In this document: piece after piece, positions 1 through 64,000 of the stretch
How positions within the stretch are numbered: position 1 is the stretch's first letter
How the letters are laid out: each line of letters begins with the position of its first letter
Source: a virus
Virus record (IMG/VR): IMGVR_UViG_3300007511_000012
Span: 1-64,000 of that record
Reading direction: 5' to 3' (one strand)
DNA length: 64,000 bases
Position numbers and translations under genes: made by a program
The notes under the pieces: generated by a model
What the model was told of the DNA's origin: nothing
The model's database searches: none
The model's input: the letters and a program-made list of their open reading frames with translations, nothing else

Positions 1-1023
1 GGCGGTCAATATAATAAGCTCTACAAAGAAGCAATGTTAGGTGAGATTGAGTTTAACTCAATTAAATTACCCTGGAGCGTGCATCCAGAGAGAGATGAAG
101 AGTGGTTCCAGAGAGAAACTCGCAACATGTCAAAGAGGCAGATTGCCCAAGAGCTTCTGTGTGACTTTGTGGCATCAGGTGAGACATTTCTTCAATCTGA
201 TCATCTTGAGTGGATTAGGGAGAATATTCGAGAGCCAAGAGAAAGAAAATTTGAAGACAGGAATTTGTGGGTCTGGGAGAACCCATTGTCTGCTCACAAG
301 TATGTAATGTCTGCAGACGTCTCTCGAGGAGATGCAAAGGATTATTCCACATGCCACGTCATCGATGTTACGACATCGGAAATTGTCGCTGAATACAAAG
401 GTAAAATACCACCAGATAGATTTGGGGAAATGCTAGATGATCTAGGGCGTCAGTACAACAATGCTTTACTAGCCCCTGAAAACAACACCTTTGGCTACAC
501 TACTGTTATGAAACTAAAAGAGCTTAATTACCCTAATCTTTACTATCAAAAAGCCCGCGGTGTTTACCTGGGAAGCTACACACCCCAGTCTGAGAAAGAA
601 GTGGGTGGATTTTCCACGCAAGGACAGTCTCGAGTTCAAATTATTTCTAAGCTCGAAGAGATGATTCGTAACAAGATGCTTAAGACATACTCACAGCGCC
701 TTTATGATGAGCTTAAAACCTTTGTCTGGAAAGGGCAAAAACCCCAGGCAATGAAAGGCCAGCACGATGATCTCGTGATGAGCTTAGCGATTGGAACCTG
801 GCTTTTCGATATATACGGAGGCGGTGGCGGATCGTCTAATTCTGACCTTAACGAAGCAATGATCGCAGCAATGTCTACGGAGTCTCGTCCTGCCTCTGAT
901 CTTTCTCAAGATAGAAGAGCACCGTTCCCTACCAACCCATTCAAACCTGTCCAGCAAGAATCGTGGGAAAAGGGTAATAAAGGGTTTGACCCTAAGAGAG
1001 ATTATGACTGGTTGCTTAAATAG
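1..1023 (+). CDS. Terminase large subunit, C-terminal part (gp17-like), cut by window edge
   Basis: The reading frame is open from base 1, so this is the 3' part of a longer gene and the ATG at 34 is internal. The product is the nuclease half of the packaging motor, which cuts concatemeric DNA at the portal. The RNase H-like nuclease fold is visible: an acidic strand motif SADVSRGDAKDYS, then APENNTFG with a conserved acid, and HDDLVMSLAIG carrying the last metal-binding aspartates. The ATPase half with its Walker motifs lies outside the window. The C-terminus ends in a proline-rich tail. It is followed by a late-promoter-like element and the portal gene, the usual T4-like neighbourhood. Confidence 0.9.
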   Translation, partial: GGQYNKLYKEAMLGEIEFNSIKLPWSVHPERDEEWFQRETRNMSKRQIAQELLCDFVASGETFLQSDHLEWIRENIREPRERKFEDRNLWVWENPLSAHKYVMSADVSRGDAKDYSTCHVIDVTTSEIVAEYKGKIPPDRFGEMLDDLGRQYNNALLAPENNTFGYTTVMKLKELNYPNLYYQKARGVYLGSYTPQSEKEVGGFSTQGQSRVQIISKLEEMIRNKMLKTYSQRLYDELKTFVWKGQKPQAMKGQHDDLVMSLAIGTWLFDIYGGGGGSSNSDLNEAMIAAMSTESRPASDLSQDRRAPFPTNPFKPVQQESWEKGNKGFDPKRDYDWLLK

Positions 1024-1045
1024 CTTTACAAAACCCACAAAAGAT

Positions 1046-1053
1046 TATATTTA
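1046..1053 (+). promoter_or_regulatory. Late-promoter-like element TATATTTA before portal gene
   Basis: TATATTTA lies 43 bases before the portal ATG in a 73-base intergenic gap. It matches the CATATTTA-like element found upstream of many virion genes in this window. That it is a late promoter is inferred from this recurrence. Confidence 0.5.
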
Positions 1054-1096
1054 TTTGACGTAGTGCTCACTACCTCTAATGTAGGAGCGGCAAAGA

Positions 1097-2992
1097 ATGG
1101 CCGAAAACGATAATTTCTTTAATAGGCTCACCAGGCTCTTTAGATCTGGCCCACTTGTTAAGAGAAAAGTTAAAGCAGCGAGAGCTCCCAACATGGGAAC
1201 TCTTCTCCAGCAGTTTCAAAAATCTCAAAGTCACGTTTACGCAAACGCGATCAGCGCATACGGGATGTACGATCGCATGTCCCGATATGCCGACTTCCAG
1301 GAAATGGAAGCAACTCCTGAGATTGCATCTGCTCTCGACATCTATGCAGATGAGTCCGTATCACAAGATGAGGTCGGACGCTGCTTGCACATCTATTCAG
1401 AGAATGATAAGATTAGAAGGGTTTTAGAGGAGCTTTTTTATGACAACCTCAACATCGACTTCAATCTTAATCCATGGGCAAGAAATCTTTGTAAGTACGG
1501 GGACTTCTTTCTCTTTCTAGACATATCTCCAGAATACGGTGTCCTGAACGGGATTCCGATCCCTGTTAATGAGATCGAACGCGAAGAAGGCTTTGATCCT
1601 GATGATCCGATGGCAGTGCGATTCCGGTGGGTAACTCAAGGAAATAAGATTCTTGAGAACTGGCAGATCGCCCACTTTAGGCTTTTAGGTAACGATGCAT
1701 TTCTCCCCTATGGCTCTTCTGTTATCGAACCAGCACGAAGGATTTGGCGACAGCTTATCCTCATTGAAGATGCAATGCTTGTTTATCGCGTGATTCGTTC
1801 ACCGGAACGACGGGTTTTTAAAATCGATGTCGGAAACGTTCCACCAGAAGAAGTTCAAAACTACATGCAGCAGGCGAAGTCTGCGCTTAGAAGCTCGCAA
1901 GTTGTAGACAAAACTACGGGACGTGTCGATCTTCGCTACAACCCGCTTTCAGTTGATGAAGATTATTTCCTTCCCGTCCGCGGCCAAGCAGATGGTACTG
2001 CTATCGATACACTTGCAGGCGGGCAGAACACCACAGCTATTGAGGATGTTGAGTACATCCAAAAGAAACTTTTTGCGGCACTTAAGGTTCCAAAGGCTTA
2101 CTTGGGCTACGACGAAATGCTTAGCTCTAAAGCAACATTGGCCCAAGAAGATATTCGTTTCTCTAGGACGATCAACAAGGTCCAAAGGGTCATGATATCA
2201 GAGCTTAACAAGATCGCAGCTGTTCATCTTTATGCTAACGGCTTTGACGGAGAAGATCTTGTAGACTTCACTCTTAAGCTTTCAAATCCATCAACCATAG
2301 CACAACAACAAAAGCTTGAGCTCTTTAGAACAAAGTTCGAAATCGCCGGCCAATCACCTGAAGGTATGCTTTCTAGAGACTTCTTGAGAAAACGTGTTCT
2401 CGGTCTTACAAACGAAGAAATCAAGATGATTGAAGAGCAAAAAGAAGAAGATAAGATGCGTGATCTGGAGGTTGAAGCTATTACGCTTCCTGAGACTGAA
2501 GGTGAAGCTGCATCCCCTGCAGGCATTGACTTAGGCGAGGAAGAACCTGCCCCACCCGAAGAAGAAGATCTTGAGACAGCACAAGAGAAAAAGGGTGATG
2601 ACTTACTTTTAGGGACTGATGATGTTCCCCAAGAGGAAGCAGAAGAAAAGCCGGCAAAATCCGAAAAGCCTGTAAAAGCAAGCTCAAATGTAAAGGGGCC
2701 CAACAAGCCACGATCAGCTAACAAAGCGTTTGATGGAAGAGTTTATCAACTGAGGCCGCAAGGTTCCCCGGGATACACAAGCTCTAAGAAAGAAAGATAC
2801 ATTAATAACAGTCTTGGTGACAAGGAAGCTATTAGCCCAGACTTAAGTGTTAGGTTCGAAAGTCAAGTGAATAGACAAAACCAGATGTCTGCACAGCTCA
2901 AACAGACTTTAAAAAGCCTTGAGAAAAGCATAGGTAATATAGGAAAGTCCTCTGCTTTGCTCGTTGAGGGAGATAATGATGACGAGACATAA
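1097..2992 (+). CDS. Portal vertex protein (gp20-like)
   Basis: This 631-residue protein is the dodecameric portal through which DNA enters and to which the neck attaches. The N-terminal third carries the T4-like portal signature, including EMEATPEIASALDIYADE and YGDFFLFLDISPEYG. The middle has the clip/stem region with YIQKKLFAALKVPKAYLGYDE. The last ~180 residues are an acidic, low-complexity tail rich in Glu, Pro and Lys, which makes it longer than T4 gp20 (about 520 residues). The next gene starts inside its 3' end, so the two are translationally coupled. Assignment rests on family sequence pattern and position next to terminase and prohead protease. Confidence 0.93.
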   Translation: MAENDNFFNRLTRLFRSGPLVKRKVKAARAPNMGTLLQQFQKSQSHVYANAISAYGMYDRMSRYADFQEMEATPEIASALDIYADESVSQDEVGRCLHIYSENDKIRRVLEELFYDNLNIDFNLNPWARNLCKYGDFFLFLDISPEYGVLNGIPIPVNEIEREEGFDPDDPMAVRFRWVTQGNKILENWQIAHFRLLGNDAFLPYGSSVIEPARRIWRQLILIEDAMLVYRVIRSPERRVFKIDVGNVPPEEVQNYMQQAKSALRSSQVVDKTTGRVDLRYNPLSVDEDYFLPVRGQADGTAIDTLAGGQNTTAIEDVEYIQKKLFAALKVPKAYLGYDEMLSSKATLAQEDIRFSRTINKVQRVMISELNKIAAVHLYANGFDGEDLVDFTLKLSNPSTIAQQQKLELFRTKFEIAGQSPEGMLSRDFLRKRVLGLTNEEIKMIEEQKEEDKMRDLEVEAITLPETEGEAASPAGIDLGEEEPAPPEEEDLETAQEKKGDDLLLGTDDVPQEEAEEKPAKSEKPVKASSNVKGPNKPRSANKAFDGRVYQLRPQGSPGYTSSKKERYINNSLGDKEAISPDLSVRFESQVNRQNQMSAQLKQTLKSLEKSIGNIGKSSALLVEGDNDDET

Positions 2993-3812
2993 TAAAAAAA
3001 GAAACTCTGGCCTTCTTTACGAGTTTTTAGTAAGAAAGATTTCTCGATCTTTAGTGGAGGGCGACAATAGTAGCGCCAACATTTCTAAGAATATTCTAAA
3101 AAAATATTTTTCTACTGGGACCGAAGTTCACAAAGAGTACAGGCTTATCAATGCTCTTGTTAATGTTCCCGTAGGAAGTGAGGCTGTTGCACAAGCAGTT
3201 TTACAGGAAGCAAGAAATGCATCACGCAGGTTCGACTCTAAGATGCTGAGGACTGAGAAAGATAATTTGATAAGAGAGATAAATCATGAATTTGGGCCTG
3301 AGGCAGTCTATGCTGAATCAGTTCCAGACTATAAGTCATATGCTACGGCTTCTACTCTTGTGAAGTACTGGAGAGAAGAAAAGGAACTTGATCTTAGTAC
3401 AGTCGTTAGATACGAAAAAGTTCTTATCGAATCTTTGGCACGCCCCCTTGAAGAAAAAATAATAGAGGAAGCAGATCCTCAAGTTGACAATCTCGTAGTC
3501 AAAGTTGCGACTGATAAGATGCAAAGAAAATATGAGACAAGACTGAATAAAACGCAATCAGATCTTATCAATCTTTACGCAGTTGAAAACAAGCACGATG
3601 CCACGAGAGAGATGATTGAGGGCATCGTAGAAAGCACGCTGGCAAATTTAAAAGCTTACGGTGCATCCCAAAATGAAAGTTTTGCAAGCAAGGTTCAAAG
3701 CGTATCTGAAAGCATTAGAAGCCTCAATATCGAAGAAGTCAATGATACCCTTATTGCTAAAACCCTGGAGATCGTTGAGCTAAATGAAGAATTACAGGGA
3801 GCTATAAAATGA
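2976..3812 (+). CDS. Conserved virion-block protein of unknown function
   Basis: The 278-residue product is mostly charged and predicted helical, with no recognised domain. The start is placed at ATG 2976 (ATG 2979 follows directly), downstream of a GAGGG ribosome site inside the portal gene; the two genes overlap by 17 bases. It lies between portal and prohead protease, where T4 has small prohead-core genes (67, 68), so a core or assembly role is possible. Its 3' end overlaps the protease start by 4 bases (ATGA). The sequence itself gives no catalytic motif. Confidence 0.75.
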   Translation: MMTRHNKKRNSGLLYEFLVRKISRSLVEGDNSSANISKNILKKYFSTGTEVHKEYRLINALVNVPVGSEAVAQAVLQEARNASRRFDSKMLRTEKDNLIREINHEFGPEAVYAESVPDYKSYATASTLVKYWREEKELDLSTVVRYEKVLIESLARPLEEKIIEEADPQVDNLVVKVATDKMQRKYETRLNKTQSDLINLYAVENKHDATREMIEGIVESTLANLKAYGASQNESFASKVQSVSESIRSLNIEEVNDTLIAKTLEIVELNEELQGAIK

Positions 3813-4432
3813 AATTATTGACCGAGTGCATGACATTTGAATATGATTCGAATCTTATTAAAGAGCAGGCGCAAACTGAGGATGGTAGATTTCTTATGAA
3901 GGGAGTTTTGCAGAAAGCAAATACTCTTAACCAGAATGGGCGAGTTTATCCCCTTGATATTCTCCGGAGAGAGGTGCAGAACTACCAGCGATTTATCGAT
4001 GAAGGTAGAGCTCTTGGCGAACTAGATCACCCGGATACTTCTGTTGTTGAACTAAAGAATGTTTCTCATGTAATTCGAGAAGCACATATGGATGGCGACA
4101 TCTGCTACGGAACTCTTGAGGTCCTAGATACACCGAACGGGCAAATATTAAAGAGCTTGGTTGAGAGTGGTATCAAGATAGGCATTTCTTCTCGCGGCGT
4201 AGGCTCTACGCGAAGCGAAGGCGGCCACCAAGTTGTTCAAGATGATTTCCAATTAATTTGCTGGGATATCGTGTCAGAGCCTTCAACACCAGGTGCCTTC
4301 GTAATGAAGGAAGGTAGAGACCTAACACCGGATGAGATCGCCCAGGTTCAAGCTTATTTTGGTCCAGGAGACAAGATCAACCGGATCATGAATTCAATTT
4401 TAGAATGGAATGGAGACGCAAATGCCTCTTGA
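3809..4432 (+). CDS. Prohead maturation protease (gp21-like)
   Basis: The 207-residue serine protease of the prohead core trims scaffold and capsid proteins before packaging. The family pattern is clear: an N-terminal region with NGRVYPLDILRREV, the histidine motif GELDHPD (about residue 72), and the serine motif GISSRGVGS (about residue 128), with a late aspartate-containing strand WDIVSEPSTPGAF. In T4 the homologue cleaves after (L/I)-x-E, which is relevant to sequences noted in the capsid protein and in two small proteins here. The gene is coupled to its upstream neighbour by a 4-base overlap and overlaps the next gene by 11 bases. Confidence 0.9.
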   Translation: MKLLTECMTFEYDSNLIKEQAQTEDGRFLMKGVLQKANTLNQNGRVYPLDILRREVQNYQRFIDEGRALGELDHPDTSVVELKNVSHVIREAHMDGDICYGTLEVLDTPNGQILKSLVESGIKIGISSRGVGSTRSEGGHQVVQDDFQLICWDIVSEPSTPGAFVMKEGRDLTPDEIAQVQAYFGPGDKINRIMNSILEWNGDANAS

Positions 4433-4877
4433 TTACCCAAACTGGGGCGCAGGTGATGTCCCATCTTACCAACTCTCAGGTGTGCCATTTGTTACATCAT
4501 CAAATGGTGCTGAAGTGAGCACAACCCCAGTCAAGGTACAATTACCTGGCGTCTCAAGATTTCTAGTTATTAAAGAAACCGCAGGCCAGGATCTGAGAGT
4601 AGGCTTTTCCGTTGCTGGTGTCAACGGCACCGGAGGCGTTTCTGGCTCGGTTCCTACGAATCCAGCTGGTGGTGAGTCTGCTGCTGACAGAAGAAACTAT
4701 TTTGTCGTAGAAGCTAATACTACTTCTCCCCGACTAGAGATTAGATGCAAGACCCTTTACTTCCGTCGCGACGGTTCCTCCGACGCCGGATTTTCCATCA
4801 TCGCAGGAATCACACCAATAGGTACCAGCCAGTTCCCGCCTCTGACAGGATCCAGCGGATATGACGGGATCGGATAA
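4422..4877 (+). CDS. Probable small virion protein, unknown
   Basis: This 151-residue protein is rich in Gly, Ser, Thr and Val with alternating hydrophobic residues, as expected for a beta-sandwich. An upstream in-frame ATG at 4410 exists, but GGAGA at 4412-4416 fits the ATG at 4422 better. It overlaps the protease gene and its stop codon shares an A with the next start (TAATG). No homologue is recognised. Position in the head block suggests a capsid accessory or decoration role (inference). Confidence 0.65.
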   Translation: MPLDYPNWGAGDVPSYQLSGVPFVTSSNGAEVSTTPVKVQLPGVSRFLVIKETAGQDLRVGFSVAGVNGTGGVSGSVPTNPAGGESAADRRNYFVVEANTTSPRLEIRCKTLYFRRDGSSDAGFSIIAGITPIGTSQFPPLTGSSGYDGIG

Positions 4878-5293
4878 TGAAATTGACCCGAGCTAAGCTT
4901 AAAGATCTTATAAAAGAATGCATTGTTGAAGTGCTAGCTGAAGGGCTTGGTGGAGCAACCTTGACCGAGGCTTCTGTGAAAGCAAAGCCGGCCAGAAATC
5001 ATAAGAAAACACACACGCATACTCGGCGCAAGGCTTTGGATTCTATAAAATTCGACCAGCGAGTAAATGAGGCTGCATCATCAATGACCGCAGATCCCGT
5101 AATGCAATCTATCTTTTCAGATACAGCAAAAACAACCCTTCAAGACCAGCTCCAGCACACGCATAATTCTCCTTCCATCCCCCCGGGCGCTGATGCTGCA
5201 ACACGTGCTGCAGCCCTTTCCACGCCCGAGGATCTTTTTGAAGGATCTTCTAATTGGGCTACCCTGGCATTTAATGACGGCATCAACAAATAA
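4877..5293 (+). CDS. Small protein with LIKE-type N-terminal motif, possible capsid-targeted internal protein
   Basis: The 138-residue product starts with an amphipathic basic helix, KLTRAKLKDLIKECIVEVL. The IKE triplet fits the (L/I)-x-E cleavage rule of T4-type prohead proteases. The rest is low in recognisable structure, with a His/Lys/Thr-rich stretch around residues 38-50 and Ala/Pro-rich segments, like T4 internal proteins that are packaged with DNA after removal of a targeting peptide. The start is coupled to the previous stop (TAATGA). Function is unknown; the propeptide reading is inference. Confidence 0.6.
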   Translation: MKLTRAKLKDLIKECIVEVLAEGLGGATLTEASVKAKPARNHKKTHTHTRRKALDSIKFDQRVNEAASSMTADPVMQSIFSDTAKTTLQDQLQHTHNSPSIPPGADAATRAAALSTPEDLFEGSSNWATLAFNDGINK

Positions 5294-5313
5294 TTTCAAG
5301 TTTGTTTTGAGAG

Positions 5314-5321
5314 TATATTTA
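5314..5321 (+). promoter_or_regulatory. Late-promoter-like element TATATTTA
   Basis: TATATTTA lies 19 bases before the ATG at 5341, with a TAGGAG ribosome site between them. It belongs to the same recurrent element class as those before portal, sheath and tube genes. Confidence 0.5.
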
Positions 5322-5340
5322 CTACCGTTAGGAGAATCCT

Positions 5341-5838
5341 ATGGCACGCAATAAATTTTCTCACAATAGCATGGGGAACCTTATAGAGGTTCGAAACCCT
5401 TCTAATCCCGGTCTTCCCGGAAATAGAAATGACGCTACGCTTAAAGAAGCTTTCGGATCTTCTCCGATCTATTCTCCTGGTGCAGACAATACTGTTAAGA
5501 AGCAGTTTGAAAATCTAGTAATGCAAGGTGTCCTTGTAGGGGAGGGCCGCAAAGGATCTGGTTTTGGATTTTCCATTTTTAATAGAGACTTTGTCGATGC
5601 TCCTGAAGTTGAGGGAGTTGAGAAAGATAACAGTGGAGCCGCCGTGGCAAGTCCATACGTTCCTAATGTTGCATCACCAAACTCTTCGGGACAAGTTGAA
5701 AAAGTTGTTGTTCCAAACCGACCTGCAGGCGGAGATTTTGTAGGTGACAGCTTAAGAGATCCAAAAAGCACCTCGGCAGATATTTCTAACGTGAAGATAG
5801 GTTCTTATGGTCTTGGCGTAAGCTCAAACCAGAGTTAA
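5341..5838 (+). CDS. Unknown virion-block protein
   Basis: The 165-residue protein is rich in Gly, Pro, Ser and Asn and shows no membrane segment, signal peptide or catalytic motif. It has a good ribosome site (TAGGAG) and its own late-promoter-like element, so it is probably made late. It is followed after only 9 bases by another unknown gene. A structural role is likely from context only. Confidence 0.65.
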   Translation: MARNKFSHNSMGNLIEVRNPSNPGLPGNRNDATLKEAFGSSPIYSPGADNTVKKQFENLVMQGVLVGEGRKGSGFGFSIFNRDFVDAPEVEGVEKDNSGAAVASPYVPNVASPNSSGQVEKVVVPNRPAGGDFVGDSLRDPKSTSADISNVKIGSYGLGVSSNQS

Positions 5839-5847
5839 TATTTTTTA

Positions 5848-6411
5848 ATGTCAGCACTTTATGAAGCATACGTAAGCTTTCCGCGCTATGACGCACGAAG
5901 CGGGCTTGGTTATGGTGCTGCAGATTCTGCTGTAAAACCAGGCCTATCAGTCGGAAAACCGATGTCAATGCCTGGGCTCTATCCCTACAAAGAGCCTCCC
6001 ACAGACGTCGATGACGACGGAGAAGACCTTCCCGCCAAGGACAAAAAGAAGGTAATTAATAAAGTGGGTGGCATTACTCGTATTAACGATCCTTTTTCTA
6101 GTAACTGGGTAGATAGAGGCGCTTTTGTTAACTGGGCAACTCGCCTTGATTTATACGAAGCAAGAAACGCAGTAGACTTAGAGGACGTTGTAAGAGGACT
6201 CGAGGGAAGTAGTTCAACAGGTGGCATGAGTCAATTTGTTGCTATGGGAAATGGGGCGGGAATTTATAAGACCCGGTATGGAAAAACAATAGGAATGGAT
6301 ATAGGCGGCAGGCCACAATCATATTCTGCGACAAAGACAACAAAGAAGATACCTCCATCTTTATCAGACTTTATCAAAGACTATCTAAGGGATGAAGATG
6401 AAGAGATCTAA
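5848..6411 (+). CDS. Unknown virion-block protein
   Basis: The 187-residue product has an aromatic, Gly/Pro-rich N-terminus (about the first 60 residues) and an acidic C-terminus ending DEDEEI. No recognised domain is seen. No clear ribosome site precedes the ATG; the upstream bases are A+T-rich. Its 3' end overlaps the bS21-like gene by 20 bases. A structural or assembly role is inferred from position. Confidence 0.65.
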   Translation: MSALYEAYVSFPRYDARSGLGYGAADSAVKPGLSVGKPMSMPGLYPYKEPPTDVDDDGEDLPAKDKKKVINKVGGITRINDPFSSNWVDRGAFVNWATRLDLYEARNAVDLEDVVRGLEGSSSTGGMSQFVAMGNGAGIYKTRYGKTIGMDIGGRPQSYSATKTTKKIPPSLSDFIKDYLRDEDEEI

Positions 6412-6625
6412 GAAGTTTCCCGCAGAATATGGTGTCGTTGTAAGGTCTAGACCAAGAGAAAGTACCGACAAATTAATTGCCCGTTTTAAGAGGATGTATA
6501 AGCGCTCTGGGTTACAAACTGAAGTAAGAGAAACGTATATGCAGCGCTTTATGTCAAGATCAGAGAAAAAGAGAATGAAAAAAAATAGAGCAAAGAGAAG
6601 GGCTCTGAAAAACAGCAAAGGGTGA
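6392..6625 (+). CDS. rpsU: Ribosomal protein bS21 homologue
   Basis: The 77-residue, strongly basic protein matches small-subunit protein bS21 along its length. It has a short beta start (GVVVRSRP), a helix with the family pattern LIARFKRMYKRSGLQTEVRE, and a Lys/Arg tail SEKKRMKKNRAKRR. In the ribosome bS21 sits beside the anti-Shine-Dalgarno end of 16S rRNA and affects initiation. Phage copies of bS21 are known, and a phage copy may replace the host protein on ribosomes. It begins inside the preceding gene and precedes the scaffold gene, an odd place for a translation gene. ATG 6398 is an alternative start. Confidence 0.85.
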   Translation: MKMKRSKKFPAEYGVVVRSRPRESTDKLIARFKRMYKRSGLQTEVRETYMQRFMSRSEKKRMKKNRAKRRALKNSKG

Positions 6626-6642
6626 TTTTTTCTTCGAATAAT

Positions 6643-6650
6643 CATATTTA
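6643..6650 (+). promoter_or_regulatory. Late-promoter-like element CATATTTA before scaffold gene
   Basis: An exact CATATTTA lies 22 bases before the scaffold ATG, in the short gap after the bS21-like gene. Confidence 0.5.
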
Positions 6651-6672
6651 ACAGTGTAGATGGGTGAGGACT

Positions 6673-8094
6673 ATGACCAGTAATCTCTATGAAGAAGCCA
6701 TTGCAGATGCTCGAAAGTTACGTGAGATAGCTGAGCAAAATGCTAAAAATGCGATCATTGAATCGATAACACCAAAAATTCGTGACTTAATAGAATCCCA
6801 AATAATTGGGGACGAAGTGGATTTTGACGAATCTGATATCATAGAAGAAACAGCTGCTCAGGCTTCTCAAGATGATGATCAAGAATTCGATATGACTCCC
6901 GAAGCTGCGCAAGAGCTCAGGACCATGCTTGAAAACGATTCGCCTGAAGAGCAGGACGCTCCACCCGATCCCAATAGCGAAGAAGCTTCAATAGTTTCTT
7001 CTGCCGCTTATATCAAAGAATGCAATGAGTACATCGAGACAGTCCGCGAAGTACTCGAAAAAGTCAGGGGAACTAACCCGGCTGAACTTAATGAACAGGA
7101 CTTACAAAAATATTTGGCTCTGGTCGCAATATCAGACCGAGCAGTTAATAAATTATCCGAAATGATGGCAACCGCCGAAGGTATGCAAATCTTCGAAGGT
7201 GTCATCCAGAACTCTCAAGATCAGATTCACAACTTTAAAAAGGAGATAAAAGAAATGAAGAGATCACTAAGGGACCTATTGTCCGAGGAAGTTATAACCA
7301 TAGAGCTGGATCTCGGTGAGGATGCCGTAGTGGATTCTGAAGAAATCTCAGTTAAGGTTAAAGAAGAAGAGCCCCCACTTATCGACGCCGAAGCCGGCGA
7401 AGACGAAGAAGAGGGCGACGAAGATGTCGATGTCGAAGAAGTCGATGTCGATGTCGATGTCGATGTCGAAGAAGACAAAGTCAAAGTCGGAGAGCTTGAA
7501 GAGATGATCCTTGAGCTTGAAGAGGAAGAGGAAGAGGAAGAAGACATGGAAGAAGATGACATGATGGAAGGCCTCGACGACGACACTGTTCTTGAAATTG
7601 ACGAAAACATGCTGCGCGAGGAGCTCGCTAAGATTATGCAAGAAAGCGAAGAGTCCGCAGAAGAAGTTATTGAAGAAGCCTCGGAAGAGGAAGAAGTATT
7701 AGAAGAAACGGCCGAGTCAGTCGCCACCGAGCAAAATGACGAACTCCAAGCCGAGATAGAGAGCTATCAGAGCGCAGTTGCTGACCTCCAGTCACAACTC
7801 GCCGAGATGAGCTTGTTTAACGCGAAGCTGCTCTACACCAATAAGCTGCTAATGAATAGCGATCTCAGCCAGACCCAACGGGCACAGGCCATAGAAACGC
7901 TCGATGACGCCGCAAGCTTGCGAGAGGTGAAGCTTCTATTTAAGACTCTTACAGAGTCATTTAGTAAGCGCGCAGAGGATAAAACATCTTCTCGCAATAT
8001 CGGCGGCGCAAGTCGTCCAACCAAGTCTGCATCAATGAACTTGAATGAGTCCACCGAGGCTAATCGATGGGCATTGCTGGCAGGCATAAAGTAA
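6673..8094 (+). CDS. Prohead core scaffold protein (gp22-like)
   Basis: The 473-residue, extremely acidic protein is probably the internal scaffold around which the capsid shell assembles, later degraded by the gp21-type protease. The evidence is its position immediately before the major capsid gene, long Glu/Asp tracts (about residues 220-370), predicted helical heptad-like segments, and a basic C-terminal segment resembling T4 scaffold ends. The start is taken at ATG 6673, though the ribosome site GAGGA is only two bases away; GTG 6664 is an alternative. The acidic region contains a perfect short tandem repeat. Many (L/I)-x-E sites are present for protease cleavage. Confidence 0.8.
   Translation: MTSNLYEEAIADARKLREIAEQNAKNAIIESITPKIRDLIESQIIGDEVDFDESDIIEETAAQASQDDDQEFDMTPEAAQELRTMLENDSPEEQDAPPDPNSEEASIVSSAAYIKECNEYIETVREVLEKVRGTNPAELNEQDLQKYLALVAISDRAVNKLSEMMATAEGMQIFEGVIQNSQDQIHNFKKEIKEMKRSLRDLLSEEVITIELDLGEDAVVDSEEISVKVKEEEPPLIDAEAGEDEEEGDEDVDVEEVDVDVDVDVEEDKVKVGELEEMILELEEEEEEEEDMEEDDMMEGLDDDTVLEIDENMLREELAKIMQESEESAEEVIEEASEEEEVLEETAESVATEQNDELQAEIESYQSAVADLQSQLAEMSLFNAKLLYTNKLLMNSDLSQTQRAQAIETLDDAASLREVKLLFKTLTESFSKRAEDKTSSRNIGGASRPTKSASMNLNESTEANRWALLAGIK
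7423..7467 (+). repeat. GATGTC hexamer tandem repeat in scaffold gene
   Basis: Two GATGTC units, a 9-base interruption, then four more GATGTC units encode alternating Asp-Val. The run sits in the acidic low-complexity part of the scaffold gene and is probably slippage-prone coding sequence rather than a regulatory element. Confidence 0.85.
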
Positions 8095-8125
8095 AGAAAA
8101 CTTTAAAATCTAAGGGAGATTTATA

Positions 8126-10042
8126 ATGTCTAAGTTTTCACTCGAAACGCTAGCCGAAGGAATTCGGTCGCGTCACATGGGTGAGGAGAACTCCCGCTTG
8201 GTCGAAAAGTGGTCTCGCACCGGTCTGCTCCGCGGCCTGGAATCAACAAAGCGCGAAAACATGGCGCGCCTTCTTGAGAACCAGACTGCAGAGCTTCTTC
8301 GTGAGCAAAGCACAATCGGCACAGGCGGCGGAGCTGGCACCGCTTCTGGTGACCTTCGCGGTTTCTCCAATATCGCCTTTCCAATCGTTCGTCGTGTATT
8401 CGGCGGACTTGTCGCAAATGAGCTGGTATCCATCCAGCCCATGAGCTTGCCTTCTGGCCTGCTCTTTTATCTTGACTACACCTACGGTTCTAACGTTGGT
8501 GGTGACGCATCTCTCACAACGGGCGATGCAGGAACCTACGACAAAGAAACGTATCAGCGTGGTCAATCCATCTATAACAACCCAACTGGCAAGGGCGTAC
8601 GCTCTGGTTCATTGGCAACAGGCGGTCAGTATGACTTGGTCGGTGCAACTTACTCTAAGGTGCACAGCTCCTCGATCTCACCAACCGTTATGTTTGCTGG
8701 TGCACACGGTGCAAACTCATCCTTGACATCCGGTTCGTTGTGCCATGCCACAGGTTCAGATGCTAAGTTGCTCCAATTCGATCCTCAAGTTCTTGACTTG
8801 ATCGAAAACGATCCCGGTCTTGACGGTGATGGACGCTTCTGCATCGTCATTGTGGACGTCACTGATGCACCCTTTAACAATGTCGATCTTACGAACGCCA
8901 AGGACATTTCCTTGTTCTCAGCAGTTCCTGAGGTTCGTACAGGTGTTAAAGAGCTTGGTGCTAGCTTCCAGGGCGGCAAAGGTATTCTTAACCTCCGTCG
9001 CTTGAACCAGCTTGGTACGTTTGCGAACAACAAGTTTACCGCAGATCCCATGGTAACAAGAAGCACATCAAATGCTGCTCTCTTGACAGTTATGTCTGGT
9101 AACTTCAGCGGTAAAATTGATGCCGGTGATGCTGCTACAGCATACCTCTCAGCATCATATGCCATTGGCCCAACATTGAATGTAGAAGACGGTTCTGGTT
9201 CTACCCTTACCATTCCTTCATTCGAATCTGATTTCGGTACTACACCTTCACCAGTGATCCCTGAAATCGACATTAAGGTTGAGTCCATCGCAGTTACAGC
9301 TGCTACACGCAAGCTGAGAGCTCGTTGGTCGCCAGAATTGGCACAGGACCTTAACGCATACCACAGCCTTGACGCTGAGGTTGAGTTGACACAGATCCTT
9401 TCTGAGCAAGTTGCTCTTGAAATCGATCGTGAAATCCTGAATGACCTGCTTAGCGAAGCCCAGGGCGCAAACCTTTACTGGTCACGTGCTCCAGGCAAGT
9501 TCCTGAACAAGGAAACAGGCGCCGAAGTTAAGTTGAATGACAGCTTATCTGCAGGTCCTCGTTTCACAGGCACAGTTCGCGAATGGTACGAGACCCTGGT
9601 CGAGTCCGTTATCGATGTTGCTAACACCATCCACCGCAAGACACTCCGTGGTTCCGCGAACTTCGTGGTCACCTCTCCGGATGTCTGCACAATGTTCGAA
9701 GCTTCAGTGATGTATCGCCCAAGCCTCAGCATTGACAGCGAAGGTCAGGTTTCCTCCCCATTCAGCCTCGGTGCTGAAAAGGTTGGTACCTTGAGCAACC
9801 GCTTTACGGTCTACAAGGACCCATACTTCCCTCGCAACAAGATTCTTGTTGGTTATAAGGGTGGTAGCTACCTTGAGACAGGATACGTTTATGCTCCGTA
9901 TGTTCCGCTGATCGTCACACCAACGATCTTCGCGCCAGAAGACTTCACCCCTCGTAAGGGCGTGATGACTCGCTACGGCAAGAAGATGGTTCGCGCTGAC
10001 TTCTACGGTACCGTTACGGTTGCTGACTTGAACGTCATCTAA
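8126..10042 (+). CDS. Major capsid protein (gp23-like)
   Basis: The 638-residue main shell protein has an HK97-type fold, inferred from family similarity. A helical N-terminal region of about 60 residues ends with LLRE, a fit to the (L/I)-x-E maturation site, followed by a Gly-rich stretch. The mature part shows T4-like capsid features: GFSNIAFPIVRRVFGGLVAN, QPMSLPSGLLFYLDY, and a C-terminal YVYAPYVPLIVTPTI with MTRYGKKMVR. It is larger than T4 gp23 (521 residues), with extra sequence in the middle. A GGGAG ribosome site precedes the ATG and a strong terminator follows, consistent with very high expression. Confidence 0.95.
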   Translation: MSKFSLETLAEGIRSRHMGEENSRLVEKWSRTGLLRGLESTKRENMARLLENQTAELLREQSTIGTGGGAGTASGDLRGFSNIAFPIVRRVFGGLVANELVSIQPMSLPSGLLFYLDYTYGSNVGGDASLTTGDAGTYDKETYQRGQSIYNNPTGKGVRSGSLATGGQYDLVGATYSKVHSSSISPTVMFAGAHGANSSLTSGSLCHATGSDAKLLQFDPQVLDLIENDPGLDGDGRFCIVIVDVTDAPFNNVDLTNAKDISLFSAVPEVRTGVKELGASFQGGKGILNLRRLNQLGTFANNKFTADPMVTRSTSNAALLTVMSGNFSGKIDAGDAATAYLSASYAIGPTLNVEDGSGSTLTIPSFESDFGTTPSPVIPEIDIKVESIAVTAATRKLRARWSPELAQDLNAYHSLDAEVELTQILSEQVALEIDREILNDLLSEAQGANLYWSRAPGKFLNKETGAEVKLNDSLSAGPRFTGTVREWYETLVESVIDVANTIHRKTLRGSANFVVTSPDVCTMFEASVMYRPSLSIDSEGQVSSPFSLGAEKVGTLSNRFTVYKDPYFPRNKILVGYKGGSYLETGYVYAPYVPLIVTPTIFAPEDFTPRKGVMTRYGKKMVRADFYGTVTVADLNVI

Positions 10043-10068
10043 GCGACAATAGAAACTTCGGTTTCATG

Positions 10069-10100
10069 AAGGGGAGTCCGAAAGGGCTCCCCTTTTTTTT
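10069..10100 (+). terminator. Rho-independent terminator after capsid gene
   Basis: A GC-rich hairpin (AAGGGGAG arm paired with CTCCCCTT around a GAAA-type loop) is followed by eight T residues. It closes the capsid transcript before the first small duplicated-leader gene. Confidence 0.9.
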
Positions 10101-10134
10101 GTCTCTTTATTTCCTTAAGATTCCAGCACGGGAA

Positions 10135-10233
10135 CATATCTAATAGTAGGCCCGTCACATTGCATAAGGGTGAACTCGCCACCGTGCCGGAATCATGCGA
10201 ACAAAATAAAGGAGAAAATTATGCCAAAGGTTA
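10135..10233 (+). repeat. 99-bp direct repeat, copy 1 (leader plus first codons)
   Basis: This stretch is identical base for base to 10678-10776. It covers an ATATCTAATAG promoter-like start, an ~80-base leader, the ribosome site AAAGGAG, the ATG at 10221 and four codons. The leader can form nested short stems (GGCCCG with CGTGCC, GGTG with CACC). Either recent duplication or selection on the leader explains the identity. Confidence 0.95.
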
Positions 10234-10589
10234 TTATTTCTGATGATAAAGGTCTGAACCAAACCGCAGGTTCGGGGCTGGAGTCTAGGAGCGCTCACTA
10301 TAGTAGCTACGGGACTACTACAGCTTTAGCAACAGGTTCTTTCCCGCTTCTTCCTGCGGGAATAGTAAACACTGTTGACAGCACTAACAACGCACATGGT
10401 GTTAGATTGCCCAACGCTGCAGGAGCAGGTCAGATCATGATCGTTAGAAATGTAGACAGTGCTCAGGACTGCGTTATTAGAAATCAAGCTGAGACAGGTG
10501 CCATCCTTGTCACGCTCGGCGAAGGTAAGACTGCTCTTTTCGTAAGTACAGCTTCTGGAAATAACTGGTCTGGAAGTCAGCTCGACTAA
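10221..10589 (+). CDS. Small virion protein with KGL-QT N-terminus, possible capsid decoration
   Basis: The 122-residue protein starts at ATG 10221 after AAAGGAG; an upstream GTG at 10170 would run through the shared leader and is less likely. The body is Ala, Gly, Ser and Thr-rich with alternating hydrophobics, typical of a small beta-sandwich. Its N-terminus (MPKV-SD-KGL-QT-G-G pattern) is shared with the next gene while the rest diverges. It is monocistronic, placed between two terminators directly after the capsid gene. That suggests high-level synthesis of a shell accessory protein (inference). Confidence 0.75.
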   Translation: MPKVIISDDKGLNQTAGSGLESRSAHYSSYGTTTALATGSFPLLPAGIVNTVDSTNNAHGVRLPNAAGAGQIMIVRNVDSAQDCVIRNQAETGAILVTLGEGKTALFVSTASGNNWSGSQLD

Positions 10590-10617
10590 AAGAAAACTCA
10601 AAAGTGTTATTGCAATC

Positions 10618-10644
10618 AAGGTGCTCAATCGAGCACCTTTTTTG
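10618..10644 (+). terminator. Rho-independent terminator
   Basis: AAGGTGCTC and GAGCACCTT form a perfect stem around an AATC loop, followed by a run of T. It ends the first small leader-repeat gene. Confidence 0.9.
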
Positions 10645-10677
10645 TTTGAATATTTTCTTCTTTTTTAAGATCTTCCC

Positions 10678-10776
10678 CATATCTAATAGTAGGCCCGTCA
10701 CATTGCATAAGGGTGAACTCGCCACCGTGCCGGAATCATGCGAACAAAATAAAGGAGAAAATTATGCCAAAGGTTA
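10678..10776 (+). repeat. 99-bp direct repeat, copy 2 (leader plus first codons)
   Basis: A perfect copy of 10135-10233, displaced by 543 bases, it supplies the promoter-like element, leader, ribosome site and first four codons of the second small gene (ATG 10764). Confidence 0.95.
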
Positions 10777-11210
10777 CGTATTCAGATTCGAAGGGGCTCG
10801 TCCAGACGTCAGGTGCTGGGATGGCTCTAACCGGCTTCATGCATGGTCAAAAATGCCCACAGAAGTCGGTAACAAGCACAGACACGCTTACTGTTGAAGA
10901 CAGTGGCAAGTTAATTACCCTGACGGGATCAGCATTTACTTTGTCGCTGCCCAGTGTCTCAGCGGCAAAAGGATGCCACTATACGATCGTTGCTGGTCAA
11001 GCTGCGAATTATGTCCTTTCTGAGCTCGTCGGAACTGACGACAACGTTTTGACGATGGTAAGCGTAAATGCGTCTGCTACTGAAAGAGATCACGCTTTTA
11101 CCACAGCTACTCTGAGTGGCGGAGCTATCGGAGACAGGTTTTACGCCGTCTCTAACGGAACTTGGTGGGTCATCACGGCCTTCGCCAATGCTGCCGTAGC
11201 CGCCGCATAA
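10764..11210 (+). CDS. Small virion protein, diverged paralogue of the preceding gene
   Basis: The 148-residue product shares the MPKV-SD-KGL-QT-G-G N-terminal pattern with the 10221 gene but differs afterwards. It is Ser, Thr, Val and Ala-rich, with probable beta strands and an Ala-rich end. It starts at ATG 10764 with AAAGGAG and is closed by its own terminator. Like its neighbour it is an isolated, strongly signposted transcription unit, so an abundant capsid accessory role is likely but unproven. Confidence 0.75.
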   Translation: MPKVTYSDSKGLVQTSGAGMALTGFMHGQKCPQKSVTSTDTLTVEDSGKLITLTGSAFTLSLPSVSAAKGCHYTIVAGQAANYVLSELVGTDDNVLTMVSVNASATERDHAFTTATLSGGAIGDRFYAVSNGTWWVITAFANAAVAAA

Positions 11211-11257
11211 TATAGTGGTTGACAGCTAAGACTTAGTACTGTCACACTAGAAGAGAA

Positions 11258-11288
11258 AGGCGCCCCCAAGTGGGGCGCCTTTTTTTTT
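11258..11288 (+). terminator. Rho-independent terminator
   Basis: AGGCGCCCC and GGGGCGCCT form a perfect nine-pair stem with a CAAGT loop, followed by eight T residues. It separates the head genes from the neck genes. Confidence 0.92.
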
Positions 11289-11323
11289 GTTCGTTTTTTC
11301 GTCTAGACCTAAGTCTCGTGACT

Positions 11324-11333
11324 TCATACTTAT
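11324..11333 (+). promoter_or_regulatory. Late-promoter-like element, variant CATACTTA
   Basis: TCATACTTAT differs by one base from the CATATTTA element and lies about 27 bases before the GTG start of the first neck gene, just after a terminator. Confidence 0.4.
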
Positions 11334-11358
11334 ACTGTGAGAGTTTCTGGAGAGCCTT

Positions 11359-12531
11359 GTGGCAACATTCGCTAATACAACTAACCCAACACCATTCGGT
11401 GCTTTTGATAGTGACTCAGAGTTTCAATCTGAAGCAGACAAGATGGTTACTTTTGTTAAGAGGAAGCTCGGAGATGACATTCTGTCTGTCGAGTTGACCA
11501 AAAAGCAGATCTGGGCTTGTTTCGAAGAATCTTTCTTCCAGTACGGGCAGATTGTTAATGAATACCAAGCTAGGTCACAATTATCGACTTTTTTAGGGAC
11601 TTCAACTGGAAGCATGTCGGGATCTGAGCAAAAGTTCCCGCATGAGACACTGCAGTTCTTAGAGAGGATGGCAGAGCCCTATGCCTTTGAAGCAGGTGTA
11701 GGAGGCTCGTACGACTCAGTCTCAGGATCGATTCAGCTAATCAAAGGCCAGCAAGATTATGACATTTACGATAAGCTACAAGATGATTCTGGAAATTTGT
11801 TGTATTCTTCGTCTCTCAATACCTACAGTTCCAAAATGAAGATTCAAGAAGTTTTCCACTTCAATCCCCAAGCAGCATATCGATTCTTCGATACAACCTC
11901 AGCTATCAATTACCTTAATAATGAATTTTCTTTTGAGTCTTTCACCCCGGAAACTATCTTTTATGTTCTCCCTGTTTTTGAAGATATCTTGAGGGCAGGG
12001 CAAATGGATGTTTCCCACCGTGTACGAAGATCTAATTATTCTTTTAAGGTGATCGGAACCAAGATAAGAATCTACCCAACGCCTTCAGGAGATCAGACTA
12101 ATCGAAAACTATGGATAAGAGTGGCATTTGCACCTGACCCCCTTAACCCCTCTTACGGGGATGATACAATATACGGTGTATCCAATTTATCCAATGTTCC
12201 CTTTGGAGATCTTACTTATTCTAACGTAAATTCAATAGGTCGTCAATGGGTAAGGCAGTATGCACTTTCTCTTTCTACAGAGCTTCTGGGCCTGGTAAGA
12301 TCTAAGTTCAAATCTTTACCAATACCAAATGCAGATATCCAGCTTGATGGAGATAATCTGATATCACAGGGAAGAGAAGATAAGAAAGAGCTGGTTACAA
12401 AGCTCCGTGAGATGCTTGATTCTCTGACGTATGATAAGATTATTGAGATGAACGCTATCAAGGCCGAGAATATACAGAAACAACTTAGAACCATTCCGAT
12501 ACCTAACGGTAATGCAATTACAATGGGTTAG
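11359..12531 (+). CDS. Neck protein, gp13-like
   Basis: The 390-residue protein begins at GTG 11359 after GGAGAG. It is the first gene after the head block and precedes gp14- and gp15-like genes, the T4 order for head completion. Family-like features are a helical N-terminal region with VKRKLGDDILSVELTKKQIW and a region with conserved aromatic residues near FHFNPQAAYRFFD. No catalytic motif is present, as expected for a structural connector. Assignment to the gp13 role rests mainly on position and a general family pattern. Confidence 0.6.
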   Translation: MATFANTTNPTPFGAFDSDSEFQSEADKMVTFVKRKLGDDILSVELTKKQIWACFEESFFQYGQIVNEYQARSQLSTFLGTSTGSMSGSEQKFPHETLQFLERMAEPYAFEAGVGGSYDSVSGSIQLIKGQQDYDIYDKLQDDSGNLLYSSSLNTYSSKMKIQEVFHFNPQAAYRFFDTTSAINYLNNEFSFESFTPETIFYVLPVFEDILRAGQMDVSHRVRRSNYSFKVIGTKIRIYPTPSGDQTNRKLWIRVAFAPDPLNPSYGDDTIYGVSNLSNVPFGDLTYSNVNSIGRQWVRQYALSLSTELLGLVRSKFKSLPIPNADIQLDGDNLISQGREDKKELVTKLREMLDSLTYDKIIEMNAIKAENIQKQLRTIPIPNGNAITMG

Positions 12532-12541
12532 GGAGAGATAG

Positions 12542-13204
12542 TTGGGACGCCTTTTTATAACGCCAAGAGAGATTGATCTTGTAAATGATCTAACCAAAGA
12601 GATCATCAAGGATGTAGTCGGTCAAAAGATTTACTACTACTCTATATCTGCAGCCAAAACCAAGATCAGCACGCTTTATGATGAAGCACCAGAAAAGATT
12701 TTTGAGACCCCCTTGGAGTTGGACTGCTTAGTAGATTACCAAGAACCAACTTTCAAAACTGACAAGTACGGACCAGAAAAGACCCAAAATATTGAGGTGT
12801 TTATCCAGTCTAGAGATTTACTGGATAAGGAAATTAATATTCTCGTAGGAGACTTTTTCACTTACGGGACAGTCATATTTGAAATAACGTCAGTGACGAC
12901 AACAAGAAATCTTTTTGGTCAGATTGAGCACAGTGACGGAATTAAGCTTATTGGCAAGCAAAGCCGCAAGCAGGTTTTCTTCACTAAGGTGCTTGGACCA
13001 ACAGATGAGGAATACTCAGATCCTGATGCTGTGCAAGATACATTTGTCCAGCAACGTGGGTTTAAAGATAATGAGCTTGGGCCTACGGGTGATGTTCGAT
13101 CATTGAGAGAAAAAGGTGTCCTTGCTGATCCTATCACAGGTCCTAAGCAGGTCTCTGAAAAGGGTGACCCGCAGGATGTGGGATCTGCTTTCTATGACGA
13201 GTAA
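12542..13204 (+). CDS. Neck protein, gp14-like
   Basis: The 220-residue protein begins at TTG 12542 after AGGGAGAG, 10 bases behind the gp13-like gene. A beta-rich centre (KIYYYSIS, DLLDKEINILVGDFFTYG, VIFEITSVTT) resembles T4-like gp14 neck proteins that sit below the portal. The C-terminal third is charged and probably extended. Position between gp13- and gp15-like genes supports the call. Confidence 0.55.
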   Translation: MGRLFITPREIDLVNDLTKEIIKDVVGQKIYYYSISAAKTKISTLYDEAPEKIFETPLELDCLVDYQEPTFKTDKYGPEKTQNIEVFIQSRDLLDKEINILVGDFFTYGTVIFEITSVTTTRNLFGQIEHSDGIKLIGKQSRKQVFFTKVLGPTDEEYSDPDAVQDTFVQQRGFKDNELGPTGDVRSLREKGVLADPITGPKQVSEKGDPQDVGSAFYDE

Positions 13205-13209
13205 ATAAA

Positions 13210-14421
13210 ATGACTGTAAGACAATCAATTACGAATCCATCTCTCAATCCTGCGAATAAGCAGGATAGAATTAATTCTGGGCTAGAGGGACAAAACATTC
13301 CTGATGATTTTTATCTTCCTCCGTGCGGCCTAGAGGATATCGATCGAGCGCTCTTTGATCTCTTTGACAAAGAAATACAGTTTGCTATTACACAAAATAA
13401 TGAAACTAGAAAAGTACCAGTAGTCTTCGCGACGGGAGAAAGATTCGCTCTTATTAAGCGGAATGAGCCAATCAGAGATGAAAACGAGGCTCTGATTTTA
13501 CCCCTCATATCCATACGCAGAACTGGCATCGACCAGGCTGCAGGCTTTGAAAGGCTTGCAGACACGGGTGACCTGGTTATTAAAAGAAGATTAAGCAAAA
13601 GAGATCCCATTTATCAAAACCTAGTAAATCCAAAAAATATTAGAAACCAAGATAATGTGAGATCCGAGGAGCATAATGCAAATGCTACCAATCCTATCTC
13701 CGCTAAGCCGGGCACTGTTAATTCTCGACGCCTCCCTGTAAAAACAGCCTCAGGAGGGCCAGTTCTTTCTAATTCTCTTGATTCTCATCACATCTATGAG
13801 ATCATTACCATACCTTTTCCTCATTTCATTAACGTGAGTTACGAGGTGACATTCTGGACATCTTACACTCTACATATGAATAACATGATTGAGAAGCTCG
13901 TGGGATCTTACACGGGCAACAGAAATCAATTTAAGATAACTTCCGATAAGGGGTACTGGTTCGTAGCGTACCCAGACAATACAGTCACAAATCAAGATAA
14001 CTTTGATGACTTCACCAACGATGAAAGAATTGTAAGGTATAGCTTTAACATGCAGGTACCAGCTTACATCGTCGCATCAGAAAACTCAGGCGATATGCGA
14101 CCATTCAGGAAGTTTGTATCTGCTCCTGATCTCGCATTCGAGGTATTCACAGCAAATGCGCCAATCGTCCAACATCCTCCTGGATTACCCGATCCTACGG
14201 GCGATATCGATCAATTTATTTTAAGCGATGTCAACAATATAAACTCTGCCGGAGATATCGTTGAGAATGATCGATTATCGTACTTAAAAGCCCAGGCTAG
14301 AATAAGAAATCCTTTCACTGACGAGGATGAAATTGAGTATTTAAAAGTGCTCACTCAGAACCAAAGACAGGGCGAGACAGTTGTCAGCGCCCGGATAGTT
14401 ACCAAGATCGAAGATCTGTAA
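13210..14421 (+). CDS. Tail completion and sheath stabiliser, gp15-like
   Basis: The 403-residue protein has an N-terminal insert region and a central segment with the gp15-type pattern: PFPHFINVSYEVTFWTSYT followed by LHMNNMIEKL and a tail-terminator-like beta core. In T4 gp15 forms the ring that caps the tail tube and sheath and docks to the neck. The gene ends 66 bases before the first sheath gene. It lies where T4-like phages keep gene 15. Confidence 0.6.
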   Translation: MTVRQSITNPSLNPANKQDRINSGLEGQNIPDDFYLPPCGLEDIDRALFDLFDKEIQFAITQNNETRKVPVVFATGERFALIKRNEPIRDENEALILPLISIRRTGIDQAAGFERLADTGDLVIKRRLSKRDPIYQNLVNPKNIRNQDNVRSEEHNANATNPISAKPGTVNSRRLPVKTASGGPVLSNSLDSHHIYEIITIPFPHFINVSYEVTFWTSYTLHMNNMIEKLVGSYTGNRNQFKITSDKGYWFVAYPDNTVTNQDNFDDFTNDERIVRYSFNMQVPAYIVASENSGDMRPFRKFVSAPDLAFEVFTANAPIVQHPPGLPDPTGDIDQFILSDVNNINSAGDIVENDRLSYLKAQARIRNPFTDEDEIEYLKVLTQNQRQGETVVSARIVTKIEDL

Positions 14422-14443
14422 GGTGATATTTGGCAGAAAGAAG

Positions 14444-14451
14444 CATATTTA
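14444..14451 (+). promoter_or_regulatory. Late-promoter-like element CATATTTA before first sheath gene
   Basis: An exact CATATTTA, continuing as CATATTTATAGG, lies 36 bases before the sheath ATG in a 66-base gap. Confidence 0.55.
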
Positions 14452-14487
14452 TAGGCGTGCATAAGAGTCCTGTAGGAGACTGAACAT

Positions 14488-17400
14488 ATGGCTGAACAGA
14501 CTTTTAGATCTCCCGGATTCTTTGAGCAAGAGGTTGACTTAACACAGAGAGTTCAATCACCAACGGGAACTCCGGCAGGAGTAGTTGGTACTGCTCAGAG
14601 AGGTCCGGCATTTGTTCCTGTGACCGTCGGGTCTTTTGTAGATTTCCAGACTAAGTTTGGTAATCTTGATTCCAAAAGATTCGGCCCGTACGCAGTTAAC
14701 GAATTTCTCAAGAATAGAGATGCTGTTACGTACGTGCGCGTTCTCGGCGCCGGCGCAAATGATGAGACAGAAGAAATTAATACTACCCGTGTGCAAGGAA
14801 GCGTGAAAAATGCAGGCTTCAAGATCACACCAATTACAACAGATAAAAGGCTCGGTCTTTCTACGACACATATCCTTGCTGCTAAACACCACATTTCTGC
14901 ATCAGAACAATATGGATTCCCAATTTTCACACATAACGATTCATATAATTCATCTGCAGATGCCAATCTGGTAAGAGCAGTTATCTTCACTACAACAGAC
15001 TCCAGAGTTGGTGTGTTGAGTGCATCTTTCGATGGCACCGACATGAGCGCTGCTTTTTGTAAGTCAGGCGGAGATGCTCTTGCAACGATCGGAACGTCAG
15101 GAGACTTAAAAGACAAGTTCAAGTTGTTTATCTCCTCATCTGATACTTCATTTGCAACAACCGACGGTCAACCGGGCATGAGGATTCTTACTGCTTCTCT
15201 TGATCCGAGGAACAAGAATTACATTAGAAATATTCTAAATACAGATCCTGCTCAATTCTCAACTCAAAAGCATCTTCTTTATGCTGCATTTGATGTTGAA
15301 TACTGCCTGGCATCAATTTCTTCTGATGCTAATTCGGTAGGAATGCTTTCAGGATCAGCCGTGGTCTCTAATGACAATGCGGCAGGTGAAAGCTTCTTGA
15401 CGGCGTTTGGTAGATACGACACCAGATACAACACGCCAAAAACAACAGATTTTATCTCCCAGCCTTTCGGCACAACAGAGTATCCTCTCTTTAGTTTTGA
15501 AACTATTGACGACGGTGCCTTTGCTGCAGGCAAATATAAGATTTCTATAGCAAACATTCGCGGGTCCCTTGACGAGAATAATCCGTACGGAACCTTCACA
15601 GTCCAGGTCCGAGCTTACAGTGACAATGACAAGTCGAAGGAAGTCTTGGAAGAATACCCACAATGCGATCTTAATCCTAATTCCGAGAAGTTTATAGGGA
15701 GAATGATCGGGGATAAAAAAGCATTCTTTAACTTTGATGCTGAGCTTGAATCAGAGAGAAAAGTAACTGTATCGGGCAAATACCCTAATATGTCAAACGT
15801 CGTTCGAGTCGTACTCAGCGACGATGTTGTCAACGGAAATGTCCCAGCAGAAGCCTTACCTTTTGGTTTCAAGGGAATCCCAGCCCTTAAGACGAATGAT
15901 AAGCTTGATGACTTTACCTCGCAGGCTGAAGTCGGATATCGCCTTGGAGGAAGAATTGGCAACGCTGCAACAGCCCTTCTCCAGGCATCGATTCTGCCGC
16001 CTGTCCCTTACACGTTTAAGTCGACAAACGGAGCAGTTAAAGACGGATCCGTTTTCTTCGTCGGCCAACAGGGAACCCAAGAAACAGTAGACAATAGAAT
16101 CTACTGGGGTGCTAAAACAACTATGCTTGCAGCAGACAAGAGCGTCCAAAGTTCAGGTATTACGAACTCTGCCCTTAAGTCAAATGCAGGAACTTCTGTG
16201 AACCTAGGTTTAAAAGATCAAGCCAAGTTCCTCGGCATTTCGAAAATGGATGTGTTGCTGACAGGATCCCAGATCATTCCTGCCAAGGCAGGCGATCGCA
16301 AGACATTCAATAACAATAAGTTTACCCTCGCCCGCGTCGCACTTTCCCGACAGGCAGGACTTTCCGATACAGGGGCTTACACAGATACTGAGATCACAGG
16401 AACTATCGGTTCCAACATGCTTGAAGCAGCATACATTCGTGATGCCTATGTTGATCCCACCACTTACACAGTTTCTGACGGAACAAGGCTTAACAGAATT
16501 ACATTCGCAACCCTGCTAAACCAGACGTCTTCTGTAACGTTTAATAAGTTCACGGATTACATGAAGTTTACTAACGTTTTCCACGGCGGATTCGATGGCC
16601 TTAACATCTTAGATAAGAACGCTACCAGAATGAACGATAAGTCGATTTCCCTTGATACGGGTGGTGGCGCTAATTCATCATTTACGTCTCCTGGCATGGC
16701 ATCGAATATGGCAGGAGCAGGCAAAGATAACAATGCCGTTCGATCTTATAGAGCTGCCATCGACGTAATGACAGATAGGTTTGCTTCTAATATTAATATT
16801 CTGTCTATTCCAGGCGTGAGAGAAACATTTGTAACAGATCATGCAATAGACAAGGTCAAGGATTTTGGGCAAGCCCTCTACTTGATGGATATACCTGAAT
16901 ATGATAGCGACGGAAACAGGCTGTACGATGATTCAACAAATCGCCCAAGCGTTTCCAAGACCATCGCGAATTTCGAGGCACGTACTATTGATAGCAATAC
17001 AACGGCAACGTATTTTCCAGGTGTGATTATCACGGATGATAGCAACGGATCAAGCGTTAATGTTCCTCCCTCTATAGCAGCCTTAGCTGCTCTAGGATTT
17101 AATGATCGGGTAAGCTTCCCGTGGTTCGCACCTGCAGGATTCAATCGAGGATCACTTGATTTTGTCCAGAATGTGGATGTTCGACTCTCTGCGGGAGACA
17201 GGGATTCGCTTTATGATGCACGAATTAATCCTATTGCTACTTTCCCACAGCAAGGATTCGTGATCTTTGGGCAAAAAACCCTGCAGATGGCAAAATCTGC
17301 GCTGGATAGAGTTAACGTAAGAAGAATGCTTCTTGAGGTTAAACGAATAGTTTCGCAAGTGGCAAATGGATTTGTTTTTGAACAGAACACTCCTGCACTA

Positions 17401-17619
17401 AGAGCTAAATTTATTGCTGATGTATCACCTTTGCTTGCAGTAGTTCAGGCACAGAGTGGGATTGAGCAATTCAAAGTTGTAATGGATGACTCTAACAACA
17501 CCGCTGACGATATTGAGTCTAATAGGCTGAATGGACGCATTGTGATTGTCCCGACAAGAAGTATTGAGTTTATATCAATTGACTTCGTCATAACAAATGC
17601 CGGCGTAAGCTTTGAGTAG
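14488..17619 (+). CDS. Contractile tail sheath protein 1 (gp18-like)
   Basis: The 1043-residue protein starts AEQTFRSPGFFEQEVDL, the usual sheath N-terminal arm. The C-terminal domain is the conserved sheath core: FPWFAPAGFNRGS, FGQKTLQMAKSALDRVNVRR, and a final strand IEFISIDFVITNAG, which weaves sheath subunits together. It is well above T4 gp18 (659 residues), with large middle domains that probably decorate the tail surface. A complete second paralogue follows 36 bases later, so the tail may be built from two sheath proteins or switch between them. Confidence 0.95.
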   Translation: MAEQTFRSPGFFEQEVDLTQRVQSPTGTPAGVVGTAQRGPAFVPVTVGSFVDFQTKFGNLDSKRFGPYAVNEFLKNRDAVTYVRVLGAGANDETEEINTTRVQGSVKNAGFKITPITTDKRLGLSTTHILAAKHHISASEQYGFPIFTHNDSYNSSADANLVRAVIFTTTDSRVGVLSASFDGTDMSAAFCKSGGDALATIGTSGDLKDKFKLFISSSDTSFATTDGQPGMRILTASLDPRNKNYIRNILNTDPAQFSTQKHLLYAAFDVEYCLASISSDANSVGMLSGSAVVSNDNAAGESFLTAFGRYDTRYNTPKTTDFISQPFGTTEYPLFSFETIDDGAFAAGKYKISIANIRGSLDENNPYGTFTVQVRAYSDNDKSKEVLEEYPQCDLNPNSEKFIGRMIGDKKAFFNFDAELESERKVTVSGKYPNMSNVVRVVLSDDVVNGNVPAEALPFGFKGIPALKTNDKLDDFTSQAEVGYRLGGRIGNAATALLQASILPPVPYTFKSTNGAVKDGSVFFVGQQGTQETVDNRIYWGAKTTMLAADKSVQSSGITNSALKSNAGTSVNLGLKDQAKFLGISKMDVLLTGSQIIPAKAGDRKTFNNNKFTLARVALSRQAGLSDTGAYTDTEITGTIGSNMLEAAYIRDAYVDPTTYTVSDGTRLNRITFATLLNQTSSVTFNKFTDYMKFTNVFHGGFDGLNILDKNATRMNDKSISLDTGGGANSSFTSPGMASNMAGAGKDNNAVRSYRAAIDVMTDRFASNINILSIPGVRETFVTDHAIDKVKDFGQALYLMDIPEYDSDGNRLYDDSTNRPSVSKTIANFEARTIDSNTTATYFPGVIITDDSNGSSVNVPPSIAALAALGFNDRVSFPWFAPAGFNRGSLDFVQNVDVRLSAGDRDSLYDARINPIATFPQQGFVIFGQKTLQMAKSALDRVNVRRMLLEVKRIVSQVANGFVFEQNTPALRAKFIADVSPLLAVVQAQSGIEQFKVVMDDSNNTADDIESNRLNGRIVIVPTRSIEFISIDFVITNAGVSFE

Positions 17620-17621
17620 AG

Positions 17622-17629
17622 CATAGTTA
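17622..17629 (+). promoter_or_regulatory. Late-promoter-like element, variant CATAGTTA
   Basis: CATAGTTA, one mismatch from CATATTTA, lies 26 bases before the second sheath ATG, directly after the first sheath stop codon. Confidence 0.3.
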
Positions 17630-17655
17630 GAAATGATGATTTGGAGATTTAGATA

Positions 17656-20600
17656 ATGGCCGAACGTACTTTTAAAAGCCCAGGCGTAAGAGCTTTTGAG
17701 ATCGATAGGTCTGGGCCTACCCCAACCGGTCCAACGGGCGTTCCAGCAGGCGTAATAGGCACTGCTAAAGAAGGCCCAGCTTTCGTACCGATCACAGTTG
17801 CCGACTTCTCCGAATTTGAATCTAAGTTTGGATTTGTAGGCGGCGATGAGTTCGGACCTATCGCTGCACAAGAATGGCTCAGAAATGCTGGGTCCCTTTC
17901 TTATGTGCGAGTACTTGGAGCCGGCAACGCGAAGAAAAGGTCTTCAAGCGATGGAACGGTTACGAACGCAGGATTTATCGTAGGCCAGAGATTACCTTTG
18001 GATTCTGGGCTTTTAGGAGACAATCCAGAAGCAAACACCGGCGGAGAAGGAGAAGGAAGAACTTACTTCCTCGGATGCTACATGTCGCAATCCGCAGGAT
18101 CAACAATCTTCTCCGATGCCGGAATAGGATCTGCTCAAAATCTTGGTACCACAGTCGCAGCTTCAGTCCTTCGTGGTGTGCTAATGGCAGCATCAGGTGT
18201 CAACCTAAGGCTTTCATGCTCAAATGGTACGATGGGCCAGGGAAACACACCAACATCAACAATGACATCATCAATGTCAGGCCAGGGCAACCCATCCGCT
18301 GGTTTCTTAACGGGTACAATTAACTTTTCTAACGGGTCCCCTAAGTTTACCATGCTTTTGCCTGGCCACAAAGGAAAAGATTATCCTCGAGTTCTTACAG
18401 CATCTTTAAATCCTGATGACAAAGATTACTTTGCAAACATCTTCAATAAAGATCCCCAACAAGTTCAGAAGCACGGCTACGTTCTTTACTCGCATTATGA
18501 TGTATATCCAGAATATGCCGTCGTGACAGGTTCGGGAATCTTGGCAACAGGATCAAGCGTTGTGAACGGCGCAGTGTCAGGCTTATACTCAGGAAGCTCT
18601 GATGCTGTTTTCCTCCTTACAGGAACTCAAGGGAGAAACAACGGATCTGCCGCGGCGCCAAACTTCGAAGGATTCCGTGAGAGATTCCAGGCCGCTAAGA
18701 CGCCATTCATTATCTCACAAGAATTTGGTGGAACCGCCAAGGATCTCTTCCGAGTGCATCTCTTAAGCGATGGTGTCATGAAGGGCAAATCTTCAGACTC
18801 AGTGGGTGCGAACACTAAATACAAGGTTTCTATTGAGAACGTAGGTAAATCTTCAGATGAACTTAACAAGTTCGGTACGTTCGATCTTGTCTTAAGAGAC
18901 TTTTACGACAACGATGAGAATACATTCGTTTATGAGGCCTTCCGCGGCCTTAACCTTGATCCTGCATCGACCAATTACATCGGACGTCGAATTGGCGATA
19001 CCGACATGTTCTACGATTTTGATCAGGCACAGGGATCCCAAAAGCTTGTGATTGACGGAAAGTATGCTAACGTTTCTTCGCGCATAAGAGTTGAAATAGC
19101 ATCTGATGTTGACAACGGTGAAATCGATCCTGAATCTCTGCCCCTAGGGTTTAGAGGTCTAGATCACCTTGTAACCTCTGGATCAAATGTTCTTAGCGCA
19201 CCTCCAAACGCAAACTTCAGCCTACAGAGAGACCCAAGCATGACGCTCAAATCAGTTGTGCAACCTCCTGTACCGCTTAGAGAGAACATCGCGATGGGTC
19301 TCGCGCCTAAGAAGGTGCCTAATAAGTCGCTTTACTGGGGCGTCCAATTCACGAAGAAAACCCTCTTAAATGAGCCCAACAAGAGCAGCGTTATTGATCC
19401 AAGCATAGTCAGCTTTACGAAATTCTTCACTGATCACGCCGTATCTGACTTCAATGTATTGACAGGTTCTAATGCAGGTCAGGCTGATGAAAGCGGCGCA
19501 ATTCTAGATTGTGATAGGTTTAATAACAACAAGTTTACTTTAGAAAACCTGCAGGTCGGTACGGGATCTGATGGTCTTGCATTAACCACGGACGCAGCTC
19601 TTGTTAACAGCTGGTCATACGCACGCGATGGAAACATCACTACGAATGCTGATGCCAAGACCCGAAGGTTTGAGGTAAACGATACAACAAGCCCGGCGGT
19701 TCGAAGGCTCTCTAAGTTTACGATGCCATTCCAGGGTGGATTTGATGGATTTAACATCTTTAATAAAAACACCGCCTTGATGAACAACAACGCCGTTAAA
19801 GGTGAGATGGATGATTCTAACAGAGGTGGAATCAACGGCCCGACAGTTGCAGCCTTTAAGAAGGCTCTGGAAGTCATGGGTGAGAAGGCTGATGTTGAGA
19901 TACAGCTCTTGGCTGTTCCTGGCATTAGAGAGGCTACCGTCACAAATGATGCTATAACGACTGTAGAGGACAGATTTGATGCACTCTACATCATGGATAT
20001 CGGCGAGCGTGATAACGTAAACGCAGTGGTTACTTCCTCTGTGCAAAATGTCAATGTTTCAAATACCGTAGCATCATTCAACGACAGAGCCTTGGATTCA
20101 TCCTTTGCTGCAGCATATTTCCCAGATGTTAATATGAACATCCAGGTGAAGACACTGAATCAATCAACGAAGACTGTAGTAGCAAATTCTGCAACAGTTC
20201 GGGTTCCGCCGTCAGTTGCAGTTTTAGGTGCTTTCTCGTTCAACGATGCAGTGGCGTTCCCGTGGTTCGCTCCTGCTGGATTTGCCCGAGGATCTATGAA
20301 CGCTCTATCTACTGCAGTAAGCCTAAATCAAACCAATATGGACGATTTGTACGATAAGGATATCAACCCTATCGTTTCGTTCCCTAATAGTTCTGGCCCG
20401 GTAGTTTACGGACAGAAAACTCTGCAATCTGCAGCGTCTGCTCTTGACAGAGTCAACGTAAGAAGGCTCTTGATCGACGTAAGGCGCTCAGTTAAGCAAG
20501 TTGCACAGCAACTTATCTTCGAGCCTAATAGAGAATCAACCCTTCAAAGATTCACTGCTTTGGTAACTCCAATCTTGAAGAGAGTTCAGGAAAACCAAGG

Positions 20601-20760
20601 TGTTGATCGATTTAGAGTTGTTATTGATTCTAGCACAACTACGCAGGCAGACATTGAAAACAATACAGTTCGAGGGAAGATCTTCTTGCAGCCTACACGA
20701 ACAGCAGAATTCATCTCGCTTGATTTCGTGGTAACAAATTCAGGAGTTGATGGACTTTAA
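17656..20760 (+). CDS. Contractile tail sheath protein 2 (gp18-like paralogue)
   Basis: The 1034-residue paralogue of the preceding sheath shares the N-terminal AERTFKSPGVRAFEID arm. It also has the C-terminal core with FPWFAPAGFARGS, YGQKTLQSAASALDRVNVRR and AEFISLDFVVTNSG. The middle parts diverge strongly, so the duplication is old and both copies are intact. Divergence is concentrated in the outer domains, as expected if the two proteins expose different surfaces. It has its own start with a GGAG ribosome site. Confidence 0.95.
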   Translation: MAERTFKSPGVRAFEIDRSGPTPTGPTGVPAGVIGTAKEGPAFVPITVADFSEFESKFGFVGGDEFGPIAAQEWLRNAGSLSYVRVLGAGNAKKRSSSDGTVTNAGFIVGQRLPLDSGLLGDNPEANTGGEGEGRTYFLGCYMSQSAGSTIFSDAGIGSAQNLGTTVAASVLRGVLMAASGVNLRLSCSNGTMGQGNTPTSTMTSSMSGQGNPSAGFLTGTINFSNGSPKFTMLLPGHKGKDYPRVLTASLNPDDKDYFANIFNKDPQQVQKHGYVLYSHYDVYPEYAVVTGSGILATGSSVVNGAVSGLYSGSSDAVFLLTGTQGRNNGSAAAPNFEGFRERFQAAKTPFIISQEFGGTAKDLFRVHLLSDGVMKGKSSDSVGANTKYKVSIENVGKSSDELNKFGTFDLVLRDFYDNDENTFVYEAFRGLNLDPASTNYIGRRIGDTDMFYDFDQAQGSQKLVIDGKYANVSSRIRVEIASDVDNGEIDPESLPLGFRGLDHLVTSGSNVLSAPPNANFSLQRDPSMTLKSVVQPPVPLRENIAMGLAPKKVPNKSLYWGVQFTKKTLLNEPNKSSVIDPSIVSFTKFFTDHAVSDFNVLTGSNAGQADESGAILDCDRFNNNKFTLENLQVGTGSDGLALTTDAALVNSWSYARDGNITTNADAKTRRFEVNDTTSPAVRRLSKFTMPFQGGFDGFNIFNKNTALMNNNAVKGEMDDSNRGGINGPTVAAFKKALEVMGEKADVEIQLLAVPGIREATVTNDAITTVEDRFDALYIMDIGERDNVNAVVTSSVQNVNVSNTVASFNDRALDSSFAAAYFPDVNMNIQVKTLNQSTKTVVANSATVRVPPSVAVLGAFSFNDAVAFPWFAPAGFARGSMNALSTAVSLNQTNMDDLYDKDINPIVSFPNSSGPVVYGQKTLQSAASALDRVNVRRLLIDVRRSVKQVAQQLIFEPNRESTLQRFTALVTPILKRVQENQGVDRFRVVIDSSTTTQADIENNTVRGKIFLQPTRTAEFISLDFVVTNSGVDGL

Positions 20761-20781
20761 GGGACGTTTTTGTTCGATGCA

Positions 20782-20789
20782 TATATTTA
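20782..20789 (+). promoter_or_regulatory. Late-promoter-like element TATATTTA before tail tube gene
   Basis: TATATTTA, in GCATATATTTATAAC, lies 25 bases before the tube ATG, followed by a TAGGAG ribosome site. Confidence 0.5.
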
Positions 20790-20814
20790 TAACGTGTCAC
20801 CCTAGGAGATTGTA

Positions 20815-21303
20815 ATGGCTGAGACCCTTTCTGTTGCTGAGATGCTTCCAAATAAATTTGAACCTAAGCGCCAGTTTAGGTGGGTATTTGCAATTGAAGG
20901 CATTGATGCCTTCTTGATGAAGTCAGCCGCAAGACCTACAATTTCCACTGAGTCTGTAACGCTTCCTTTTATTAATCACACTCGCTATCTTGCTGGTCGA
21001 ACAACATTCGGCGACATGTCCGTGACGCTTTACGATCCAATCGCACCTTCCGGTGCGCAGCAGGTCATGGAGTGGATTAGAACTCATTTTGAATCTGTTT
21101 CTGGCCGAGCAGGCTACGCAGATTTTTACAAGCGTGATTGCCAGATCAAGATGCTTGACCCAATTGGAACAGTTGTTGAGCTTTGGGACGTCAAAGGCGC
21201 GTTTATCACAAACGCTGAGTATGGATCTTTGAGCTATGACACTAACGATGCCGCAGAGATTTCCATGACTCTTCGCTTTGACAACTGCGTGCTTCAATAC
21301 TGA
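20815..21303 (+). CDS. Tail tube protein (gp19-like)
   Basis: The 162-residue tube subunit is the length of T4 gp19 (163 residues). Family features are the N-terminal NKFEPKRQFRWVFAIEGI, the strand TISTESVTLPFINHTRYLAG with FGDMSVTLYDPI, and the C-terminal beta strand ISMTLRFDNCVLQY. Hexamers of this protein stack inside the sheath. It follows the two sheath genes in the usual gp18-gp19 order. Confidence 0.95.
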   Translation: MAETLSVAEMLPNKFEPKRQFRWVFAIEGIDAFLMKSAARPTISTESVTLPFINHTRYLAGRTTFGDMSVTLYDPIAPSGAQQVMEWIRTHFESVSGRAGYADFYKRDCQIKMLDPIGTVVELWDVKGAFITNAEYGSLSYDTNDAAEISMTLRFDNCVLQY

Positions 21304-21344
21304 TACTATCACCCTAAGATAAAGCTCTTTTAGTTCTGGTCATG

Positions 21345-21351
21345 CTATTTA
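21345..21351 (+). promoter_or_regulatory. Late-promoter-like element CTATTTA
   Basis: GCTATTTAACAG resembles the CATATTTAACAG element before the scaffold gene and lies about 44 bases before the hub-assembly ATG. Confidence 0.35.
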
Positions 21352-21395
21352 ACAGATAATCTATCTGTAATACAATTCCTATACGAGGAGCTTTC

Positions 21396-22235
21396 ATGTC
21401 TAGAAATGACGTATTTAGCGCTGCAAGCGCATCAGACCCCAGAGTGGCGGAAACATTAGAGCAGGCACAGCAGGATCTTGGATTCGATATCCCGATCGAG
21501 ACTGTCCCTTTGCCTTCGCTAGGCAAGGCATATCCTCCGGATCACCCGCTGCATCTTAAAAACTCAGTTGACATTCGAGCGATGACAGCGAGAGAAGAAG
21601 ATATCTTAACATCCAGAGCCTTTATTAAAAATGGTACTGTAATTACTAATCTGATTCGATCTTGCTTAACAGATAAGTCAATAGATCCGAGAACGCTCCT
21701 GTCAGGTGATCGAAACGCAATTCTTGTTGCCATTAGGATTACTGGCTACGGCGCAGATTATCATACTAATGTTACTTGCCCTGTATGCGGAACAGCTCAA
21801 GTGCATTCTTGCGCTCTGTCCGACTTGCCAATCAGGTCGCTTGAGTCAGACCCAGTTACTCCCGGGAGAAATGAGTTTGAAGTTGTCCTCCCGGTGTCAG
21901 GTAAGAAAGTGACCCTATCTTTCCCGACAGGCTTGGACGAGGAAGAAGCACTAACTATCTCGGAGAGAAAACGAAAACAGGGGATCGTAGTAGATAATCT
22001 CGTTACAGAGAGGCTCTTTAGAGCTATTACTTCCATCCAGGGTAATACAGACAAGTCTTACATCAGCAAGTTTATCCGCAACATGCCCGCTAGGGATTCC
22101 TTAGAAATCAGGAGGTTCCTAGAGAAAAGCGAGCCTACCGTTAACATGGTGACACTCTTCGCATGCGAAGCTTGTGAGCTGCAGGAGGAAATGCCCCTAC
22201 CCATGGGGGCAAACTTTTTTTGGCCTGAAACCTGA
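21396..22235 (+). CDS. Baseplate hub assembly protein (gp26-like)
   Basis: The 279-residue protein matches the T4-type gp26 baseplate family: VPLPSLGKAYPPDHPLH, RAMTAREEDILTS, a central DRNAILVAIRITGYG, and paired cysteines CPVCG (about residue 129) and CEAC (about residue 258) that may bind zinc. Such proteins assist hub or tape-measure assembly and may not stay in the virion. An internal AGGAGG with ATG at 22191 lies near its end in the same frame, and the overlapping downstream gene is in another frame. Confidence 0.8.
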   Translation: MSRNDVFSAASASDPRVAETLEQAQQDLGFDIPIETVPLPSLGKAYPPDHPLHLKNSVDIRAMTAREEDILTSRAFIKNGTVITNLIRSCLTDKSIDPRTLLSGDRNAILVAIRITGYGADYHTNVTCPVCGTAQVHSCALSDLPIRSLESDPVTPGRNEFEVVLPVSGKKVTLSFPTGLDEEEALTISERKRKQGIVVDNLVTERLFRAITSIQGNTDKSYISKFIRNMPARDSLEIRRFLEKSEPTVNMVTLFACEACELQEEMPLPMGANFFWPET

Positions 22236-22485
22236 GGATCGTGAGCTTTTCTTAGAACAGGCATTTTTGCTTATGTACTATGGGGGCTTCACGTATTCTG
22301 AGGCATATAAGATTCCTACTCGTTACCGCGTTTGGTTCATAGATAGAATCAATAAAGAGTTTAAAAAAGCCGCAGGGACGGGAAATGAGTCATCCCGTGC
22401 ATCACACAATAATGATCCAGGAAGCAGAGCTATGAGGGGTATGTCGCGACAAACAGGCCCGTCTAGGACAAGAAGATTCACTTAG
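22174..22485 (+). CDS. Small tail-assembly protein overlapping gp26-like gene in a shifted frame
   Basis: The open frame encodes up to 103 residues. The conserved-looking part begins after the overlap: PEDRELFLEQAFLLMYYGGF, then EAYKIPTRYRVWFIDRI, with a basic disordered tail. The only upstream start codon in frame is GTG 22174, which has no ribosome site. The strong AGGAGG at 22182-22187 instead serves ATGs in the gp26 frame. Entry by frameshift at the A3C-T7 run (22211-22221; +1 or -2) is possible. It lies directly before the tape measure gene, the place of tail chaperone pairs. Function is inferred from position. Confidence 0.65.
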   Translation: MSCRRKCPYPWGQTFFGLKPEDRELFLEQAFLLMYYGGFTYSEAYKIPTRYRVWFIDRINKEFKKAAGTGNESSRASHNNDPGSRAMRGMSRQTGPSRTRRFT

Positions 22486-22487
22486 CG

Positions 22488-22495
22488 CATATTTA
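22488..22495 (+). promoter_or_regulatory. Late-promoter-like element CATATTTA before tape measure gene
   Basis: An exact CATATTTA lies 22 bases before the tape measure ATG, just after the stop codon of the small assembly gene. Confidence 0.5.
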
Positions 22496-22517
22496 ATCTT
22501 GACTCCCGAGAACCTCT

Positions 22518-24680
22518 ATGGCCACCAAAGAACAAATAGAATTACAAAAGCAGCTCATCAGACTGGCTGAAGAATATGAGACTATTCTGCAGCGCATCCA
22601 AAGCGGAGAGATAAAAGGCAGAGTAGAAATAGAGGATGCTTACAAGCGTTTTTCTAAGCTCCAGAGAAAGGCGCAAGATGAGAGCAAGACTGATTACTCA
22701 AAGTTTCTCAAAGAAAATCCCAGGGTAAGAGACTCCTTTAACGAACTCAGCAAAGCGCAACAAAAAGCAACCGCGACATCGGATTCCTTGGGCAGAGGAA
22801 TGAAAGGCCTAATGACCCAATTCGGCCCGGCAGGTCTTGGCATGGTCCTGGGCGGATCTGCTCTAGGGCTCACAAAACTCACTGGTGTTCTTAGAAAGGT
22901 CTCCGAGGGCTTTGACGGACTGTCCAAGCCTATCTTGATGTCTCGTGAGGCGATCACAAACGAGTTCGGGCAAGCTATAAACGACCAGGGTGAGTTGATG
23001 ACTAACTTCGCCGGCGACGCCGCGAGGTCTCAAGAAAACCTTATGAATGAGCTTGCAAAGACCCCGCGGGGCCTTGCAGCAGCTGACCCTTACATGCGCA
23101 GCTTCTCTCAGAACTTTGCCAAAGCCCAGCAAGAACTTGTGCAACGGACCGCGAAGATGCGCCATGCCGTTGGCACTGAGATGGAGTTTTTGCAAGCCGC
23201 CTTTCGGTCTGACGCTAGCGTCAAGCAGATAGATGAACTGCGATTAGCTTTGGGTATGCAGGAAGAAGACCTGGCCTCAGTTGCAGCGCAGGCGCAGATA
23301 GGCGGAACTACTCTAGTCAGGCAAATGGCAGTCTCTGCAGAAGCAACTGACAAGATGAGTAAAAGGTATGGTGTGAATTTTGGGCTTGTCAGAAAAGCTA
23401 CAAACGCTCTTCGAAAAGACTTCGGCACTTTCGGTACTTTTAGCGAGCAGCAGCTGGCAAAAGTTGCAGCCCAAGCAGTTAAGCTAGGCGTCTCTCTTGA
23501 CGGCATCAAGAAGCTGACGATTCACGATAGCTTTGATACTGCAGCAGAGAAAGCCGCGATGCTCGGCCAGTCCTTCGGTATGAATATCGACGCTTTTGAC
23601 CTCTTTATGGAAGAAGATCCCGCTGAGCGCCTTCGAATGATCCAAGAGGCTGCTGAGCAAGCCGGGGTCGATGTCGCAAACATGTCACGTGTCGAGATGA
23701 AACACCTAGCTGATCTTACCGGCATGGACGTCAAGGATACCATGAAAGCCCTGAGCGATTCCGGCCAGAACCTTCGAAGCCAGCTGGGTGTTGCAGAAGA
23801 AGGCAAGGTTGCGGCAGAAGATCGAGTGGCACAAAATAATCGAATGATAAGTGTCCAGGCTCGTTTAGCTGATATTATGGAGAAGGTTGCGCCTAATATC
23901 GCAACAATAGGTACTGATACCGGCGCAGACATTGCCAAGGGCCAGCTTGAACTACTTGCTGCCCAAGGAAATACTTTCCAGAAAATGGGCAATGCACAAA
24001 TCAACGCCGCGGCAGCCCTTACTAAAGCATCCGGAAAATTAATTACTTTAAATCCTCTCATTCAAGAGCTGGCGAAAAATATGGGTGATTTCGCGTCTCG
24101 AAAGCTTGTGGGAGAGGGAACCAAGGCGATCACCGGCGGCCTCGCCGCAACGGATGACATGCTCAAAAAGGTCCAGGCCCAGCGGGAAGCCGGCGGAGGT
24201 CTTAGGGACGAAGCGTTCTTGAAGTCCCTGGGAGATAAGAAGCAACAGGCCTTTGCCCTCCAGATCATTAAGGTGTTTGACACAATAGGGAACCAGGCCA
24301 TCCAGACTGCAAAAAAAGCTGCAGATGCAATGTCTGCGAAAAAACCCCTTGCAGGTACAGCGGAAAACCCGAGTCACGTCACCCTACCTACACCACTTCC
24401 CGTAAAGATAGAACCCGGAACTATCCAACAACCTCAGGCTGCAGCACGTCAAACTGCCACCGCGAATGTTCCAGTAACCGCAGACGGAGGAAAATTAAAG
24501 GCAGGAACACCCCAAGTTTCAAGCCCCATACCTATTGACTTAACTGTGAATCTCCTCGCCAGTAATGACGTGCTTGCTACAGCCACTGCAAATGGAACCC
24601 CTGATGGGCAAGCTGCTCCCATAGGAACCCAACTAAACAACGGTAACCGTGCTGCGAAGGCGGTGGGCGTTAGCGCTTGA
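22518..24680 (+). CDS. Tape measure / central tail protein (gp29-like role)
   Basis: The 720-residue protein is mostly alpha-helical and Ala/Gln/Lys-rich. It has an N-terminal coiled-coil region (residues 1-80), a hydrophobic Gly-rich segment near residues 95-125 (FGPAGLGMVLGGSALG) that could insert in a membrane during DNA entry, long helices, and a Pro/Thr-rich end. This composition, and its place after the assembly pair and before the baseplate hub genes, fit a tape measure protein that sets tail length. No muramidase domain is visible. Confidence 0.75.
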   Translation: MATKEQIELQKQLIRLAEEYETILQRIQSGEIKGRVEIEDAYKRFSKLQRKAQDESKTDYSKFLKENPRVRDSFNELSKAQQKATATSDSLGRGMKGLMTQFGPAGLGMVLGGSALGLTKLTGVLRKVSEGFDGLSKPILMSREAITNEFGQAINDQGELMTNFAGDAARSQENLMNELAKTPRGLAAADPYMRSFSQNFAKAQQELVQRTAKMRHAVGTEMEFLQAAFRSDASVKQIDELRLALGMQEEDLASVAAQAQIGGTTLVRQMAVSAEATDKMSKRYGVNFGLVRKATNALRKDFGTFGTFSEQQLAKVAAQAVKLGVSLDGIKKLTIHDSFDTAAEKAAMLGQSFGMNIDAFDLFMEEDPAERLRMIQEAAEQAGVDVANMSRVEMKHLADLTGMDVKDTMKALSDSGQNLRSQLGVAEEGKVAAEDRVAQNNRMISVQARLADIMEKVAPNIATIGTDTGADIAKGQLELLAAQGNTFQKMGNAQINAAAALTKASGKLITLNPLIQELAKNMGDFASRKLVGEGTKAITGGLAATDDMLKKVQAQREAGGGLRDEAFLKSLGDKKQQAFALQIIKVFDTIGNQAIQTAKKAADAMSAKKPLAGTAENPSHVTLPTPLPVKIEPGTIQQPQAAARQTATANVPVTADGGKLKAGTPQVSSPIPIDLTVNLLASNDVLATATANGTPDGQAAPIGTQLNNGNRAAKAVGVSA

Positions 24681-24693
24681 TAGGGAGTAGAAG

Positions 24694-24915
24694 TTGTCCA
24701 AGAAGATACCTATAAAGGCGCAGCAGTGGAGTCCTGCTCACGATGAGATCATGAACTCTCCAGAGATTACGAGAATCTTACGAGAACTACCTGAAGAGAG
24801 CAGGGCTCAAGTTGAGAAGCACCTTCGAGATTATGTATCTGTCCTCGGCGGCGTGATCACGACTATGAGCAACTTCAAAACCGCGGCCCAGCAGCAGGAG
24901 GACAAAGATGGCTGA
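24694..24915 (+). CDS. Small helical protein, unknown
   Basis: The 73-residue protein starts at TTG 24694 after a GGGAG ribosome site and overlaps the next gene by 8 bases. It is predicted all-helical and amphipathic, with no known motif. It is probably a tail or baseplate assembly accessory, judging only by position. Confidence 0.6.
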   Translation: MSKKIPIKAQQWSPAHDEIMNSPEITRILRELPEESRAQVEKHLRDYVSVLGGVITTMSNFKTAAQQQEDKDG

Positions 24916-27900
24916 TGATACAAAAAAGGTCCTTATACCCAAGGATAGAAATGGTGATGACCAGCTGGGTAATGACTTCACAGCTGCCAATGCCAACTAT
25001 GCCGCGCTGCCGGGCTTTGGGAACGCAGGCCAAGATGATCTGCCACTAGAATCTCCCCAGCCTCTAGACAACGTACAGCAGGTAAGCTTAGGTTCTGCAA
25101 GGCAAAAGGTTTTAGATGACACCAGAATTAATCCTCGTCAACCTGGCGTAACTGATACGCTTGATTCGACATCACAGTTTCTACCAGATGAGCTTGCGCA
25201 CTCCACAGTGGACAGACCGAGCACGCTTACGTTGGGCAGCATGTTCAACAAGGGCTTGCCTGGAATTAGGAAGTCACCCGCTGTCCCACGAGCCGGCGAT
25301 GCACTAAGAGATATCAGCACTGATTCGCAGTCTTTGGATCCGCAAAACGCGCCACAGGGTCGAACAGTGGCCGGAACTCCGGGGCCCGCATACGGCAACC
25401 CCGATGAACAATCCGGCGCCGGCCCAGTTGTGCAGCGCACAGTATCAGCAGTGCTCACTAGAAATCGCTTTGCTGGCATGCACAAAAGAGTTTATGCTCC
25501 GGCCAACTCAAACCCCGATGATCAAGTCGTTGGCTCTTTTCAATCTCAGGTAGGAGCTTACGATTCTGAGGCTCCCACGAATGAGCCGACTCAAGCAGGA
25601 TATGCCTTCACCCTTGAGGATCTTAAGGGCACAGCCGCTCAATTAATCAGTCAAGCTGCAGGGTTTTCTACCCAGAGCAGAGAGACAAATCAAGATCAGC
25701 GATATGCTAGTGAAGGTGTCGCAGTCTCTTCTGTTCGCCCTAGGAATCTCCAGGAGGGCGATATTACCAATGATGCCTTCATCAAGTCTAAAGCATCCAC
25801 GGGAGAGTTTGATGAGCCCAATGACGGAGAGCCAATAGAAACTTTCGGACAGCTTAACACCCCAGATTCACCTTACGCTGGAATGAATCCAGTCCAGATG
25901 AAAAGTCTTGCAGATGCTATTATTGCTGCGACAGTGCTGGCTTTGGATACGGGTGCAGAGAGATCTTTTATAGATCTGCTCACTTCTAATGCAAGTCAAG
26001 GATCTGCCCCGGGTAGCCGACCCTACACTAAGGGCAAGTTCATCGAGAATAATACATGGGGCAAACCCGCTCTTAGGTCTGACTTAGGGTTCGCACACAC
26101 TTCTTTCCCTTATGACAAGGCAATTGATGCGGGTAAGTCTTTAGTCTTTGGAATTGAGGACACTGCGATAGCTACGTCTGACATTGGTGAAAGAGCTAAT
26201 CTTACTGGAAACGCCCGGGCGACCAGGGGTAATATAGCTAATAATCCCGGATTTTATGTTGTTTTCTGCAGGGCGGTCTTAAGAGACTCGCAGAATCTTC
26301 GGCAGAAGTTTGCAGAATTAGGATCCATAGCCTCGGGCGCCTCGCAGGAATCATTAGTCGCATCAGCAACGCTAGTTGAATCTTTTAGATCTTCAAAACT
26401 AGTTGCTTGCATGAACGTCTTGGCGATGACGGGAGATTCTATTTTATCCCGGGCCCAAAGCCCATACAAAGTTGACCAAATAAAGTCCTCAGGGGACCCA
26501 GCGTTCTCTGCATTTGGTAGACCCTTAGAAGTGGGCAAAATACATTACAGGCCTTCTTCTCACGCTATGAAAAGCAGAGATAGCGAAATTGAACCAGGTG
26601 TAAGCCCAGCTTCTATGCGTCTTGCCTGGAGGAATGCTTCTGTCCCCAGCATGTACTTGCTACCTGCAGAGATCGAGTATGGGAGTGTCCAGAACGCCCT
26701 TTCTACTCTTAGTAATGATTCACCAGCAGGTGCACACATCAGCATGGAGGGTATTACGAAAGCTGAGTCTAACGGCCGCCTGCCACAAGAGTTTGTCGAA
26801 AATCACGAGCGAACCCTCGACGCTGAATACGTTCCCTTCTATTTTCACGACCTTCGCACAGGAGAGATAATAGCTTTTCACGCTTTCTTAGACAACCTAA
26901 GCGATAGTTTCTCAGCACGCTATAACGGTCAAAAAGCAATTGGTAGAGCAGAGGAAGTCCAGATTTATGACTCAACTTCAAGAGATATCGGATTTTCTTT
27001 CTACGTTGCTGCAACATCCCGTGAAGATTTTAATGAGATGTGGTTTAAGATCAATAAGCTCGTAACGATGCTCTACCCACAATACACGCAGGGAAGAGGT
27101 ACAGGAGATCAATCTTTCCAGCCAAAGAGAAATCCCATTGATTTCCTGGCAGGGCTTTCCGGTGAAAACTTCATTATGCCGTTCTCGCAAGTCCAATCGG
27201 CATCTCCAATGATCCGCCTCCGGATTGGCGATGTTGTGAAAACTAACTTTTCTAAGTTTAACCTGTCTCGCCTGTTTGGGCTAGGGACTGAGCAGTTTTC
27301 TCCTGTCCCGGGTGCTTCGATAGCAAACGCAGCTACTCTGAATATCATGCGACTTCTTTTCCAAGGATTGGGACTTTTGCACAATAATCGAGGCTCTTCA
27401 GCTGGGGCTCAAGCCGGATCAAGCGCAGTTCTTTCATCACCAGCAACTTCAATTAACTTCTTAGAGATAATGAGGCTTCTTCGGCAAAGAGCACGCCAAA
27501 AACCTGAGGGTGTAGGTACGTTCTGGAGCAGAAGAAGCGGACTTAAAATAGGGGATGTAGTGAGAATTAGCTTTCCAAGCGTGAGGACTCTTAATAGAGT
27601 TGACGGTTCCGGAAAGCTGTTTATTCCTTTTAAAGATGTGTATGCTAAGATTGTAACTGATCCCGTCAATAAAGATGGCGAGCTTTCGATTGATCCGAAC
27701 GGAGATGTCTTCTACAAGGTGCAAGTTGCATCTTCAGCAGACATGGCCCGACTTGGAATTTATGACGTCGGTGGCGACGCGACGTACTTGATGAATCATC
27801 ATGATGCATCGCTGATACCCATGGGCCTATTCAAGGAGTTCGCGGCTGTTAATGTCGTGAGAATTGTAGCAGGCACCGGTGCTTACCTCGCAGGCGCTTT

Positions 27901-28321
27901 CTCAAGCCAGCTCTTTCTCTCTAACTTTAATAATGCAGTTGCTAGATCGTTCGATCAATCCAGCGGCAAGGGTCTTCCTGGATTTATCACACAGATGTCA
28001 TTTGACTGGATTGGGAACGATGTAACGTGGGAAGTTGATCAAGGAGCAAGAGCGCCCAAGCTCGCAAAGATAACGTGCCGATTTAAACCTGTTCACGACA
28101 TTGCTCCTGGTATTGATCACTTGGGCTATAACAGAGCACCAGTATACCCAGTAGGCGATGTGATGAACGATATCGTCGGAACCTCAGGTGATATACTAGA
28201 TTCCCAGCTAGCTCAAGCAGCTGGTGATGCTATCGCGCATGGGACGTCAGTCGGGGTTAACGGAGCCACTGATGGCTTAACCAAGGATATCTTGGGAATG
28301 AAGCTCGGAGATGAGTCATGA
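24908..28321 (+). CDS. Large baseplate/tail structural protein
   Basis: The 1137-residue protein has a long disordered, Pro/Gly/Asn-rich N-terminal third and a folded remainder. The region near residues 640-740 (YFHDLRTGEIIAFHAFLDNL followed by IGFSFYVAATSREDFNEMW and MLYPQYTQGRG) resembles baseplate proteins of marine T4-like phages. It is tightly coupled on both sides: an 8-base overlap before it, and an ATGA overlap with the LysM-like gene after it. It probably contributes to the hub or inner baseplate. The precise T4 equivalent cannot be assigned by eye. Confidence 0.7.
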   Translation: MADDTKKVLIPKDRNGDDQLGNDFTAANANYAALPGFGNAGQDDLPLESPQPLDNVQQVSLGSARQKVLDDTRINPRQPGVTDTLDSTSQFLPDELAHSTVDRPSTLTLGSMFNKGLPGIRKSPAVPRAGDALRDISTDSQSLDPQNAPQGRTVAGTPGPAYGNPDEQSGAGPVVQRTVSAVLTRNRFAGMHKRVYAPANSNPDDQVVGSFQSQVGAYDSEAPTNEPTQAGYAFTLEDLKGTAAQLISQAAGFSTQSRETNQDQRYASEGVAVSSVRPRNLQEGDITNDAFIKSKASTGEFDEPNDGEPIETFGQLNTPDSPYAGMNPVQMKSLADAIIAATVLALDTGAERSFIDLLTSNASQGSAPGSRPYTKGKFIENNTWGKPALRSDLGFAHTSFPYDKAIDAGKSLVFGIEDTAIATSDIGERANLTGNARATRGNIANNPGFYVVFCRAVLRDSQNLRQKFAELGSIASGASQESLVASATLVESFRSSKLVACMNVLAMTGDSILSRAQSPYKVDQIKSSGDPAFSAFGRPLEVGKIHYRPSSHAMKSRDSEIEPGVSPASMRLAWRNASVPSMYLLPAEIEYGSVQNALSTLSNDSPAGAHISMEGITKAESNGRLPQEFVENHERTLDAEYVPFYFHDLRTGEIIAFHAFLDNLSDSFSARYNGQKAIGRAEEVQIYDSTSRDIGFSFYVAATSREDFNEMWFKINKLVTMLYPQYTQGRGTGDQSFQPKRNPIDFLAGLSGENFIMPFSQVQSASPMIRLRIGDVVKTNFSKFNLSRLFGLGTEQFSPVPGASIANAATLNIMRLLFQGLGLLHNNRGSSAGAQAGSSAVLSSPATSINFLEIMRLLRQRARQKPEGVGTFWSRRSGLKIGDVVRISFPSVRTLNRVDGSGKLFIPFKDVYAKIVTDPVNKDGELSIDPNGDVFYKVQVASSADMARLGIYDVGGDATYLMNHHDASLIPMGLFKEFAAVNVVRIVAGTGAYLAGAFSSQLFLSNFNNAVARSFDQSSGKGLPGFITQMSFDWIGNDVTWEVDQGARAPKLAKITCRFKPVHDIAPGIDHLGYNRAPVYPVGDVMNDIVGTSGDILDSQLAQAAGDAIAHGTSVGVNGATDGLTKDILGMKLGDES

Positions 28322-28614
28322 CAATTTCTCGATACTCTAGAGACGATATCATTAGCAGGGGAAAAGCTTACGGTTCTGCAGAGGGTGTCATGAGAATACG
28401 CGAAGCAGTTCGCCAGAACCGTCTTGCAGTGTCAGAAACTGTTCTTGAGCAAGCTTCGAGGCTGGATGTCATGGCCGGCCAAAAATATGGAGATGCCTCT
28501 CTGTGGTGGGTCATCGCAGCAGCCAGTAATATAGGCTGGGGCTTGCAAGTTCCTGCGGGAACAAGAGTCTTAATCCCTAGCAGTATTGAGCAAATTGCGG
28601 AAATCGTGGAATGA
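28318..28614 (+). CDS. LysM-like baseplate protein (gp53-like)
   Basis: The 98-residue protein has a C-terminal LysM-type segment, RLDVMAGQKYGDASLWWVIA then GWGLQVPAGTRVLIPSS. This pattern is found in gp53-type and tail protein X-type baseplate components that hold hub and wedge together. It is coupled to both neighbours by 4-base overlaps, so the three genes are made together. Confidence 0.75.
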   Translation: MTISRYSRDDIISRGKAYGSAEGVMRIREAVRQNRLAVSETVLEQASRLDVMAGQKYGDASLWWVIAAASNIGWGLQVPAGTRVLIPSSIEQIAEIVE

Positions 28615-31484
28615 GCCGACTCAAAAACAGAAGGCTCCGAGTTGCTGCCAACGAAATTCGTAAAGGATCCGGTATAGGCGGAATGTCCCGTGCCCTCGGA
28701 GGGAAACTTAGCCCCGTCTCCCAGTATCAAGAGGATTTAAACCAGAACATTCTTCGGCTATCAAGAGAGATCTTAGAGAATCTTGATGGAGCCCTCTTGG
28801 GGAAAGACATAAAGGTCAAGGCAGACAAGTTGTTTTCCGCCCCGGGCCAGGCCGAAGCCATAAAAAAAGGAGAGCAAAGAGCGTTTACTGCAGATAATCC
28901 CTTTAAGAGTAACTTTAATCTTTACAATGAGAATAAGGATGACTCTAGCGGAGAAGTCGCTAGCAATTTCCAATGCTCTGATTTTGCTCCAAAAATTAGT
29001 GTGAATGTAAAGGAGCTTGGAAGCACGGGAAAAGAGAGCGAACCTGAGTATACAGTCACAGGCCTGTCATCCCAGGCAATAAAACCTCAGGATGCCCGAC
29101 TCAGCGTTTTAACTGCTAAGCATTTCGAGTTTTGTCCTACGAATGCCCTGACTTCTGAAATAGAAGTTTTTGCCAATGCGATTCCAACACATGAGCTGTC
29201 GAGATGTGTGCCCTATCTGGATGTAACTTTCTTTACTGCTGCTCCCCCTACGAAGGATAAAAAACCGTTCTCCCTCAGCTTAGCCAAGGCTCTCGTAGGG
29301 GATAGCGACGTCTCAAATGAGTCAGGTACCAAGCAGCTGGCACAGTCTTATAAGGGGCCACAGGGTGAGGAGATGACCCAGTTCGGAATGGAGCTTTTCA
29401 CTCTTCCTCAAACTGTTACTCCGCTCAACAGGAAAGGTCGTACAGTTCCTATACTTGACCCATTCCGCCCTCTAATGTCAATTACAAGTTTTGATGTTTC
29501 AGTTGTACCTGCTGCAGGCTTAATGGAGAAAAAGAAGGCAAAGCTTTCTATTACACTTCACGACAGATCTCGTCTGCATGAAGTAGCAGAATTCGTTAGA
29601 CCTCAAAACTATGCGGGATTAGAGCTACTGATTGAGTACGGGTGGTCTCACCCAGATTCTAGTGGCCGCAACGCTTACGGTGAGTTTCTTAACGCGATGA
29701 GAAAGAAAGAGAAATACAGGCTTTATAACTCATCCTTCTCCCTGCAGAATAACGGTGAGGTTAGCATAACTCTTGAGCTGATAGCATTAGGTGTAATTCA
29801 CACAGAGGATACTTCTATTCTCAATAATAACACGATGAAACCTATTGGACAAGCTGTTGGTAATATCCGCGCCAAAGTTCAAGCTCAATTAAAGAAGCTG
29901 GCCAAGGGTAAAGTAAGAAAAGATATCAAGCCCCTGATATCTCTCGATGAAGGTCTTCTTAGCAATGCGACTGTATACACTGAGGACAACCCTATTTTTG
30001 ATAAACCCTTTAGTAAAAAATCTATAGGTAAAATTGCAGGTGCCACCAGCGATGACGTTGATGCCCTTGTTAAAAATCTAGAAAGCCTTAAACAATCCAG
30101 GAATCAGTTTAATACGCAGAAGAAAGTCTTAATTGAAGGTATTAAAACAACTTTGTTTAACGAAACTGACGATCCGTTTTATCCAGAGAAACCAGATAAA
30201 TTTGGCGGCGCAATTCGCCGAACAAAGGCGGCCAAGGGAGATGAGGGAAGCAGGCCTGAATACATTACTCTTGGAAAGCTTTTCTCTTTCTTTGTAGGGC
30301 GTCCCCTTGCTTCCACTAATAACTTCTCAGAAGTCCAGTTGTTTTTCTACGCATTTAGCACAGAAAGTGGATTTCAAGGAGAAGCTGTTAAAGATAATCC
30401 TCTATCGAACTACACGATCGACCAGTTTCTTATAAAGAAAGAAGATGTAGTTCAGGTATTAGATAGAATGATGCAGAACTTAGGTACTGCAGAGATCCCG
30501 ATAGAAACCTTTATGAACTACATCATAAAGACATTTGTCGTGTATCCTTTTGCACCACTCACTAAGCCCGACATGGTCGACGACGAAGTAGTGCAGGCAA
30601 CTCTCGTAAAAAATGGACAGAGAAGCAACATCAGTGCTGACGCTAAAGATCCAATCCGAGAAAAGTATAAAGCAGCTACGGAAGGATTTAGGCCCCCAAA
30701 GATCCAGGTTATGTTCGACGCTATGCCTCTTGATCCTACCAGTTCTCCCTCTAGATCAGCGGCAAATGAAGCCACAGTTTTGAGGGTGCACATATTTGAC
30801 AATCACACAGGGCGACATGCCACAATTGTTAATGGACTCAAAGCTGGAAGTGATACTTTAGATCTTTTAAAGCAAGCAAACAAAGCGCACTCAAGTGCGC
30901 TAAGATCAGGAGAAGCTGCAAAATCCGATCCCGCACAAGCTAAAAATAAATTCATGAGAGATCTGGAAGCTGCAGGCGTAAAGCTAAAGGCGATCAAGAC
31001 TGGAGGCGTCCTCGATGGGTATATGTTGGATACCAGCTTTGAAAAACTTAAGAAAGTTATAAAGCGCGGTTTCCCTTCTTTGACCTACGGGGCTGATGGC
31101 TCTGTGATCACGTCGGCGCGCTTTAGCTCCTTGCAGAGTAGCGGGTACAAAAACACGATGATGAAAAGAGCAGGAAGAAACACTGAGATGACAGCTAGGG
31201 GTACACAGCCAAATGGCCTACCCCTTCAAATTCAACCTGCAGACGCTAGCATCTCCATGCTAGGGTGCCCAATAATCAGATATGCGCAACACTTTTTCGT
31301 GGATTTTGGAACAGGGACTTCAATGGACGACCTCTACTTCGTAAAGACCATAAATCACAAGATCTCCCCTGGAACATTTACAACTTCTTTAACTCTAGCG
31401 AACAGAGACGGCGATGCAGCATTCCAGAGCATGTTCAACCTTCTTAACAAGTCAATCGAGATGATCAAGGGGGCAGGTGGCTGA
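28611..31484 (+). CDS. Large baseplate hub-region protein
   Basis: The 957-residue protein overlaps the LysM-like gene. Beta-rich modules appear around residues 285-390 (PLMSITSFDVSVVPAAG, KAKLSITLHDRSRL, LELLIEYGWSHPDS). The C-terminal segment, SISMLGCPIIRYAQHFFVDF with YFVKTINHKISPGTFTTSL, resembles hub or gpD-like domains that sit on the tail tube. No lysozyme domain is seen. A hub role is inferred from these features and from its place between the gp53-like gene and the end of the tail block. Confidence 0.65.
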   Translation: MSRLKNRRLRVAANEIRKGSGIGGMSRALGGKLSPVSQYQEDLNQNILRLSREILENLDGALLGKDIKVKADKLFSAPGQAEAIKKGEQRAFTADNPFKSNFNLYNENKDDSSGEVASNFQCSDFAPKISVNVKELGSTGKESEPEYTVTGLSSQAIKPQDARLSVLTAKHFEFCPTNALTSEIEVFANAIPTHELSRCVPYLDVTFFTAAPPTKDKKPFSLSLAKALVGDSDVSNESGTKQLAQSYKGPQGEEMTQFGMELFTLPQTVTPLNRKGRTVPILDPFRPLMSITSFDVSVVPAAGLMEKKKAKLSITLHDRSRLHEVAEFVRPQNYAGLELLIEYGWSHPDSSGRNAYGEFLNAMRKKEKYRLYNSSFSLQNNGEVSITLELIALGVIHTEDTSILNNNTMKPIGQAVGNIRAKVQAQLKKLAKGKVRKDIKPLISLDEGLLSNATVYTEDNPIFDKPFSKKSIGKIAGATSDDVDALVKNLESLKQSRNQFNTQKKVLIEGIKTTLFNETDDPFYPEKPDKFGGAIRRTKAAKGDEGSRPEYITLGKLFSFFVGRPLASTNNFSEVQLFFYAFSTESGFQGEAVKDNPLSNYTIDQFLIKKEDVVQVLDRMMQNLGTAEIPIETFMNYIIKTFVVYPFAPLTKPDMVDDEVVQATLVKNGQRSNISADAKDPIREKYKAATEGFRPPKIQVMFDAMPLDPTSSPSRSAANEATVLRVHIFDNHTGRHATIVNGLKAGSDTLDLLKQANKAHSSALRSGEAAKSDPAQAKNKFMRDLEAAGVKLKAIKTGGVLDGYMLDTSFEKLKKVIKRGFPSLTYGADGSVITSARFSSLQSSGYKNTMMKRAGRNTEMTARGTQPNGLPLQIQPADASISMLGCPIIRYAQHFFVDFGTGTSMDDLYFVKTINHKISPGTFTTSLTLANRDGDAAFQSMFNLLNKSIEMIKGAGG

Positions 31485-31514
31485 GTTATTGAAACTGCAT
31501 CCGGCCTAGTAAGA

Positions 31515-31543
31515 GTGTAAATCTTGAGCTGAGTCCATATAAT
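31515..31543 (+). promoter_or_regulatory. GTGTAAATC / TATAAT promoter before family A polymerase gene
   Basis: GTGTAA (31515-31520, continuing ATC) is 17 bases from TATAAT (31538-31543). The same 9-mer at the same spacing occurs at three other loci. The start codon GTG 31549 is only 5 bases from the -10, so the transcript may be leaderless. Confidence 0.65.
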
Positions 31544-31548
31544 AGCGT

Positions 31549-32739
31549 GTGAAAGTTTGCATCAACCAGAGTATCCTAGGATCCGAACAGCACCTAGTAA
31601 CTGATTTTAAGTCAGGTGCATCTTGGGTTAATGAGCCACCCGAAGATGCACTTACGGTGGGATTCAGTGACAGCGAAGAGCTTCAAGTAATATCACGCCT
31701 TTCAGGAATCTCAATACCCCGCCACCCCGACCCTAAGTTTGCAGGCCCTTTTAAGACATTTGGAATTAAAAATATACTCTGGTCGCAAGCTTTGCCTAGG
31801 AGTGTGTACAAGAAGTACTTTCAGAATATCCAGGATGCTATCAGATTGAACGCGGACTCTGATCAATACGATTACTTTAAAGAGAGGGTTTCAAGGCAAC
31901 AGAAGCTAATCTCGTCATTGCAGCCTGCCCACATCGATGAAAAGATCTTTGCTCGAAGGTACGGAGATCCTGCTACTGTTAATAAGTCGGTCTTGACTTC
32001 CTTCATGCCTATGAAGGGTGTGACTAAGAAAGTAGGCTACAATCTTACCGGCACCAACACAGGACGACTCACGATATCAGAAGGCCCCCAGATTCTTACG
32101 CTTAAGGCGGAGATGAGGGATATCTTGACCTCTCGCTATGAAGGGGGAAAGATCATGCAGTTCGATTACGTAAGCCTGGAGCCTCGCGTTGCACTCATCC
32201 TCTCCGGCCAGGATCCTATCAAAGATATCTACACTGACCTCTGCGACAAAGTTCTGGACAGCCAGCACGGTCGACAAACTGCAAAGTTGCTGACCATTGC
32301 CACGCTGTATGGCATGGGTGTTCGCCGGGTCAAAGAGTTGATCGGGGTGAGCAAGCACACAGCGCTGGATGTTCTCAAGAATCTGGAGATCTTCTTCGGG
32401 GTGGGTGAGGTAAAAGCTCACTTGGAGGAAGAAGCAAAGTCTGGTTTTATCAAGAATCACTTTGGTAGAAACATCCGAGTTCGCAATAATGCGTCACACG
32501 TGCTCTACAACAACTATATACAATCCTCAGCGATGGATGCAGCACTCGAAGGCTTTTATCAGATTGTGCAAGGTGTAGAGAAGGAAGGCCACAAGTGTGT
32601 TCCGCTCTTTCTTTTGCATGATGCGATTATTTTTGACTGCCACCCTGAGTGCTTTGACAAGCTTGAGGATATAATGGCACCAGGGCAACAAATACCTGCT
32701 TTTAAATCGCGGCTCTACATGGGCGCGGAGGAACTATAA
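31549..32739 (+). CDS. Family A DNA polymerase, polymerase domain only
   Basis: The 396-residue protein corresponds to the palm and fingers of DNA polymerase I, with no 3'-5' or 5'-3' exonuclease domain. Visible motifs are TGRL (171-174), motif A FDYVSLEPR with Asp206, an O-helix pattern with Arg242, Lys246 and Tyr254-Gly255, YNNYIQSSAMD (320-330), and motif C LLHDAI (355-360). In motif C the usual His-Asp-Glu is His-Asp-Ala, and the O-helix position usually Phe or Tyr is Ile. It starts at GTG with no ribosome site and has its own promoter. It overlaps the next start by one base (TAATG). It may be a repair, gap-filling or lesion polymerase beside the DnaE-type enzyme downstream. Confidence 0.85.
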   Translation: MKVCINQSILGSEQHLVTDFKSGASWVNEPPEDALTVGFSDSEELQVISRLSGISIPRHPDPKFAGPFKTFGIKNILWSQALPRSVYKKYFQNIQDAIRLNADSDQYDYFKERVSRQQKLISSLQPAHIDEKIFARRYGDPATVNKSVLTSFMPMKGVTKKVGYNLTGTNTGRLTISEGPQILTLKAEMRDILTSRYEGGKIMQFDYVSLEPRVALILSGQDPIKDIYTDLCDKVLDSQHGRQTAKLLTIATLYGMGVRRVKELIGVSKHTALDVLKNLEIFFGVGEVKAHLEEEAKSGFIKNHFGRNIRVRNNASHVLYNNYIQSSAMDAALEGFYQIVQGVEKEGHKCVPLFLLHDAIIFDCHPECFDKLEDIMAPGQQIPAFKSRLYMGAEEL

Positions 32740-33341
32740 TGGATTTAGATATCGAAAAGATGCAAGCTGATTATGAGAAGTTTAAAGCTCTCACTGGAAA
32801 GACAGGCAAGCGGGCTAAACAGCTTAATGCACTGATCGATAAGCTTGGAGAACGCCTTGTGATGGCTCCCTCTTCAGAGCGCAACGAGTATTTTAACTCT
32901 TTCCCTGGGGGTCTGCTAGATCATGCACTTAAGATCCTGGAGGCTAGCTACAAGGTTGCTAAGGGATGTGGCATCGAGGTGTCCAACGAGTCTGTGATCT
33001 TGTGTTCTTTGTTTTGTCTGATTGGGAAGGTAGGGGATGATAATCAAGATCTTTATCTACCCCAAGACAACAAGTGGCGAAAGGACAACCTTGGTGAGAA
33101 CTACAAGTTCAATGATAAACTTCGCCACATGCGAACCACACACCGAAGCCTCTACTTGCTTCAAAAGTTTGGTGTTGGGTTAAACTACGATGAGTGGATG
33201 GCTATTCTGCTTGCTGATGGTTTGACAGACGACACGCGCCTTTACTCTATGAGAGAGCCCTCACTAGCGCTCGTAATTTCCTCGGCAAACAAGCTTGTTC
33301 AGGCACGTTCTCGAGAAGATAGTATTCCAGTTCCGTTTTAA
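32739..33341 (+). CDS. HD-domain-like protein with degraded metal site
   Basis: The 200-residue protein resembles phage HD-superfamily proteins: YFNSFPGGLLDHALKILEAS near residues 50-70, then a helix where the HD pair is normally followed by -GK-G. Here that helix reads LFCLIGKVGDD, so the usual His-Asp pair is replaced by Cys-Leu, and a later RTTHRSL keeps one histidine. If this alignment is right, hydrolase activity is doubtful and a structural or binding role is more likely. It is translated with the polymerase gene (TAATG). Confidence 0.6.
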   Translation: MDLDIEKMQADYEKFKALTGKTGKRAKQLNALIDKLGERLVMAPSSERNEYFNSFPGGLLDHALKILEASYKVAKGCGIEVSNESVILCSLFCLIGKVGDDNQDLYLPQDNKWRKDNLGENYKFNDKLRHMRTTHRSLYLLQKFGVGLNYDEWMAILLADGLTDDTRLYSMREPSLALVISSANKLVQARSREDSIPVPF

Positions 33342-33345
33342 GTCA

Positions 33346-33352
33346 ATACTTA
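33346..33352 (+). promoter_or_regulatory. Late-promoter-like element, variant ATACTTA
   Basis: CAATACTTAT resembles the variant CATACTTAT before the neck operon and ends 5 bases before an ATG that has no ribosome site. Confidence 0.3.
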
Positions 33353-33357
33353 TCTAC

Positions 33358-34023
33358 ATGGCTAAAGTAGTAAAGAGATTTAGACCGAAATACGTGAAGC
33401 GTCTGAGAGACCGCCCGTCAGGCATAGGACAGACGGGTGCTAGCGCAACTTCAGATCGTCAAAATCCACCAGACATTCATCGTCTAGGTTGGGCCCCAAG
33501 GCCCTTTCCAAGATCGGGAATGACAGGCGAGCCTAATAGTTCGATTATGGGCAGAATGGGATCTGGCACACTCTCAGCATACACTGATACTGATCGAGAA
33601 GAGTTTGAAGATCAGTCTGGCATGCCTGGAAAAGGCGGGAACTATAAGAGTGATATGACAAGACAGTATATTAGCAAACTAAAGGCGCGCCCAGTAATTG
33701 GATTACCTGTAGGCCCTATCGGAGAATCAGAGCTTCGCGAAGTAATACGAGGAATGATAGCCGATCTCAACGAAGACCCCATGGGAAGAGAAGCTTTCAA
33801 TTATGAGATGCTTAGAAGCCAAGAAGAAGACGACGAAGAAGAGGACGACGAAGATGATCTTGATGAGTTCTCTGGGGCAGGTGCAGTCGCGGGATTTACA
33901 CTACCTTTAGGCGCTTCCAATCACCCGTCTACCCTGAAATCTCGAGGAGATTTTACTGCCAAAATGTACGGCGGAGAGCGTGTGAGAACTATTAAATTAC
34001 AGCGAATGAAATTGACTGATTAA
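33358..34023 (+). CDS. Unknown protein with acidic tract
   Basis: The 221-residue product begins at ATG 33358; an open upstream extension into the previous gene is less likely. The N-terminus is basic and Arg/Pro/Gly-rich. Near residue 120 is GESELREVIRGMIADLNEDP, distantly like the LIKE-type motif of two other small proteins here. A pure Glu/Asp tract follows at about residues 155-170, and the end is basic. It has no recognised domain. It may be a virion or core protein, because a late-type element precedes it. Confidence 0.6.
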   Translation: MAKVVKRFRPKYVKRLRDRPSGIGQTGASATSDRQNPPDIHRLGWAPRPFPRSGMTGEPNSSIMGRMGSGTLSAYTDTDREEFEDQSGMPGKGGNYKSDMTRQYISKLKARPVIGLPVGPIGESELREVIRGMIADLNEDPMGREAFNYEMLRSQEEDDEEEDDEDDLDEFSGAGAVAGFTLPLGASNHPSTLKSRGDFTAKMYGGERVRTIKLQRMKLTD

Positions 34024-34026
34024 TCA

Positions 34027-34055
34027 TTGAACATCCTTGCATGCTAGGTTAGAAT
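34027..34055 (+). promoter_or_regulatory. Sigma-70-type promoter TTGAAC-N17-TAGAAT before SSB gene
   Basis: TTGAAC (34027-34032) and TAGAAT (34050-34055) are separated by exactly 17 bases. An AAGGAG ribosome site and the SSB ATG follow 32 bases later. TTGAAC recurs at two other promoters in this window. Confidence 0.7.
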
Positions 34056-34087
34056 ACACCTGACCATCAAGCTACAAGGAGAAAAAG

Positions 34088-34894
34088 ATGGCTATTGATT
34101 TTGATGCGATTCGTCGCAAGGTTGCTCAACTTTCTGGCAACGGACGTCGAGGCTCTGCCTTTTGGCGCCCAGAAGAGGGTGAGCACACCGTTCGGATTGT
34201 GCCCTTCACCGATAACGACGGGCAACCTTTTAAAGAGCGTTGGTTCTACTACAATGTAGGTGAGAACCGCGGCATTCTGGCACCGAAGCAGTTCGGCAAG
34301 CCCGATCCCATTCAGGAGCTGATCAACAAGCTTCGTGATGAAGGCTCGCCCGAGTCGGCTGAGCTCTGCAAGCGCCTCTATCCCAAGATGCGTGCATACG
34401 CTCCGGTTGTTGTCCGCGGCGAAGAAGACAAGGGCACCCAGCTCTGGTCGTTCGGCAAGATGGTCTACCAGGACATCCTCAACATTATGCTTGACCCCGA
34501 CTACGGTGATATCACGGATCCTCTAGAAGGTCGTGACATCAAGGTGACCCTGTCCAAGCAGCCTGGTCAAAACTGGGCCAAGACGTCAGTCATGCCTCGA
34601 GGTAAAGCAACTAAGCTTTCCGGTGACGACGACAAGATTAAAACGTGGACTTCTACCATTCCTAACTTGGATGAGATCTATTCTCTTGAGTCGTATGAAG
34701 AGATTGAAAAGAAAGTCAATGACTGGCTTAACGGCTCTTCAGCGGCAGACGACGACGGCATGACCGGCGGGTCCTCCACCAAGACTACAACTACAAGTGC
34801 TCCCACTACTGAAAGCACTACCAAAACCACCACTGAGTCGAAGTCATACACTTCACTCGATGACGCGTTCGCTGATCTACTCGGCGACGACTAG
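34088..34894 (+). CDS. Single-stranded DNA-binding protein (gp32-like)
   Basis: The 268-residue protein coats replicating single-stranded DNA and organises recombination. Features are a basic N-terminal arm (DFDAIRRKVAQLSG), a WRPEEGEHTVRIVPF strand opening the OB fold, KERWFYYNVGENRG, a Thr/Ser-rich linker (about 225-255) and an acidic end, LDDAFADLLGDD, typical of protein-binding SSB tails. Unlike T4 gp32 it has only one cysteine, so the zinc site is absent. It heads a replication operon with UvsX 8 bases later. Confidence 0.88.
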   Translation: MAIDFDAIRRKVAQLSGNGRRGSAFWRPEEGEHTVRIVPFTDNDGQPFKERWFYYNVGENRGILAPKQFGKPDPIQELINKLRDEGSPESAELCKRLYPKMRAYAPVVVRGEEDKGTQLWSFGKMVYQDILNIMLDPDYGDITDPLEGRDIKVTLSKQPGQNWAKTSVMPRGKATKLSGDDDKIKTWTSTIPNLDEIYSLESYEEIEKKVNDWLNGSSAADDDGMTGGSSTKTTTTSAPTTESTTKTTTESKSYTSLDDAFADLLGDD

Positions 34895-34902
34895 GAGAAG
34901 AG

Positions 34903-36090
34903 ATGGCAAAGAAAGCCGCAGGAAGAAAGTCAAAAGGTTCTGACGACTTCACAGCGGATCTCATCAAGTCACTGAATAAAGATCACGGAAGCAGAATTGC
35001 TTACAATCTCAGTGTTGATGAGTCGCCAACTCACGTGAAGGCTTGGGTGTCGACAGGCATCCGACAGCTGGATTACATTGTTGCTAATCGTAAGGGAGGC
35101 GGACTTCCTTGTGGCAGGATCGTAGAAATCTTCGGCCCTCCTTCGATCGGTAAATCACATATCGCCCTACAAATCGCCCGCAATACGCAGGCGATGGGCG
35201 GTGTTGTGGTTTATATCGACACAGAAAACGGCACCTCAGTGGAAAACCTGGGGCTGCTAGGTATCGATGTTTCCAAGCGTTTCGTCTTCATTGAAACTGC
35301 TTGCACTGAAGAAGTATTTGCTGTTGCTGAGTCCACAATCGCCAAGGCAAGGGGCTTAAATAAAAAAGTTCCTATCACCATTGTGTGGGATTCAGTCGCT
35401 GCATCTTCTCCCAAAGCGGAGCTTGTAGGTGACTATGATAAGGACTCCATAGGTCTGCAAGCTCGCGCCATCTCGAAGGGTATGCGCAAGATCACACAGG
35501 TGATTGGAAACACGAACACGCTCTTTATCGCTTTGAACCAGACGAGAACGAAGATCGGTGTAATGTATGGAGATCCTACAACTACACCGGGTGGTATGGC
35601 ACTTCCTTTTCACTCGTCTGTACGAATTAAGCTCGGTGCCGGCTCCCCTATCAAAAACAAAGACGGCGATGTTGTCGGTATTAACGTGTCAGCAAAATCT
35701 ATCAAGAACAAGGTAGCGCCACCGTTCAGGACTTGCCAGTTTGAGATCCACTTCGGCGTGGGTGTCAAAGAGCATGAGCAAGTCACCGATTTACTGCGAT
35801 CTTCTGAAGATGTAACTGTAGATGGAAAGACATACTCAGTTGAAGGTTCAGGTGCCTGGAAGACGCTGGCGGTCTCTGATGAAAAGACCGGAGAAGTCTT
35901 AGTAGAGAAGAAGTTCACCAAGAGCGGCATGGAAGATCTACTTAAGAGCCCTGAATATAGCCCACATATTGAGTTGATGCTGGAACACATCTTGGTAAAG
36001 AAGTTTCAGGGCAATCCTGACTTTGATACCGACTCTTACGAGGAAGTTCGAGCAGTTGCAATGGATTTGGCGGAGAATGATCTAAGTTGA
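34903..36090 (+). CDS. RecA-like recombinase (UvsX-like)
   Basis: The 395-residue strand-exchange ATPase has Walker A GPPSIGKS (78-85), which lacks the usual Glu-Ser of GPESSGKT. It also has VVYIDTENG, a Walker B-like ITIVWDSVAA, and LFIALNQTRTKIGVMYG with GGMALPFHSS, matching RecA loops L1/L2 and the allosteric Gln-Thr region. It is translated in the SSB operon, and its stop overlaps the TTG start of the dUTPase (TTGA). It would drive recombination-dependent replication and repair. Confidence 0.92.
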   Translation: MAKKAAGRKSKGSDDFTADLIKSLNKDHGSRIAYNLSVDESPTHVKAWVSTGIRQLDYIVANRKGGGLPCGRIVEIFGPPSIGKSHIALQIARNTQAMGGVVVYIDTENGTSVENLGLLGIDVSKRFVFIETACTEEVFAVAESTIAKARGLNKKVPITIVWDSVAASSPKAELVGDYDKDSIGLQARAISKGMRKITQVIGNTNTLFIALNQTRTKIGVMYGDPTTTPGGMALPFHSSVRIKLGAGSPIKNKDGDVVGINVSAKSIKNKVAPPFRTCQFEIHFGVGVKEHEQVTDLLRSSEDVTVDGKTYSVEGSGAWKTLAVSDEKTGEVLVEKKFTKSGMEDLLKSPEYSPHIELMLEHILVKKFQGNPDFDTDSYEEVRAVAMDLAENDLS

Positions 36091-36551
36091 GCCTATACAT
36101 CAAAGTAAAAAAGACACATCCGGACGCAGTAATCCCGCGCCAAAAAGTTGGTGATGTGGGGTGGGACCTTACCGCAGTCGAAGATGGAACCATTCAGCCT
36201 GGAAAAGTTGCAGTAGCACCCACAGGCTTGATGTTAGCTGAGAATCCTTTTGCTAACGATATTCACAACCAGATCTTGCTTAAGATCGAGGGTCGAAGCG
36301 GCCTAGCTAGCAAGCACTGTGTTTTCCCAGTAGGAGGCATAATCGACCCCAGCTACCGCGGAGAGATGGGTGTGATGCTCTACAATGGTGGAGATACTCC
36401 TTACGAGTTCAAGAAGGGTGACAGAGTTGCTCAGATTGTCGTTTATGAGGTCCATGCAAAAACTATGAGCAATAAAACATGCTTCATGGAAGCAGACACT
36501 GTACGCACATCTGAGCGAGGTAGTAAAGGTTTTGGCTCCTCTGGAAGATAG
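36087..36551 (+). CDS. dut: dUTPase, trimeric type
   Basis: The 154-residue enzyme hydrolyses dUTP to dUMP, keeping uracil out of DNA and feeding dTMP synthesis. All five dUTPase motifs are visible in order: DVGWDL, EGRSGLA, GGIIDPSYRGEM, KGDRVAQI and SERGSKGFGSSG. It starts at TTG 36087 within the recombinase stop codon. Its end overlaps the exonuclease start by 20 bases. Confidence 0.93.
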   Translation: MSLYIKVKKTHPDAVIPRQKVGDVGWDLTAVEDGTIQPGKVAVAPTGLMLAENPFANDIHNQILLKIEGRSGLASKHCVFPVGGIIDPSYRGEMGVMLYNGGDTPYEFKKGDRVAQIVVYEVHAKTMSNKTCFMEADTVRTSERGSKGFGSSGR

Positions 36552-37488
36552 ACCTGTCCTCATCTTCGACGCGATGAACCTGTTTCTACGTGTCTATTCG
36601 GCAAACCCGTCGATTAGCAAGCACGGTCATCACGTCGGAGGTGTGGTCGGTTTCTTAAAGTCGATGCGCAACATCATAGATCGCTTTAGCCCTAGGCAGA
36701 TCTATGTTGTGTGGGAAGGCGGAGGTTCTTCTAGGAGAAGATCCATCTACCCGGAATATAAGAAGGGTAAAAAGCCAGCTCGAATGAACAAGTTTTATGA
36801 GCAGGACATTCCCGACACTCAGCAGAATCGAAATAAGCAGATTGCTAGCTTAATTAGCATGATGAAAAAGATGCCCATCTGCCAGCTCTACGTCGGTGAC
36901 TGTGAGGGCGACGACGTCATTGGTTATCTCTGCAAGTATAAATTACGTGATCTGCCCAAGGTGATAGTGTCCTCAGATCAGGATTATTACCAGCTCTTAA
37001 ATGATAATACAAGAATCTTTCGCCTGGGGCGCAAAGAGATCGTAACTCGCGATCACATTCCTGATCTTTTAGGTGTGAGCGCTAATAACTACTGTGTTGC
37101 TAAAGCGGCAGTCGGTGACAGCTCCGACAACATCGCCGGGATCAAAGGTGCCGGCTACAAGACAATGGCTAAAAGATTTTCTTTCCTTGCTGACGATGAA
37201 GAAGCTGACATACAAAAAATATTTGAGTATGCTTCTGCACACGCAGAGGGAAAAATTAAAATCTACCGAGAGATAGCGGACAACTTTGACATCTTGGAAC
37301 GTAACTGGCGCCTGACATATTTAGATTCGCGAAATTTAGCGGCGGGCCAAGTGAATCAAATCGAACAAATCGTAGATACATTTGAACCAAAGAGGAATAA
37401 GATCGGGATGATGAGAGATCTGATTGCTGAAGGCATCCAAAACTTTGACGTCGAATCGCTTTTCCTTAGCTTTACTTACCTAGATTAA
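36532..37488 (+). CDS. 5'-3' exonuclease / RNase H (T4 Rnh-like)
   Basis: The 318-residue FEN-family nuclease probably removes RNA primers. Family motifs are VLIFDAMNLFLRVY, YVVWEGGGSSRRR, a metal-binding GDCEGDDVIGYL, SSDQDYYQLL, and AVGDSSDNIAGIKGAGYKT (helix-hairpin-helix region). The start is TTG 36532, inside the dUTPase gene, after GGTAGTAAAGG. It lies between dUTPase and helicase in the replication operon. Confidence 0.88.
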   Translation: MAPLEDRPVLIFDAMNLFLRVYSANPSISKHGHHVGGVVGFLKSMRNIIDRFSPRQIYVVWEGGGSSRRRSIYPEYKKGKKPARMNKFYEQDIPDTQQNRNKQIASLISMMKKMPICQLYVGDCEGDDVIGYLCKYKLRDLPKVIVSSDQDYYQLLNDNTRIFRLGRKEIVTRDHIPDLLGVSANNYCVAKAAVGDSSDNIAGIKGAGYKTMAKRFSFLADDEEADIQKIFEYASAHAEGKIKIYREIADNFDILERNWRLTYLDSRNLAAGQVNQIEQIVDTFEPKRNKIGMMRDLIAEGIQNFDVESLFLSFTYLD

Positions 37489-37498
37489 GAGGTTCTAC

Positions 37499-38923
37499 GT
37501 GACACAAGAGTCCGGCATATCATTCGCGTCTTATGGAAAAGACTTCCAAGAAAAAATCGTTCAAGGACTCCTTACAGACAGCATGTGGGCAGAACAAATG
37601 GCTGAGGTTATCGACACTCAGTTCTTTGACCTGAAGTATCTCAGGTTCCTGGCAGATCGATACTTCACTTACCACCAGAAATACAAGGATTTTCCAACTC
37701 TTCCGCTTCTTGTCTCTATCATTCGTGACGACCTGAAGACGGGTAATGATACAATCCTCCGCGACCAGATCGTTGAGTATCTCCAGCGCATCCGCCACAA
37801 TCCCAACATGGGAGATTTGGAATATGTCAAGGATAAAGCACTCGACTTCTGTCGCAAGCAAGCTTTCCGAGGCGCCCTGGAAGAAGCTGTTGATCTTATT
37901 CAGGTTGACAAGTTCGACTCGGTGATGGATCTGATGAGAAACGCCCTGTCAGTTGGTACCACACCCTCCGTTGGCCACGATTTCTTTGAAGATATGGAAG
38001 CTCGCTTCGTTCGAGTTAGTCGATCACCCATTCCAACGGGCATTGACAAGATTGATGCAAAAGATATCCTCAACGGTGGTCTAGGCAAAGGCGAGATCGG
38101 TGTCATCACAGCACCTACAGGAGTTGGCAAGTCACACATGCTGGTAAATCTTGGATGCTCAGCTTTAAAAGCAGGATTTAACGTAATACACTATACCTTT
38201 GAGCTTACCGAGACAGGTACAGGCCTTCGTTACGATTCCAATCTTTGCCAGATCCCTAGCAACGAAGTTCAGGATCGCAAGGATGAAGTTATCGAATACT
38301 ACAAGGAAAAAGGTGATCAGCTCGGAAAACTGATGATCAAGGAGTATCCTACGGGAACTGCTACCGTACAAACCCTCAGAGCGCATATAGAAAAATTAAG
38401 CTTAAAAGGATTTATTCCGCAAGTGCTGATTATCGATTACGCAGACATTATGAGATCATCCCGACAGTATGATTCAATGAGGCATGAGCTAAAGAAGGTG
38501 TATGAGGATCTCCGAAATTTAGCAATGGAAAAGAACATGCCCATCTGGACAGCGTCCCAATCTAATAGAGACTCAGCTAACTCTGATATCGTGGGATTGG
38601 AAAACATGTCAGAATCTTACGGAAAAGCACAAGTTGCCGATGTTGTGATCTCCATATCTCGGAAGCCCGCAGAGAAATCCGAGGGTTTCGGGCGCCTGTA
38701 TATTGCTAAGAACCGAGCAGGTCGGGACGGAATCGTGTTTCCTGTAAAACTCAATACAGCAATGAGCAGGTTCAGCATACTAGAAAATTCAGAAGAAATG
38801 TCCTTTATGGACGCAAAGAAAAAGAATGAAGGTGACCTGAAACATCTCTTGCAACAAAAGTGGAAACAAGTAAGCAAAGTTGAAGTAAAAGATAATAAGG
38901 TAAAGGAAGAAGGTAAGACGTAG
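37499..38923 (+). CDS. Replicative DNA helicase, DnaB/gp41-like
   Basis: The 474-residue hexameric helicase unwinds the fork 5' to 3' and loads primase. It has a DnaB-type N-terminal helical domain and the RecA-fold ATPase with Walker A APTGVGKSH (about 205-213), Walker B VLIIDYADIM, and the DnaB motif PIWTASQSNRDSAN. A Lys/Glu-rich C-terminal tail follows. The start is GTG 37499 after an AGAGG site, and the ribonucleotide reductase gene begins 3 bases after its stop. Confidence 0.92.
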   Translation: MTQESGISFASYGKDFQEKIVQGLLTDSMWAEQMAEVIDTQFFDLKYLRFLADRYFTYHQKYKDFPTLPLLVSIIRDDLKTGNDTILRDQIVEYLQRIRHNPNMGDLEYVKDKALDFCRKQAFRGALEEAVDLIQVDKFDSVMDLMRNALSVGTTPSVGHDFFEDMEARFVRVSRSPIPTGIDKIDAKDILNGGLGKGEIGVITAPTGVGKSHMLVNLGCSALKAGFNVIHYTFELTETGTGLRYDSNLCQIPSNEVQDRKDEVIEYYKEKGDQLGKLMIKEYPTGTATVQTLRAHIEKLSLKGFIPQVLIIDYADIMRSSRQYDSMRHELKKVYEDLRNLAMEKNMPIWTASQSNRDSANSDIVGLENMSESYGKAQVADVVISISRKPAEKSEGFGRLYIAKNRAGRDGIVFPVKLNTAMSRFSILENSEEMSFMDAKKKNEGDLKHLLQQKWKQVSKVEVKDNKVKEEGKT

Positions 38924-38926
38924 AAG

Positions 38927-41395
38927 ATGGCAACCTATGATGACGTTTTCTCGGAGAGTTTAGAATATTTTGATGGCGACGAGCTGGCAGCCTCAGTATT
39001 CGCCACCAAGTACGCATTGCAAGATACCGAAGGTAATTTCCTAGAATCAAACCCTGATCAGATGCACCGCAGGCTCGCACGTGAGTTCGCTCGCGTTGAG
39101 GCTAAGTATGATAATCCCATGACTGAAGAGGAGGTTTACAACCTTCTAAAGGGCTTTAAGTATGTAGTCCCACAAGGATCACCAATGTCAGGTATTGGCA
39201 ACTCTCACCAGATCCAGTCTCTATCTAACTGCTTTGTAGTCGATAACCCACAAGATTCGTACGGGGGCATTCTTAAGACTGATCAAGAGCAAGTTCAGAT
39301 TATGAAACGACGCGGAGGCGTAGGGTTCGATATCTCTACCATCCGTCCGCAGGGGCTGAGAACATCTAATGCTGCTAAGACAACTGACGGCATCGGTGTT
39401 TTTATGGAGCGCTTTTCTAACTCCTGTCGTGAGGTGGCGCAAGGCGGTCGCAGAGGTGCACTCATGCTCACCATCTCAGTTCATCACCCTGATATTGAGA
39501 CATTCATCAACATCAAGCGCGATCTGTCCAAAGTGACAGGGGCTAATATTTCAATTCGACTGACTGATGAGTTTATGCAAGCTGTCGAGAACGACGCTGA
39601 TTACGAGTTGCGCTTCCCGGTAGAACCCGAAGAAGAAAGAGTTGTAACTCAGCAAGCTTCTGCATCTAATATTTGGGATCAGATCATCGAGTCAGCACAC
39701 GGGTCAGCAGAGCCAGGTTTGCTCTTCTGGGATAATGTTCTCAATTATACACCTGCGCAGATCTACAAGGACCAGGGATTTCACACCATTAGCACCAATC
39801 CGTGCAGTGAGATCACGCTGTCAGCTTACGATAGCTGCAGACTTCTTCTCCTCAACCTGACTTCTTTTGTTGAAAATCCCTTCCAGGATAGCGCTCGTTT
39901 CGATTACGAGCTTTTTAGCGAATGCACCCAGAAGGCACAAAGATTAATGGACGATCTTATTGATCTTGAGATTGAGTGCGTTGATCGAATTATTAAAAAG
40001 ATCAAGAAAGATCCGGAGTCAAAGGATGCAAAGCGTGTTGAGCTTGAACTCTGGCAGAAGATCCGCAAGGCAGCCCTCGACGGCCGCCGAACCGGCCTCG
40101 GTGTGACAGGCTTGGGTGATACCCTCGCGATGCTCAATCTCAACTACGGTTCTCCCGATAGCATTCAAGAGACAGAGGACATCTACCGCACGCTTTCCAT
40201 CGCTGCTTACAAGAGCTCATGTCAGCTTGCAGCTGAACGAGGTGCCTTCCCTGTCTACAGCTACGAGCAAGAGGAGGGGCACCCCTTTATGGAGCGCCTC
40301 TTTAAAGCCTACCCACAGTTACGACATTTACACCGAGAGCACGGAAGGCGTAACATTGCCTTAACCACCACTGCTCCGTGCGGAAGCGTTTCTACGTTAA
40401 CGCAGACAACGTCAGGTATCGAACCTGCATTCATGCTCAAGTACACGAGGCGCAAGAAGATCAATCCGAATGATCCTGATGCTCAAGTTGATTTCGTGGA
40501 CGATCTCGGTGATAAGTGGCAGGAGTTTGATGTCTATCACCACAACTTCAAGAAGTGGATGGACGTCACTGGTAAAGCTGAGATCAATGATAGCCCATAC
40601 GCAGGATCGACCGCCAACGAGATCGTATGGGAGTCAGCAGTAGATATCCAGGCTGCAGCACAGCTCTGGGTGTGCCATGCGATCAGCAAGACGATCAATC
40701 TACCCGGGGATGTTTCTGTTGACGATGTTAAGAAAGTGTATTGGCGTGGGTGGAAGAAGGGCCTGAAGGGAGTCACAGTATATCGCGACGGTTCCCGCTC
40801 AGGTGTATTAGTATCTGATGATGCTGCAGCAAAAAACCAAGACGGTTTTTATGAGACTCCTGCCCCAAAACGCCCAGAAACTTTGACATGTGAGATTCAT
40901 CACGCCTCTATCAGGGGTGAGAAATGGACCATTGTCATGGGATTGATGGACGGAAAGCCATACGAGATCTTTGGGGGAATGGCTAACAAGATTGAGATTC
41001 CTCGATACTATAAGAAGGGAACACTCACTAAGCGCCCACGAAAGACAAAGAACTCTATTTATGATCTTCGTTTCGGTCATGAAGGAGATGAGTTTTGCAT
41101 CAAGGACGTGGTTGAAGTATTTGATAATCCAAACTACTCAGCATTCACTCGAACTATCTCACTGGCTTTGCGCCACGGAGCTCCTGTTTCCTTTATGGTC
41201 GAGCAGCTCCAGAAAGACAAAGAAGCAGATATGTTCTCTTTTTCTCGAGTCATCGCTCGAGTTCTCAAGAACTACATCAAAGATGGAACTAAAGCCTCTG
41301 AAAAGACGTGCGAAAATTGTGGAGCTGAAGGGACATTAATCTATCAAGAAGGTTGTGTTACTTGCCTAAGCTGCGGCACTGGCAAGTGCGGTTAA
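38927..41395 (+). CDS. nrdJ: Class II (B12-dependent) ribonucleotide reductase
   Basis: The 822-residue enzyme makes deoxyribonucleotides from ribonucleotides with adenosylcobalamin and needs no oxygen or partner subunit. Visible are SNCFVVDNPQDS (substrate-site Cys), the active-site loop NPCSE near residue 291, APCGSVSTLTQTTSGIEP, and a Cys-rich C-terminus (CENC, CLSCGTGKCG), characteristic of NrdJ. The active-site loop and Cys tail together exclude class I and III enzymes. It is co-transcribed with helicase and presumably raises dNTP supply, and it requires cobalamin in the host. Confidence 0.92.
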   Translation: MATYDDVFSESLEYFDGDELAASVFATKYALQDTEGNFLESNPDQMHRRLAREFARVEAKYDNPMTEEEVYNLLKGFKYVVPQGSPMSGIGNSHQIQSLSNCFVVDNPQDSYGGILKTDQEQVQIMKRRGGVGFDISTIRPQGLRTSNAAKTTDGIGVFMERFSNSCREVAQGGRRGALMLTISVHHPDIETFINIKRDLSKVTGANISIRLTDEFMQAVENDADYELRFPVEPEEERVVTQQASASNIWDQIIESAHGSAEPGLLFWDNVLNYTPAQIYKDQGFHTISTNPCSEITLSAYDSCRLLLLNLTSFVENPFQDSARFDYELFSECTQKAQRLMDDLIDLEIECVDRIIKKIKKDPESKDAKRVELELWQKIRKAALDGRRTGLGVTGLGDTLAMLNLNYGSPDSIQETEDIYRTLSIAAYKSSCQLAAERGAFPVYSYEQEEGHPFMERLFKAYPQLRHLHREHGRRNIALTTTAPCGSVSTLTQTTSGIEPAFMLKYTRRKKINPNDPDAQVDFVDDLGDKWQEFDVYHHNFKKWMDVTGKAEINDSPYAGSTANEIVWESAVDIQAAAQLWVCHAISKTINLPGDVSVDDVKKVYWRGWKKGLKGVTVYRDGSRSGVLVSDDAAAKNQDGFYETPAPKRPETLTCEIHHASIRGEKWTIVMGLMDGKPYEIFGGMANKIEIPRYYKKGTLTKRPRKTKNSIYDLRFGHEGDEFCIKDVVEVFDNPNYSAFTRTISLALRHGAPVSFMVEQLQKDKEADMFSFSRVIARVLKNYIKDGTKASEKTCENCGAEGTLIYQEGCVTCLSCGTGKCG

Positions 41396-41415
41396 TTTAA
41401 TTAAAAGAGGTAAAA

Positions 41416-42018
41416 TTGAAGAAGCAGGTTAAAGTTGATGGACGAATTAGCGAAGTAAAGCTAATGAACAATCCTATTGTGGTTCGGGTTAATAAATTTA
41501 ATGAAGATGGTGCTAAGAAGTTCACGCAGGATATGGCGTCAGCTCATAACTCTGGTCAAAGCATCATTCCTATCGTGATCGACTCCTACGGAGGTCAAGT
41601 TTACTCTTTGATGTCAATGATCTCAGACATCAAGTGTGCAGACTTACCTGTTGCTACCATAGTGGAAGGTAAGGCTATGTCTTGCGGAGCTGTTCTTTTC
41701 ACGTTTGGAGAAGACGGTCATCGATACATGGCACCTGATGCTACGGTGATGATTCACGACGTGAGCAGCGGCGGTTTTGGCAAAGTGGAGGAACTTAAAG
41801 CTGATGCAGCCGAAGCCGATCGATTAGACCAAAAGATCTTCTCGATGATGTCACAAAACTGCGGTAAGAAAGACGACTACTTCAAGAAGATCGTCCATAA
41901 GAAAGGTCACGCCGACTGGTTCCTGGATGCTGATGAGTGCAAGAAACATAACATCTGCAATCACATTCGTGTTCCGTCATTTACGGTTAGCATCGACGTG
42001 AATATGGAACTTGACTAG
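41416..42018 (+). CDS. ClpP-like serine protease
   Basis: The 200-residue protein has a ClpP/crotonase-type fold: IVIDSYGGQVYSLMSM (oxyanion strand), AMSCGAVLF with nucleophile Ser89, and VMIHDVSSGGFG with His114. A late Asp-rich loop (DADECKKHN) could supply the third residue. It starts at TTG 41416 after AAGAGG. Phage ClpP homologues may degrade host proteins or act in head maturation; here it follows the reductase and overlaps the transglycosylase gene, so the role is open. Confidence 0.85.
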   Translation: MKKQVKVDGRISEVKLMNNPIVVRVNKFNEDGAKKFTQDMASAHNSGQSIIPIVIDSYGGQVYSLMSMISDIKCADLPVATIVEGKAMSCGAVLFTFGEDGHRYMAPDATVMIHDVSSGGFGKVEELKADAAEADRLDQKIFSMMSQNCGKKDDYFKKIVHKKGHADWFLDADECKKHNICNHIRVPSFTVSIDVNMELD

Positions 42019-42640
42019 CAAGCGACTAGTACTCATTGGATTTTTTCTTTTGGGGTGCGAACCAGAAGAGCACGTAGTTGATTATCCGGATCACGGCGCT
42101 CACCCCATCAAGGTTACGAGCATAGAAGAAGGTATCCAGGCTTTCTCTCTAGACGATGACTTTGTGCTAGGAAAGCTATCAGACAATCAGCTTGTTAACG
42201 TTGTCACGATTATGGATGTTGCTAAAAAGCAAAAATTTGATGAGTTTACGCTGCTGGCTATTGCATTCCGAGAATCATCTTTCAAGACGGGACTAATATC
42301 CAGACAGGGAGATGTAGGAGTCTTCCAGATCAACGGTCGCTGGTGGTGGAAGAAACTAGGATACACAAGTCGGGCAGACTTTACTGCAAAAAACCAAGAC
42401 GTAGCTACCAGCGCAAGAAACGCGATCATTATTATAAAAAAATTTAAGAGATTCAAGACCTGTCGAGGAGATAAGGTTTTTGCCTGCTATAACGGCGGGC
42501 CAGGATGGCAACTCTCCAAGAACGTTGAAAAGATCAAAGCTTACCAGAAACGTGTTATTCGTGCCCGATACTTAATTTCGCGCCACATGAAGCGTTGGAA
42601 GCAGGAGATCAAAGGTGAGCGATCCCAACCATCCCCGTAA
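42011..42640 (+). CDS. Lipoprotein lytic transglycosylase (SLT-like)
   Basis: The 209-residue protein cleaves peptidoglycan, to judge by SLT motifs: AIAFRESSFKTGL with catalytic Glu88, GDVGVFQIN, and ACYNGGPGW. A short N-terminal signal ends in the lipobox LLGC with Cys16, so the enzyme should be lipid-anchored, unusual for a phage lysin. It starts at TTG 42011 overlapping the ClpP stop. It could be the endolysin, secreted by the host system, or could remodel the wall during infection. A small membrane ORF lies just downstream. Confidence 0.82.
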   Translation: MTSKRLVLIGFFLLGCEPEEHVVDYPDHGAHPIKVTSIEEGIQAFSLDDDFVLGKLSDNQLVNVVTIMDVAKKQKFDEFTLLAIAFRESSFKTGLISRQGDVGVFQINGRWWWKKLGYTSRADFTAKNQDVATSARNAIIIIKKFKRFKTCRGDKVFACYNGGPGWQLSKNVEKIKAYQKRVIRARYLISRHMKRWKQEIKGERSQPSP

Positions 42641-42902
42641 GTTCGGTGGGGGAAAGTTTCGTATCCACCATGTTGTGGATGACTGGGATCTTGGGTTCTA
42701 TGATGGAAGCGCAGTCAAGCTCATTCTCGAGGCAAAATTTGGCGAGCAAGAGATACAAGATATAGAAAAAGCGATAGAGTATCTTAGGCACCAAATTAGG
42801 TCGAGGGGTGAAGAGATTGAACGAGCAAATGAGGAACAGACTGCGACTTGGCGCCCTGGCTGTGGTAATTACATCGTTAGTGATACCGAATCCGACGATT
42901 GA
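42615..42902 (+). CDS. Small protein, weakly like DUF3310/SaV family
   Basis: The 95-residue protein starts at GTG 42615 after GCAGGAG. The segment FRIHHVVDDWDLGFYDGSAV, then IEKAIEYLRHQIR, loosely fits small phage proteins of the DUF3310 type (His, then a GxAxKxIxxA helix, then a KAxxYL helix). The match is weak and no function follows. Its 3' half overlaps a small membrane ORF in another frame. Confidence 0.5.
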   Translation: MSDPNHPRKFGGGKFRIHHVVDDWDLGFYDGSAVKLILEAKFGEQEIQDIEKAIEYLRHQIRSRGEEIERANEEQTATWRPGCGNYIVSDTESDD

Positions 42903-42972
42903 CGCCCTCTCTCGCATAGCCCTTATCGGACTTTTTGCCGACTGGGCATATCAGCTATATAAACGTTCATAA
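42817..42972 (+). CDS. Possible 51-residue membrane protein (holin candidate)
   Basis: A short frame begins at TTG 42817 (or ATG 42829), with GAGGGGTGAAG as a ribosome site. It encodes two hydrophobic stretches, LGALAVVITSLVIP and IALIGLFADWAYQLY, separated by a short turn with an acidic residue, and a basic end. It overlaps the preceding gene in another frame and fills the gap to the next gene. Size, two membrane segments and proximity to the transglycosylase suit a holin or spanin-like role (inference). Confidence 0.45.
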   Translation: MNEQMRNRLRLGALAVVITSLVIPNPTIDALSRIALIGLFADWAYQLYKRS

Positions 42973-42979
42973 AACTTAG

Positions 42980-42985
42980 TATAAT
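42980..42985 (+). promoter_or_regulatory. Possible -10 element TATAAT
   Basis: A perfect TATAAT lies 19 bases before the ATG at 43005 in a short gap. No convincing -35 is seen 16-18 bases upstream, so this is tentative. Confidence 0.35.
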
Positions 42986-43004
42986 ACGTCATTGGAGCTT
43001 TGAA

Positions 43005-43241
43005 ATGGCAAAGAAGATTTATCGTCTTGATGATGAAGTGGTCGCAGAAGTGGCCCGTTCCCTACAGCGCGCCCTGCTTACAGGCACTGACATTGTTGAT
43101 CACATTCGCGCTATTGAACTTAACGTTGCTCGAGGGTCAAACATGATCGTATTAAGCCCAGAGTATCTTGAAAGAACCCAGACAAATGACCAACGCATGG
43201 TCGACGAAGCTGAAGAATTATCTTTCGAGGGTGAAAAATAA
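43005..43241 (+). CDS. Small conserved phage protein, unknown
   Basis: The 78-residue soluble protein starts MAKKIYRLDDEVVAEVARSL and is helical and acidic at the C-terminus. A TTGGAG ribosome site precedes ATG 43005. No domain is recognised. The next gene probably starts two bases after its stop codon. Confidence 0.7.
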   Translation: MAKKIYRLDDEVVAEVARSLQRALLTGTDIVDHIRAIELNVARGSNMIVLSPEYLERTQTNDQRMVDEAEELSFEGEK

Positions 43242-43242
43242 A

Positions 43243-43611
43243 TTGGATCGTCTTGAGCAGATATTCTGGCTGCAAGAATCATTTATGAAGGTGCTCTCCG
43301 ACAACAAGGAGAAGCTTCCAGAATGGCCTGTGGATCCTTCTGACAAGAAAGCCCAGCAGTTTATAAGGGATATTATCCATCGAGGCACAGAGGAGGCTTT
43401 CGAAGCTCTCCTCCACCTTAAGAACTGGAAGCCTCATAAGCACACCGAGGTCAAAGAGTTTGACAGAGATGCTTTTCTCGAGGAAATGGTAGATGATTTC
43501 ACCTATAAGCTCGAAGCTCTTATTCTAATGGGGTTTACACCCGAAGACTTCTTTAAGTCATTCTGCTTGAAAAACGGCAAGAATGTTAATCGTGTAAGAG
43601 GTGATTATTAA
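43243..43611 (+). CDS. All-alpha NTP pyrophosphatase (MazG/dimeric dUTPase-like)
   Basis: The 122-residue protein (TTG 43243, with GAGGGTG upstream; an open extension to 43168 is less likely) has the two acidic motifs of all-alpha NTP pyrophosphatases: EEAFEAL followed by LKNWKPHKH, and EEMVDDFTYKLEALILMGF, ending in a basic GKNVNRVRGDY. Such enzymes hydrolyse dUTP, dCTP or damaged nucleotides to monophosphates. The N-terminal domain of the 47351 protein has the same pattern. The substrate cannot be told from sequence; a trimeric dUTPase is already present. Confidence 0.7.
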   Translation: MDRLEQIFWLQESFMKVLSDNKEKLPEWPVDPSDKKAQQFIRDIIHRGTEEAFEALLHLKNWKPHKHTEVKEFDRDAFLEEMVDDFTYKLEALILMGFTPEDFFKSFCLKNGKNVNRVRGDY

Positions 43612-43620
43612 GTCTTAAGT

Positions 43621-43628
43621 GATATTTA
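43621..43628 (+). promoter_or_regulatory. Late-promoter-like element GATATTTA before tail fibre genes
   Basis: GATATTTA lies 18 bases before the tail-fibre ATG at 43647 and right after the pyrophosphatase gene. It is one mismatch from CATATTTA. Confidence 0.45.
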
Positions 43629-43646
43629 GTATTGCGAGAGACTATA

Positions 43647-44954
43647 ATGCCCCTTACTCGAATCCGAACAGACGATCTACTGTCAGGTTCTGTAGCTAAC
43701 GGAACTTTAAATGCGACTGCGATCACCGGACAAGCTGCTGCAACGTCAGCAGATGACGCTGACTTAGTCCTAATATACGACAACGGCGCTTCTGCTCTTA
43801 AAAAGATGACGCGTGCTAATTTTACCGCAGGCCTCTCAACCACGCTTTCCGGTGCATATGACGCAGGCAGATTTATCACTGCTTCTAATGGCGCCGTTGA
43901 TATTCAAGTTTCAAGTAATACAAACGCTCCAACTGAACTGCTCAGGCTTGTAGTATCAGGTAATGTAAGCGGCACCGACTCCGGGCCAAGATTATCTTTC
44001 CATGTACCGTACTCAGACACCGCTTACATAGGTGCAGCGATTGACGGAATTAAAAGTCAGACGTCAGAGAATAACTCTACAACTGAGTTCCAGTTCTCCA
44101 CGTCAGATAATAATCAAACCCTTTCGCATAACGTAACAATAAATACAAACGGCCTAGCAGTCGCAGGCACCTCGGCCACAGTTCCCACCCTCGGCAGCGA
44201 ACCTCATGCATTTTATGTCGCGACCACCGGTGACGGTAGTGCGCTGACTGTTAAAAATAGCAATGGTTACGTAGGCATAGGTGAGACAAGCCCAGATTAT
44301 AATCTTCACATATCTTCTACAGGAGATGCGGCGATCTTTATCGAAGCAGACACTGACAATTCAGGCGAGGCGGATAATCCCTTTATAAAGCTTTCGCAAG
44401 ACAACACAGCAGTGCAATCTATCATAGGTCTTTGCGGCGCTACTGACAAGGATCCTGAGAATAACACTTACACAGGTGTTGTTAATAACAACATGCTGAT
44501 AGGAACCACGACAAACTACGGTTTACAGATTGGCACCAACGATAACGTAAGGATAACAGTTGAGAACGATGGTGACATTAAGCTAGTATCAACTAAAGAC
44601 GACACAACATCTTCCTCTGCTAACTTGTTTATAAATTCAAGCACGGGATTCCTTGCAAGGTCAACCTCGGACAGGCGTCAAAAGAAAGATATAACTGCTA
44701 TTTCAAGTTCTCTTGATGATCTCTGTAGGCTTTCTCCTAGGCATTTTTACGACGTCAATGACGAAAACAACGAAGTTAGAATTGCGGGCTTTGTTGCTGA
44801 TGAAGTTCAACCTGTTTTCCCCGAGCTTGTACCTGAGAGAGAGCTACCAGAGGAGATCTACAGGTCAGTAGCTTACGATCGACTTGGTGCATATATAGTT
44901 AGCGCGATTAAAGAGATAAAGCAGCGATTAGAAGCTTTAGAAGGCGGGAGTTAA
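43647..44954 (+). CDS. Tail fibre protein with S74 intramolecular chaperone
   Basis: The 435-residue protein starts at ATG 43647 (TTG 43632 upstream is less likely). It has an N-terminal segment shared with the next gene (LVLIYDNGASALKKM), a beta-rich Asn/Thr/Ser middle with NGYVGIGETSPDYNLHIS-type repeats, and a C-terminal peptidase S74 domain. In S74, SDRRQKKDI (about residues 341-350) marks the self-cleavage site, followed by LSPRHFYDV and AGFVADEVQPVFPELV. The chaperone trimerises the fibre and then cuts itself off. It probably forms a receptor-binding fibre. Confidence 0.85.
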   Translation: MPLTRIRTDDLLSGSVANGTLNATAITGQAAATSADDADLVLIYDNGASALKKMTRANFTAGLSTTLSGAYDAGRFITASNGAVDIQVSSNTNAPTELLRLVVSGNVSGTDSGPRLSFHVPYSDTAYIGAAIDGIKSQTSENNSTTEFQFSTSDNNQTLSHNVTINTNGLAVAGTSATVPTLGSEPHAFYVATTGDGSALTVKNSNGYVGIGETSPDYNLHISSTGDAAIFIEADTDNSGEADNPFIKLSQDNTAVQSIIGLCGATDKDPENNTYTGVVNNNMLIGTTTNYGLQIGTNDNVRITVENDGDIKLVSTKDDTTSSSANLFINSSTGFLARSTSDRRQKKDITAISSSLDDLCRLSPRHFYDVNDENNEVRIAGFVADEVQPVFPELVPERELPEEIYRSVAYDRLGAYIVSAIKEIKQRLEALEGGS

Positions 44955-44956
44955 TA

Positions 44957-47305
44957 ATGGGCACAACAGGAATACGCGGAACACAGATTAAAGACGAGAC
45001 GGTGAAGTCCATCGACATAGCGTCGGGATCCATCAAGAAGGGCGAAGTCAGCTCGCAAGTGATATCAAGCCAGGCGACCATAGACTCGGTTGACACTTCC
45101 AACGACATGCTCCTTATTTACGATGCTAACAATGATGCACTTAAGAAAGTGGCACCTACCAACCTAGGCGTAGGCGGATCCGGATCTCCTGGTGGGTCTG
45201 ATACTCAAGTTCAATACAATAATGGCGGCTCCTTTGGCGGTGCCACACAGCTTATATACGATGATTCAAACCATCGGTTAGGCATAGGATCAACTAGTGC
45301 TCCCGACTACACACTAGATGTAGCCGGAAACATTGGAGTAGATCAATACATCTATCACAATGGAGATGGCAACACGCTCATCAATTTTACTGATGATAAA
45401 ATAATCCTCAAGGCTGGCGGCAAAGCCATGATTACTATGGAGGAAAAAGGTTCTGCACCCCACGAAATTACGCTTAACGATGGAGGCAACAATATTGACT
45501 TTGTTGTCAAGGGTAACGGCTCCAATGCAGGAAACCCCGCATTTAAGGTGGACGCTTCTAACAATAGGGTGGGGATTAACGGGGTGGGCGACCCCAGCGT
45601 GGAGTTGGACGTCAGTGGCGATGTTAACTTTGATGGTGCTGCCGTGTTCAACGAATCAAGCGCAGACAAAGATTTTCGTGTAGAGAGCAATGGCAATGCT
45701 AACATGCTTTTCGTCAACGGCGGCACCGATCGGGTTGGTATCGGAACTGATACACCTCTAACTACATTGCATATAAGTGGAGCCGCGGCAACCGATTCTT
45801 GCATTACTATTCAAGGTCAGGCCGACGCCGGCATACGTCTTGCAGCGGATAAAGCCAACGGTGATGAAGGCAACAACCCCTATATCGACTGGTATCAAGA
45901 CGGTCAAAACCCGACAAGTAGAAACAATAGAGTGGCAGTGATTGCTATGGAAGGTGACGCCGGCACCGCCTTTACAGGATCCTTGGCGAACTCTCTTTTC
46001 GTCGACACTTTCTGCCCTAATTCACAGCAGTCAAATGTAAGAAGATTCCAGATCGCCACTGATTGCTCCTCCTCATCGGACGGTGCAAACCACAGCGCTA
46101 GATTAACCATTGAGGGAGGCCACGGTTATGTCGGGCTTCACACGAATGCTGCAACATCTCCTCTCCACGTCTACTCAAATGAAAGTGGAAACTTCGCCGC
46201 ACTGATCGACAATGATAACGGTTCATCTGGGCACGGCTTAAAAGTTACAAGCGACGGCACAGGCACCGGAACTAACCTTCTCGATGTTGAGGCAGCTTCA
46301 ACTACGGTATTCCGAGTTAGAGGCGACGGTCGCGTTGGTATCGGCAAGGTATCATCGCTGCCGGCAGCTGTTCTCACGGTTTCCAGCAGTAATACAGACG
46401 GCGATATCGCTGTAGCACACAAGATACAACACATTGGTGACTCGGATACCTACATTGAGTTTGCTGACGATGAAATTGCACTGGCCGCCGGCGGCAGAAC
46501 ATTCATAAAAATAGAAGAAGCCAGCACAGATAAATTGATAATAAATAACGGCGGTTTAGACATTGATTTAAAAGTAAGTGGTGAAAATCTAGCCAATCTT
46601 ATTCGAACCGACGCCGCGAATGATCGGGTTGGCATAGGAACAAGCAGTCCGGACGGTATCCTTCACATCGATAACGGAACCTCCAACACCGAGGTCATCA
46701 TCGAGAAAGACGCAGGCACTTCAGGTAGCATCGTGTTCCACAACGCTGGAACCCGAGAAGCAGACATCGCCTTCTCTACCAACGAGGACATTGAGATCAC
46801 CAACTGGGTGGCCGACAAGGACATCACGCTTAATATTGTCTCCGGAAGTACAGAAGCAGCAGCACTTACAATAGATGCTAGCACAGGTGCACTCATCGCT
46901 AATAAGCAGTTCGCTCGAGGAGTTGCTTCGCTCAATCTGGGCAGCGGCACAACTTCAACTATAGATCCCTCAGTGGAAGGTGCTGGAACTATTCTAGTAA
47001 CCTGTTCTTCGATCACTGTTCCCACCAGTGAGCCAAACGAAAGCCAACACATTTGCTCCATTCCTGACGGCAAGATCGCCGGCCAAATATTGACCGTCTG
47101 CCTCATCACAGATTGCCTAGATGGTTCAACCGGTCTCGATAGCATGGGCGCATTAATTTTTGGAATGGACACTCCCATACCGTCGTCCAGGGCACTCACG
47201 ACCATGGGCTCAGCGCTGGGTGGCACACCGCAAGGTGCCAGCTTTACCTTATTGTGGACTGGGAGCGGATGGATGGTATTGTCCACGTTCGGCGGCATAT
47301 CCTGA
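44957..47305 (+). CDS. Large tail fibre / adhesin-like virion protein
   Basis: The 782-residue protein follows the S74 fibre by 2 bases. It has an N-terminal MLLIYDANNDALKK segment like its neighbour and then repeated beta modules with a recurring V-G-I-G-T core (for example NDRVGIGTSSPDGILHID) separated by Gly/Ser-rich strands. It lacks an S74 domain and ends in a different beta domain. It probably forms a trimeric fibre, alone or with the upstream protein, used for host recognition. The DNA shows short related repeats at the VGIG sites. Confidence 0.8.
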   Translation: MGTTGIRGTQIKDETVKSIDIASGSIKKGEVSSQVISSQATIDSVDTSNDMLLIYDANNDALKKVAPTNLGVGGSGSPGGSDTQVQYNNGGSFGGATQLIYDDSNHRLGIGSTSAPDYTLDVAGNIGVDQYIYHNGDGNTLINFTDDKIILKAGGKAMITMEEKGSAPHEITLNDGGNNIDFVVKGNGSNAGNPAFKVDASNNRVGINGVGDPSVELDVSGDVNFDGAAVFNESSADKDFRVESNGNANMLFVNGGTDRVGIGTDTPLTTLHISGAAATDSCITIQGQADAGIRLAADKANGDEGNNPYIDWYQDGQNPTSRNNRVAVIAMEGDAGTAFTGSLANSLFVDTFCPNSQQSNVRRFQIATDCSSSSDGANHSARLTIEGGHGYVGLHTNAATSPLHVYSNESGNFAALIDNDNGSSGHGLKVTSDGTGTGTNLLDVEAASTTVFRVRGDGRVGIGKVSSLPAAVLTVSSSNTDGDIAVAHKIQHIGDSDTYIEFADDEIALAAGGRTFIKIEEASTDKLIINNGGLDIDLKVSGENLANLIRTDAANDRVGIGTSSPDGILHIDNGTSNTEVIIEKDAGTSGSIVFHNAGTREADIAFSTNEDIEITNWVADKDITLNIVSGSTEAAALTIDASTGALIANKQFARGVASLNLGSGTTSTIDPSVEGAGTILVTCSSITVPTSEPNESQHICSIPDGKIAGQILTVCLITDCLDGSTGLDSMGALIFGMDTPIPSSRALTTMGSALGGTPQGASFTLLWTGSGWMVLSTFGGIS

Positions 47306-47315
47306 TCTTCCTGGC

Positions 47316-47344
47316 TTGAACAATATGAAAATAGTGCATACAAT
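47316..47344 (+). promoter_or_regulatory. Promoter TTGAAC-N17-TACAAT, abutting start codon
   Basis: TTGAAC (47316-47321) and TACAAT (47339-47344) have 17-base spacing. The ATG at 47351 is 6 bases past the -10 and has no ribosome site, so transcription would begin at or next to the A of ATG. Confidence 0.65.
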
Positions 47345-47350
47345 GCTTAT

Positions 47351-48307
47351 ATGAAAACGCTACCACAGTTGTTCCAGATCCAGGACCAGTTCTCAGAACT
47401 ATTCCAAAAGAAGGATGACCTTTCCTTGGAGGAGAGGGAGCGGCTAACACAGGAGTTCTCTCTAGCACTCCACAGTGAGGTGTCAGCCCTGATCAGTGAG
47501 ATCAACTTTAAGAACCATCATCAGGATCGTAAGCAGGTGGTGGAGAACAGCATCCTTTTCGAGGGCGTTGATGTCTTCCGATATCTCTTAGCTATCTTAA
47601 ATCTCTGGGGCTTCAGTGCAGAGGATTTCTCGCAGGCTTTCGACGACAAGGAGAACTACCTCCAGGTCAAGTATGTCAAGAACGCGCAGAAGTGGCAAGG
47701 CCAACCGGTCATCCTCGTGGATGCCGACGATGTGATTGTGGAGTTCCGGAAGGGCTACAGTGAGTATCTTAATGCTATGGAAGGCATCGATGTTGACGTC
47801 AACTCCAAAGAATATTATTTCACCAACGGCATTCCAAAGGACCGCTACAATCCTGAGCAACTATTCCAGGATTTCATCGATCAGCGACGCCTCAGAGATT
47901 TAGAGCCTATCACGCCCACAATTCAAGCAATCAACGACTTGTACGACCAGGGCTATTGGATCCAGATTCTTACAGCTAGACCTGACTGGAACAAAACATG
48001 CCAGTATGACACTTATACTTGGCTTGAAAATAGCGGCCTAAAATTCCACAAAATTGACTTTTCGCCTGAGAAGATGATTTGGGCTGCAAATAGTGAGTAT
48101 TACGATTCTGAGTCGATTGTGTGCGCTATTGATGATAGTTCCAAGCACACTATGGAATATGCTAAGCATGGGATCAAAGTGGCATCGCCAGTCACGCCTT
48201 ATAACGAGGAGTTGCGAGGGGTAGAGAACGTCATTATGTTCGAGACAAAGCAAGAACTTGCTGATATCATTAAACAGTTCTCACTCCGGCGCATATTTAG
48301 CGTATGA
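47351..48307 (+). CDS. All-alpha NTP pyrophosphatase fused to HAD nucleotidase
   Basis: The 318-residue protein has two domains. Residues ~1-105 are helical with the acidic pyrophosphatase pattern (LHSEVSALISEINFKNHH, then EGVDVFRYLLAILNLWGF). Residues ~115-318 form a HAD phosphatase of 5'(3')-deoxyribonucleotidase type: VILVDADDVIVEF (motif I), ILTARPDWN (motif II), and VCAIDDSSKHT (motif IV). Together they could take an (deoxy)nucleoside triphosphate to monophosphate and then to nucleoside. There is no ribosome site before the ATG, and the 3' end overlaps the next HAD gene by 4 bases. Confidence 0.75.
   Translation: MKTLPQLFQIQDQFSELFQKKDDLSLEERERLTQEFSLALHSEVSALISEINFKNHHQDRKQVVENSILFEGVDVFRYLLAILNLWGFSAEDFSQAFDDKENYLQVKYVKNAQKWQGQPVILVDADDVIVEFRKGYSEYLNAMEGIDVDVNSKEYYFTNGIPKDRYNPEQLFQDFIDQRRLRDLEPITPTIQAINDLYDQGYWIQILTARPDWNKTCQYDTYTWLENSGLKFHKIDFSPEKMIWAANSEYYDSESIVCAIDDSSKHTMEYAKHGIKVASPVTPYNEELRGVENVIMFETKQELADIIKQFSLRRIFSV
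48292..48299 (+). promoter_or_regulatory. CATATTTA element ending 4 bases before a start codon
   Basis: An exact CATATTTA lies at the end of the fusion gene, immediately before ATG 48304. If it is a -10-type late element, the transcript would start at the ATG. It could also be chance. Confidence 0.3.
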
Positions 48308-48975
48308 TGCGTATTACAGTTGGACAATTACGAACCCTTATAAAGGAAGCAATGCAGGAGCTGAATCCTGATCTTGACCCAGATTGCAAGAGCTTTGCAG
48401 TATTTGATTTCGATGAGACGCTGGCACTGACGGATTCGAAAATTTTGATAACAGATGACCAGGGAAAAAAGATCCGATCTCTTACCCCCGCGCAGTATGC
48501 TCTTTATGTTCCCGAGCCGGGAGAGAACTTTGACTTTAGTGAATTTGAAATTGTCAAAGACGGTAAACCAACTGCTTTGATGGATGTTCTGCGAGATGTG
48601 GCTGCCTGCGGAACCACCGCCGCGGCCATTTTAACAGCTCGAGGCCCTAAATCACAAGACCCTATTAGAGAGTTTCTTGCAGACATGGGGGTAAAATTGC
48701 AGATAATCGACACTGTAAACACCTCAGATCCCCAAGCCAAAGCCCGGAAGATAAAAGGCTACGTTAGATCTTATAGCCCACAAGTCTTGCACTTTTTTGA
48801 GGATTCACCTAAGAATCTCGCTGCAGTAAAGAAGATGGCAGAGTCTGATCGTGAATTTGAGAACGTAGATGTGATTTTGCATAAGATGGTGGATGGCAAC
48901 AAGGTAGACGTCGAGCACGTCGTGTATAAAGGATTAAGCGCAATCGCAGCTCCTGAAGATTCAAAACACATTTGA
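48304..48975 (+). CDS. HAD-family phosphatase with LIKE-type N-terminus
   Basis: The 223-residue protein has HAD motifs AVFDFDETLALTDS (nucleophile Asp), AAILTARGPKS (Thr) and VLHFFEDSPKNLAAVKKM (acidic motif IV), resembling phosphatases of polynucleotide-kinase or sugar/nucleotide type. The first ~20 residues, MMRITVGQLRTLIKEAMQEL, resemble the N-terminus of the small protein at 4877 and contain an (L/I)-x-E site, so it may carry a removable targeting peptide. It overlaps the PPase-HAD fusion by 4 bases. The substrate is unknown. Confidence 0.75.
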   Translation: MMRITVGQLRTLIKEAMQELNPDLDPDCKSFAVFDFDETLALTDSKILITDDQGKKIRSLTPAQYALYVPEPGENFDFSEFEIVKDGKPTALMDVLRDVAACGTTAAAILTARGPKSQDPIREFLADMGVKLQIIDTVNTSDPQAKARKIKGYVRSYSPQVLHFFEDSPKNLAAVKKMAESDREFENVDVILHKMVDGNKVDVEHVVYKGLSAIAAPEDSKHI

Positions 48976-49000
48976 ACAACTAGCTTACTCAACATATAAT
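48972..49000 (+). promoter_or_regulatory. Sigma-70-type promoter TTGAAC-N17-TATAAT before thyX
   Basis: TTGAAC (48972-48977) and TATAAT (48995-49000) are 17 bases apart. An AAGGAGG ribosome site follows, and the start is TTG 49030. This is the best consensus promoter of this class here. Confidence 0.8.
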
Positions 49001-49029
49001 AACTTATAACTTCACACAAGGAGGCAGTT

Positions 49030-50013
49030 TTGCCACAGAACCTTAGTCTTGAGCCCGTTACCCTTCCTATGCCCCTTCGCTTCGGCGAGGAACCACAGAC
49101 CGAGTTTGTCAATGATCTTGACGCACTGCGTGTTGAGCTTGTCGATAGTCCAACAGCTGAGCAGATGCGTCATGTGGCATATCGCTACGTGAAGGCAACG
49201 TGGGCCGACGCGCCCGAAGATACTGATCCGATGAATGCAACTCAAAAAGAGTTGTCAGAAACTCTTGAGGACGTGATGCAGTTTCGAGCACTCCCAGCCG
49301 GAATGGAGGCTATGAGCTTTACATTCTTAATCGGCGGGATCGATCTGCAGACCGTCACTCACCTAATCCGTCACCGTGCCGGCACCTTTGCAGCACAATG
49401 CACCGGTGATCGCTGGCAGTCGCATAGCCGAGTACTGGCACCTGCTGCTGTTCAAAACAGCCCGGAAATCTATGGCCGCTGGAAGGACCACATTGAAGCA
49501 GGCAAGAAGCTTTACGCAGATATGATCGATACTAGGCAGATCAGCATTATGGACGCACGGACCATTCTGCCCCGTGCTATCGAAACCTTCTACTACGCGC
49601 GTTTCAACCTGAAAGATCTGATCGGTTTCATCCGCCAGCGATGTGACAAGCAGATCCAGCCCGCAGCAGACAACCTGATGGCTGCCAAGATGGCTCTGGA
49701 AGTTTGCAAGGTTATTCCTGAGGCTGCAGCCTGCATCGGTACTCGGACCCTTACTGCGCCTGCCATGCACTACGTTCGCAACATGCGCACTGGCACCGGA
49801 ACCAACCTCTACTGGCCTGATGCCGACACCGATGCACACATTGAGTATCACCCCAACGACACCATCTATCAAGCTGAGCGTGATGATGTTAATGGCACCA
49901 ACCCTCCGCCTGATGAGGCAGGTGAGAATAGTAAGTTTCGGCAGCACTGGAATGCGCTTCTCGCACAGATCAGTGACATCGAGATGGAATACAAGGATAA
50001 AATGGGTCGCTAA
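49030..50013 (+). CDS. thyX: Divergent flavin-dependent thymidylate synthase (ThyX-like)
   Basis: The 327-residue protein would methylate dUMP with folate and FAD. The ThyX core is visible: a helix FTFLIGGIDLQTVTHLIRHR, motif start RHR (114-116), then MDARTILPRAIETFYYARFN and a following QRCDKQIQ segment. The signature RHR-X7-S is altered: Cys124 stands where the active-site Ser usually is, followed by Thr125. The protein is longer than typical ThyX (about 220-250 residues) at both ends. It has a strong promoter and AAGGAGG. Altered substrate use is possible. Confidence 0.8.
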   Translation: MPQNLSLEPVTLPMPLRFGEEPQTEFVNDLDALRVELVDSPTAEQMRHVAYRYVKATWADAPEDTDPMNATQKELSETLEDVMQFRALPAGMEAMSFTFLIGGIDLQTVTHLIRHRAGTFAAQCTGDRWQSHSRVLAPAAVQNSPEIYGRWKDHIEAGKKLYADMIDTRQISIMDARTILPRAIETFYYARFNLKDLIGFIRQRCDKQIQPAADNLMAAKMALEVCKVIPEAAACIGTRTLTAPAMHYVRNMRTGTGTNLYWPDADTDAHIEYHPNDTIYQAERDDVNGTNPPPDEAGENSKFRQHWNALLAQISDIEMEYKDKMGR

Positions 50014-50014
50014 C

Positions 50015-50287
50015 TTGCCTTTCTCTAATCCAAACACAGCACGAAGGCGCCGGGCCATTTACCGGTGCTTTCACTTAGGTCTCACTTACTTTTCGATTAA
50101 TGAGGCTCTTAATAATCAGGACGAAAAACCCTTGTCGATCGAAGATTATAAAGTTTGGAAATCTCTGCTTTACCCAATCTCAGCGGGAGATACCCTTATG
50201 AAGAAAGCTATTATCGAAGAGGGTAAATCCCTGTCTTGGGTTGCGAAACAGATAAATAAGAGGCGACAAACCCAGACGCTATCATGA
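50015..50287 (+). CDS. Small basic protein, unknown
   Basis: The 90-residue protein is taken to start at TTG 50015, next to the ThyX stop codon. The frame stays open upstream inside thyX, but that part reads as a shadow of thyX. The product is basic and helical (TARRRRAIYRCFHLGLTY, EEGKSLSWVAKQINKRR). It overlaps the Smr gene by 4 bases (ATGA). No function is recognised. Confidence 0.55.
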   Translation: MPFSNPNTARRRRAIYRCFHLGLTYFSINEALNNQDEKPLSIEDYKVWKSLLYPISAGDTLMKKAIIEEGKSLSWVAKQINKRRQTQTLS

Positions 50288-50493
50288 AAGAGCTAGATTT
50301 GCACGGTCTCACTCACGATCGAATAAGGGATATCGTCACAAGTTGGGTTCACAGCAACCCTCCTCCTTGCAAGATTATCACAGGAAATAGTGCTGCTATG
50401 GAGAAGCTGGTTCGAGAAGCTCTTGACAAGCACTATCGCTGTGAGTATGAAAGCTATCACAATCTAGGAGCACTCATTGTCACAAGAAGATGA
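50284..50493 (+). CDS. Smr-domain protein
   Basis: The 69-residue protein is essentially one Smr (small MutS-related) domain: LDLHGLTHDRIRDIVTSWV and IITGNSAAMEKLVREAL, matching the DLHG and TGxG-type motifs. Smr domains bind or nick DNA or RNA in mismatch repair or ribosome rescue. It is coupled to the upstream gene by an ATGA overlap and overlaps the next gene. It could process nucleic acid structures during infection. Confidence 0.75.
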   Translation: MKELDLHGLTHDRIRDIVTSWVHSNPPPCKIITGNSAAMEKLVREALDKHYRCEYESYHNLGALIVTRR

Positions 50494-50701
50494 AGAAAAA
50501 GTAGTCGAATTACCCGAAGAGTTTGCGGGCCTCGACCTGTACACAAAATCAGAATATGAAGCTGGAAGAGCGCTAATCATGGGGCTTATCCATTCCCTTC
50601 AAATTGAACAATCTAAAGCTCAGCTGTATTTTATGCTCATACCACTAGCGTTTTCAGTCGGATTACTGCTAGGTTACTACATTTCATTTATTAACCTTTG
50701 A
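50477..50701 (+). CDS. Small membrane protein with one C-terminal segment
   Basis: The 74-residue protein starts at TTG 50477 overlapping the Smr gene. An acidic soluble N-terminal part of about 48 residues is followed by one membrane segment, YFMLIPLAFSVGLLLGYYI, at the C-terminus. A tail-anchored inner-membrane protein is expected. The function is unknown; its position before two secreted proteins may place it in the same cell-envelope group. Confidence 0.65.
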   Translation: MSQEDEEKVVELPEEFAGLDLYTKSEYEAGRALIMGLIHSLQIEQSKAQLYFMLIPLAFSVGLLLGYYISFINL

Positions 50702-50714
50702 GAGGATATCACAA

Positions 50715-51152
50715 ATGAAGGTTTATATCGCATCCCCGTTCTTTAACCCCAAGCAAGTTGAGCAAGTTGAGTTTCTTAAAGAAGCCCTCACTGCAGCAGG
50801 TCATGAATACTTTAGCCCAAAGGATTTCTTTGTGCTCAAGCCTAATGCTACGCAAGAGGATCGCACACGTATCTTTGATGTGAACTGCGAGAAGATCCAG
50901 TGGGCTGACTTTGTCCTGTGCAACACGGAAGCCAAGGATCTTGGCACTATTTGGGAGGCAGGTTATGCTTACGGCATCGAAAAGCCGGTCGTCTTCTTTG
51001 CTGAGGGCTTGCCCGATGGTAAGTTTAACGTGATGCTTAGTGAAGCCGGCAAGTCAGTCAACACCACGCGTGAGCAGATGCAAGACTACCTTAGTCGTGT
51101 TTCCGACGCAGGGGAGCTCATCTTCGAACAATATTCAGGATTTACTCAGTAG
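50715..51152 (+). CDS. Nucleoside 2-deoxyribosyltransferase-like protein
   Basis: The 145-residue protein matches the family: MKVYIASPFFNPKQVEQVEF (start), an acidic residue in DVNCEKIQWADFVLCNTE, and DLGTIWEAGYAYGIEKPVV with the catalytic Glu region. It moves deoxyribose between bases, or cleaves nucleotides, in nucleotide salvage. The start is ATG 50715 after GAGAGGA. The tiny lipoprotein gene begins at the G of its stop codon. It probably belongs to the nucleotide-metabolism set of this region. Confidence 0.85.
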   Translation: MKVYIASPFFNPKQVEQVEFLKEALTAAGHEYFSPKDFFVLKPNATQEDRTRIFDVNCEKIQWADFVLCNTEAKDLGTIWEAGYAYGIEKPVVFFAEGLPDGKFNVMLSEAGKSVNTTREQMQDYLSRVSDAGELIFEQYSGFTQ

Positions 51153-51286
51153 TGAGAAAGACCCTACTGTTACTCTTTGCTTTTGGTTTAATGGCATCGT
51201 GTGTTCATAAGCCTAGGGTTACTATCCAAGGGTGGCGTCTAGTGCTTGATTGCGACCCCCAGGAACCTGCTTGCGAAGAGTTTTAA
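51152..51286 (+). CDS. Tiny lipoprotein (44 residues)
   Basis: A GTG start overlaps the last base of the upstream stop codon. The product begins MRKTLLLLFAFGLMASC, a full lipoprotein signal with lipobox MASC and Cys17. The mature peptide is 28 residues with two further cysteines. It could be an outer-membrane spanin subunit or a small surface lipoprotein. The frame is short, but the clean signal peptide and exact fit between two genes support it. Confidence 0.6.
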   Translation: MRKTLLLLFAFGLMASCVHKPRVTIQGWRLVLDCDPQEPACEEF

Positions 51287-51306
51287 GATTTAACAGGAGA
51301 AATAAA

Positions 51307-51864
51307 ATGAAATTCTTAAAAAATACAATCACACACCTTGCACTAGCTTTTATGATTTTAGCTGGTGCTCCATCAACAGCAATGGCCGATGACCATGCTG
51401 TTGATATCACCGGAGACAGCGCGGACTGGAAAAAGCGTTCAGGCCTTCGGTTTGGGTATAACTACCTTAGTAACGGAGATAAACCCACTAATGGTGAAGA
51501 GGCAAAGCTTCGTAGCCCGCATATGTTTGCCATAGGCTATGAGCTTCAACAGACTATGTCAGGCGGCGACTGGTTAGACATCTTGTTTATCCAGAACGTT
51601 ACCATTAGCGGCCTAGAGCAGAGTGTCATTGCACCTTCTGCAAATGTTTTGGTGGGCTTTGAGATTAATGACACGCTTCAGCTAGCTGTAGGTGGCAACC
51701 TCTCGGTCTATGACCCATCTCCGGACGGAAACTATATCCACCTTGTAACTGCTTTGGGCTTTACAGCTGCCGCAGGAAAGCTGAGTGTTCCACTTCATCT
51801 TGTGTATGTTCCTGACGTTAACGGGTTCTGGCGGTTTGCGATCACCACCGGCGTGAACTGGTAG
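51307..51864 (+). CDS. Predicted outer-membrane beta-barrel protein 1
   Basis: The 185-residue protein (ATG 51307 after ACAGGAG) has a signal peptide, LKNTITHLALAFMILAG, with probable cleavage after TAMA. The mature part shows amphipathic strands and a C-terminal aromatic (FAITTGVNW), the usual signal for barrel insertion. It is probably placed in the host outer membrane during infection. The neighbour downstream has the same architecture. Possible roles are receptor masking, superinfection exclusion or permeability; the sequence does not decide. Confidence 0.7.
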   Translation: MKFLKNTITHLALAFMILAGAPSTAMADDHAVDITGDSADWKKRSGLRFGYNYLSNGDKPTNGEEAKLRSPHMFAIGYELQQTMSGGDWLDILFIQNVTISGLEQSVIAPSANVLVGFEINDTLQLAVGGNLSVYDPSPDGNYIHLVTALGFTAAAGKLSVPLHLVYVPDVNGFWRFAITTGVNW

Positions 51865-51874
51865 GAGAAGAACG

Positions 51875-52402
51875 ATGAGATATCTGTTAATTTTTAGTTT
51901 ATTGCTACCTGCAGCTGCCCAAGCGGATGAGCAACGGATCGGTTTCGTTGCTGGCTCTACACACGGCGTAGGCTTAGGATACAGTAGGCAGCATAAGGAC
52001 GGAACGGGCTGGCAAGTCTCAGCTCTTCCGATTGTTGAGGATGACTTTGATGCCACCGTTTTTCTCGGGGGAACCTACTTCAAGACTCTAAACTCCACAA
52101 GCTGGGGTCGTGCATACTGGTCATTAGGAATGGCTGCTTTTTACAATCGGAATACTGACGAGCAGTTTGAGTGGGTTTGCGACGCTAATGATGAGAACTG
52201 TCGCGACGTAAGTCAGGGATCACGCTTGGATGAAGGCCTTATGCTTTCCTTTGGTCCGGGCGTAGGCTTGGAACGACGCTGGAAGCAGTTCGCTGTGTCT
52301 CTAGAGCTTCCCCTTGCAGTCCAGATCGGCTATGTCGAGCACAAGGTCCAGTTCTTGGGTATGCACCCAATTCCGAACTTCTCTCTAATGTATTTCTGGT
52401 AG
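51875..52402 (+). CDS. Predicted outer-membrane beta-barrel protein 2
   Basis: The 175-residue protein has a short signal (RYLLIFSLLLPAAAQA) and a mature part of alternating strands with Gly/aromatic girdles (GVGLGYSRQH, LMLSFGPGVGLERRW), ending LMYFW, with aromatic terminal residues as in outer-membrane barrels. Two cysteines lie in a loop, CDANDENC. A GGAG ribosome site lies 10 bases after the first barrel gene, so they are co-expressed. Function is unknown; a surface change of the infected host is likely. Confidence 0.7.
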   Translation: MRYLLIFSLLLPAAAQADEQRIGFVAGSTHGVGLGYSRQHKDGTGWQVSALPIVEDDFDATVFLGGTYFKTLNSTSWGRAYWSLGMAAFYNRNTDEQFEWVCDANDENCRDVSQGSRLDEGLMLSFGPGVGLERRWKQFAVSLELPLAVQIGYVEHKVQFLGMHPIPNFSLMYFW

Positions 52403-52416
52403 GAGATTGCAGGTAG

Positions 52417-52743
52417 ATGCGCTTCGAGCTTATCACTGAAGAAAACCTTGACGACTATACCGACAACGGTGAGTTTCCTAACTTTGTTCATTATCCCATG
52501 AAGAAACTAAGAGAAGATTTCTATGATGTTAAGAAGAAAGATACACTCATCTTCTGGGGCGCCGAAGGTCACAATATAAAATCGAAGAATGTCACGTTAA
52601 AATCCATCGGAAAGTTTGACGGGACGCTAGAAGAAGCATTAGATGTCTTGAAATCTTCTTTGCCGCCAAGCCAGGTGATGCTTGTTCATACTGAGCACGG
52701 TGAGATATACAGAGCAATTGTTCCTCGAAGGAGAATGAGATGA
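52417..52743 (+). CDS. Small cytoplasmic protein, unknown
   Basis: The 108-residue soluble protein is charged, ends in basic residues (PRRRMR) and has no signal peptide or known motif. A TAGGAG site precedes ATG 52417. The stop overlaps the epimerase start by 4 bases (ATGA), so it is translated with that gene. Confidence 0.6.
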   Translation: MRFELITEENLDDYTDNGEFPNFVHYPMKKLREDFYDVKKKDTLIFWGAEGHNIKSKNVTLKSIGKFDGTLEEALDVLKSSLPPSQVMLVHTEHGEIYRAIVPRRRMR

Positions 52744-53708
52744 AATTTGTTATTACAGGTGAAGCCGGTTTTATCGGGCGCAACCTCCCTCTAGCATTTG
52801 AGAAGCACGGTCACACGTTTGTTTCACTACTTAATCATTCAGCTTTTGTTTGTCTCCCTACAGGTGAGCCCTGTGTGCATCGCAACTCAGAAGATCGCTG
52901 GTTCTCTGTCCTGGAAGAGAATGATATCGACCTGGTGATCCACAATGCAGCCTTGGTAGGCACGGATGTGGTGGCACTAAACCCAAACGAAGCATCCCTA
53001 ACTAACGTCTCAGGCACACACATCATCTGTCGTGCAGCAGAACGAGCTGGAGCTGCCGTCTCCTATATGGGCACCACAGTGATCTACAATACTGCGCTTT
53101 ACCAGCGCATTAAGATCCATGAACGATCTGAGCATCTACCTAAGACGCTTTACGGCTCTCAAAAGCTTGCGTCAGAATACATCGTTCAGAGTGCATGCAC
53201 CCGCTGGAATGTTGTTCGCCCGCTCTTCGCTTACGGCGGCGTGGGTGACATGAACTCTCTGATTGCCAAAACCCTCTACGCTTCTCGTGATGGTCGTGAT
53301 AGCATCAATATGTTCCTGGATCCGATGAAGGTGAAAGATTACATGCACGTTACCGACTACTGCGATGCCGTTGCCCTATCCTGCCACCTGCAGATGTGGG
53401 GTAGCGACTACAATGTCGCAGCTGAGAACCCTTATAACACTCGTGAGATCGTGGAGATGATGTCCGAGGTCTCGGGCCGCGACCTAGAAGAGGTGATCAA
53501 ATGGCACCCGCACACCGACTACCTCGGAAACCATCGCCTTCTTTCCAAGAAGTTTAGAGATGCCACGGGATGGGAGCCGAAATACACACTCCTCCAAGGC
53601 ATTCAGGAATCCTGGGAGTCAATCTTGGAAGATAGAAGCGGCTACAATCCCCTCGTGTACCTGGATGAAGCAGATAAGCGCGGATTAGATCTCACGCAGT
53701 TCTACTAG
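52740..53708 (+). CDS. NAD-dependent epimerase/dehydratase (extended SDR)
   Basis: The 322-residue protein has a Rossmann N-terminus ITGEAGFIG, a catalytic SYMGTTVIY Ser/Thr region, and YGSQKLASEY (Tyr-x3-Lys). Its C-terminal half is of sugar-epimerase type (KVKDYMHVTDYCDAVAL). Members change nucleotide sugars used in lipopolysaccharide or DNA glycosylation. The sugar is not predictable. A second epimerase starts at 63974. Confidence 0.85.
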   Translation: MKFVITGEAGFIGRNLPLAFEKHGHTFVSLLNHSAFVCLPTGEPCVHRNSEDRWFSVLEENDIDLVIHNAALVGTDVVALNPNEASLTNVSGTHIICRAAERAGAAVSYMGTTVIYNTALYQRIKIHERSEHLPKTLYGSQKLASEYIVQSACTRWNVVRPLFAYGGVGDMNSLIAKTLYASRDGRDSINMFLDPMKVKDYMHVTDYCDAVALSCHLQMWGSDYNVAAENPYNTREIVEMMSEVSGRDLEEVIKWHPHTDYLGNHRLLSKKFRDATGWEPKYTLLQGIQESWESILEDRSGYNPLVYLDEADKRGLDLTQFY

Positions 53709-53712
53709 GCTG

Positions 53713-53741
53713 TGTAAATCTCTTACTTATAGAATATAATA
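53713..53741 (+). promoter_or_regulatory. GTGTAAATC / TATAAT promoter before XPD/DinG helicase
   Basis: GTGTAA (53713-53718, continuing ATC) and TATAAT (53736-53741) have 17-base spacing, with an AAGGAG site and TTG start 20 bases downstream. It belongs to the same class as the polymerase promoters. Confidence 0.7.
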
Positions 53742-53761
53742 GGGCGCAAGGAGAACCTCAC

Positions 53762-55387
53762 TTGTCACTTCAAGACGCCTTTCCATTTGACGAACCACGT
53801 CAGGCACAGATCGATGCCATCGCTTTCACTATTAATACTTTCTTAAAAAGTGATAAACGCTTCTGTATCATCGAGGCAGGAACCGGCGTAGGTAAGTCTG
53901 CTATCGGTGTCACCATCGGACGAGTTCTTAACTCTAAGTACGAGCAGTTTACCGACCAGGATCCTGTCAAAGGTACATACTTTGTCACCACGCAGAAGAT
54001 CTTGCAAGACCAGTACGTCAAGGATTTCGGTGGCTACGGTAAGAAGATGAAATCTATCGCTTCCTCTGCTAACTACCCATGTAGATATCATAAGGGCAAT
54101 AGCTGCGGTGAGTCAAAGCAACTCCTCAGAACAGCCGAGAGATCTAGTAAGTTCTTCAAAGTTTGCACGATGAACTGCAACTACAATCAGGCGAAGGACG
54201 AGTTTATTAACTCGCCCGAGTCAGTGGTCAACTTTCCCTACCTGCTCACCGAGGCAACCTACAGCGGCAAGCTTAAACCGCGTCACTTGCTGGTGCTAGA
54301 CGAGGCACACAATATCGAGTCACAGCTTAGTCGCTTCATCGAGGTGTCAGTTTCGGAGTGGTTCTCTAAAAAGACACTCAAAGCAGGTTGGACGAAGGCA
54401 GAAACTCAGTTTCAAGCACATAAGTGGATCAGCGAAGTTTACTACACCAAAGTTTGCGACCGACTCAAGCACATCGAAAAGATGATGAGCAAATACGGCG
54501 GGCTAAAAGACAAGCTAGATGAGATGATGGGTTTCGCCAAGCAGTTGGACATGTTGCGCTCTCATGTTGATCGGCTCCGCATGTTTCTCAAGCACTACGA
54601 CAAGGAAAACTGGATCGTGGAGTTCGAGAACTACAAAGGTCGAGGCAAACGCCGCATTACCTTCAAACCTGTGGATGTGTCCAAATTTGGGCAGGATTAC
54701 CTTTTTAGGCTAGGGACCAAGGTTTTAATGATGTCGGCGACGATCCTTGACAGAGAAGCATTCTGTCAATCTCTGGGTATCTCTGCGGGTGATGTGGAGT
54801 TTCTTTCTCTGCCTTCACCCTTTCCGACGGAAAATCGACCTATCATCGAACTACCGGTGGGGCCAATGAATGCCAAAGAGATCGACAACACCCTGCCCAA
54901 GATGGCGAAGGTCGTGGAGGAGTTATTGGAAGCACATCCCGACGAGAAAGGGATTGTCCACTGCCACACGTTCAAGATTGCCAACTACCTAAAAGACAAC
55001 ATCAATTCCAAGCGCCTGCTCATTCACGAGACATCAAATCGGGAGGAGATGCTGCAAAAGCACATGCAGTCAAACAAACCAACGGTTCTGCTTAGTCCGT
55101 CAATGTCAGAGGGTGTGGATCTACGTGATGACTGCTCACGCTTCCAGATTATCTGCAAGATCCCGTATCCCTACTTGGGTGACAAGGTGGTGAAGAAGCG
55201 CATGAACAAGTGGCCCGGCTGGTATCCCCTCCAAACCGCGAAATCCATCGTCCAGGCAGTAGGGCGCAGTATCCGGTCTGTAGACGATCACGCAGTGACT
55301 TACATTTTAGATGGCCAGTGGCGTAGCTTTTACGGAAGGAACAAGAAGTTCTTTCCTGATGATTTTCAAAAATGCATTAAGAGGTGA
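53762..55387 (+). CDS. XPD/DinG-type iron-sulphur DNA helicase
   Basis: The 541-residue superfamily 2 helicase has Walker A AGTGVGKSA (39-47), four spaced cysteines (107, 115, 135, 139) that fit the 4Fe-4S cluster of XPD/DinG, DEAH box LVLDEAHNIE, and a C-terminal RecA domain ending QAVGRSIRSVDDHAVTYILD. Such 5'-3' helicases remove R-loops, G-quadruplexes or damaged structures. It has its own GTGTAAATC-class promoter. It starts at TTG 53762; the stop codon overlaps the ribosome site of the next gene. Confidence 0.9.
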   Translation: MSLQDAFPFDEPRQAQIDAIAFTINTFLKSDKRFCIIEAGTGVGKSAIGVTIGRVLNSKYEQFTDQDPVKGTYFVTTQKILQDQYVKDFGGYGKKMKSIASSANYPCRYHKGNSCGESKQLLRTAERSSKFFKVCTMNCNYNQAKDEFINSPESVVNFPYLLTEATYSGKLKPRHLLVLDEAHNIESQLSRFIEVSVSEWFSKKTLKAGWTKAETQFQAHKWISEVYYTKVCDRLKHIEKMMSKYGGLKDKLDEMMGFAKQLDMLRSHVDRLRMFLKHYDKENWIVEFENYKGRGKRRITFKPVDVSKFGQDYLFRLGTKVLMMSATILDREAFCQSLGISAGDVEFLSLPSPFPTENRPIIELPVGPMNAKEIDNTLPKMAKVVEELLEAHPDEKGIVHCHTFKIANYLKDNINSKRLLIHETSNREEMLQKHMQSNKPTVLLSPSMSEGVDLRDDCSRFQIICKIPYPYLGDKVVKKRMNKWPGWYPLQTAKSIVQAVGRSIRSVDDHAVTYILDGQWRSFYGRNKKFFPDDFQKCIKR

Positions 55388-55389
55388 TC

Positions 55390-56151
55390 ATGAGCGAAGA
55401 CGAAGAAAATAAGCTTGGTAAAGTCATTGAGTTTCCTTATCATAAGCTTAGGAAAAACTCTGCACCTACCGAAGAAAAATATGTCAATGCGCTTGACCGT
55501 TTTGACCCGTCAGAGATGGAAGATGCCACGCTGGTAGCTACTTTGCAATCTTGCCCGCTCTATGTGATCGGAGACGTGTTTGATCCTCGCTGGTGGGCTC
55601 GACGCGTCGCCTGGATGATGAGGCTTGGAATGTCAACTAATCATCCTGTTGTTGGAGACGTTTTTCCAGAGATCAAGCACTGCACTTTAATCGAATACAG
55701 TTTTCCCAAGCTCGATTTATGCTGGTTCGACCAAGATACGATGCTCTCTGCAATTAAGATTGTGACAGATAAGTCGATCAAGCAGAATGACATCGATGTT
55801 GCAGAGAGATCCTTAGATCGAAAAGGCCACAATCCCAAGAAGTATCTACTAAGTTTCTTTGAGCCTAACCCAAAGATTAACACGTCAGATTGGGAAGTTA
55901 TTCCTATGGCGGATTTCTCATATACGCTCCACGACATGGCAGATGCCTTAGGTGAAAACCTTGATATGGCTCGGAGCTTAGATGATTGCGGTTCGTGGAT
56001 GCTTCTGCTGGACGAGTTTACTACACGTTACCTGTCATATTACAACAGAAACGATGCCAACAACACAGCCATGATGCGCTACTTCGCACAGCAGTTAGGC
56101 CTAGACAAGATACTGGATAAAGTGGCCAAACAGGGCACTGGATTATTTTAA
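55390..56151 (+). CDS. Unknown soluble protein
   Basis: The 253-residue acidic protein begins at ATG 55390, with the GAGGTG site formed by the end of the helicase gene; GTG 55384 is an alternative. It has a region with clustered Trp/Arg (DPRWWARRVAWMMRLG) and a helical C-terminus. No family is recognised. It is co-transcribed with the helicase and may be a partner or repair accessory. Confidence 0.6.
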   Translation: MSEDEENKLGKVIEFPYHKLRKNSAPTEEKYVNALDRFDPSEMEDATLVATLQSCPLYVIGDVFDPRWWARRVAWMMRLGMSTNHPVVGDVFPEIKHCTLIEYSFPKLDLCWFDQDTMLSAIKIVTDKSIKQNDIDVAERSLDRKGHNPKKYLLSFFEPNPKINTSDWEVIPMADFSYTLHDMADALGENLDMARSLDDCGSWMLLLDEFTTRYLSYYNRNDANNTAMMRYFAQQLGLDKILDKVAKQGTGLF

Positions 56152-56153
56152 AG

Positions 56154-56161
56154 CATATTTA
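56154..56161 (+). promoter_or_regulatory. Late-promoter-like element CATATTTA before ligase-like gene
   Basis: An exact CATATTTA lies 16 bases before ATG 56178, with ACAGGAG in between. This is the only such element upstream of a gene that looks enzymatic, apart from the uncertain one at 48292. Confidence 0.45.
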
Positions 56162-56177
56162 GAAACAGGAGAAAATA

Positions 56178-57311
56178 ATGGGCGGTGCAGCTGGACATAT
56201 GGCACATCCTTTCGATCTTCCCGCAGTTCGAAATGGAAAAGACCTGATCAAGTTCTTTGACGACGCGTCAGAATACCTTGCCAATAATGAGTCGAGCGTA
56301 AAGATCGACGGCGTCAATGTAAGCTTTAAGCTCGTCGACGGGCCGAACGGCAAAGAGTTCGCGATGGATCGTGGAAGCTTAAGCCCGCTGGATATCGGTG
56401 GCATCACTCGAGCGAAACTTGACCAACGCTTTCCAGAGGGTCACGGTATGATCGCGGCAGGAAACGAGATGCTCGATCTGCTTAACACTGCACTCCCGGA
56501 CATTCAATCAGAGCTTGAAGAGCTCGGAATGTACGACGATCCGACAATGTTCCTAAACACGGAGTATGTTTCAGGCAAGACCAATGTGACAGATTACGAC
56601 CAGAAGTTTCTGGCCATTCACGGTCTCAACCAGTTCTACGAGAAGATATCACGCATCAAGAGTAAAGCGCGTCGACCAGGCGCTCCACGACCGGAAGGGG
56701 TAAAAGCTCCTAGTGCGGAAGTAGCATATGACAAATCCGTCATGAAGCGTCTTATTGACAAGCTTGGAGCTGCAGCCAAGAAGCAAGGCTTCGAGGTTTA
56801 CGGTGATGTCCCGGCTGCTCTCAAAGGAGATGCTCAGACTGCTGATTTCTCCGGCACTCTCTCGTCGCCGTTTGAGGTGGTGAGGTCCGAGGGCGAAGCG
56901 GAAACTAAACCCTTGTCCCAATGGCTTCAGGCAGCAAACCACCCGGGAGTTGAAAAGATAACTTTAGGTAGCGGCAAGAAGGTGAATGCTCTCAGCAAAG
57001 AGGTCTATATGTCCATTATCGATGGAGTGCCCGTTGATGAGCTTGTCCCAGACTCAGGCCAACAGCAGACTGCCATTGACGCAGCAGTCATCTACCATGC
57101 TACTCGAATGCTAGGAAACGATATCCTTGATGTGCTTACCTCACCAATGGGCGATGTTCGCGCTCACGAAGGTGTGGTTCTCCGAGACGAGCGCTTTGGT
57201 TCACGCCCAGTAAAGATCACGGGTGATTTTATCGTAGGTGGCTTGGAATCTGCGTTCCAGAAGAACGAAAGCCTTCTCAGGAACTACGTTAAAGCTATTC
57301 TTAAATCTTAA
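56178..57311 (+). CDS. Nucleic-acid ligase-fold (KxDG nucleotidyltransferase) protein
   Basis: The 377-residue protein carries the covalent nucleotidyltransferase motifs of ATP-dependent DNA/RNA ligases. These are motif I VKIDGVN with Lys42, FAMDRGS (downstream strand), MFLNTEYVSGK (motif IIIa-like), EGVVLRDERFG near residue 331 (motif IV), and VKITGDF (motif V, Lys). The N-terminus GGAAGHMAHPFDLP is distinctive. A C-terminal OB domain is not seen, so it is more RNA ligase-like, and the substrate is unknown. It has a late-type element and converges with the minus-strand nucleotidyltransferase, overlapping it by 4 bases. Confidence 0.7.
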   Translation: MGGAAGHMAHPFDLPAVRNGKDLIKFFDDASEYLANNESSVKIDGVNVSFKLVDGPNGKEFAMDRGSLSPLDIGGITRAKLDQRFPEGHGMIAAGNEMLDLLNTALPDIQSELEELGMYDDPTMFLNTEYVSGKTNVTDYDQKFLAIHGLNQFYEKISRIKSKARRPGAPRPEGVKAPSAEVAYDKSVMKRLIDKLGAAAKKQGFEVYGDVPAALKGDAQTADFSGTLSSPFEVVRSEGEAETKPLSQWLQAANHPGVEKITLGSGKKVNALSKEVYMSIIDGVPVDELVPDSGQQQTAIDAAVIYHATRMLGNDILDVLTSPMGDVRAHEGVVLRDERFGSRPVKITGDFIVGGLESAFQKNESLLRNYVKAILKS

Positions 57312-57979
57312 TCGATCGCGGTTCGGATGAACGCGCGCAACAGGCTTTCCTGTAAAGCTTTCCCAGATAGGATGTCAAAGATCGCCTGCTTTGAAGCATC
57401 ACTCAGCTGGAAGGGAAGCATGTCTTTAAATGCCTCTTCATTCCCGTCAACCAGGTGGCGCCGCATATCGGTGCCGCTTACTGGGACAGTTTCATTGCGA
57501 TCAAGGGCGACTTTGTCCAGCTTCTCAAGTACGAAATCTTGATCCAAATACCTCAGCAACTGTTCTTCGCTGTAGTTGTTTTCGATATCAACTGGGTCCG
57601 AGTAGATAGTAAAGTGATCTTCAGAGTTTTGCTCAGAGGAATTCTGTAGAAGCTCATACGCTTTGCGAATAGGCGCGCCCCCGGTGCCTAGAAGATGAAG
57701 CGTGACGTTGCTAGGTAGTATTTTGCCTAGATGATCCTCCCAGACTTTTCGCATGTCATCTCCGTAGATCGGGTGCACCCCGGGCTTCGGTACTTCGATT
57801 TTTCTTGCGCCCTGCTTGACCGTCCGCGTGTCGCTTGGATCTTTAATCTTTCTAACGCCCCTGCTAGACAGAGAGACGAAGAGCTCCACTTTGTCGTTTT
57901 CCTTTGCAGCCTTTTCGACCATAGCATGATGCCCGGCGTGATAAGGCTTAAAACTACCTGCGACTATTCCGACTTTCAT
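57308..57979 (-). CDS. HxGH nucleotidyltransferase (NadR/NMN adenylyltransferase-like)
   Basis: This is the only minus-strand gene in the window. The 223-residue protein starts KVGIVAGSFKPYHAGHHAMV, with the HxGH motif (14-17). It has an SLSSRGVRKI segment, LLGTGGAPIRKAYE, and VSGTDMRRHLVDG, equivalent to the ISSTxIR motif, as in NMN adenylyltransferases and cytidylyltransferases. It would transfer AMP or CMP to a phosphate-bearing substrate, possibly rebuilding NAD. It carries a GTGTAAATC-class promoter. The 3' end overlaps the ligase-like gene tail to tail. Confidence 0.8.
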   Translation of the reverse strand: MKVGIVAGSFKPYHAGHHAMVEKAAKENDKVELFVSLSSRGVRKIKDPSDTRTVKQGARKIEVPKPGVHPIYGDDMRKVWEDHLGKILPSNVTLHLLGTGGAPIRKAYELLQNSSEQNSEDHFTIYSDPVDIENNYSEEQLLRYLDQDFVLEKLDKVALDRNETVPVSGTDMRRHLVDGNEEAFKDMLPFQLSDASKQAIFDILSGKALQESLLRAFIRTAID

Positions 57980-58014
57980 AATGAAACTCCAGGCATAAAT
58001 ATTGAATCGAATTT

Positions 58015-58042
58015 ATTATAACACACGTATGTAGATTTACAC
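58015..58042 (-). promoter_or_regulatory. GTGTAAATC / TATAAT promoter on minus strand
   Basis: Read on the minus strand, GTGTAA (58042-58037, continuing ATC) and TATAAT (58020-58015) are separated by 16 bases, 35 bases before the start codon of the nucleotidyltransferase. A CAATATTTAT sequence follows on the same strand (58006-57997), so late transcription is also possible. Confidence 0.65.
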
Positions 58043-58063
58043 GGTCCGGGGTAGTATTAATAC

Positions 58064-58300
58064 ATGTCTAAAAAGAGAAGATTTAAACCGGGTGACATGG
58101 TCCAGGTTTTGTCTGGGGATGATCATGAAAAATACAAGAAAGACGATGTAGGCTTAGTGCTCCCCGGGAAAATGGCGTGGCCCTTGTCAAGGGCACACTC
58201 AAACGGAAAAAGAACCCTTATGTATTCAGTCTTAATATTCGGAACTAAGCACTGGATAGATGGAAAAGCACTTCGATTGATTGAGAAGGTAAATGGATAG
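58064..58300 (+). CDS. Small SH3/KOW-like protein 1
   Basis: The 78-residue basic protein has the pattern of a small beta-barrel: FKPGDMVQVLSG, DDVGLVLPGK, LMYSVLIFGTKHWID and LRLIEKV. It resembles two neighbours near 58293 and 62400. The ATG has no ribosome site and lies directly after a weak TAGTAT. It may bind nucleic acid or protein; function is not known. Confidence 0.6.
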   Translation: MSKKRRFKPGDMVQVLSGDDHEKYKKDDVGLVLPGKMAWPLSRAHSNGKRTLMYSVLIFGTKHWIDGKALRLIEKVNG

Positions 58301-58484
58301 AGATCTCACTTATCTAAGAGAAGGAGATCTAGTCTGTATTCCCATGCAGGAACCGCCCGTCGTAGGATTCGTTGCCAGAACTCCACCCCCAACTGCCACT
58401 TTTGTCCGGATCCTTGTTGACGGGAAGCTTGACTGGTGGCACATAACCGACTGCGATATTATAAGTTGTGTAAATCCAGAATAG
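58293..58484 (+). CDS. Small SH3/KOW-like protein 2
   Basis: The 63-residue protein begins inside the end of the preceding gene. EGDLVCIPMQ, VVGFVART and FVRILVDGKLDWWH repeat the short-barrel pattern. A polymerase promoter overlaps its last codons, so it precedes the polymerase III gene. Function is unknown. Confidence 0.6.
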   Translation: MDRDLTYLREGDLVCIPMQEPPVVGFVARTPPPTATFVRILVDGKLDWWHITDCDIISCVNPE

Positions 58485-58496
58485 GTGTTTTATAAT
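58468..58496 (+). promoter_or_regulatory. GTGTAAATC / TATAAT promoter before DnaE gene
   Basis: GTGTAA (58468-58473, continuing ATC) and TATAAT (58491-58496) have 17-base spacing. The CCGGAG site and GTG start at 58517 follow. It is identical in form to the promoters of the family A polymerase and the XPD helicase. Confidence 0.72.
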
Positions 58497-58516
58497 CTTA
58501 GCACCGGAGATAAAAA

Positions 58517-61500
58517 GTGTCATTTGACGATTTCAAGAAACCTAATCGATTCGTAGGCATGCACGGCCACGATGGTTATTCCACTTACGATGGCCTAGGA
58601 TACCCAGCAGATCACCTGGACTTTGTCTTGGAGAACGGCATGGATGCCCTCTCTATTACCAACCACGGTAACTGCAACTCCCTCCCTTTCCTCTGGAAGC
58701 ACGGCGAGAAACTACGCAAGCAAGGTCGAAATGTTAGAACCATCTCAGGATGTGAGTTCTATTTTGTTCCATCGCTTAAGGAGTGGGAGAAGCAGTATCA
58801 AAACCATCGAGATCGAGTAAAGGCGGAACGGGATGCTAAAAAGCAAGAAGCCCTATCTAAGATCGATGTCAATAAAGATGCCGAGGATGATGAGGCTCAG
58901 GGGGGCCACGTTATTGAGGATGAGGAAGCCAGCAAGACTTACGACCCCGACGCCTTGGATTGGAAGCGCCGGTATCACTTAGTTGTCACAGCGCGGAACT
59001 TGACCGGCCTGCAAAACCTCTTCAGGTTAATCAAGCGCTCGTACAAGGAAGGGTTTTATCGGTTTCCACGCATTGACTTTGAAATGTTGAAGGAGCACGG
59101 GGAAGGGCTCCAGGTGTCGTCTGCCTGTCTGGCAGGCATCGCCACTGGAACCGTCTTTAAGGGGCAGGCTCACAAGAAAGATTTTGAGGAGATCATGCGG
59201 GATCTCGGTAATCTCACAGATCGCTTTCATGATGCGCTAAGTCCGGATCGTTTCTTCTGGGAGATCCAGTTCAACTCCTTGGACGCACAACACACCACAA
59301 ATCACTACCTGCTAGAGATGGCCAAACGCCACAACCTTCCTCTCATCGCCACCGCAGACAGTCACTATCCACGACCGGACCTGTGGGAAGCCCGGGAGCT
59401 CTACAAGAAGCTCGGCTGGATGCGTGATAAGCCCACCCCTCTCCCCACCTTCGACGAGCTCAAGTGTGAGCTTTATCCCAAGAACGCGGAACAGATGTGG
59501 GAGGAGTACGGAAGGCATTACACTCAGCACGACTTCTACAATGGCACCGAAGACATGGTCCGGCAAGCAATCGAGCGTACACATGACCTGACCTGGAACG
59601 AGTTCGAGGACGTCTGGATCGACAGCAAAGCCAAGCTGCCTAACTACGCCAATCCCCAGCGTTCACACGCGTGCTATCCCGAGCCGCCTGAGGACACCCC
59701 GTTCCAGCAGCTAGCTAAGCTGGTCAAGGCGGCGATGATCCGCGAGGGCCTAGGTGACAAGCCCGAGTACGTCGCGCGTGTCAAGGAGGAGATGGACGAC
59801 ATCAAGTTCCTGGGCTTCGAGAACTACTTCCTGACCATGTATGACGTGTTCCATCTCGCAGAGAAGAAGACGCTGTTCGGGCCGGCCCGTGGTTCGGGTG
59901 GTGGCTCGCTGGTCAACTACCTGCTGGGCATCACGCAGATCGACCCCCTCCCGTTTGGCCTGCTGTGGTCGCGCTTCCTGGGCCGCCACCGCACGTCCTG
60001 GCCTGACATCGACTCTGACGCGGGAGACCGCGACGCGCTGATCGATGCAGCTCGAGTCCTCTTTGGAGAGGATGCGGTCATTCCCGTGTCCAACTTCAAC
60101 ACGCTGAAACTCAAGTCCATCGTTAAGGATGTGGCCAAGTTCTACCAGATCGACTTCGCCGAAGTGAACCGGATCACTGGTCCCCTCCAGGGTGAGGTGG
60201 AACCCTTCGCCCGAGATGCCAACACCGAGAAGTCCGTCTTTGTGCTCAAGCACGACGACTGTATGAAGTACTCCGATAACTACCGGACCTTTATGGAGAA
60301 GTATCCGCACGTGGAGAAGCACGTGAGCACGTTGTTTATGGAACAACGAGCCATCGGCCGACATGCTGGGGGCGTCCTCATCGCTGATGAGAATGAGTTA
60401 GCCGAGACCATGCCCCTGATCGGTGTGCGTGGTGAGCTCCAGACCCCCTGGACCGAGGGTATGAACTTCCGGAACCTGGAAGACAACGGTTTCATCAAGT
60501 TCGACTTCCTCGGCCTAACCCTAATGAAGGATGTGGAGAACTGCATCAAGCGCGTCCTGCGGACGCCTGACAATCCTCAGCCTAGCTTTGCGCAGATTAA
60601 AGAGTATTTTGACGAGCATCTTAACTGCCGATATGTCAAGCAGGATGACCCTAAGGTGTGGGAGCACTCCTATCACCATCAGAATTTCGCCCCGGGCCTC
60701 TTTCAGTTTACGGCTCAGGGAGCTCGCAACTTCTGTCAGCAGGCTAAACCCGATAACATTGAGGAACTAGCGGCCATTACTGCTATCTATCGCCCGGGCC
60801 CACTCAAGGCTAATGTCCACATCAAGTACGTGGAAGCCAAGAACGACCGGGACAACATTGTCTACGACCACCCCGTGATCGAGCGCGTCCTCGGCCCCAC
60901 CTGCGGTTTCATCACCTTTCAGGAGCAGTTCATGACCCTGGCAGTCGAGCTCGCAGGGTTTACTCCCGGTGAGTCTGACAAGATGCGTAAGACGCTGGTG
61001 AAGAAGTCCTTAGACACCATCGGTAAGAAGGGTTCCGAACGTGACCAGCTGCGTAAGCAATTCGTGGAAGGTGCTCAACGCCTCCATGACCTAGATCCCA
61101 AGATCACTCACGCGCTTTTCGATAAGATCGAGTTCTTCTCCCTTTATGGTTTCAATAAGTCGCACGCCGTGGCTTACGCCATCGATAGCTACTACGCCGC
61201 CTGGCTCTACACCTACCATCCCAAGGAGTGGATCGCTACTGTGCTCCAGTCAGAGAACAACTCCCCTAACGGTCTGGCTAAGACCATCCGGGAGGTCAAG
61301 GTCCTGGGTTACAAGTTTGCACCATCGGATATCAACTACTCCGGTGAGGAGTGGGATTATAATCCTGAGCGAAAAGCCTTTGTACCTCCCCTGTCTTCTA
61401 TTAAAGGTGTTGGTGGTAAAGCGATGGAGGAGATCATCGAGCATCGTCCTTTCCGCAATCTACGCGAGCTCTTCTTTAATGAGGAGGGTAAGTGGCGTCA

Positions 61501-62407
61501 CTCCAAGGTAAATAAGACCTGCTTCGGTGCGCTCTGTCAGATTGAGGCTTTCACCTCGCTGCAGGAGTTCCAAGACGGTGACCTTGACAACCATCGCCAG
61601 CTCTACCACTTGATCGTTGATAACTACGAGCAGATCCGAAAGTCGGATGAAGGTAAGAAGAAGTGGTTGGATAAGCTAGAAGCCATCGGTGACAAGAACC
61701 GCGAGGAGGTCGATAAGATCATCTCCGTCTACACCAAGACCAAGATGCCTGAGATGGAGGAAGCCGCTCGATCTCTCGTCCTTGATGCTAATGTGATGGA
61801 CTGGACTTACATCGATCACTTAGTAGATTCCCTCAAGACTATCGAGCACCCTAAACCTCGACGACAGCTCCAGATCGATCGCTGCTTCGAACGGATTGCA
61901 AAGAACGGCGATCGTCGTGAAAAGATCCTTGAGCGCATCGATGCTTTCTTCGATCTAGACGAGGCAATGGGTTCTGTTGCGCACATTGAAGACTGGTCGC
62001 GTGATGAGAAGATTCGTCTCTACCAGGAGATCACGTCTGCTATCAATAATGCGTTGGTCTTTCCTGCCGAGGTGATGAAGCGAATCACCAAGACTGATAT
62101 GCCCTCTGTCTGTGAGATCCCTGGCGGGGAGAAGGCTGTTGCTTGGGGTTGCGCCGCCGAGATCCAGAAGAAGACCACCAAGAAGGGTAAAGAGTTCTAT
62201 CGCCTTCGAATGATCGATGACCAGAACAGATCTTGCTGGCTTCGAGTATGGGGTAAGTTCTTCGAGTGGGGTGAGGAGCGCGGACAAAAGCTCTACTACG
62301 AACCACCCGATTTCTCCTACTGGTTGATGGAGGTGGATGTAGATCCTAACTGGGGCGCTTCCACCGCAGCCTTTAAGATGCGCAGGATCCCCCTAGCCGA
62401 TGATTAA
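58517..62407 (+). CDS. dnaE: DNA polymerase III alpha subunit (DnaE-type, family C)
   Basis: The 1296-residue protein is a bacterial-type replicative polymerase. Domains in order are a PHP domain (MHGHDGYSTYDG, SITNHGN) with a charged insert near residues 100-150 and, in its later part, FIATADSHYP-like metal residues. The catalytic palm has GPARGSGGGSLVNYLLG, PDIDSD (496-501) and KFDFLGLTLMK (third Asp). Fingers, helix-hairpin-helix GKAMEEIIEHRPF and a C-terminal OB fold (VAWGCAAEIQKKTTKKG) follow. It starts at GTG 58517. The middle of the gene (about 59.3-61.2 kb) is visibly richer in G+C than neighbouring genes. It may be the main replicase, beside the family A enzyme. Confidence 0.92.
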   Translation: MSFDDFKKPNRFVGMHGHDGYSTYDGLGYPADHLDFVLENGMDALSITNHGNCNSLPFLWKHGEKLRKQGRNVRTISGCEFYFVPSLKEWEKQYQNHRDRVKAERDAKKQEALSKIDVNKDAEDDEAQGGHVIEDEEASKTYDPDALDWKRRYHLVVTARNLTGLQNLFRLIKRSYKEGFYRFPRIDFEMLKEHGEGLQVSSACLAGIATGTVFKGQAHKKDFEEIMRDLGNLTDRFHDALSPDRFFWEIQFNSLDAQHTTNHYLLEMAKRHNLPLIATADSHYPRPDLWEARELYKKLGWMRDKPTPLPTFDELKCELYPKNAEQMWEEYGRHYTQHDFYNGTEDMVRQAIERTHDLTWNEFEDVWIDSKAKLPNYANPQRSHACYPEPPEDTPFQQLAKLVKAAMIREGLGDKPEYVARVKEEMDDIKFLGFENYFLTMYDVFHLAEKKTLFGPARGSGGGSLVNYLLGITQIDPLPFGLLWSRFLGRHRTSWPDIDSDAGDRDALIDAARVLFGEDAVIPVSNFNTLKLKSIVKDVAKFYQIDFAEVNRITGPLQGEVEPFARDANTEKSVFVLKHDDCMKYSDNYRTFMEKYPHVEKHVSTLFMEQRAIGRHAGGVLIADENELAETMPLIGVRGELQTPWTEGMNFRNLEDNGFIKFDFLGLTLMKDVENCIKRVLRTPDNPQPSFAQIKEYFDEHLNCRYVKQDDPKVWEHSYHHQNFAPGLFQFTAQGARNFCQQAKPDNIEELAAITAIYRPGPLKANVHIKYVEAKNDRDNIVYDHPVIERVLGPTCGFITFQEQFMTLAVELAGFTPGESDKMRKTLVKKSLDTIGKKGSERDQLRKQFVEGAQRLHDLDPKITHALFDKIEFFSLYGFNKSHAVAYAIDSYYAAWLYTYHPKEWIATVLQSENNSPNGLAKTIREVKVLGYKFAPSDINYSGEEWDYNPERKAFVPPLSSIKGVGGKAMEEIIEHRPFRNLRELFFNEEGKWRHSKVNKTCFGALCQIEAFTSLQEFQDGDLDNHRQLYHLIVDNYEQIRKSDEGKKKWLDKLEAIGDKNREEVDKIISVYTKTKMPEMEEAARSLVLDANVMDWTYIDHLVDSLKTIEHPKPRRQLQIDRCFERIAKNGDRREKILERIDAFFDLDEAMGSVAHIEDWSRDEKIRLYQEITSAINNALVFPAEVMKRITKTDMPSVCEIPGGEKAVAWGCAAEIQKKTTKKGKEFYRLRMIDDQNRSCWLRVWGKFFEWGEERGQKLYYEPPDFSYWLMEVDVDPNWGASTAAFKMRRIPLADD

Positions 62408-62603
62408 TCCGGGACAACTTGTCAGAATCACAAAGACAGCTGTGCAGGACAGTCGCCATCTAAATAAGTTGGGTGTCTTGCTGAAGGATAATGGTGTGGA
62501 CGATTGTGGCATTCCAGAAGTATATATTTTAGTCGATGGTGATAGAATATGGGTATACCCAGACGGATATGAGGTGATTGATGATCAAGTTTCCGATCTC
62601 TAA
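62400..62603 (+). CDS. Small SH3/KOW-like protein 3
   Basis: The 67-residue protein starts inside the DnaE stop region. INPGQLVRITKTAV, KLGVLLKDNG, VYILVDGDRIWVYP and YEVIDD follow the same short-barrel pattern as the two upstream of DnaE. Its end overlaps the kinase fusion gene, so all three genes are coupled. Function is unknown. Confidence 0.6.
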   Translation: MINPGQLVRITKTAVQDSRHLNKLGVLLKDNGVDDCGIPEVYILVDGDRIWVYPDGYEVIDDQVSDL

Positions 62604-63489
62604 GGTCGTTCTAGAGGGTTGCGACCTAAGTGGCAAGACCTCGCTCTATAACTCCATTCATAAGCGATCTGGATTCCGATGGAACATTGATGATAGGTCA
62701 TCTTTGTCAATGTGCGTCTACGCTAATCAATATGATCGGGATGATTACTACCTTAGAAAGAACCTCACGATGGAGCTATCTAACCTGAACAATCACTTTG
62801 TTCTTCTCCATCCTGACCTGGACGTGATTCATAACAGATATCTCGACCGAGGAGATGAGTTCCAGGATGTCGACTCTCTGATCGACCTGCACACAAGGTT
62901 CAGCAAGGAGTTTGAAAAGATCTGCATGTTACCTAACGTTCATGCCTTCACTTCAGGGACGCTGAAGGACCAGGCCGATCGATTGATGAGTAACTTCTCT
63001 GACTGGGAAGCAAGGACACCTGAACAGATCGGTCGTTTGGCCTATGAGTTCGCCAAGTTCAGCCCGAACCGTGAGTGCACAACGATGCAGTTCCACTTCT
63101 ACGATGACGGAACCTTTGAGGAGGTGAATGACAATATTGAATTTACTCCTGGCGAGGAAGTGTACTACGCTCGAATCAGAGGCAAACTGATCGGAAAGAT
63201 AGAAGATGAGCTTCGCGGCCGAAACCCTTATAAGCGCAAGGAGACAGACCAGTCACGAAGGTTTGTGTTCTCCGGAGAGGAATGCATCTCCTTCATCCAG
63301 GTTCTCGTTCGGGATGGTTTGATGGATGTCCACGCTGTATTTCGAAGTTCTGATACAGAGCGCAAGACAGCCACCGACATTCAGCTAATCCATTACCTAG
63401 GCAGAGAGGCCTTTAGGTTGCTCAGATTGAACCCAGATGAATATAAAGTTCGCTTCCGGTTTAACATAAACAGTGCTCACGTACTTTAA
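62581..63489 (+). CDS. P-loop deoxynucleotide-kinase-like domain fused to ThyA/dCMP-hydroxymethylase-like domain
   Basis: The 302-residue protein starts at ATG 62581 after GAGGTG (TTG 62578 possible). Residues ~1-135 look like a thymidylate-kinase-type domain: VVLEGCDLSGKTS (Walker A) and NRYLDRGDEF. Residues ~165-302 align with thymidylate synthase: SRRF (phosphate-binding arginines, ~225-228), Cys235 in EECISFIQVLVRDG where ThyA has its nucleophile, RSSD (255-258), Asp266 where ThyA has the Asn that reads uracil, and a terminal SAHVL (ThyA THLY). The Asn-to-Asp change is the dCMP-specifying feature of T4 gp42. The domain ends right after this motif, shorter than ThyA. A role in modified-nucleotide synthesis is inferred. 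Confidence 0.7.
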   Translation: MIKFPISKVVLEGCDLSGKTSLYNSIHKRSGFRWNIDDRSSLSMCVYANQYDRDDYYLRKNLTMELSNLNNHFVLLHPDLDVIHNRYLDRGDEFQDVDSLIDLHTRFSKEFEKICMLPNVHAFTSGTLKDQADRLMSNFSDWEARTPEQIGRLAYEFAKFSPNRECTTMQFHFYDDGTFEEVNDNIEFTPGEEVYYARIRGKLIGKIEDELRGRNPYKRKETDQSRRFVFSGEECISFIQVLVRDGLMDVHAVFRSSDTERKTATDIQLIHYLGREAFRLLRLNPDEYKVRFRFNINSAHVL

Positions 63490-63491
63490 TC

Positions 63492-63520
63492 TTAAACAAA
63501 TCAAAATTTTTATCTAGAAT
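63492..63520 (+). promoter_or_regulatory. Promoter TTAAAC-N17-TAGAAT before lipoprotein gene
   Basis: TTAAAC (63492-63497) and TAGAAT (63515-63520) have 17-base spacing, a one-base variant of the TTGAAC class, in a 76-base gap. An AAAGGAAA site precedes ATG 63566. Confidence 0.55.
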
Positions 63521-63565
63521 ACCTTATCATTAACTTACGTTCAAGGCACAGAAAGGAAAATAATA

Positions 63566-63910
63566 ATGCGCCTAGCACTAGTAACAATGTTCGCAATCGG
63601 TCTGATGGGTTGTCCCGACGACAAGGCAGCCACCACGGCTGCTGCAACCACCACAACCGGTACCGCCACAATGGCAACTGGTAATGAAGGTACGACTAAT
63701 ACGGAGACCACTGAGGGAACCGAAACGAATACCGAAAATACCAACAACACTGGTAGCACCACCAATACAGAAGGTGCTGCTACTGAGACCAATGCAGCCG
63801 CGGCCAACGAAGCTGCTGCAGCAGCACCAACCACGGCAACGGAGGAAACTCCTGCCGCAACGAACACCAACACCGATGAGACGAAAACTACTAACAATAG
63901 TAACGACTAA
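63566..63910 (+). CDS. Thr/Asn/Glu-rich lipoprotein
   Basis: The 114-residue protein has a lipoprotein signal (LALVTMFAIGLMGC, Cys16). The mature part is almost entirely Thr, Asn, Glu and Ala with no hydrophobic core, so it should be an extended, disordered surface chain. It has its own promoter and a terminator-like hairpin downstream. Such chains could shield the host surface or be glycosylated; no function is known. Confidence 0.72.
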   Translation: MRLALVTMFAIGLMGCPDDKAATTAAATTTTGTATMATGNEGTTNTETTEGTETNTENTNNTGSTTNTEGAATETNAAAANEAAAAAPTTATEETPAATNTNTDETKTTNNSND

Positions 63911-63933
63911 TCAAATCGATTTTGGTAATCGTG

Positions 63934-63960
63934 AAGGGGGCCTCTGTGCCCCCTTCTTTA
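63934..63960 (+). terminator. Probable terminator after lipoprotein gene
   Basis: AAGGGGG and CCCCCTT form a stem around CCTCTGTG, followed by CTTTATTT. The tail is weaker than in the head-region terminators. Confidence 0.6.
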
Positions 63961-63973
63961 TTTGGAGACAAAA

Positions 63974-64000
63974 ATGACAAGACATGCGCTGGTGACGGGA
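63974..64000 (+). CDS. Start of NAD-dependent epimerase/SDR gene, cut by window edge
   Basis: An ATG at 63974 after GGAGAC opens MTRHALVTG, the beginning of a Rossmann-fold nucleotide-sugar epimerase or dehydratase. Only nine codons are in the window, so the call rests on this typical N-terminus and on the second epimerase at 52740. Confidence 0.5.

Follow-up and report, generated by a model that had tools for sequence, protein, structure and literature searches.

Which reaction might be carried out by a viral protein in which a nucleotide kinase is fused to a domain resembling thymidylate synthase (TS)? This question is raised by a gene at positions 62581 to 63489 of a stretch of viral DNA with a length of 64,000 nucleotides (the window), which belongs to a virus record of 78,151 bases. 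Members of the TS superfamily produce modified pyrimidines by which phage DNA is shielded, and the original prediction for this locus proposed such a role for a thymidylate kinase-like protein joined to a ThyA-like region with a dCMP-type aspartate, with the hydroxymethylase gp42 of phage T4 as the model.

The fusion gene and its neighborhood

The reading frame on the plus strand is uninterrupted from a TTG at 62578 or an ATG at 62581 until the stop codon whose last base is 63489. The TTG is a possible start, but the ATG is favored because a GAGG sequence is located six bases upstream (62571-62574). The resulting protein of 302 aa, whose residues are counted here from the N-terminus MIKF, was found in full length on four IMG/VR contigs in a first search and later on further ones. 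Its N-terminal part (approximately residues 1-134; 62581-62982) is a putative P-loop nucleoside monophosphate kinase domain with the Walker A motif EGCDLSGKTS (E12 to S21; 62614-62643), which is aligned among the relatives. The C-terminal part (approximately residues 135-302; 62983-63486), called the C-domain in the following, resembles a minimal TS.

A search of viral contigs for relatives identified the fusion protein on 14 public contigs, corresponding to seven distinct sequences (the window sequence, identical to L001 and L002; L003 = L004; L016 = L017 = L018 = L020; L021; L022 = L024 = L025; L023; L019). Kinase and C-domain are encoded in one frame on 13 of these contigs. L019 (contig IMGVR_UViG_3300002242_000001) carries a frameshift near position 5510, and the kinase part is located in the other frame just upstream; this may reflect either a faulty assembly or a genuine interruption of the gene. 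A tblastn search of 50,697 phage records revealed no close relative of the fusion at E 1e-5, and two scans of GTDB genome contigs with short peptide patterns, a method blind to distant homologues, yielded no relatives. Such a fusion is named nowhere in the titles and abstract openings covered by a literature search.

The upstream neighbor on the same strand encodes a DnaE-type DNA polymerase III alpha subunit (58517-62407) and is followed by a plus-strand ORF of 67 aa (62400-62603) without a Pfam match, both being present in all eight loci checked. The gene order DnaE, 67-aa ORF, fusion and an epimerase-like gene is likewise kept in 8/8 of them. An identical fusion gene is located at position 177,050 of a record of 235,681 bases (G001). 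Seven of eight sampled window positions matched this record at the single offset 114,472, the first 40 bases of the window being unmatched. DnaE, ThyX, thymidine kinase, dCMP deaminase, IMPDH and a protein of the tubulin family are encoded in G001 or in its window part, and we infer that the window and G001 stem from a large tailed (jumbo) phage.

The N-terminal kinase domain

The profile phrog_761 ("thymidylate kinase") matches six of the seven distinct members with a best E of 1.6e-8, the seventh being the truncated L019. The profile of the kinase domain also finds the structure of YorR (PDB 2axp) with an E of 5e-4, and Pfam Thymidylate_kin gave an E of 0.046, which is under the family cut-off. 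YorR of SPbeta (PDB 2axp, 3kb2) and the phage thymidylate kinases of phrog_761 are similar to the kinase of the fusion in profile, including the RGDE stretch. To our knowledge YorR has no TS domain, and the fusion differs from it in having one.

The best phage relative of the kinase is gp15 of the Pelagibacter phage HTVC119P, with a tblastn E of 0.02 for the L022 kinase as query, a pairwise BLASTP E of 6e-10 and an hhalign score of 52.7, where 100 shuffles reached at most 21.8. T4 gp1, the kinase of Rhizobium phage P10VF and E. coli Tmk were rejected as relatives, their matches covering the P-loop only and scoring at or slightly above the shuffles. The TMK of Gordonia phage Phendrix was dropped as well (score 35.6, again P-loop only).

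Homology of the C-domain to thymidylate synthases

A profile of the six distinct C-domains was aligned by hhalign with ten phage TS-like proteins, a set seeded with PTm1, which as the top tblastn hit had an E of no better than 0.5. The score was 47.8 (E 1.1e-6, as a single comparison), while the best of 200 column shuffles reached 29.5 and the reversed profile 13.1. Only the part from the SRR motif onward matches alone, and the preceding 90 columns score 12.6, which equals noise; hhalign and MAFFT carry the match back to the helix before SRR (Y-x2-RI...EL). None of the seven members was matched by the Pfam TS family in hmmscan, PF00303 was found in none of 15 records, and the C-domain profile gave 23 matches among PDB sequences, all of them weak and unrelated and none a TS. 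A profile match to the TS superfamily was obtained with the phage TS-like proteins but not in the Pfam or PDB sequence searches.

In single-sequence tblastn searches of the phage records, no hit was obtained with the whole fusion at 1e-5, and at a limit of 10 the L003 protein retrieved PTm1 (E 0.5). The C-domains of L022 and L019 found nothing better than E 2, the best hits of L019 being annotated TS proteins. A match to MT835571 (E 2) was discarded, as it falls on an unrelated-looking ORF. The C-domain comprises 168 aa, whereas ThyA takes 209 residues to the same histidine, about 40 more. From these profile matches we regard it as nearly certain that a nucleotide kinase and a TS-superfamily domain are combined in one protein; the fusion proposed originally is borne out by the kinase profiles and by an hhalign score of the C-domain above 200/200 column shuffles.

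Active-site residues

The correspondence of active-site residues was taken from a MAFFT alignment of 30 sequences. At eight of 13 ThyA positions checked, the fusion has the same residue or the one of the dCMP-type enzymes. R126 and R127 correspond to R226 and R227 in the SRR motif (residues 225-227; 63253-63261), the phosphate-binding arginines in TS. C146, the nucleophile, corresponds to Cys235 (63283-63285; gp42 C148). R166, S167 and D169 are R255, S256 and D258 of the RSSD motif (R255-S256-S257-D258; 63343-63354). H207 is His300 (63478-63480), within A299-H300-V301-L302 and two residues from the end of the chain. N177, the position that determines base specificity, is replaced by Asp266 (63376-63378), the residue of gp42 (D179). 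In addition, Q165 corresponds to Phe254 and Y209 to Leu302, and ThyA Glu58, Trp80 and Trp83 have no aligned partner in any of the five fusion rows. The SRR, Cys235, RSSD and terminal AH-V-L motifs thus line up with ThyA as had been proposed, Cys235 and Asp266 fall on the active site, and the dCMP-type aspartate is invariant.

All ten signature positions tested, among them Cys235, Asp266 and the R, S and D of RSSD, are invariant in the six distinct C-domain rows, in which 80 of 169 columns are invariant overall. This bears on the explanation that the protein is an ordinary phage TMP kinase with a decaying relic of TS. Such a relic would be in line with the TMP-kinase-like family of the kinase and with the frameshift in the kinase part on one contig. 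Moreover, the thymidylate kinase family PF02223 is absent from 15/15 records, so the fusion may supply the TMP-kinase step; absences among these records, which are mostly fragments, count weakly. However, the C-domain shows a conservation (58-82% identity to the window sequence) similar to that of the entire protein (58-79%), and its signature residues do not vary, which makes a relic quite improbable.

Comparison with gp42 and AfhB-type proteins

A folate-dependent dCMP hydroxymethylase was the specific model of the original prediction. T4 gp42 shares with the fusion the positions of Cys148, Asp179, Arg123, Arg124, Asp171 and His216, so that Cys235 and Asp266 align with C148 and D179, and D258 with D171. 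According to PMC6400193, the gp42 mutants D179N and C148S produce negligible 5-hydroxymethyl-dCMP. On the other hand, the catalytic Glu60 and the folate-side Trp82 of gp42 have no aligned residue in 5/5 fusion rows, and the profile score of the gp42 group lies inside the range of its shuffles (19.7 against a maximum of 20.1 for the SRR-onward part). Because no residue aligns with ThyA Glu58, Trp80 or Trp83, folate-dependent hydroxymethylation is unlikely. We judge a gp42-like enzyme improbable, and neither gp42 as a model nor a hydroxymethyl product was upheld.

Four TS groups, of eight, six, six and five sequences, were selected by hand from those fetched; the AfhB-type group includes proteins of PTm1, Mosigvirus and Thanatos. 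With the full domain, the profile scores were 48.5 for the AfhB-type, 29.3 for the mixed Asp-type, 26.0 for the ThyA and 19.9 for the gp42 group. The SRR-onward part gave 47.0, 26.6 and 25.3 for the first three groups, with maxima of 23.6, 21.7 and 22.3 in 100 shuffles each. The top rank of the AfhB-type group carries a selection bias, since the set was seeded from the best tblastn hit. A rerun of the SRR-onward part without PTm1 and L084 addresses this bias partly, and the AfhB-type group was still first with 34.5 against 26.6, 25.3 and 19.7. Among individual proteins, PTm1 (44.2) and Acinetobacter phage AC4 (35.6) scored highest, and three AfhB-labelled sequences (L110, L111 and L116) scored 11-15, which is noise-like. 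In tblastn searches of the 235-kb phage, the PTm1 protein reaches the C-domain with an E of 0.001, whereas T4 gp42 and E. coli ThyA gave no match at this value. Five genes from the PTm1 neighborhood were queried as well, and at E 1e-3 none of them found a homologue in this phage.

Alignments were assembled from 35 loci, of which 29 were used for a profile and 26 for a model, each together with six fusion rows; the loci left out were near-duplicates or were omitted for brevity. The profile matches PDB 9iqu and 9iqc with an E of about 4e-111 and T4 gp42 with 1.7e-13, which identifies the set as the AfhB group. Details of AfhB were taken from the PDB titles ("phage HY126 dCMP hydroxylase-AfhB"; "Monooxygenase dependent on riboflavin with dCMP and FAD") and from PMC13390438, according to which the 5-hydroxy-dCMP synthase of Mosigvirus belongs to the TS superfamily and is homologous to hydroxymethyl-dCMP synthase. 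For phage Thanatos, PMC12838424 reports a deoxypentose attached directly to cytosine; TH1_062 of Thanatos presumably corresponds to the AfhB-type protein taken from Thanatos-2.

The AfhB group is the one most similar to the fusion by profile score and Foldseek rank, and SRR, Cys, RS, Asp and SAH are common to most of its members. At the Glu58 column all eight AfhB-type rows have Phe, and the Trp80 column contains no Trp in any of them; the loss of folate-side residues is therefore common to the fusion and this group and would agree with chemistry independent of folate. Six of the eight rows contain a Glu two residues ahead of the Glu58 column, which may be a shifted equivalent as judged from the alignment. 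The two types differ in length, five T4-like members translated having 225-238 aa compared with 168 aa of the C-domain, which is reduced both ahead of SRR and in the interval from SRR to Cys. They differ further in the fused kinase and at the ThyA D169 position, where all eight AfhB-type rows have Asn and all five fusion rows Asp258. In a tree of an 88-column core the fusion stands apart from all groups on a very long branch, and for this reason it is not filed as a member of the AfhB or 5-hydroxy-dCMP synthase group. The TS-like proteins of Rhizobium phage P10VF (L052) and Sphingomonas phage PAU (L053) agree with the AfhB-type rows in carrying Phe in the Glu58 column and Asn at D169, so the AfhB-type class may reach beyond T4-like phages.

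Structure prediction

An AF2 prediction from two sequences only gave no usable model (pLDDT 33.9). With the mixed alignment of six fusion rows and 26 AfhB-type rows trimmed to match, the C-domain was modeled with a pLDDT of 78.3 and a pTM of 0.79. Foldseek searches with this model were led by 9iqu (2.3e-5) and 9iqc (9.4e-5), followed by ThyA and T4 dCMP hydroxymethylase structures at about 2e-3. Among the matches listed by VIA-align, ThyA, AfhB and MilA were tied at middling Z scores of 8.0-8.9 (rmsd 3.3-4.0 over 131-140 residues). The prediction for residues 135-302 thus yielded TS-fold matches, but these arise partly by construction because the alignment contained AfhB-type sequences, and the model should be read as compatible with a TS fold rather than as independent proof. 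A 151-aa protein of phage S-CBWM1, the top structural match in BFVD, was dropped since no sequence match was found in that phage.

ThyX and other nucleotide-related genes

The presence of a separate ThyX had been regarded as an argument against a role of the fusion in dTMP synthesis. A ThyX is indeed encoded in the window (49030-50013), but the argument is weak because its motif is altered to RHRAGTFAAQCTGDR, the canonical one being RHRxxSxNxxS, and because contig G004 has a canonical ThyX in addition to a divergent form (3.9e-50 versus 2.6e-22). The forms aligned from five other contigs resemble that of the window, and ThyX of Geobacillus phage GR1 is 50% identical to it and carries the motif RHRTFSFSAQCTGDR. 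The divergent ThyX possibly has another product, and another dTMP enzyme might then be needed. A bifunctional protein for synthesis and phosphorylation of dTMP would match this, as well as the pairing of TS-like and TMP-kinase-like domains. Nevertheless, the residue at ThyA position 177 is Asp and not Asn, and the folate-side residues have no aligned counterpart; we consider dTMP synthesis very improbable.

A dCMP deaminase was detected in 11 of the 15 records. The window also encodes a nucleoside deoxyribosyltransferase (50715-51152; PF05014, 1.5e-16), of which phage GR1 has a homologue with 41% identity. A dUTPase_2/MazG-like domain fused to an NT5C-like HAD phosphatase is encoded at 47351-48307, and a second phosphatase-like protein follows directly (48304-48975).

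Proposed function

We consider catalysis on a dCMP-type nucleotide slightly more likely than not. Our preferred, though tentative, reading is a bifunctional enzyme that modifies C5 of such a nucleotide, most likely by hydroxylation, and carries a kinase for phosphorylation; hydroxylation as the chemistry itself is put forward with more reserve. Of the original prediction, the nucleotide-modification role holds as the likeliest reading, next to the fusion of kinase and TS-superfamily domain, the Cys nucleophile and the dCMP-type Asp.

In TS the SRR arginines serve the active site of the other subunit, and the C-domain, as a putative minimal TS-fold unit, is for this reason probably dimeric. It would bind a cytosine deoxynucleotide monophosphate, Asp266 would pair with the base and protonate it, and Cys235 would attack C6, by which C5 would be activated. 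C5 would then be modified without methylene-folate, 5-hydroxy-dCMP as formed by AfhB being the likeliest product. Since the C-domain is short and lacks aligned cofactor-side residues, flavin binding is doubtful too. The N-terminal kinase would add a further phosphate to this product to give the diphosphate, as T4 gp1 does for hydroxymethyl-dCMP. It is conceivable, and proposed here with due caution, that the protein represents a single-chain "modify and phosphorylate" enzyme with an unusually small TS fold and dCMP-type Cys-adduct catalysis without the folate-side residues, in which the fused kinase would commit the modified cytosine nucleotide to DNA synthesis. If it works without the folate side, it would show how little of the TS fold Cys-adduct chemistry at C5 needs. 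The protein also marks a jumbo-phage lineage as worth testing for modified cytosine in its DNA.

The missing counterparts of Glu58, Trp80 and Trp83, and the fact that the part before SRR does not match alone, would also agree with the main alternative, a TS-fold domain without cofactor chemistry, which recognizes a dCMP-type nucleotide, modified or not, and makes the kinase specific for it. The modified base would then come from a different enzyme, such as the divergent ThyX; ThyX occurs in nine of the 15 records, and in all six records aligned it is of the divergent form. Yet neither Cys235 nor either of the two Asp residues varies among the six distinct C-domains, a constancy that would be needless for pure binding, and we regard a role in recognition alone as somewhat unlikely.

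Related arrangements in other phages and further genes

The gp15-gp16 gene pair of HTVC119P (L145, 1498-2782) is an unfused equivalent of the fusion: the homologous kinase gene is followed by an overlapping gene for an Asp-type TS protein. In contrast to the fusion these are two genes, and gp16 is of full length with a longer N-terminal half. Annotated plainly as thymidylate synthase, gp16 has an Asp at the Asn177 position as seen by eye (VYDV); its best scores are with other Asp-type TS groups, and it matches the C-domain weakly (24.0). Phages P10VF and Phendrix have a comparable arrangement, in which a single gene separates the TS-like gene from an annotated kinase gene upstream of it. In T4 the second step is the task of gp1, whose annotation gives dTMP, dGMP and HMdCMP as substrates. 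The fusion would unite both steps, C5 modification and phosphorylation, so that one gene would name the whole two-step pathway.

Outside the window part, 35 proteins scanned from the 34-68 kb region of G001 (L070-L072) included several glycosyltransferases, NeuB, a carbamoyltransferase and enzymes of the GDP-mannose dehydratase type. In the regions 1-34 kb and 200-235 kb (L069-L070, L079-L081), PrkA, SpoVR, DUF444, an Fpg-type glycosylase, Cpn60, DnaJ and peptidases of the families M41 and M50 were identified.
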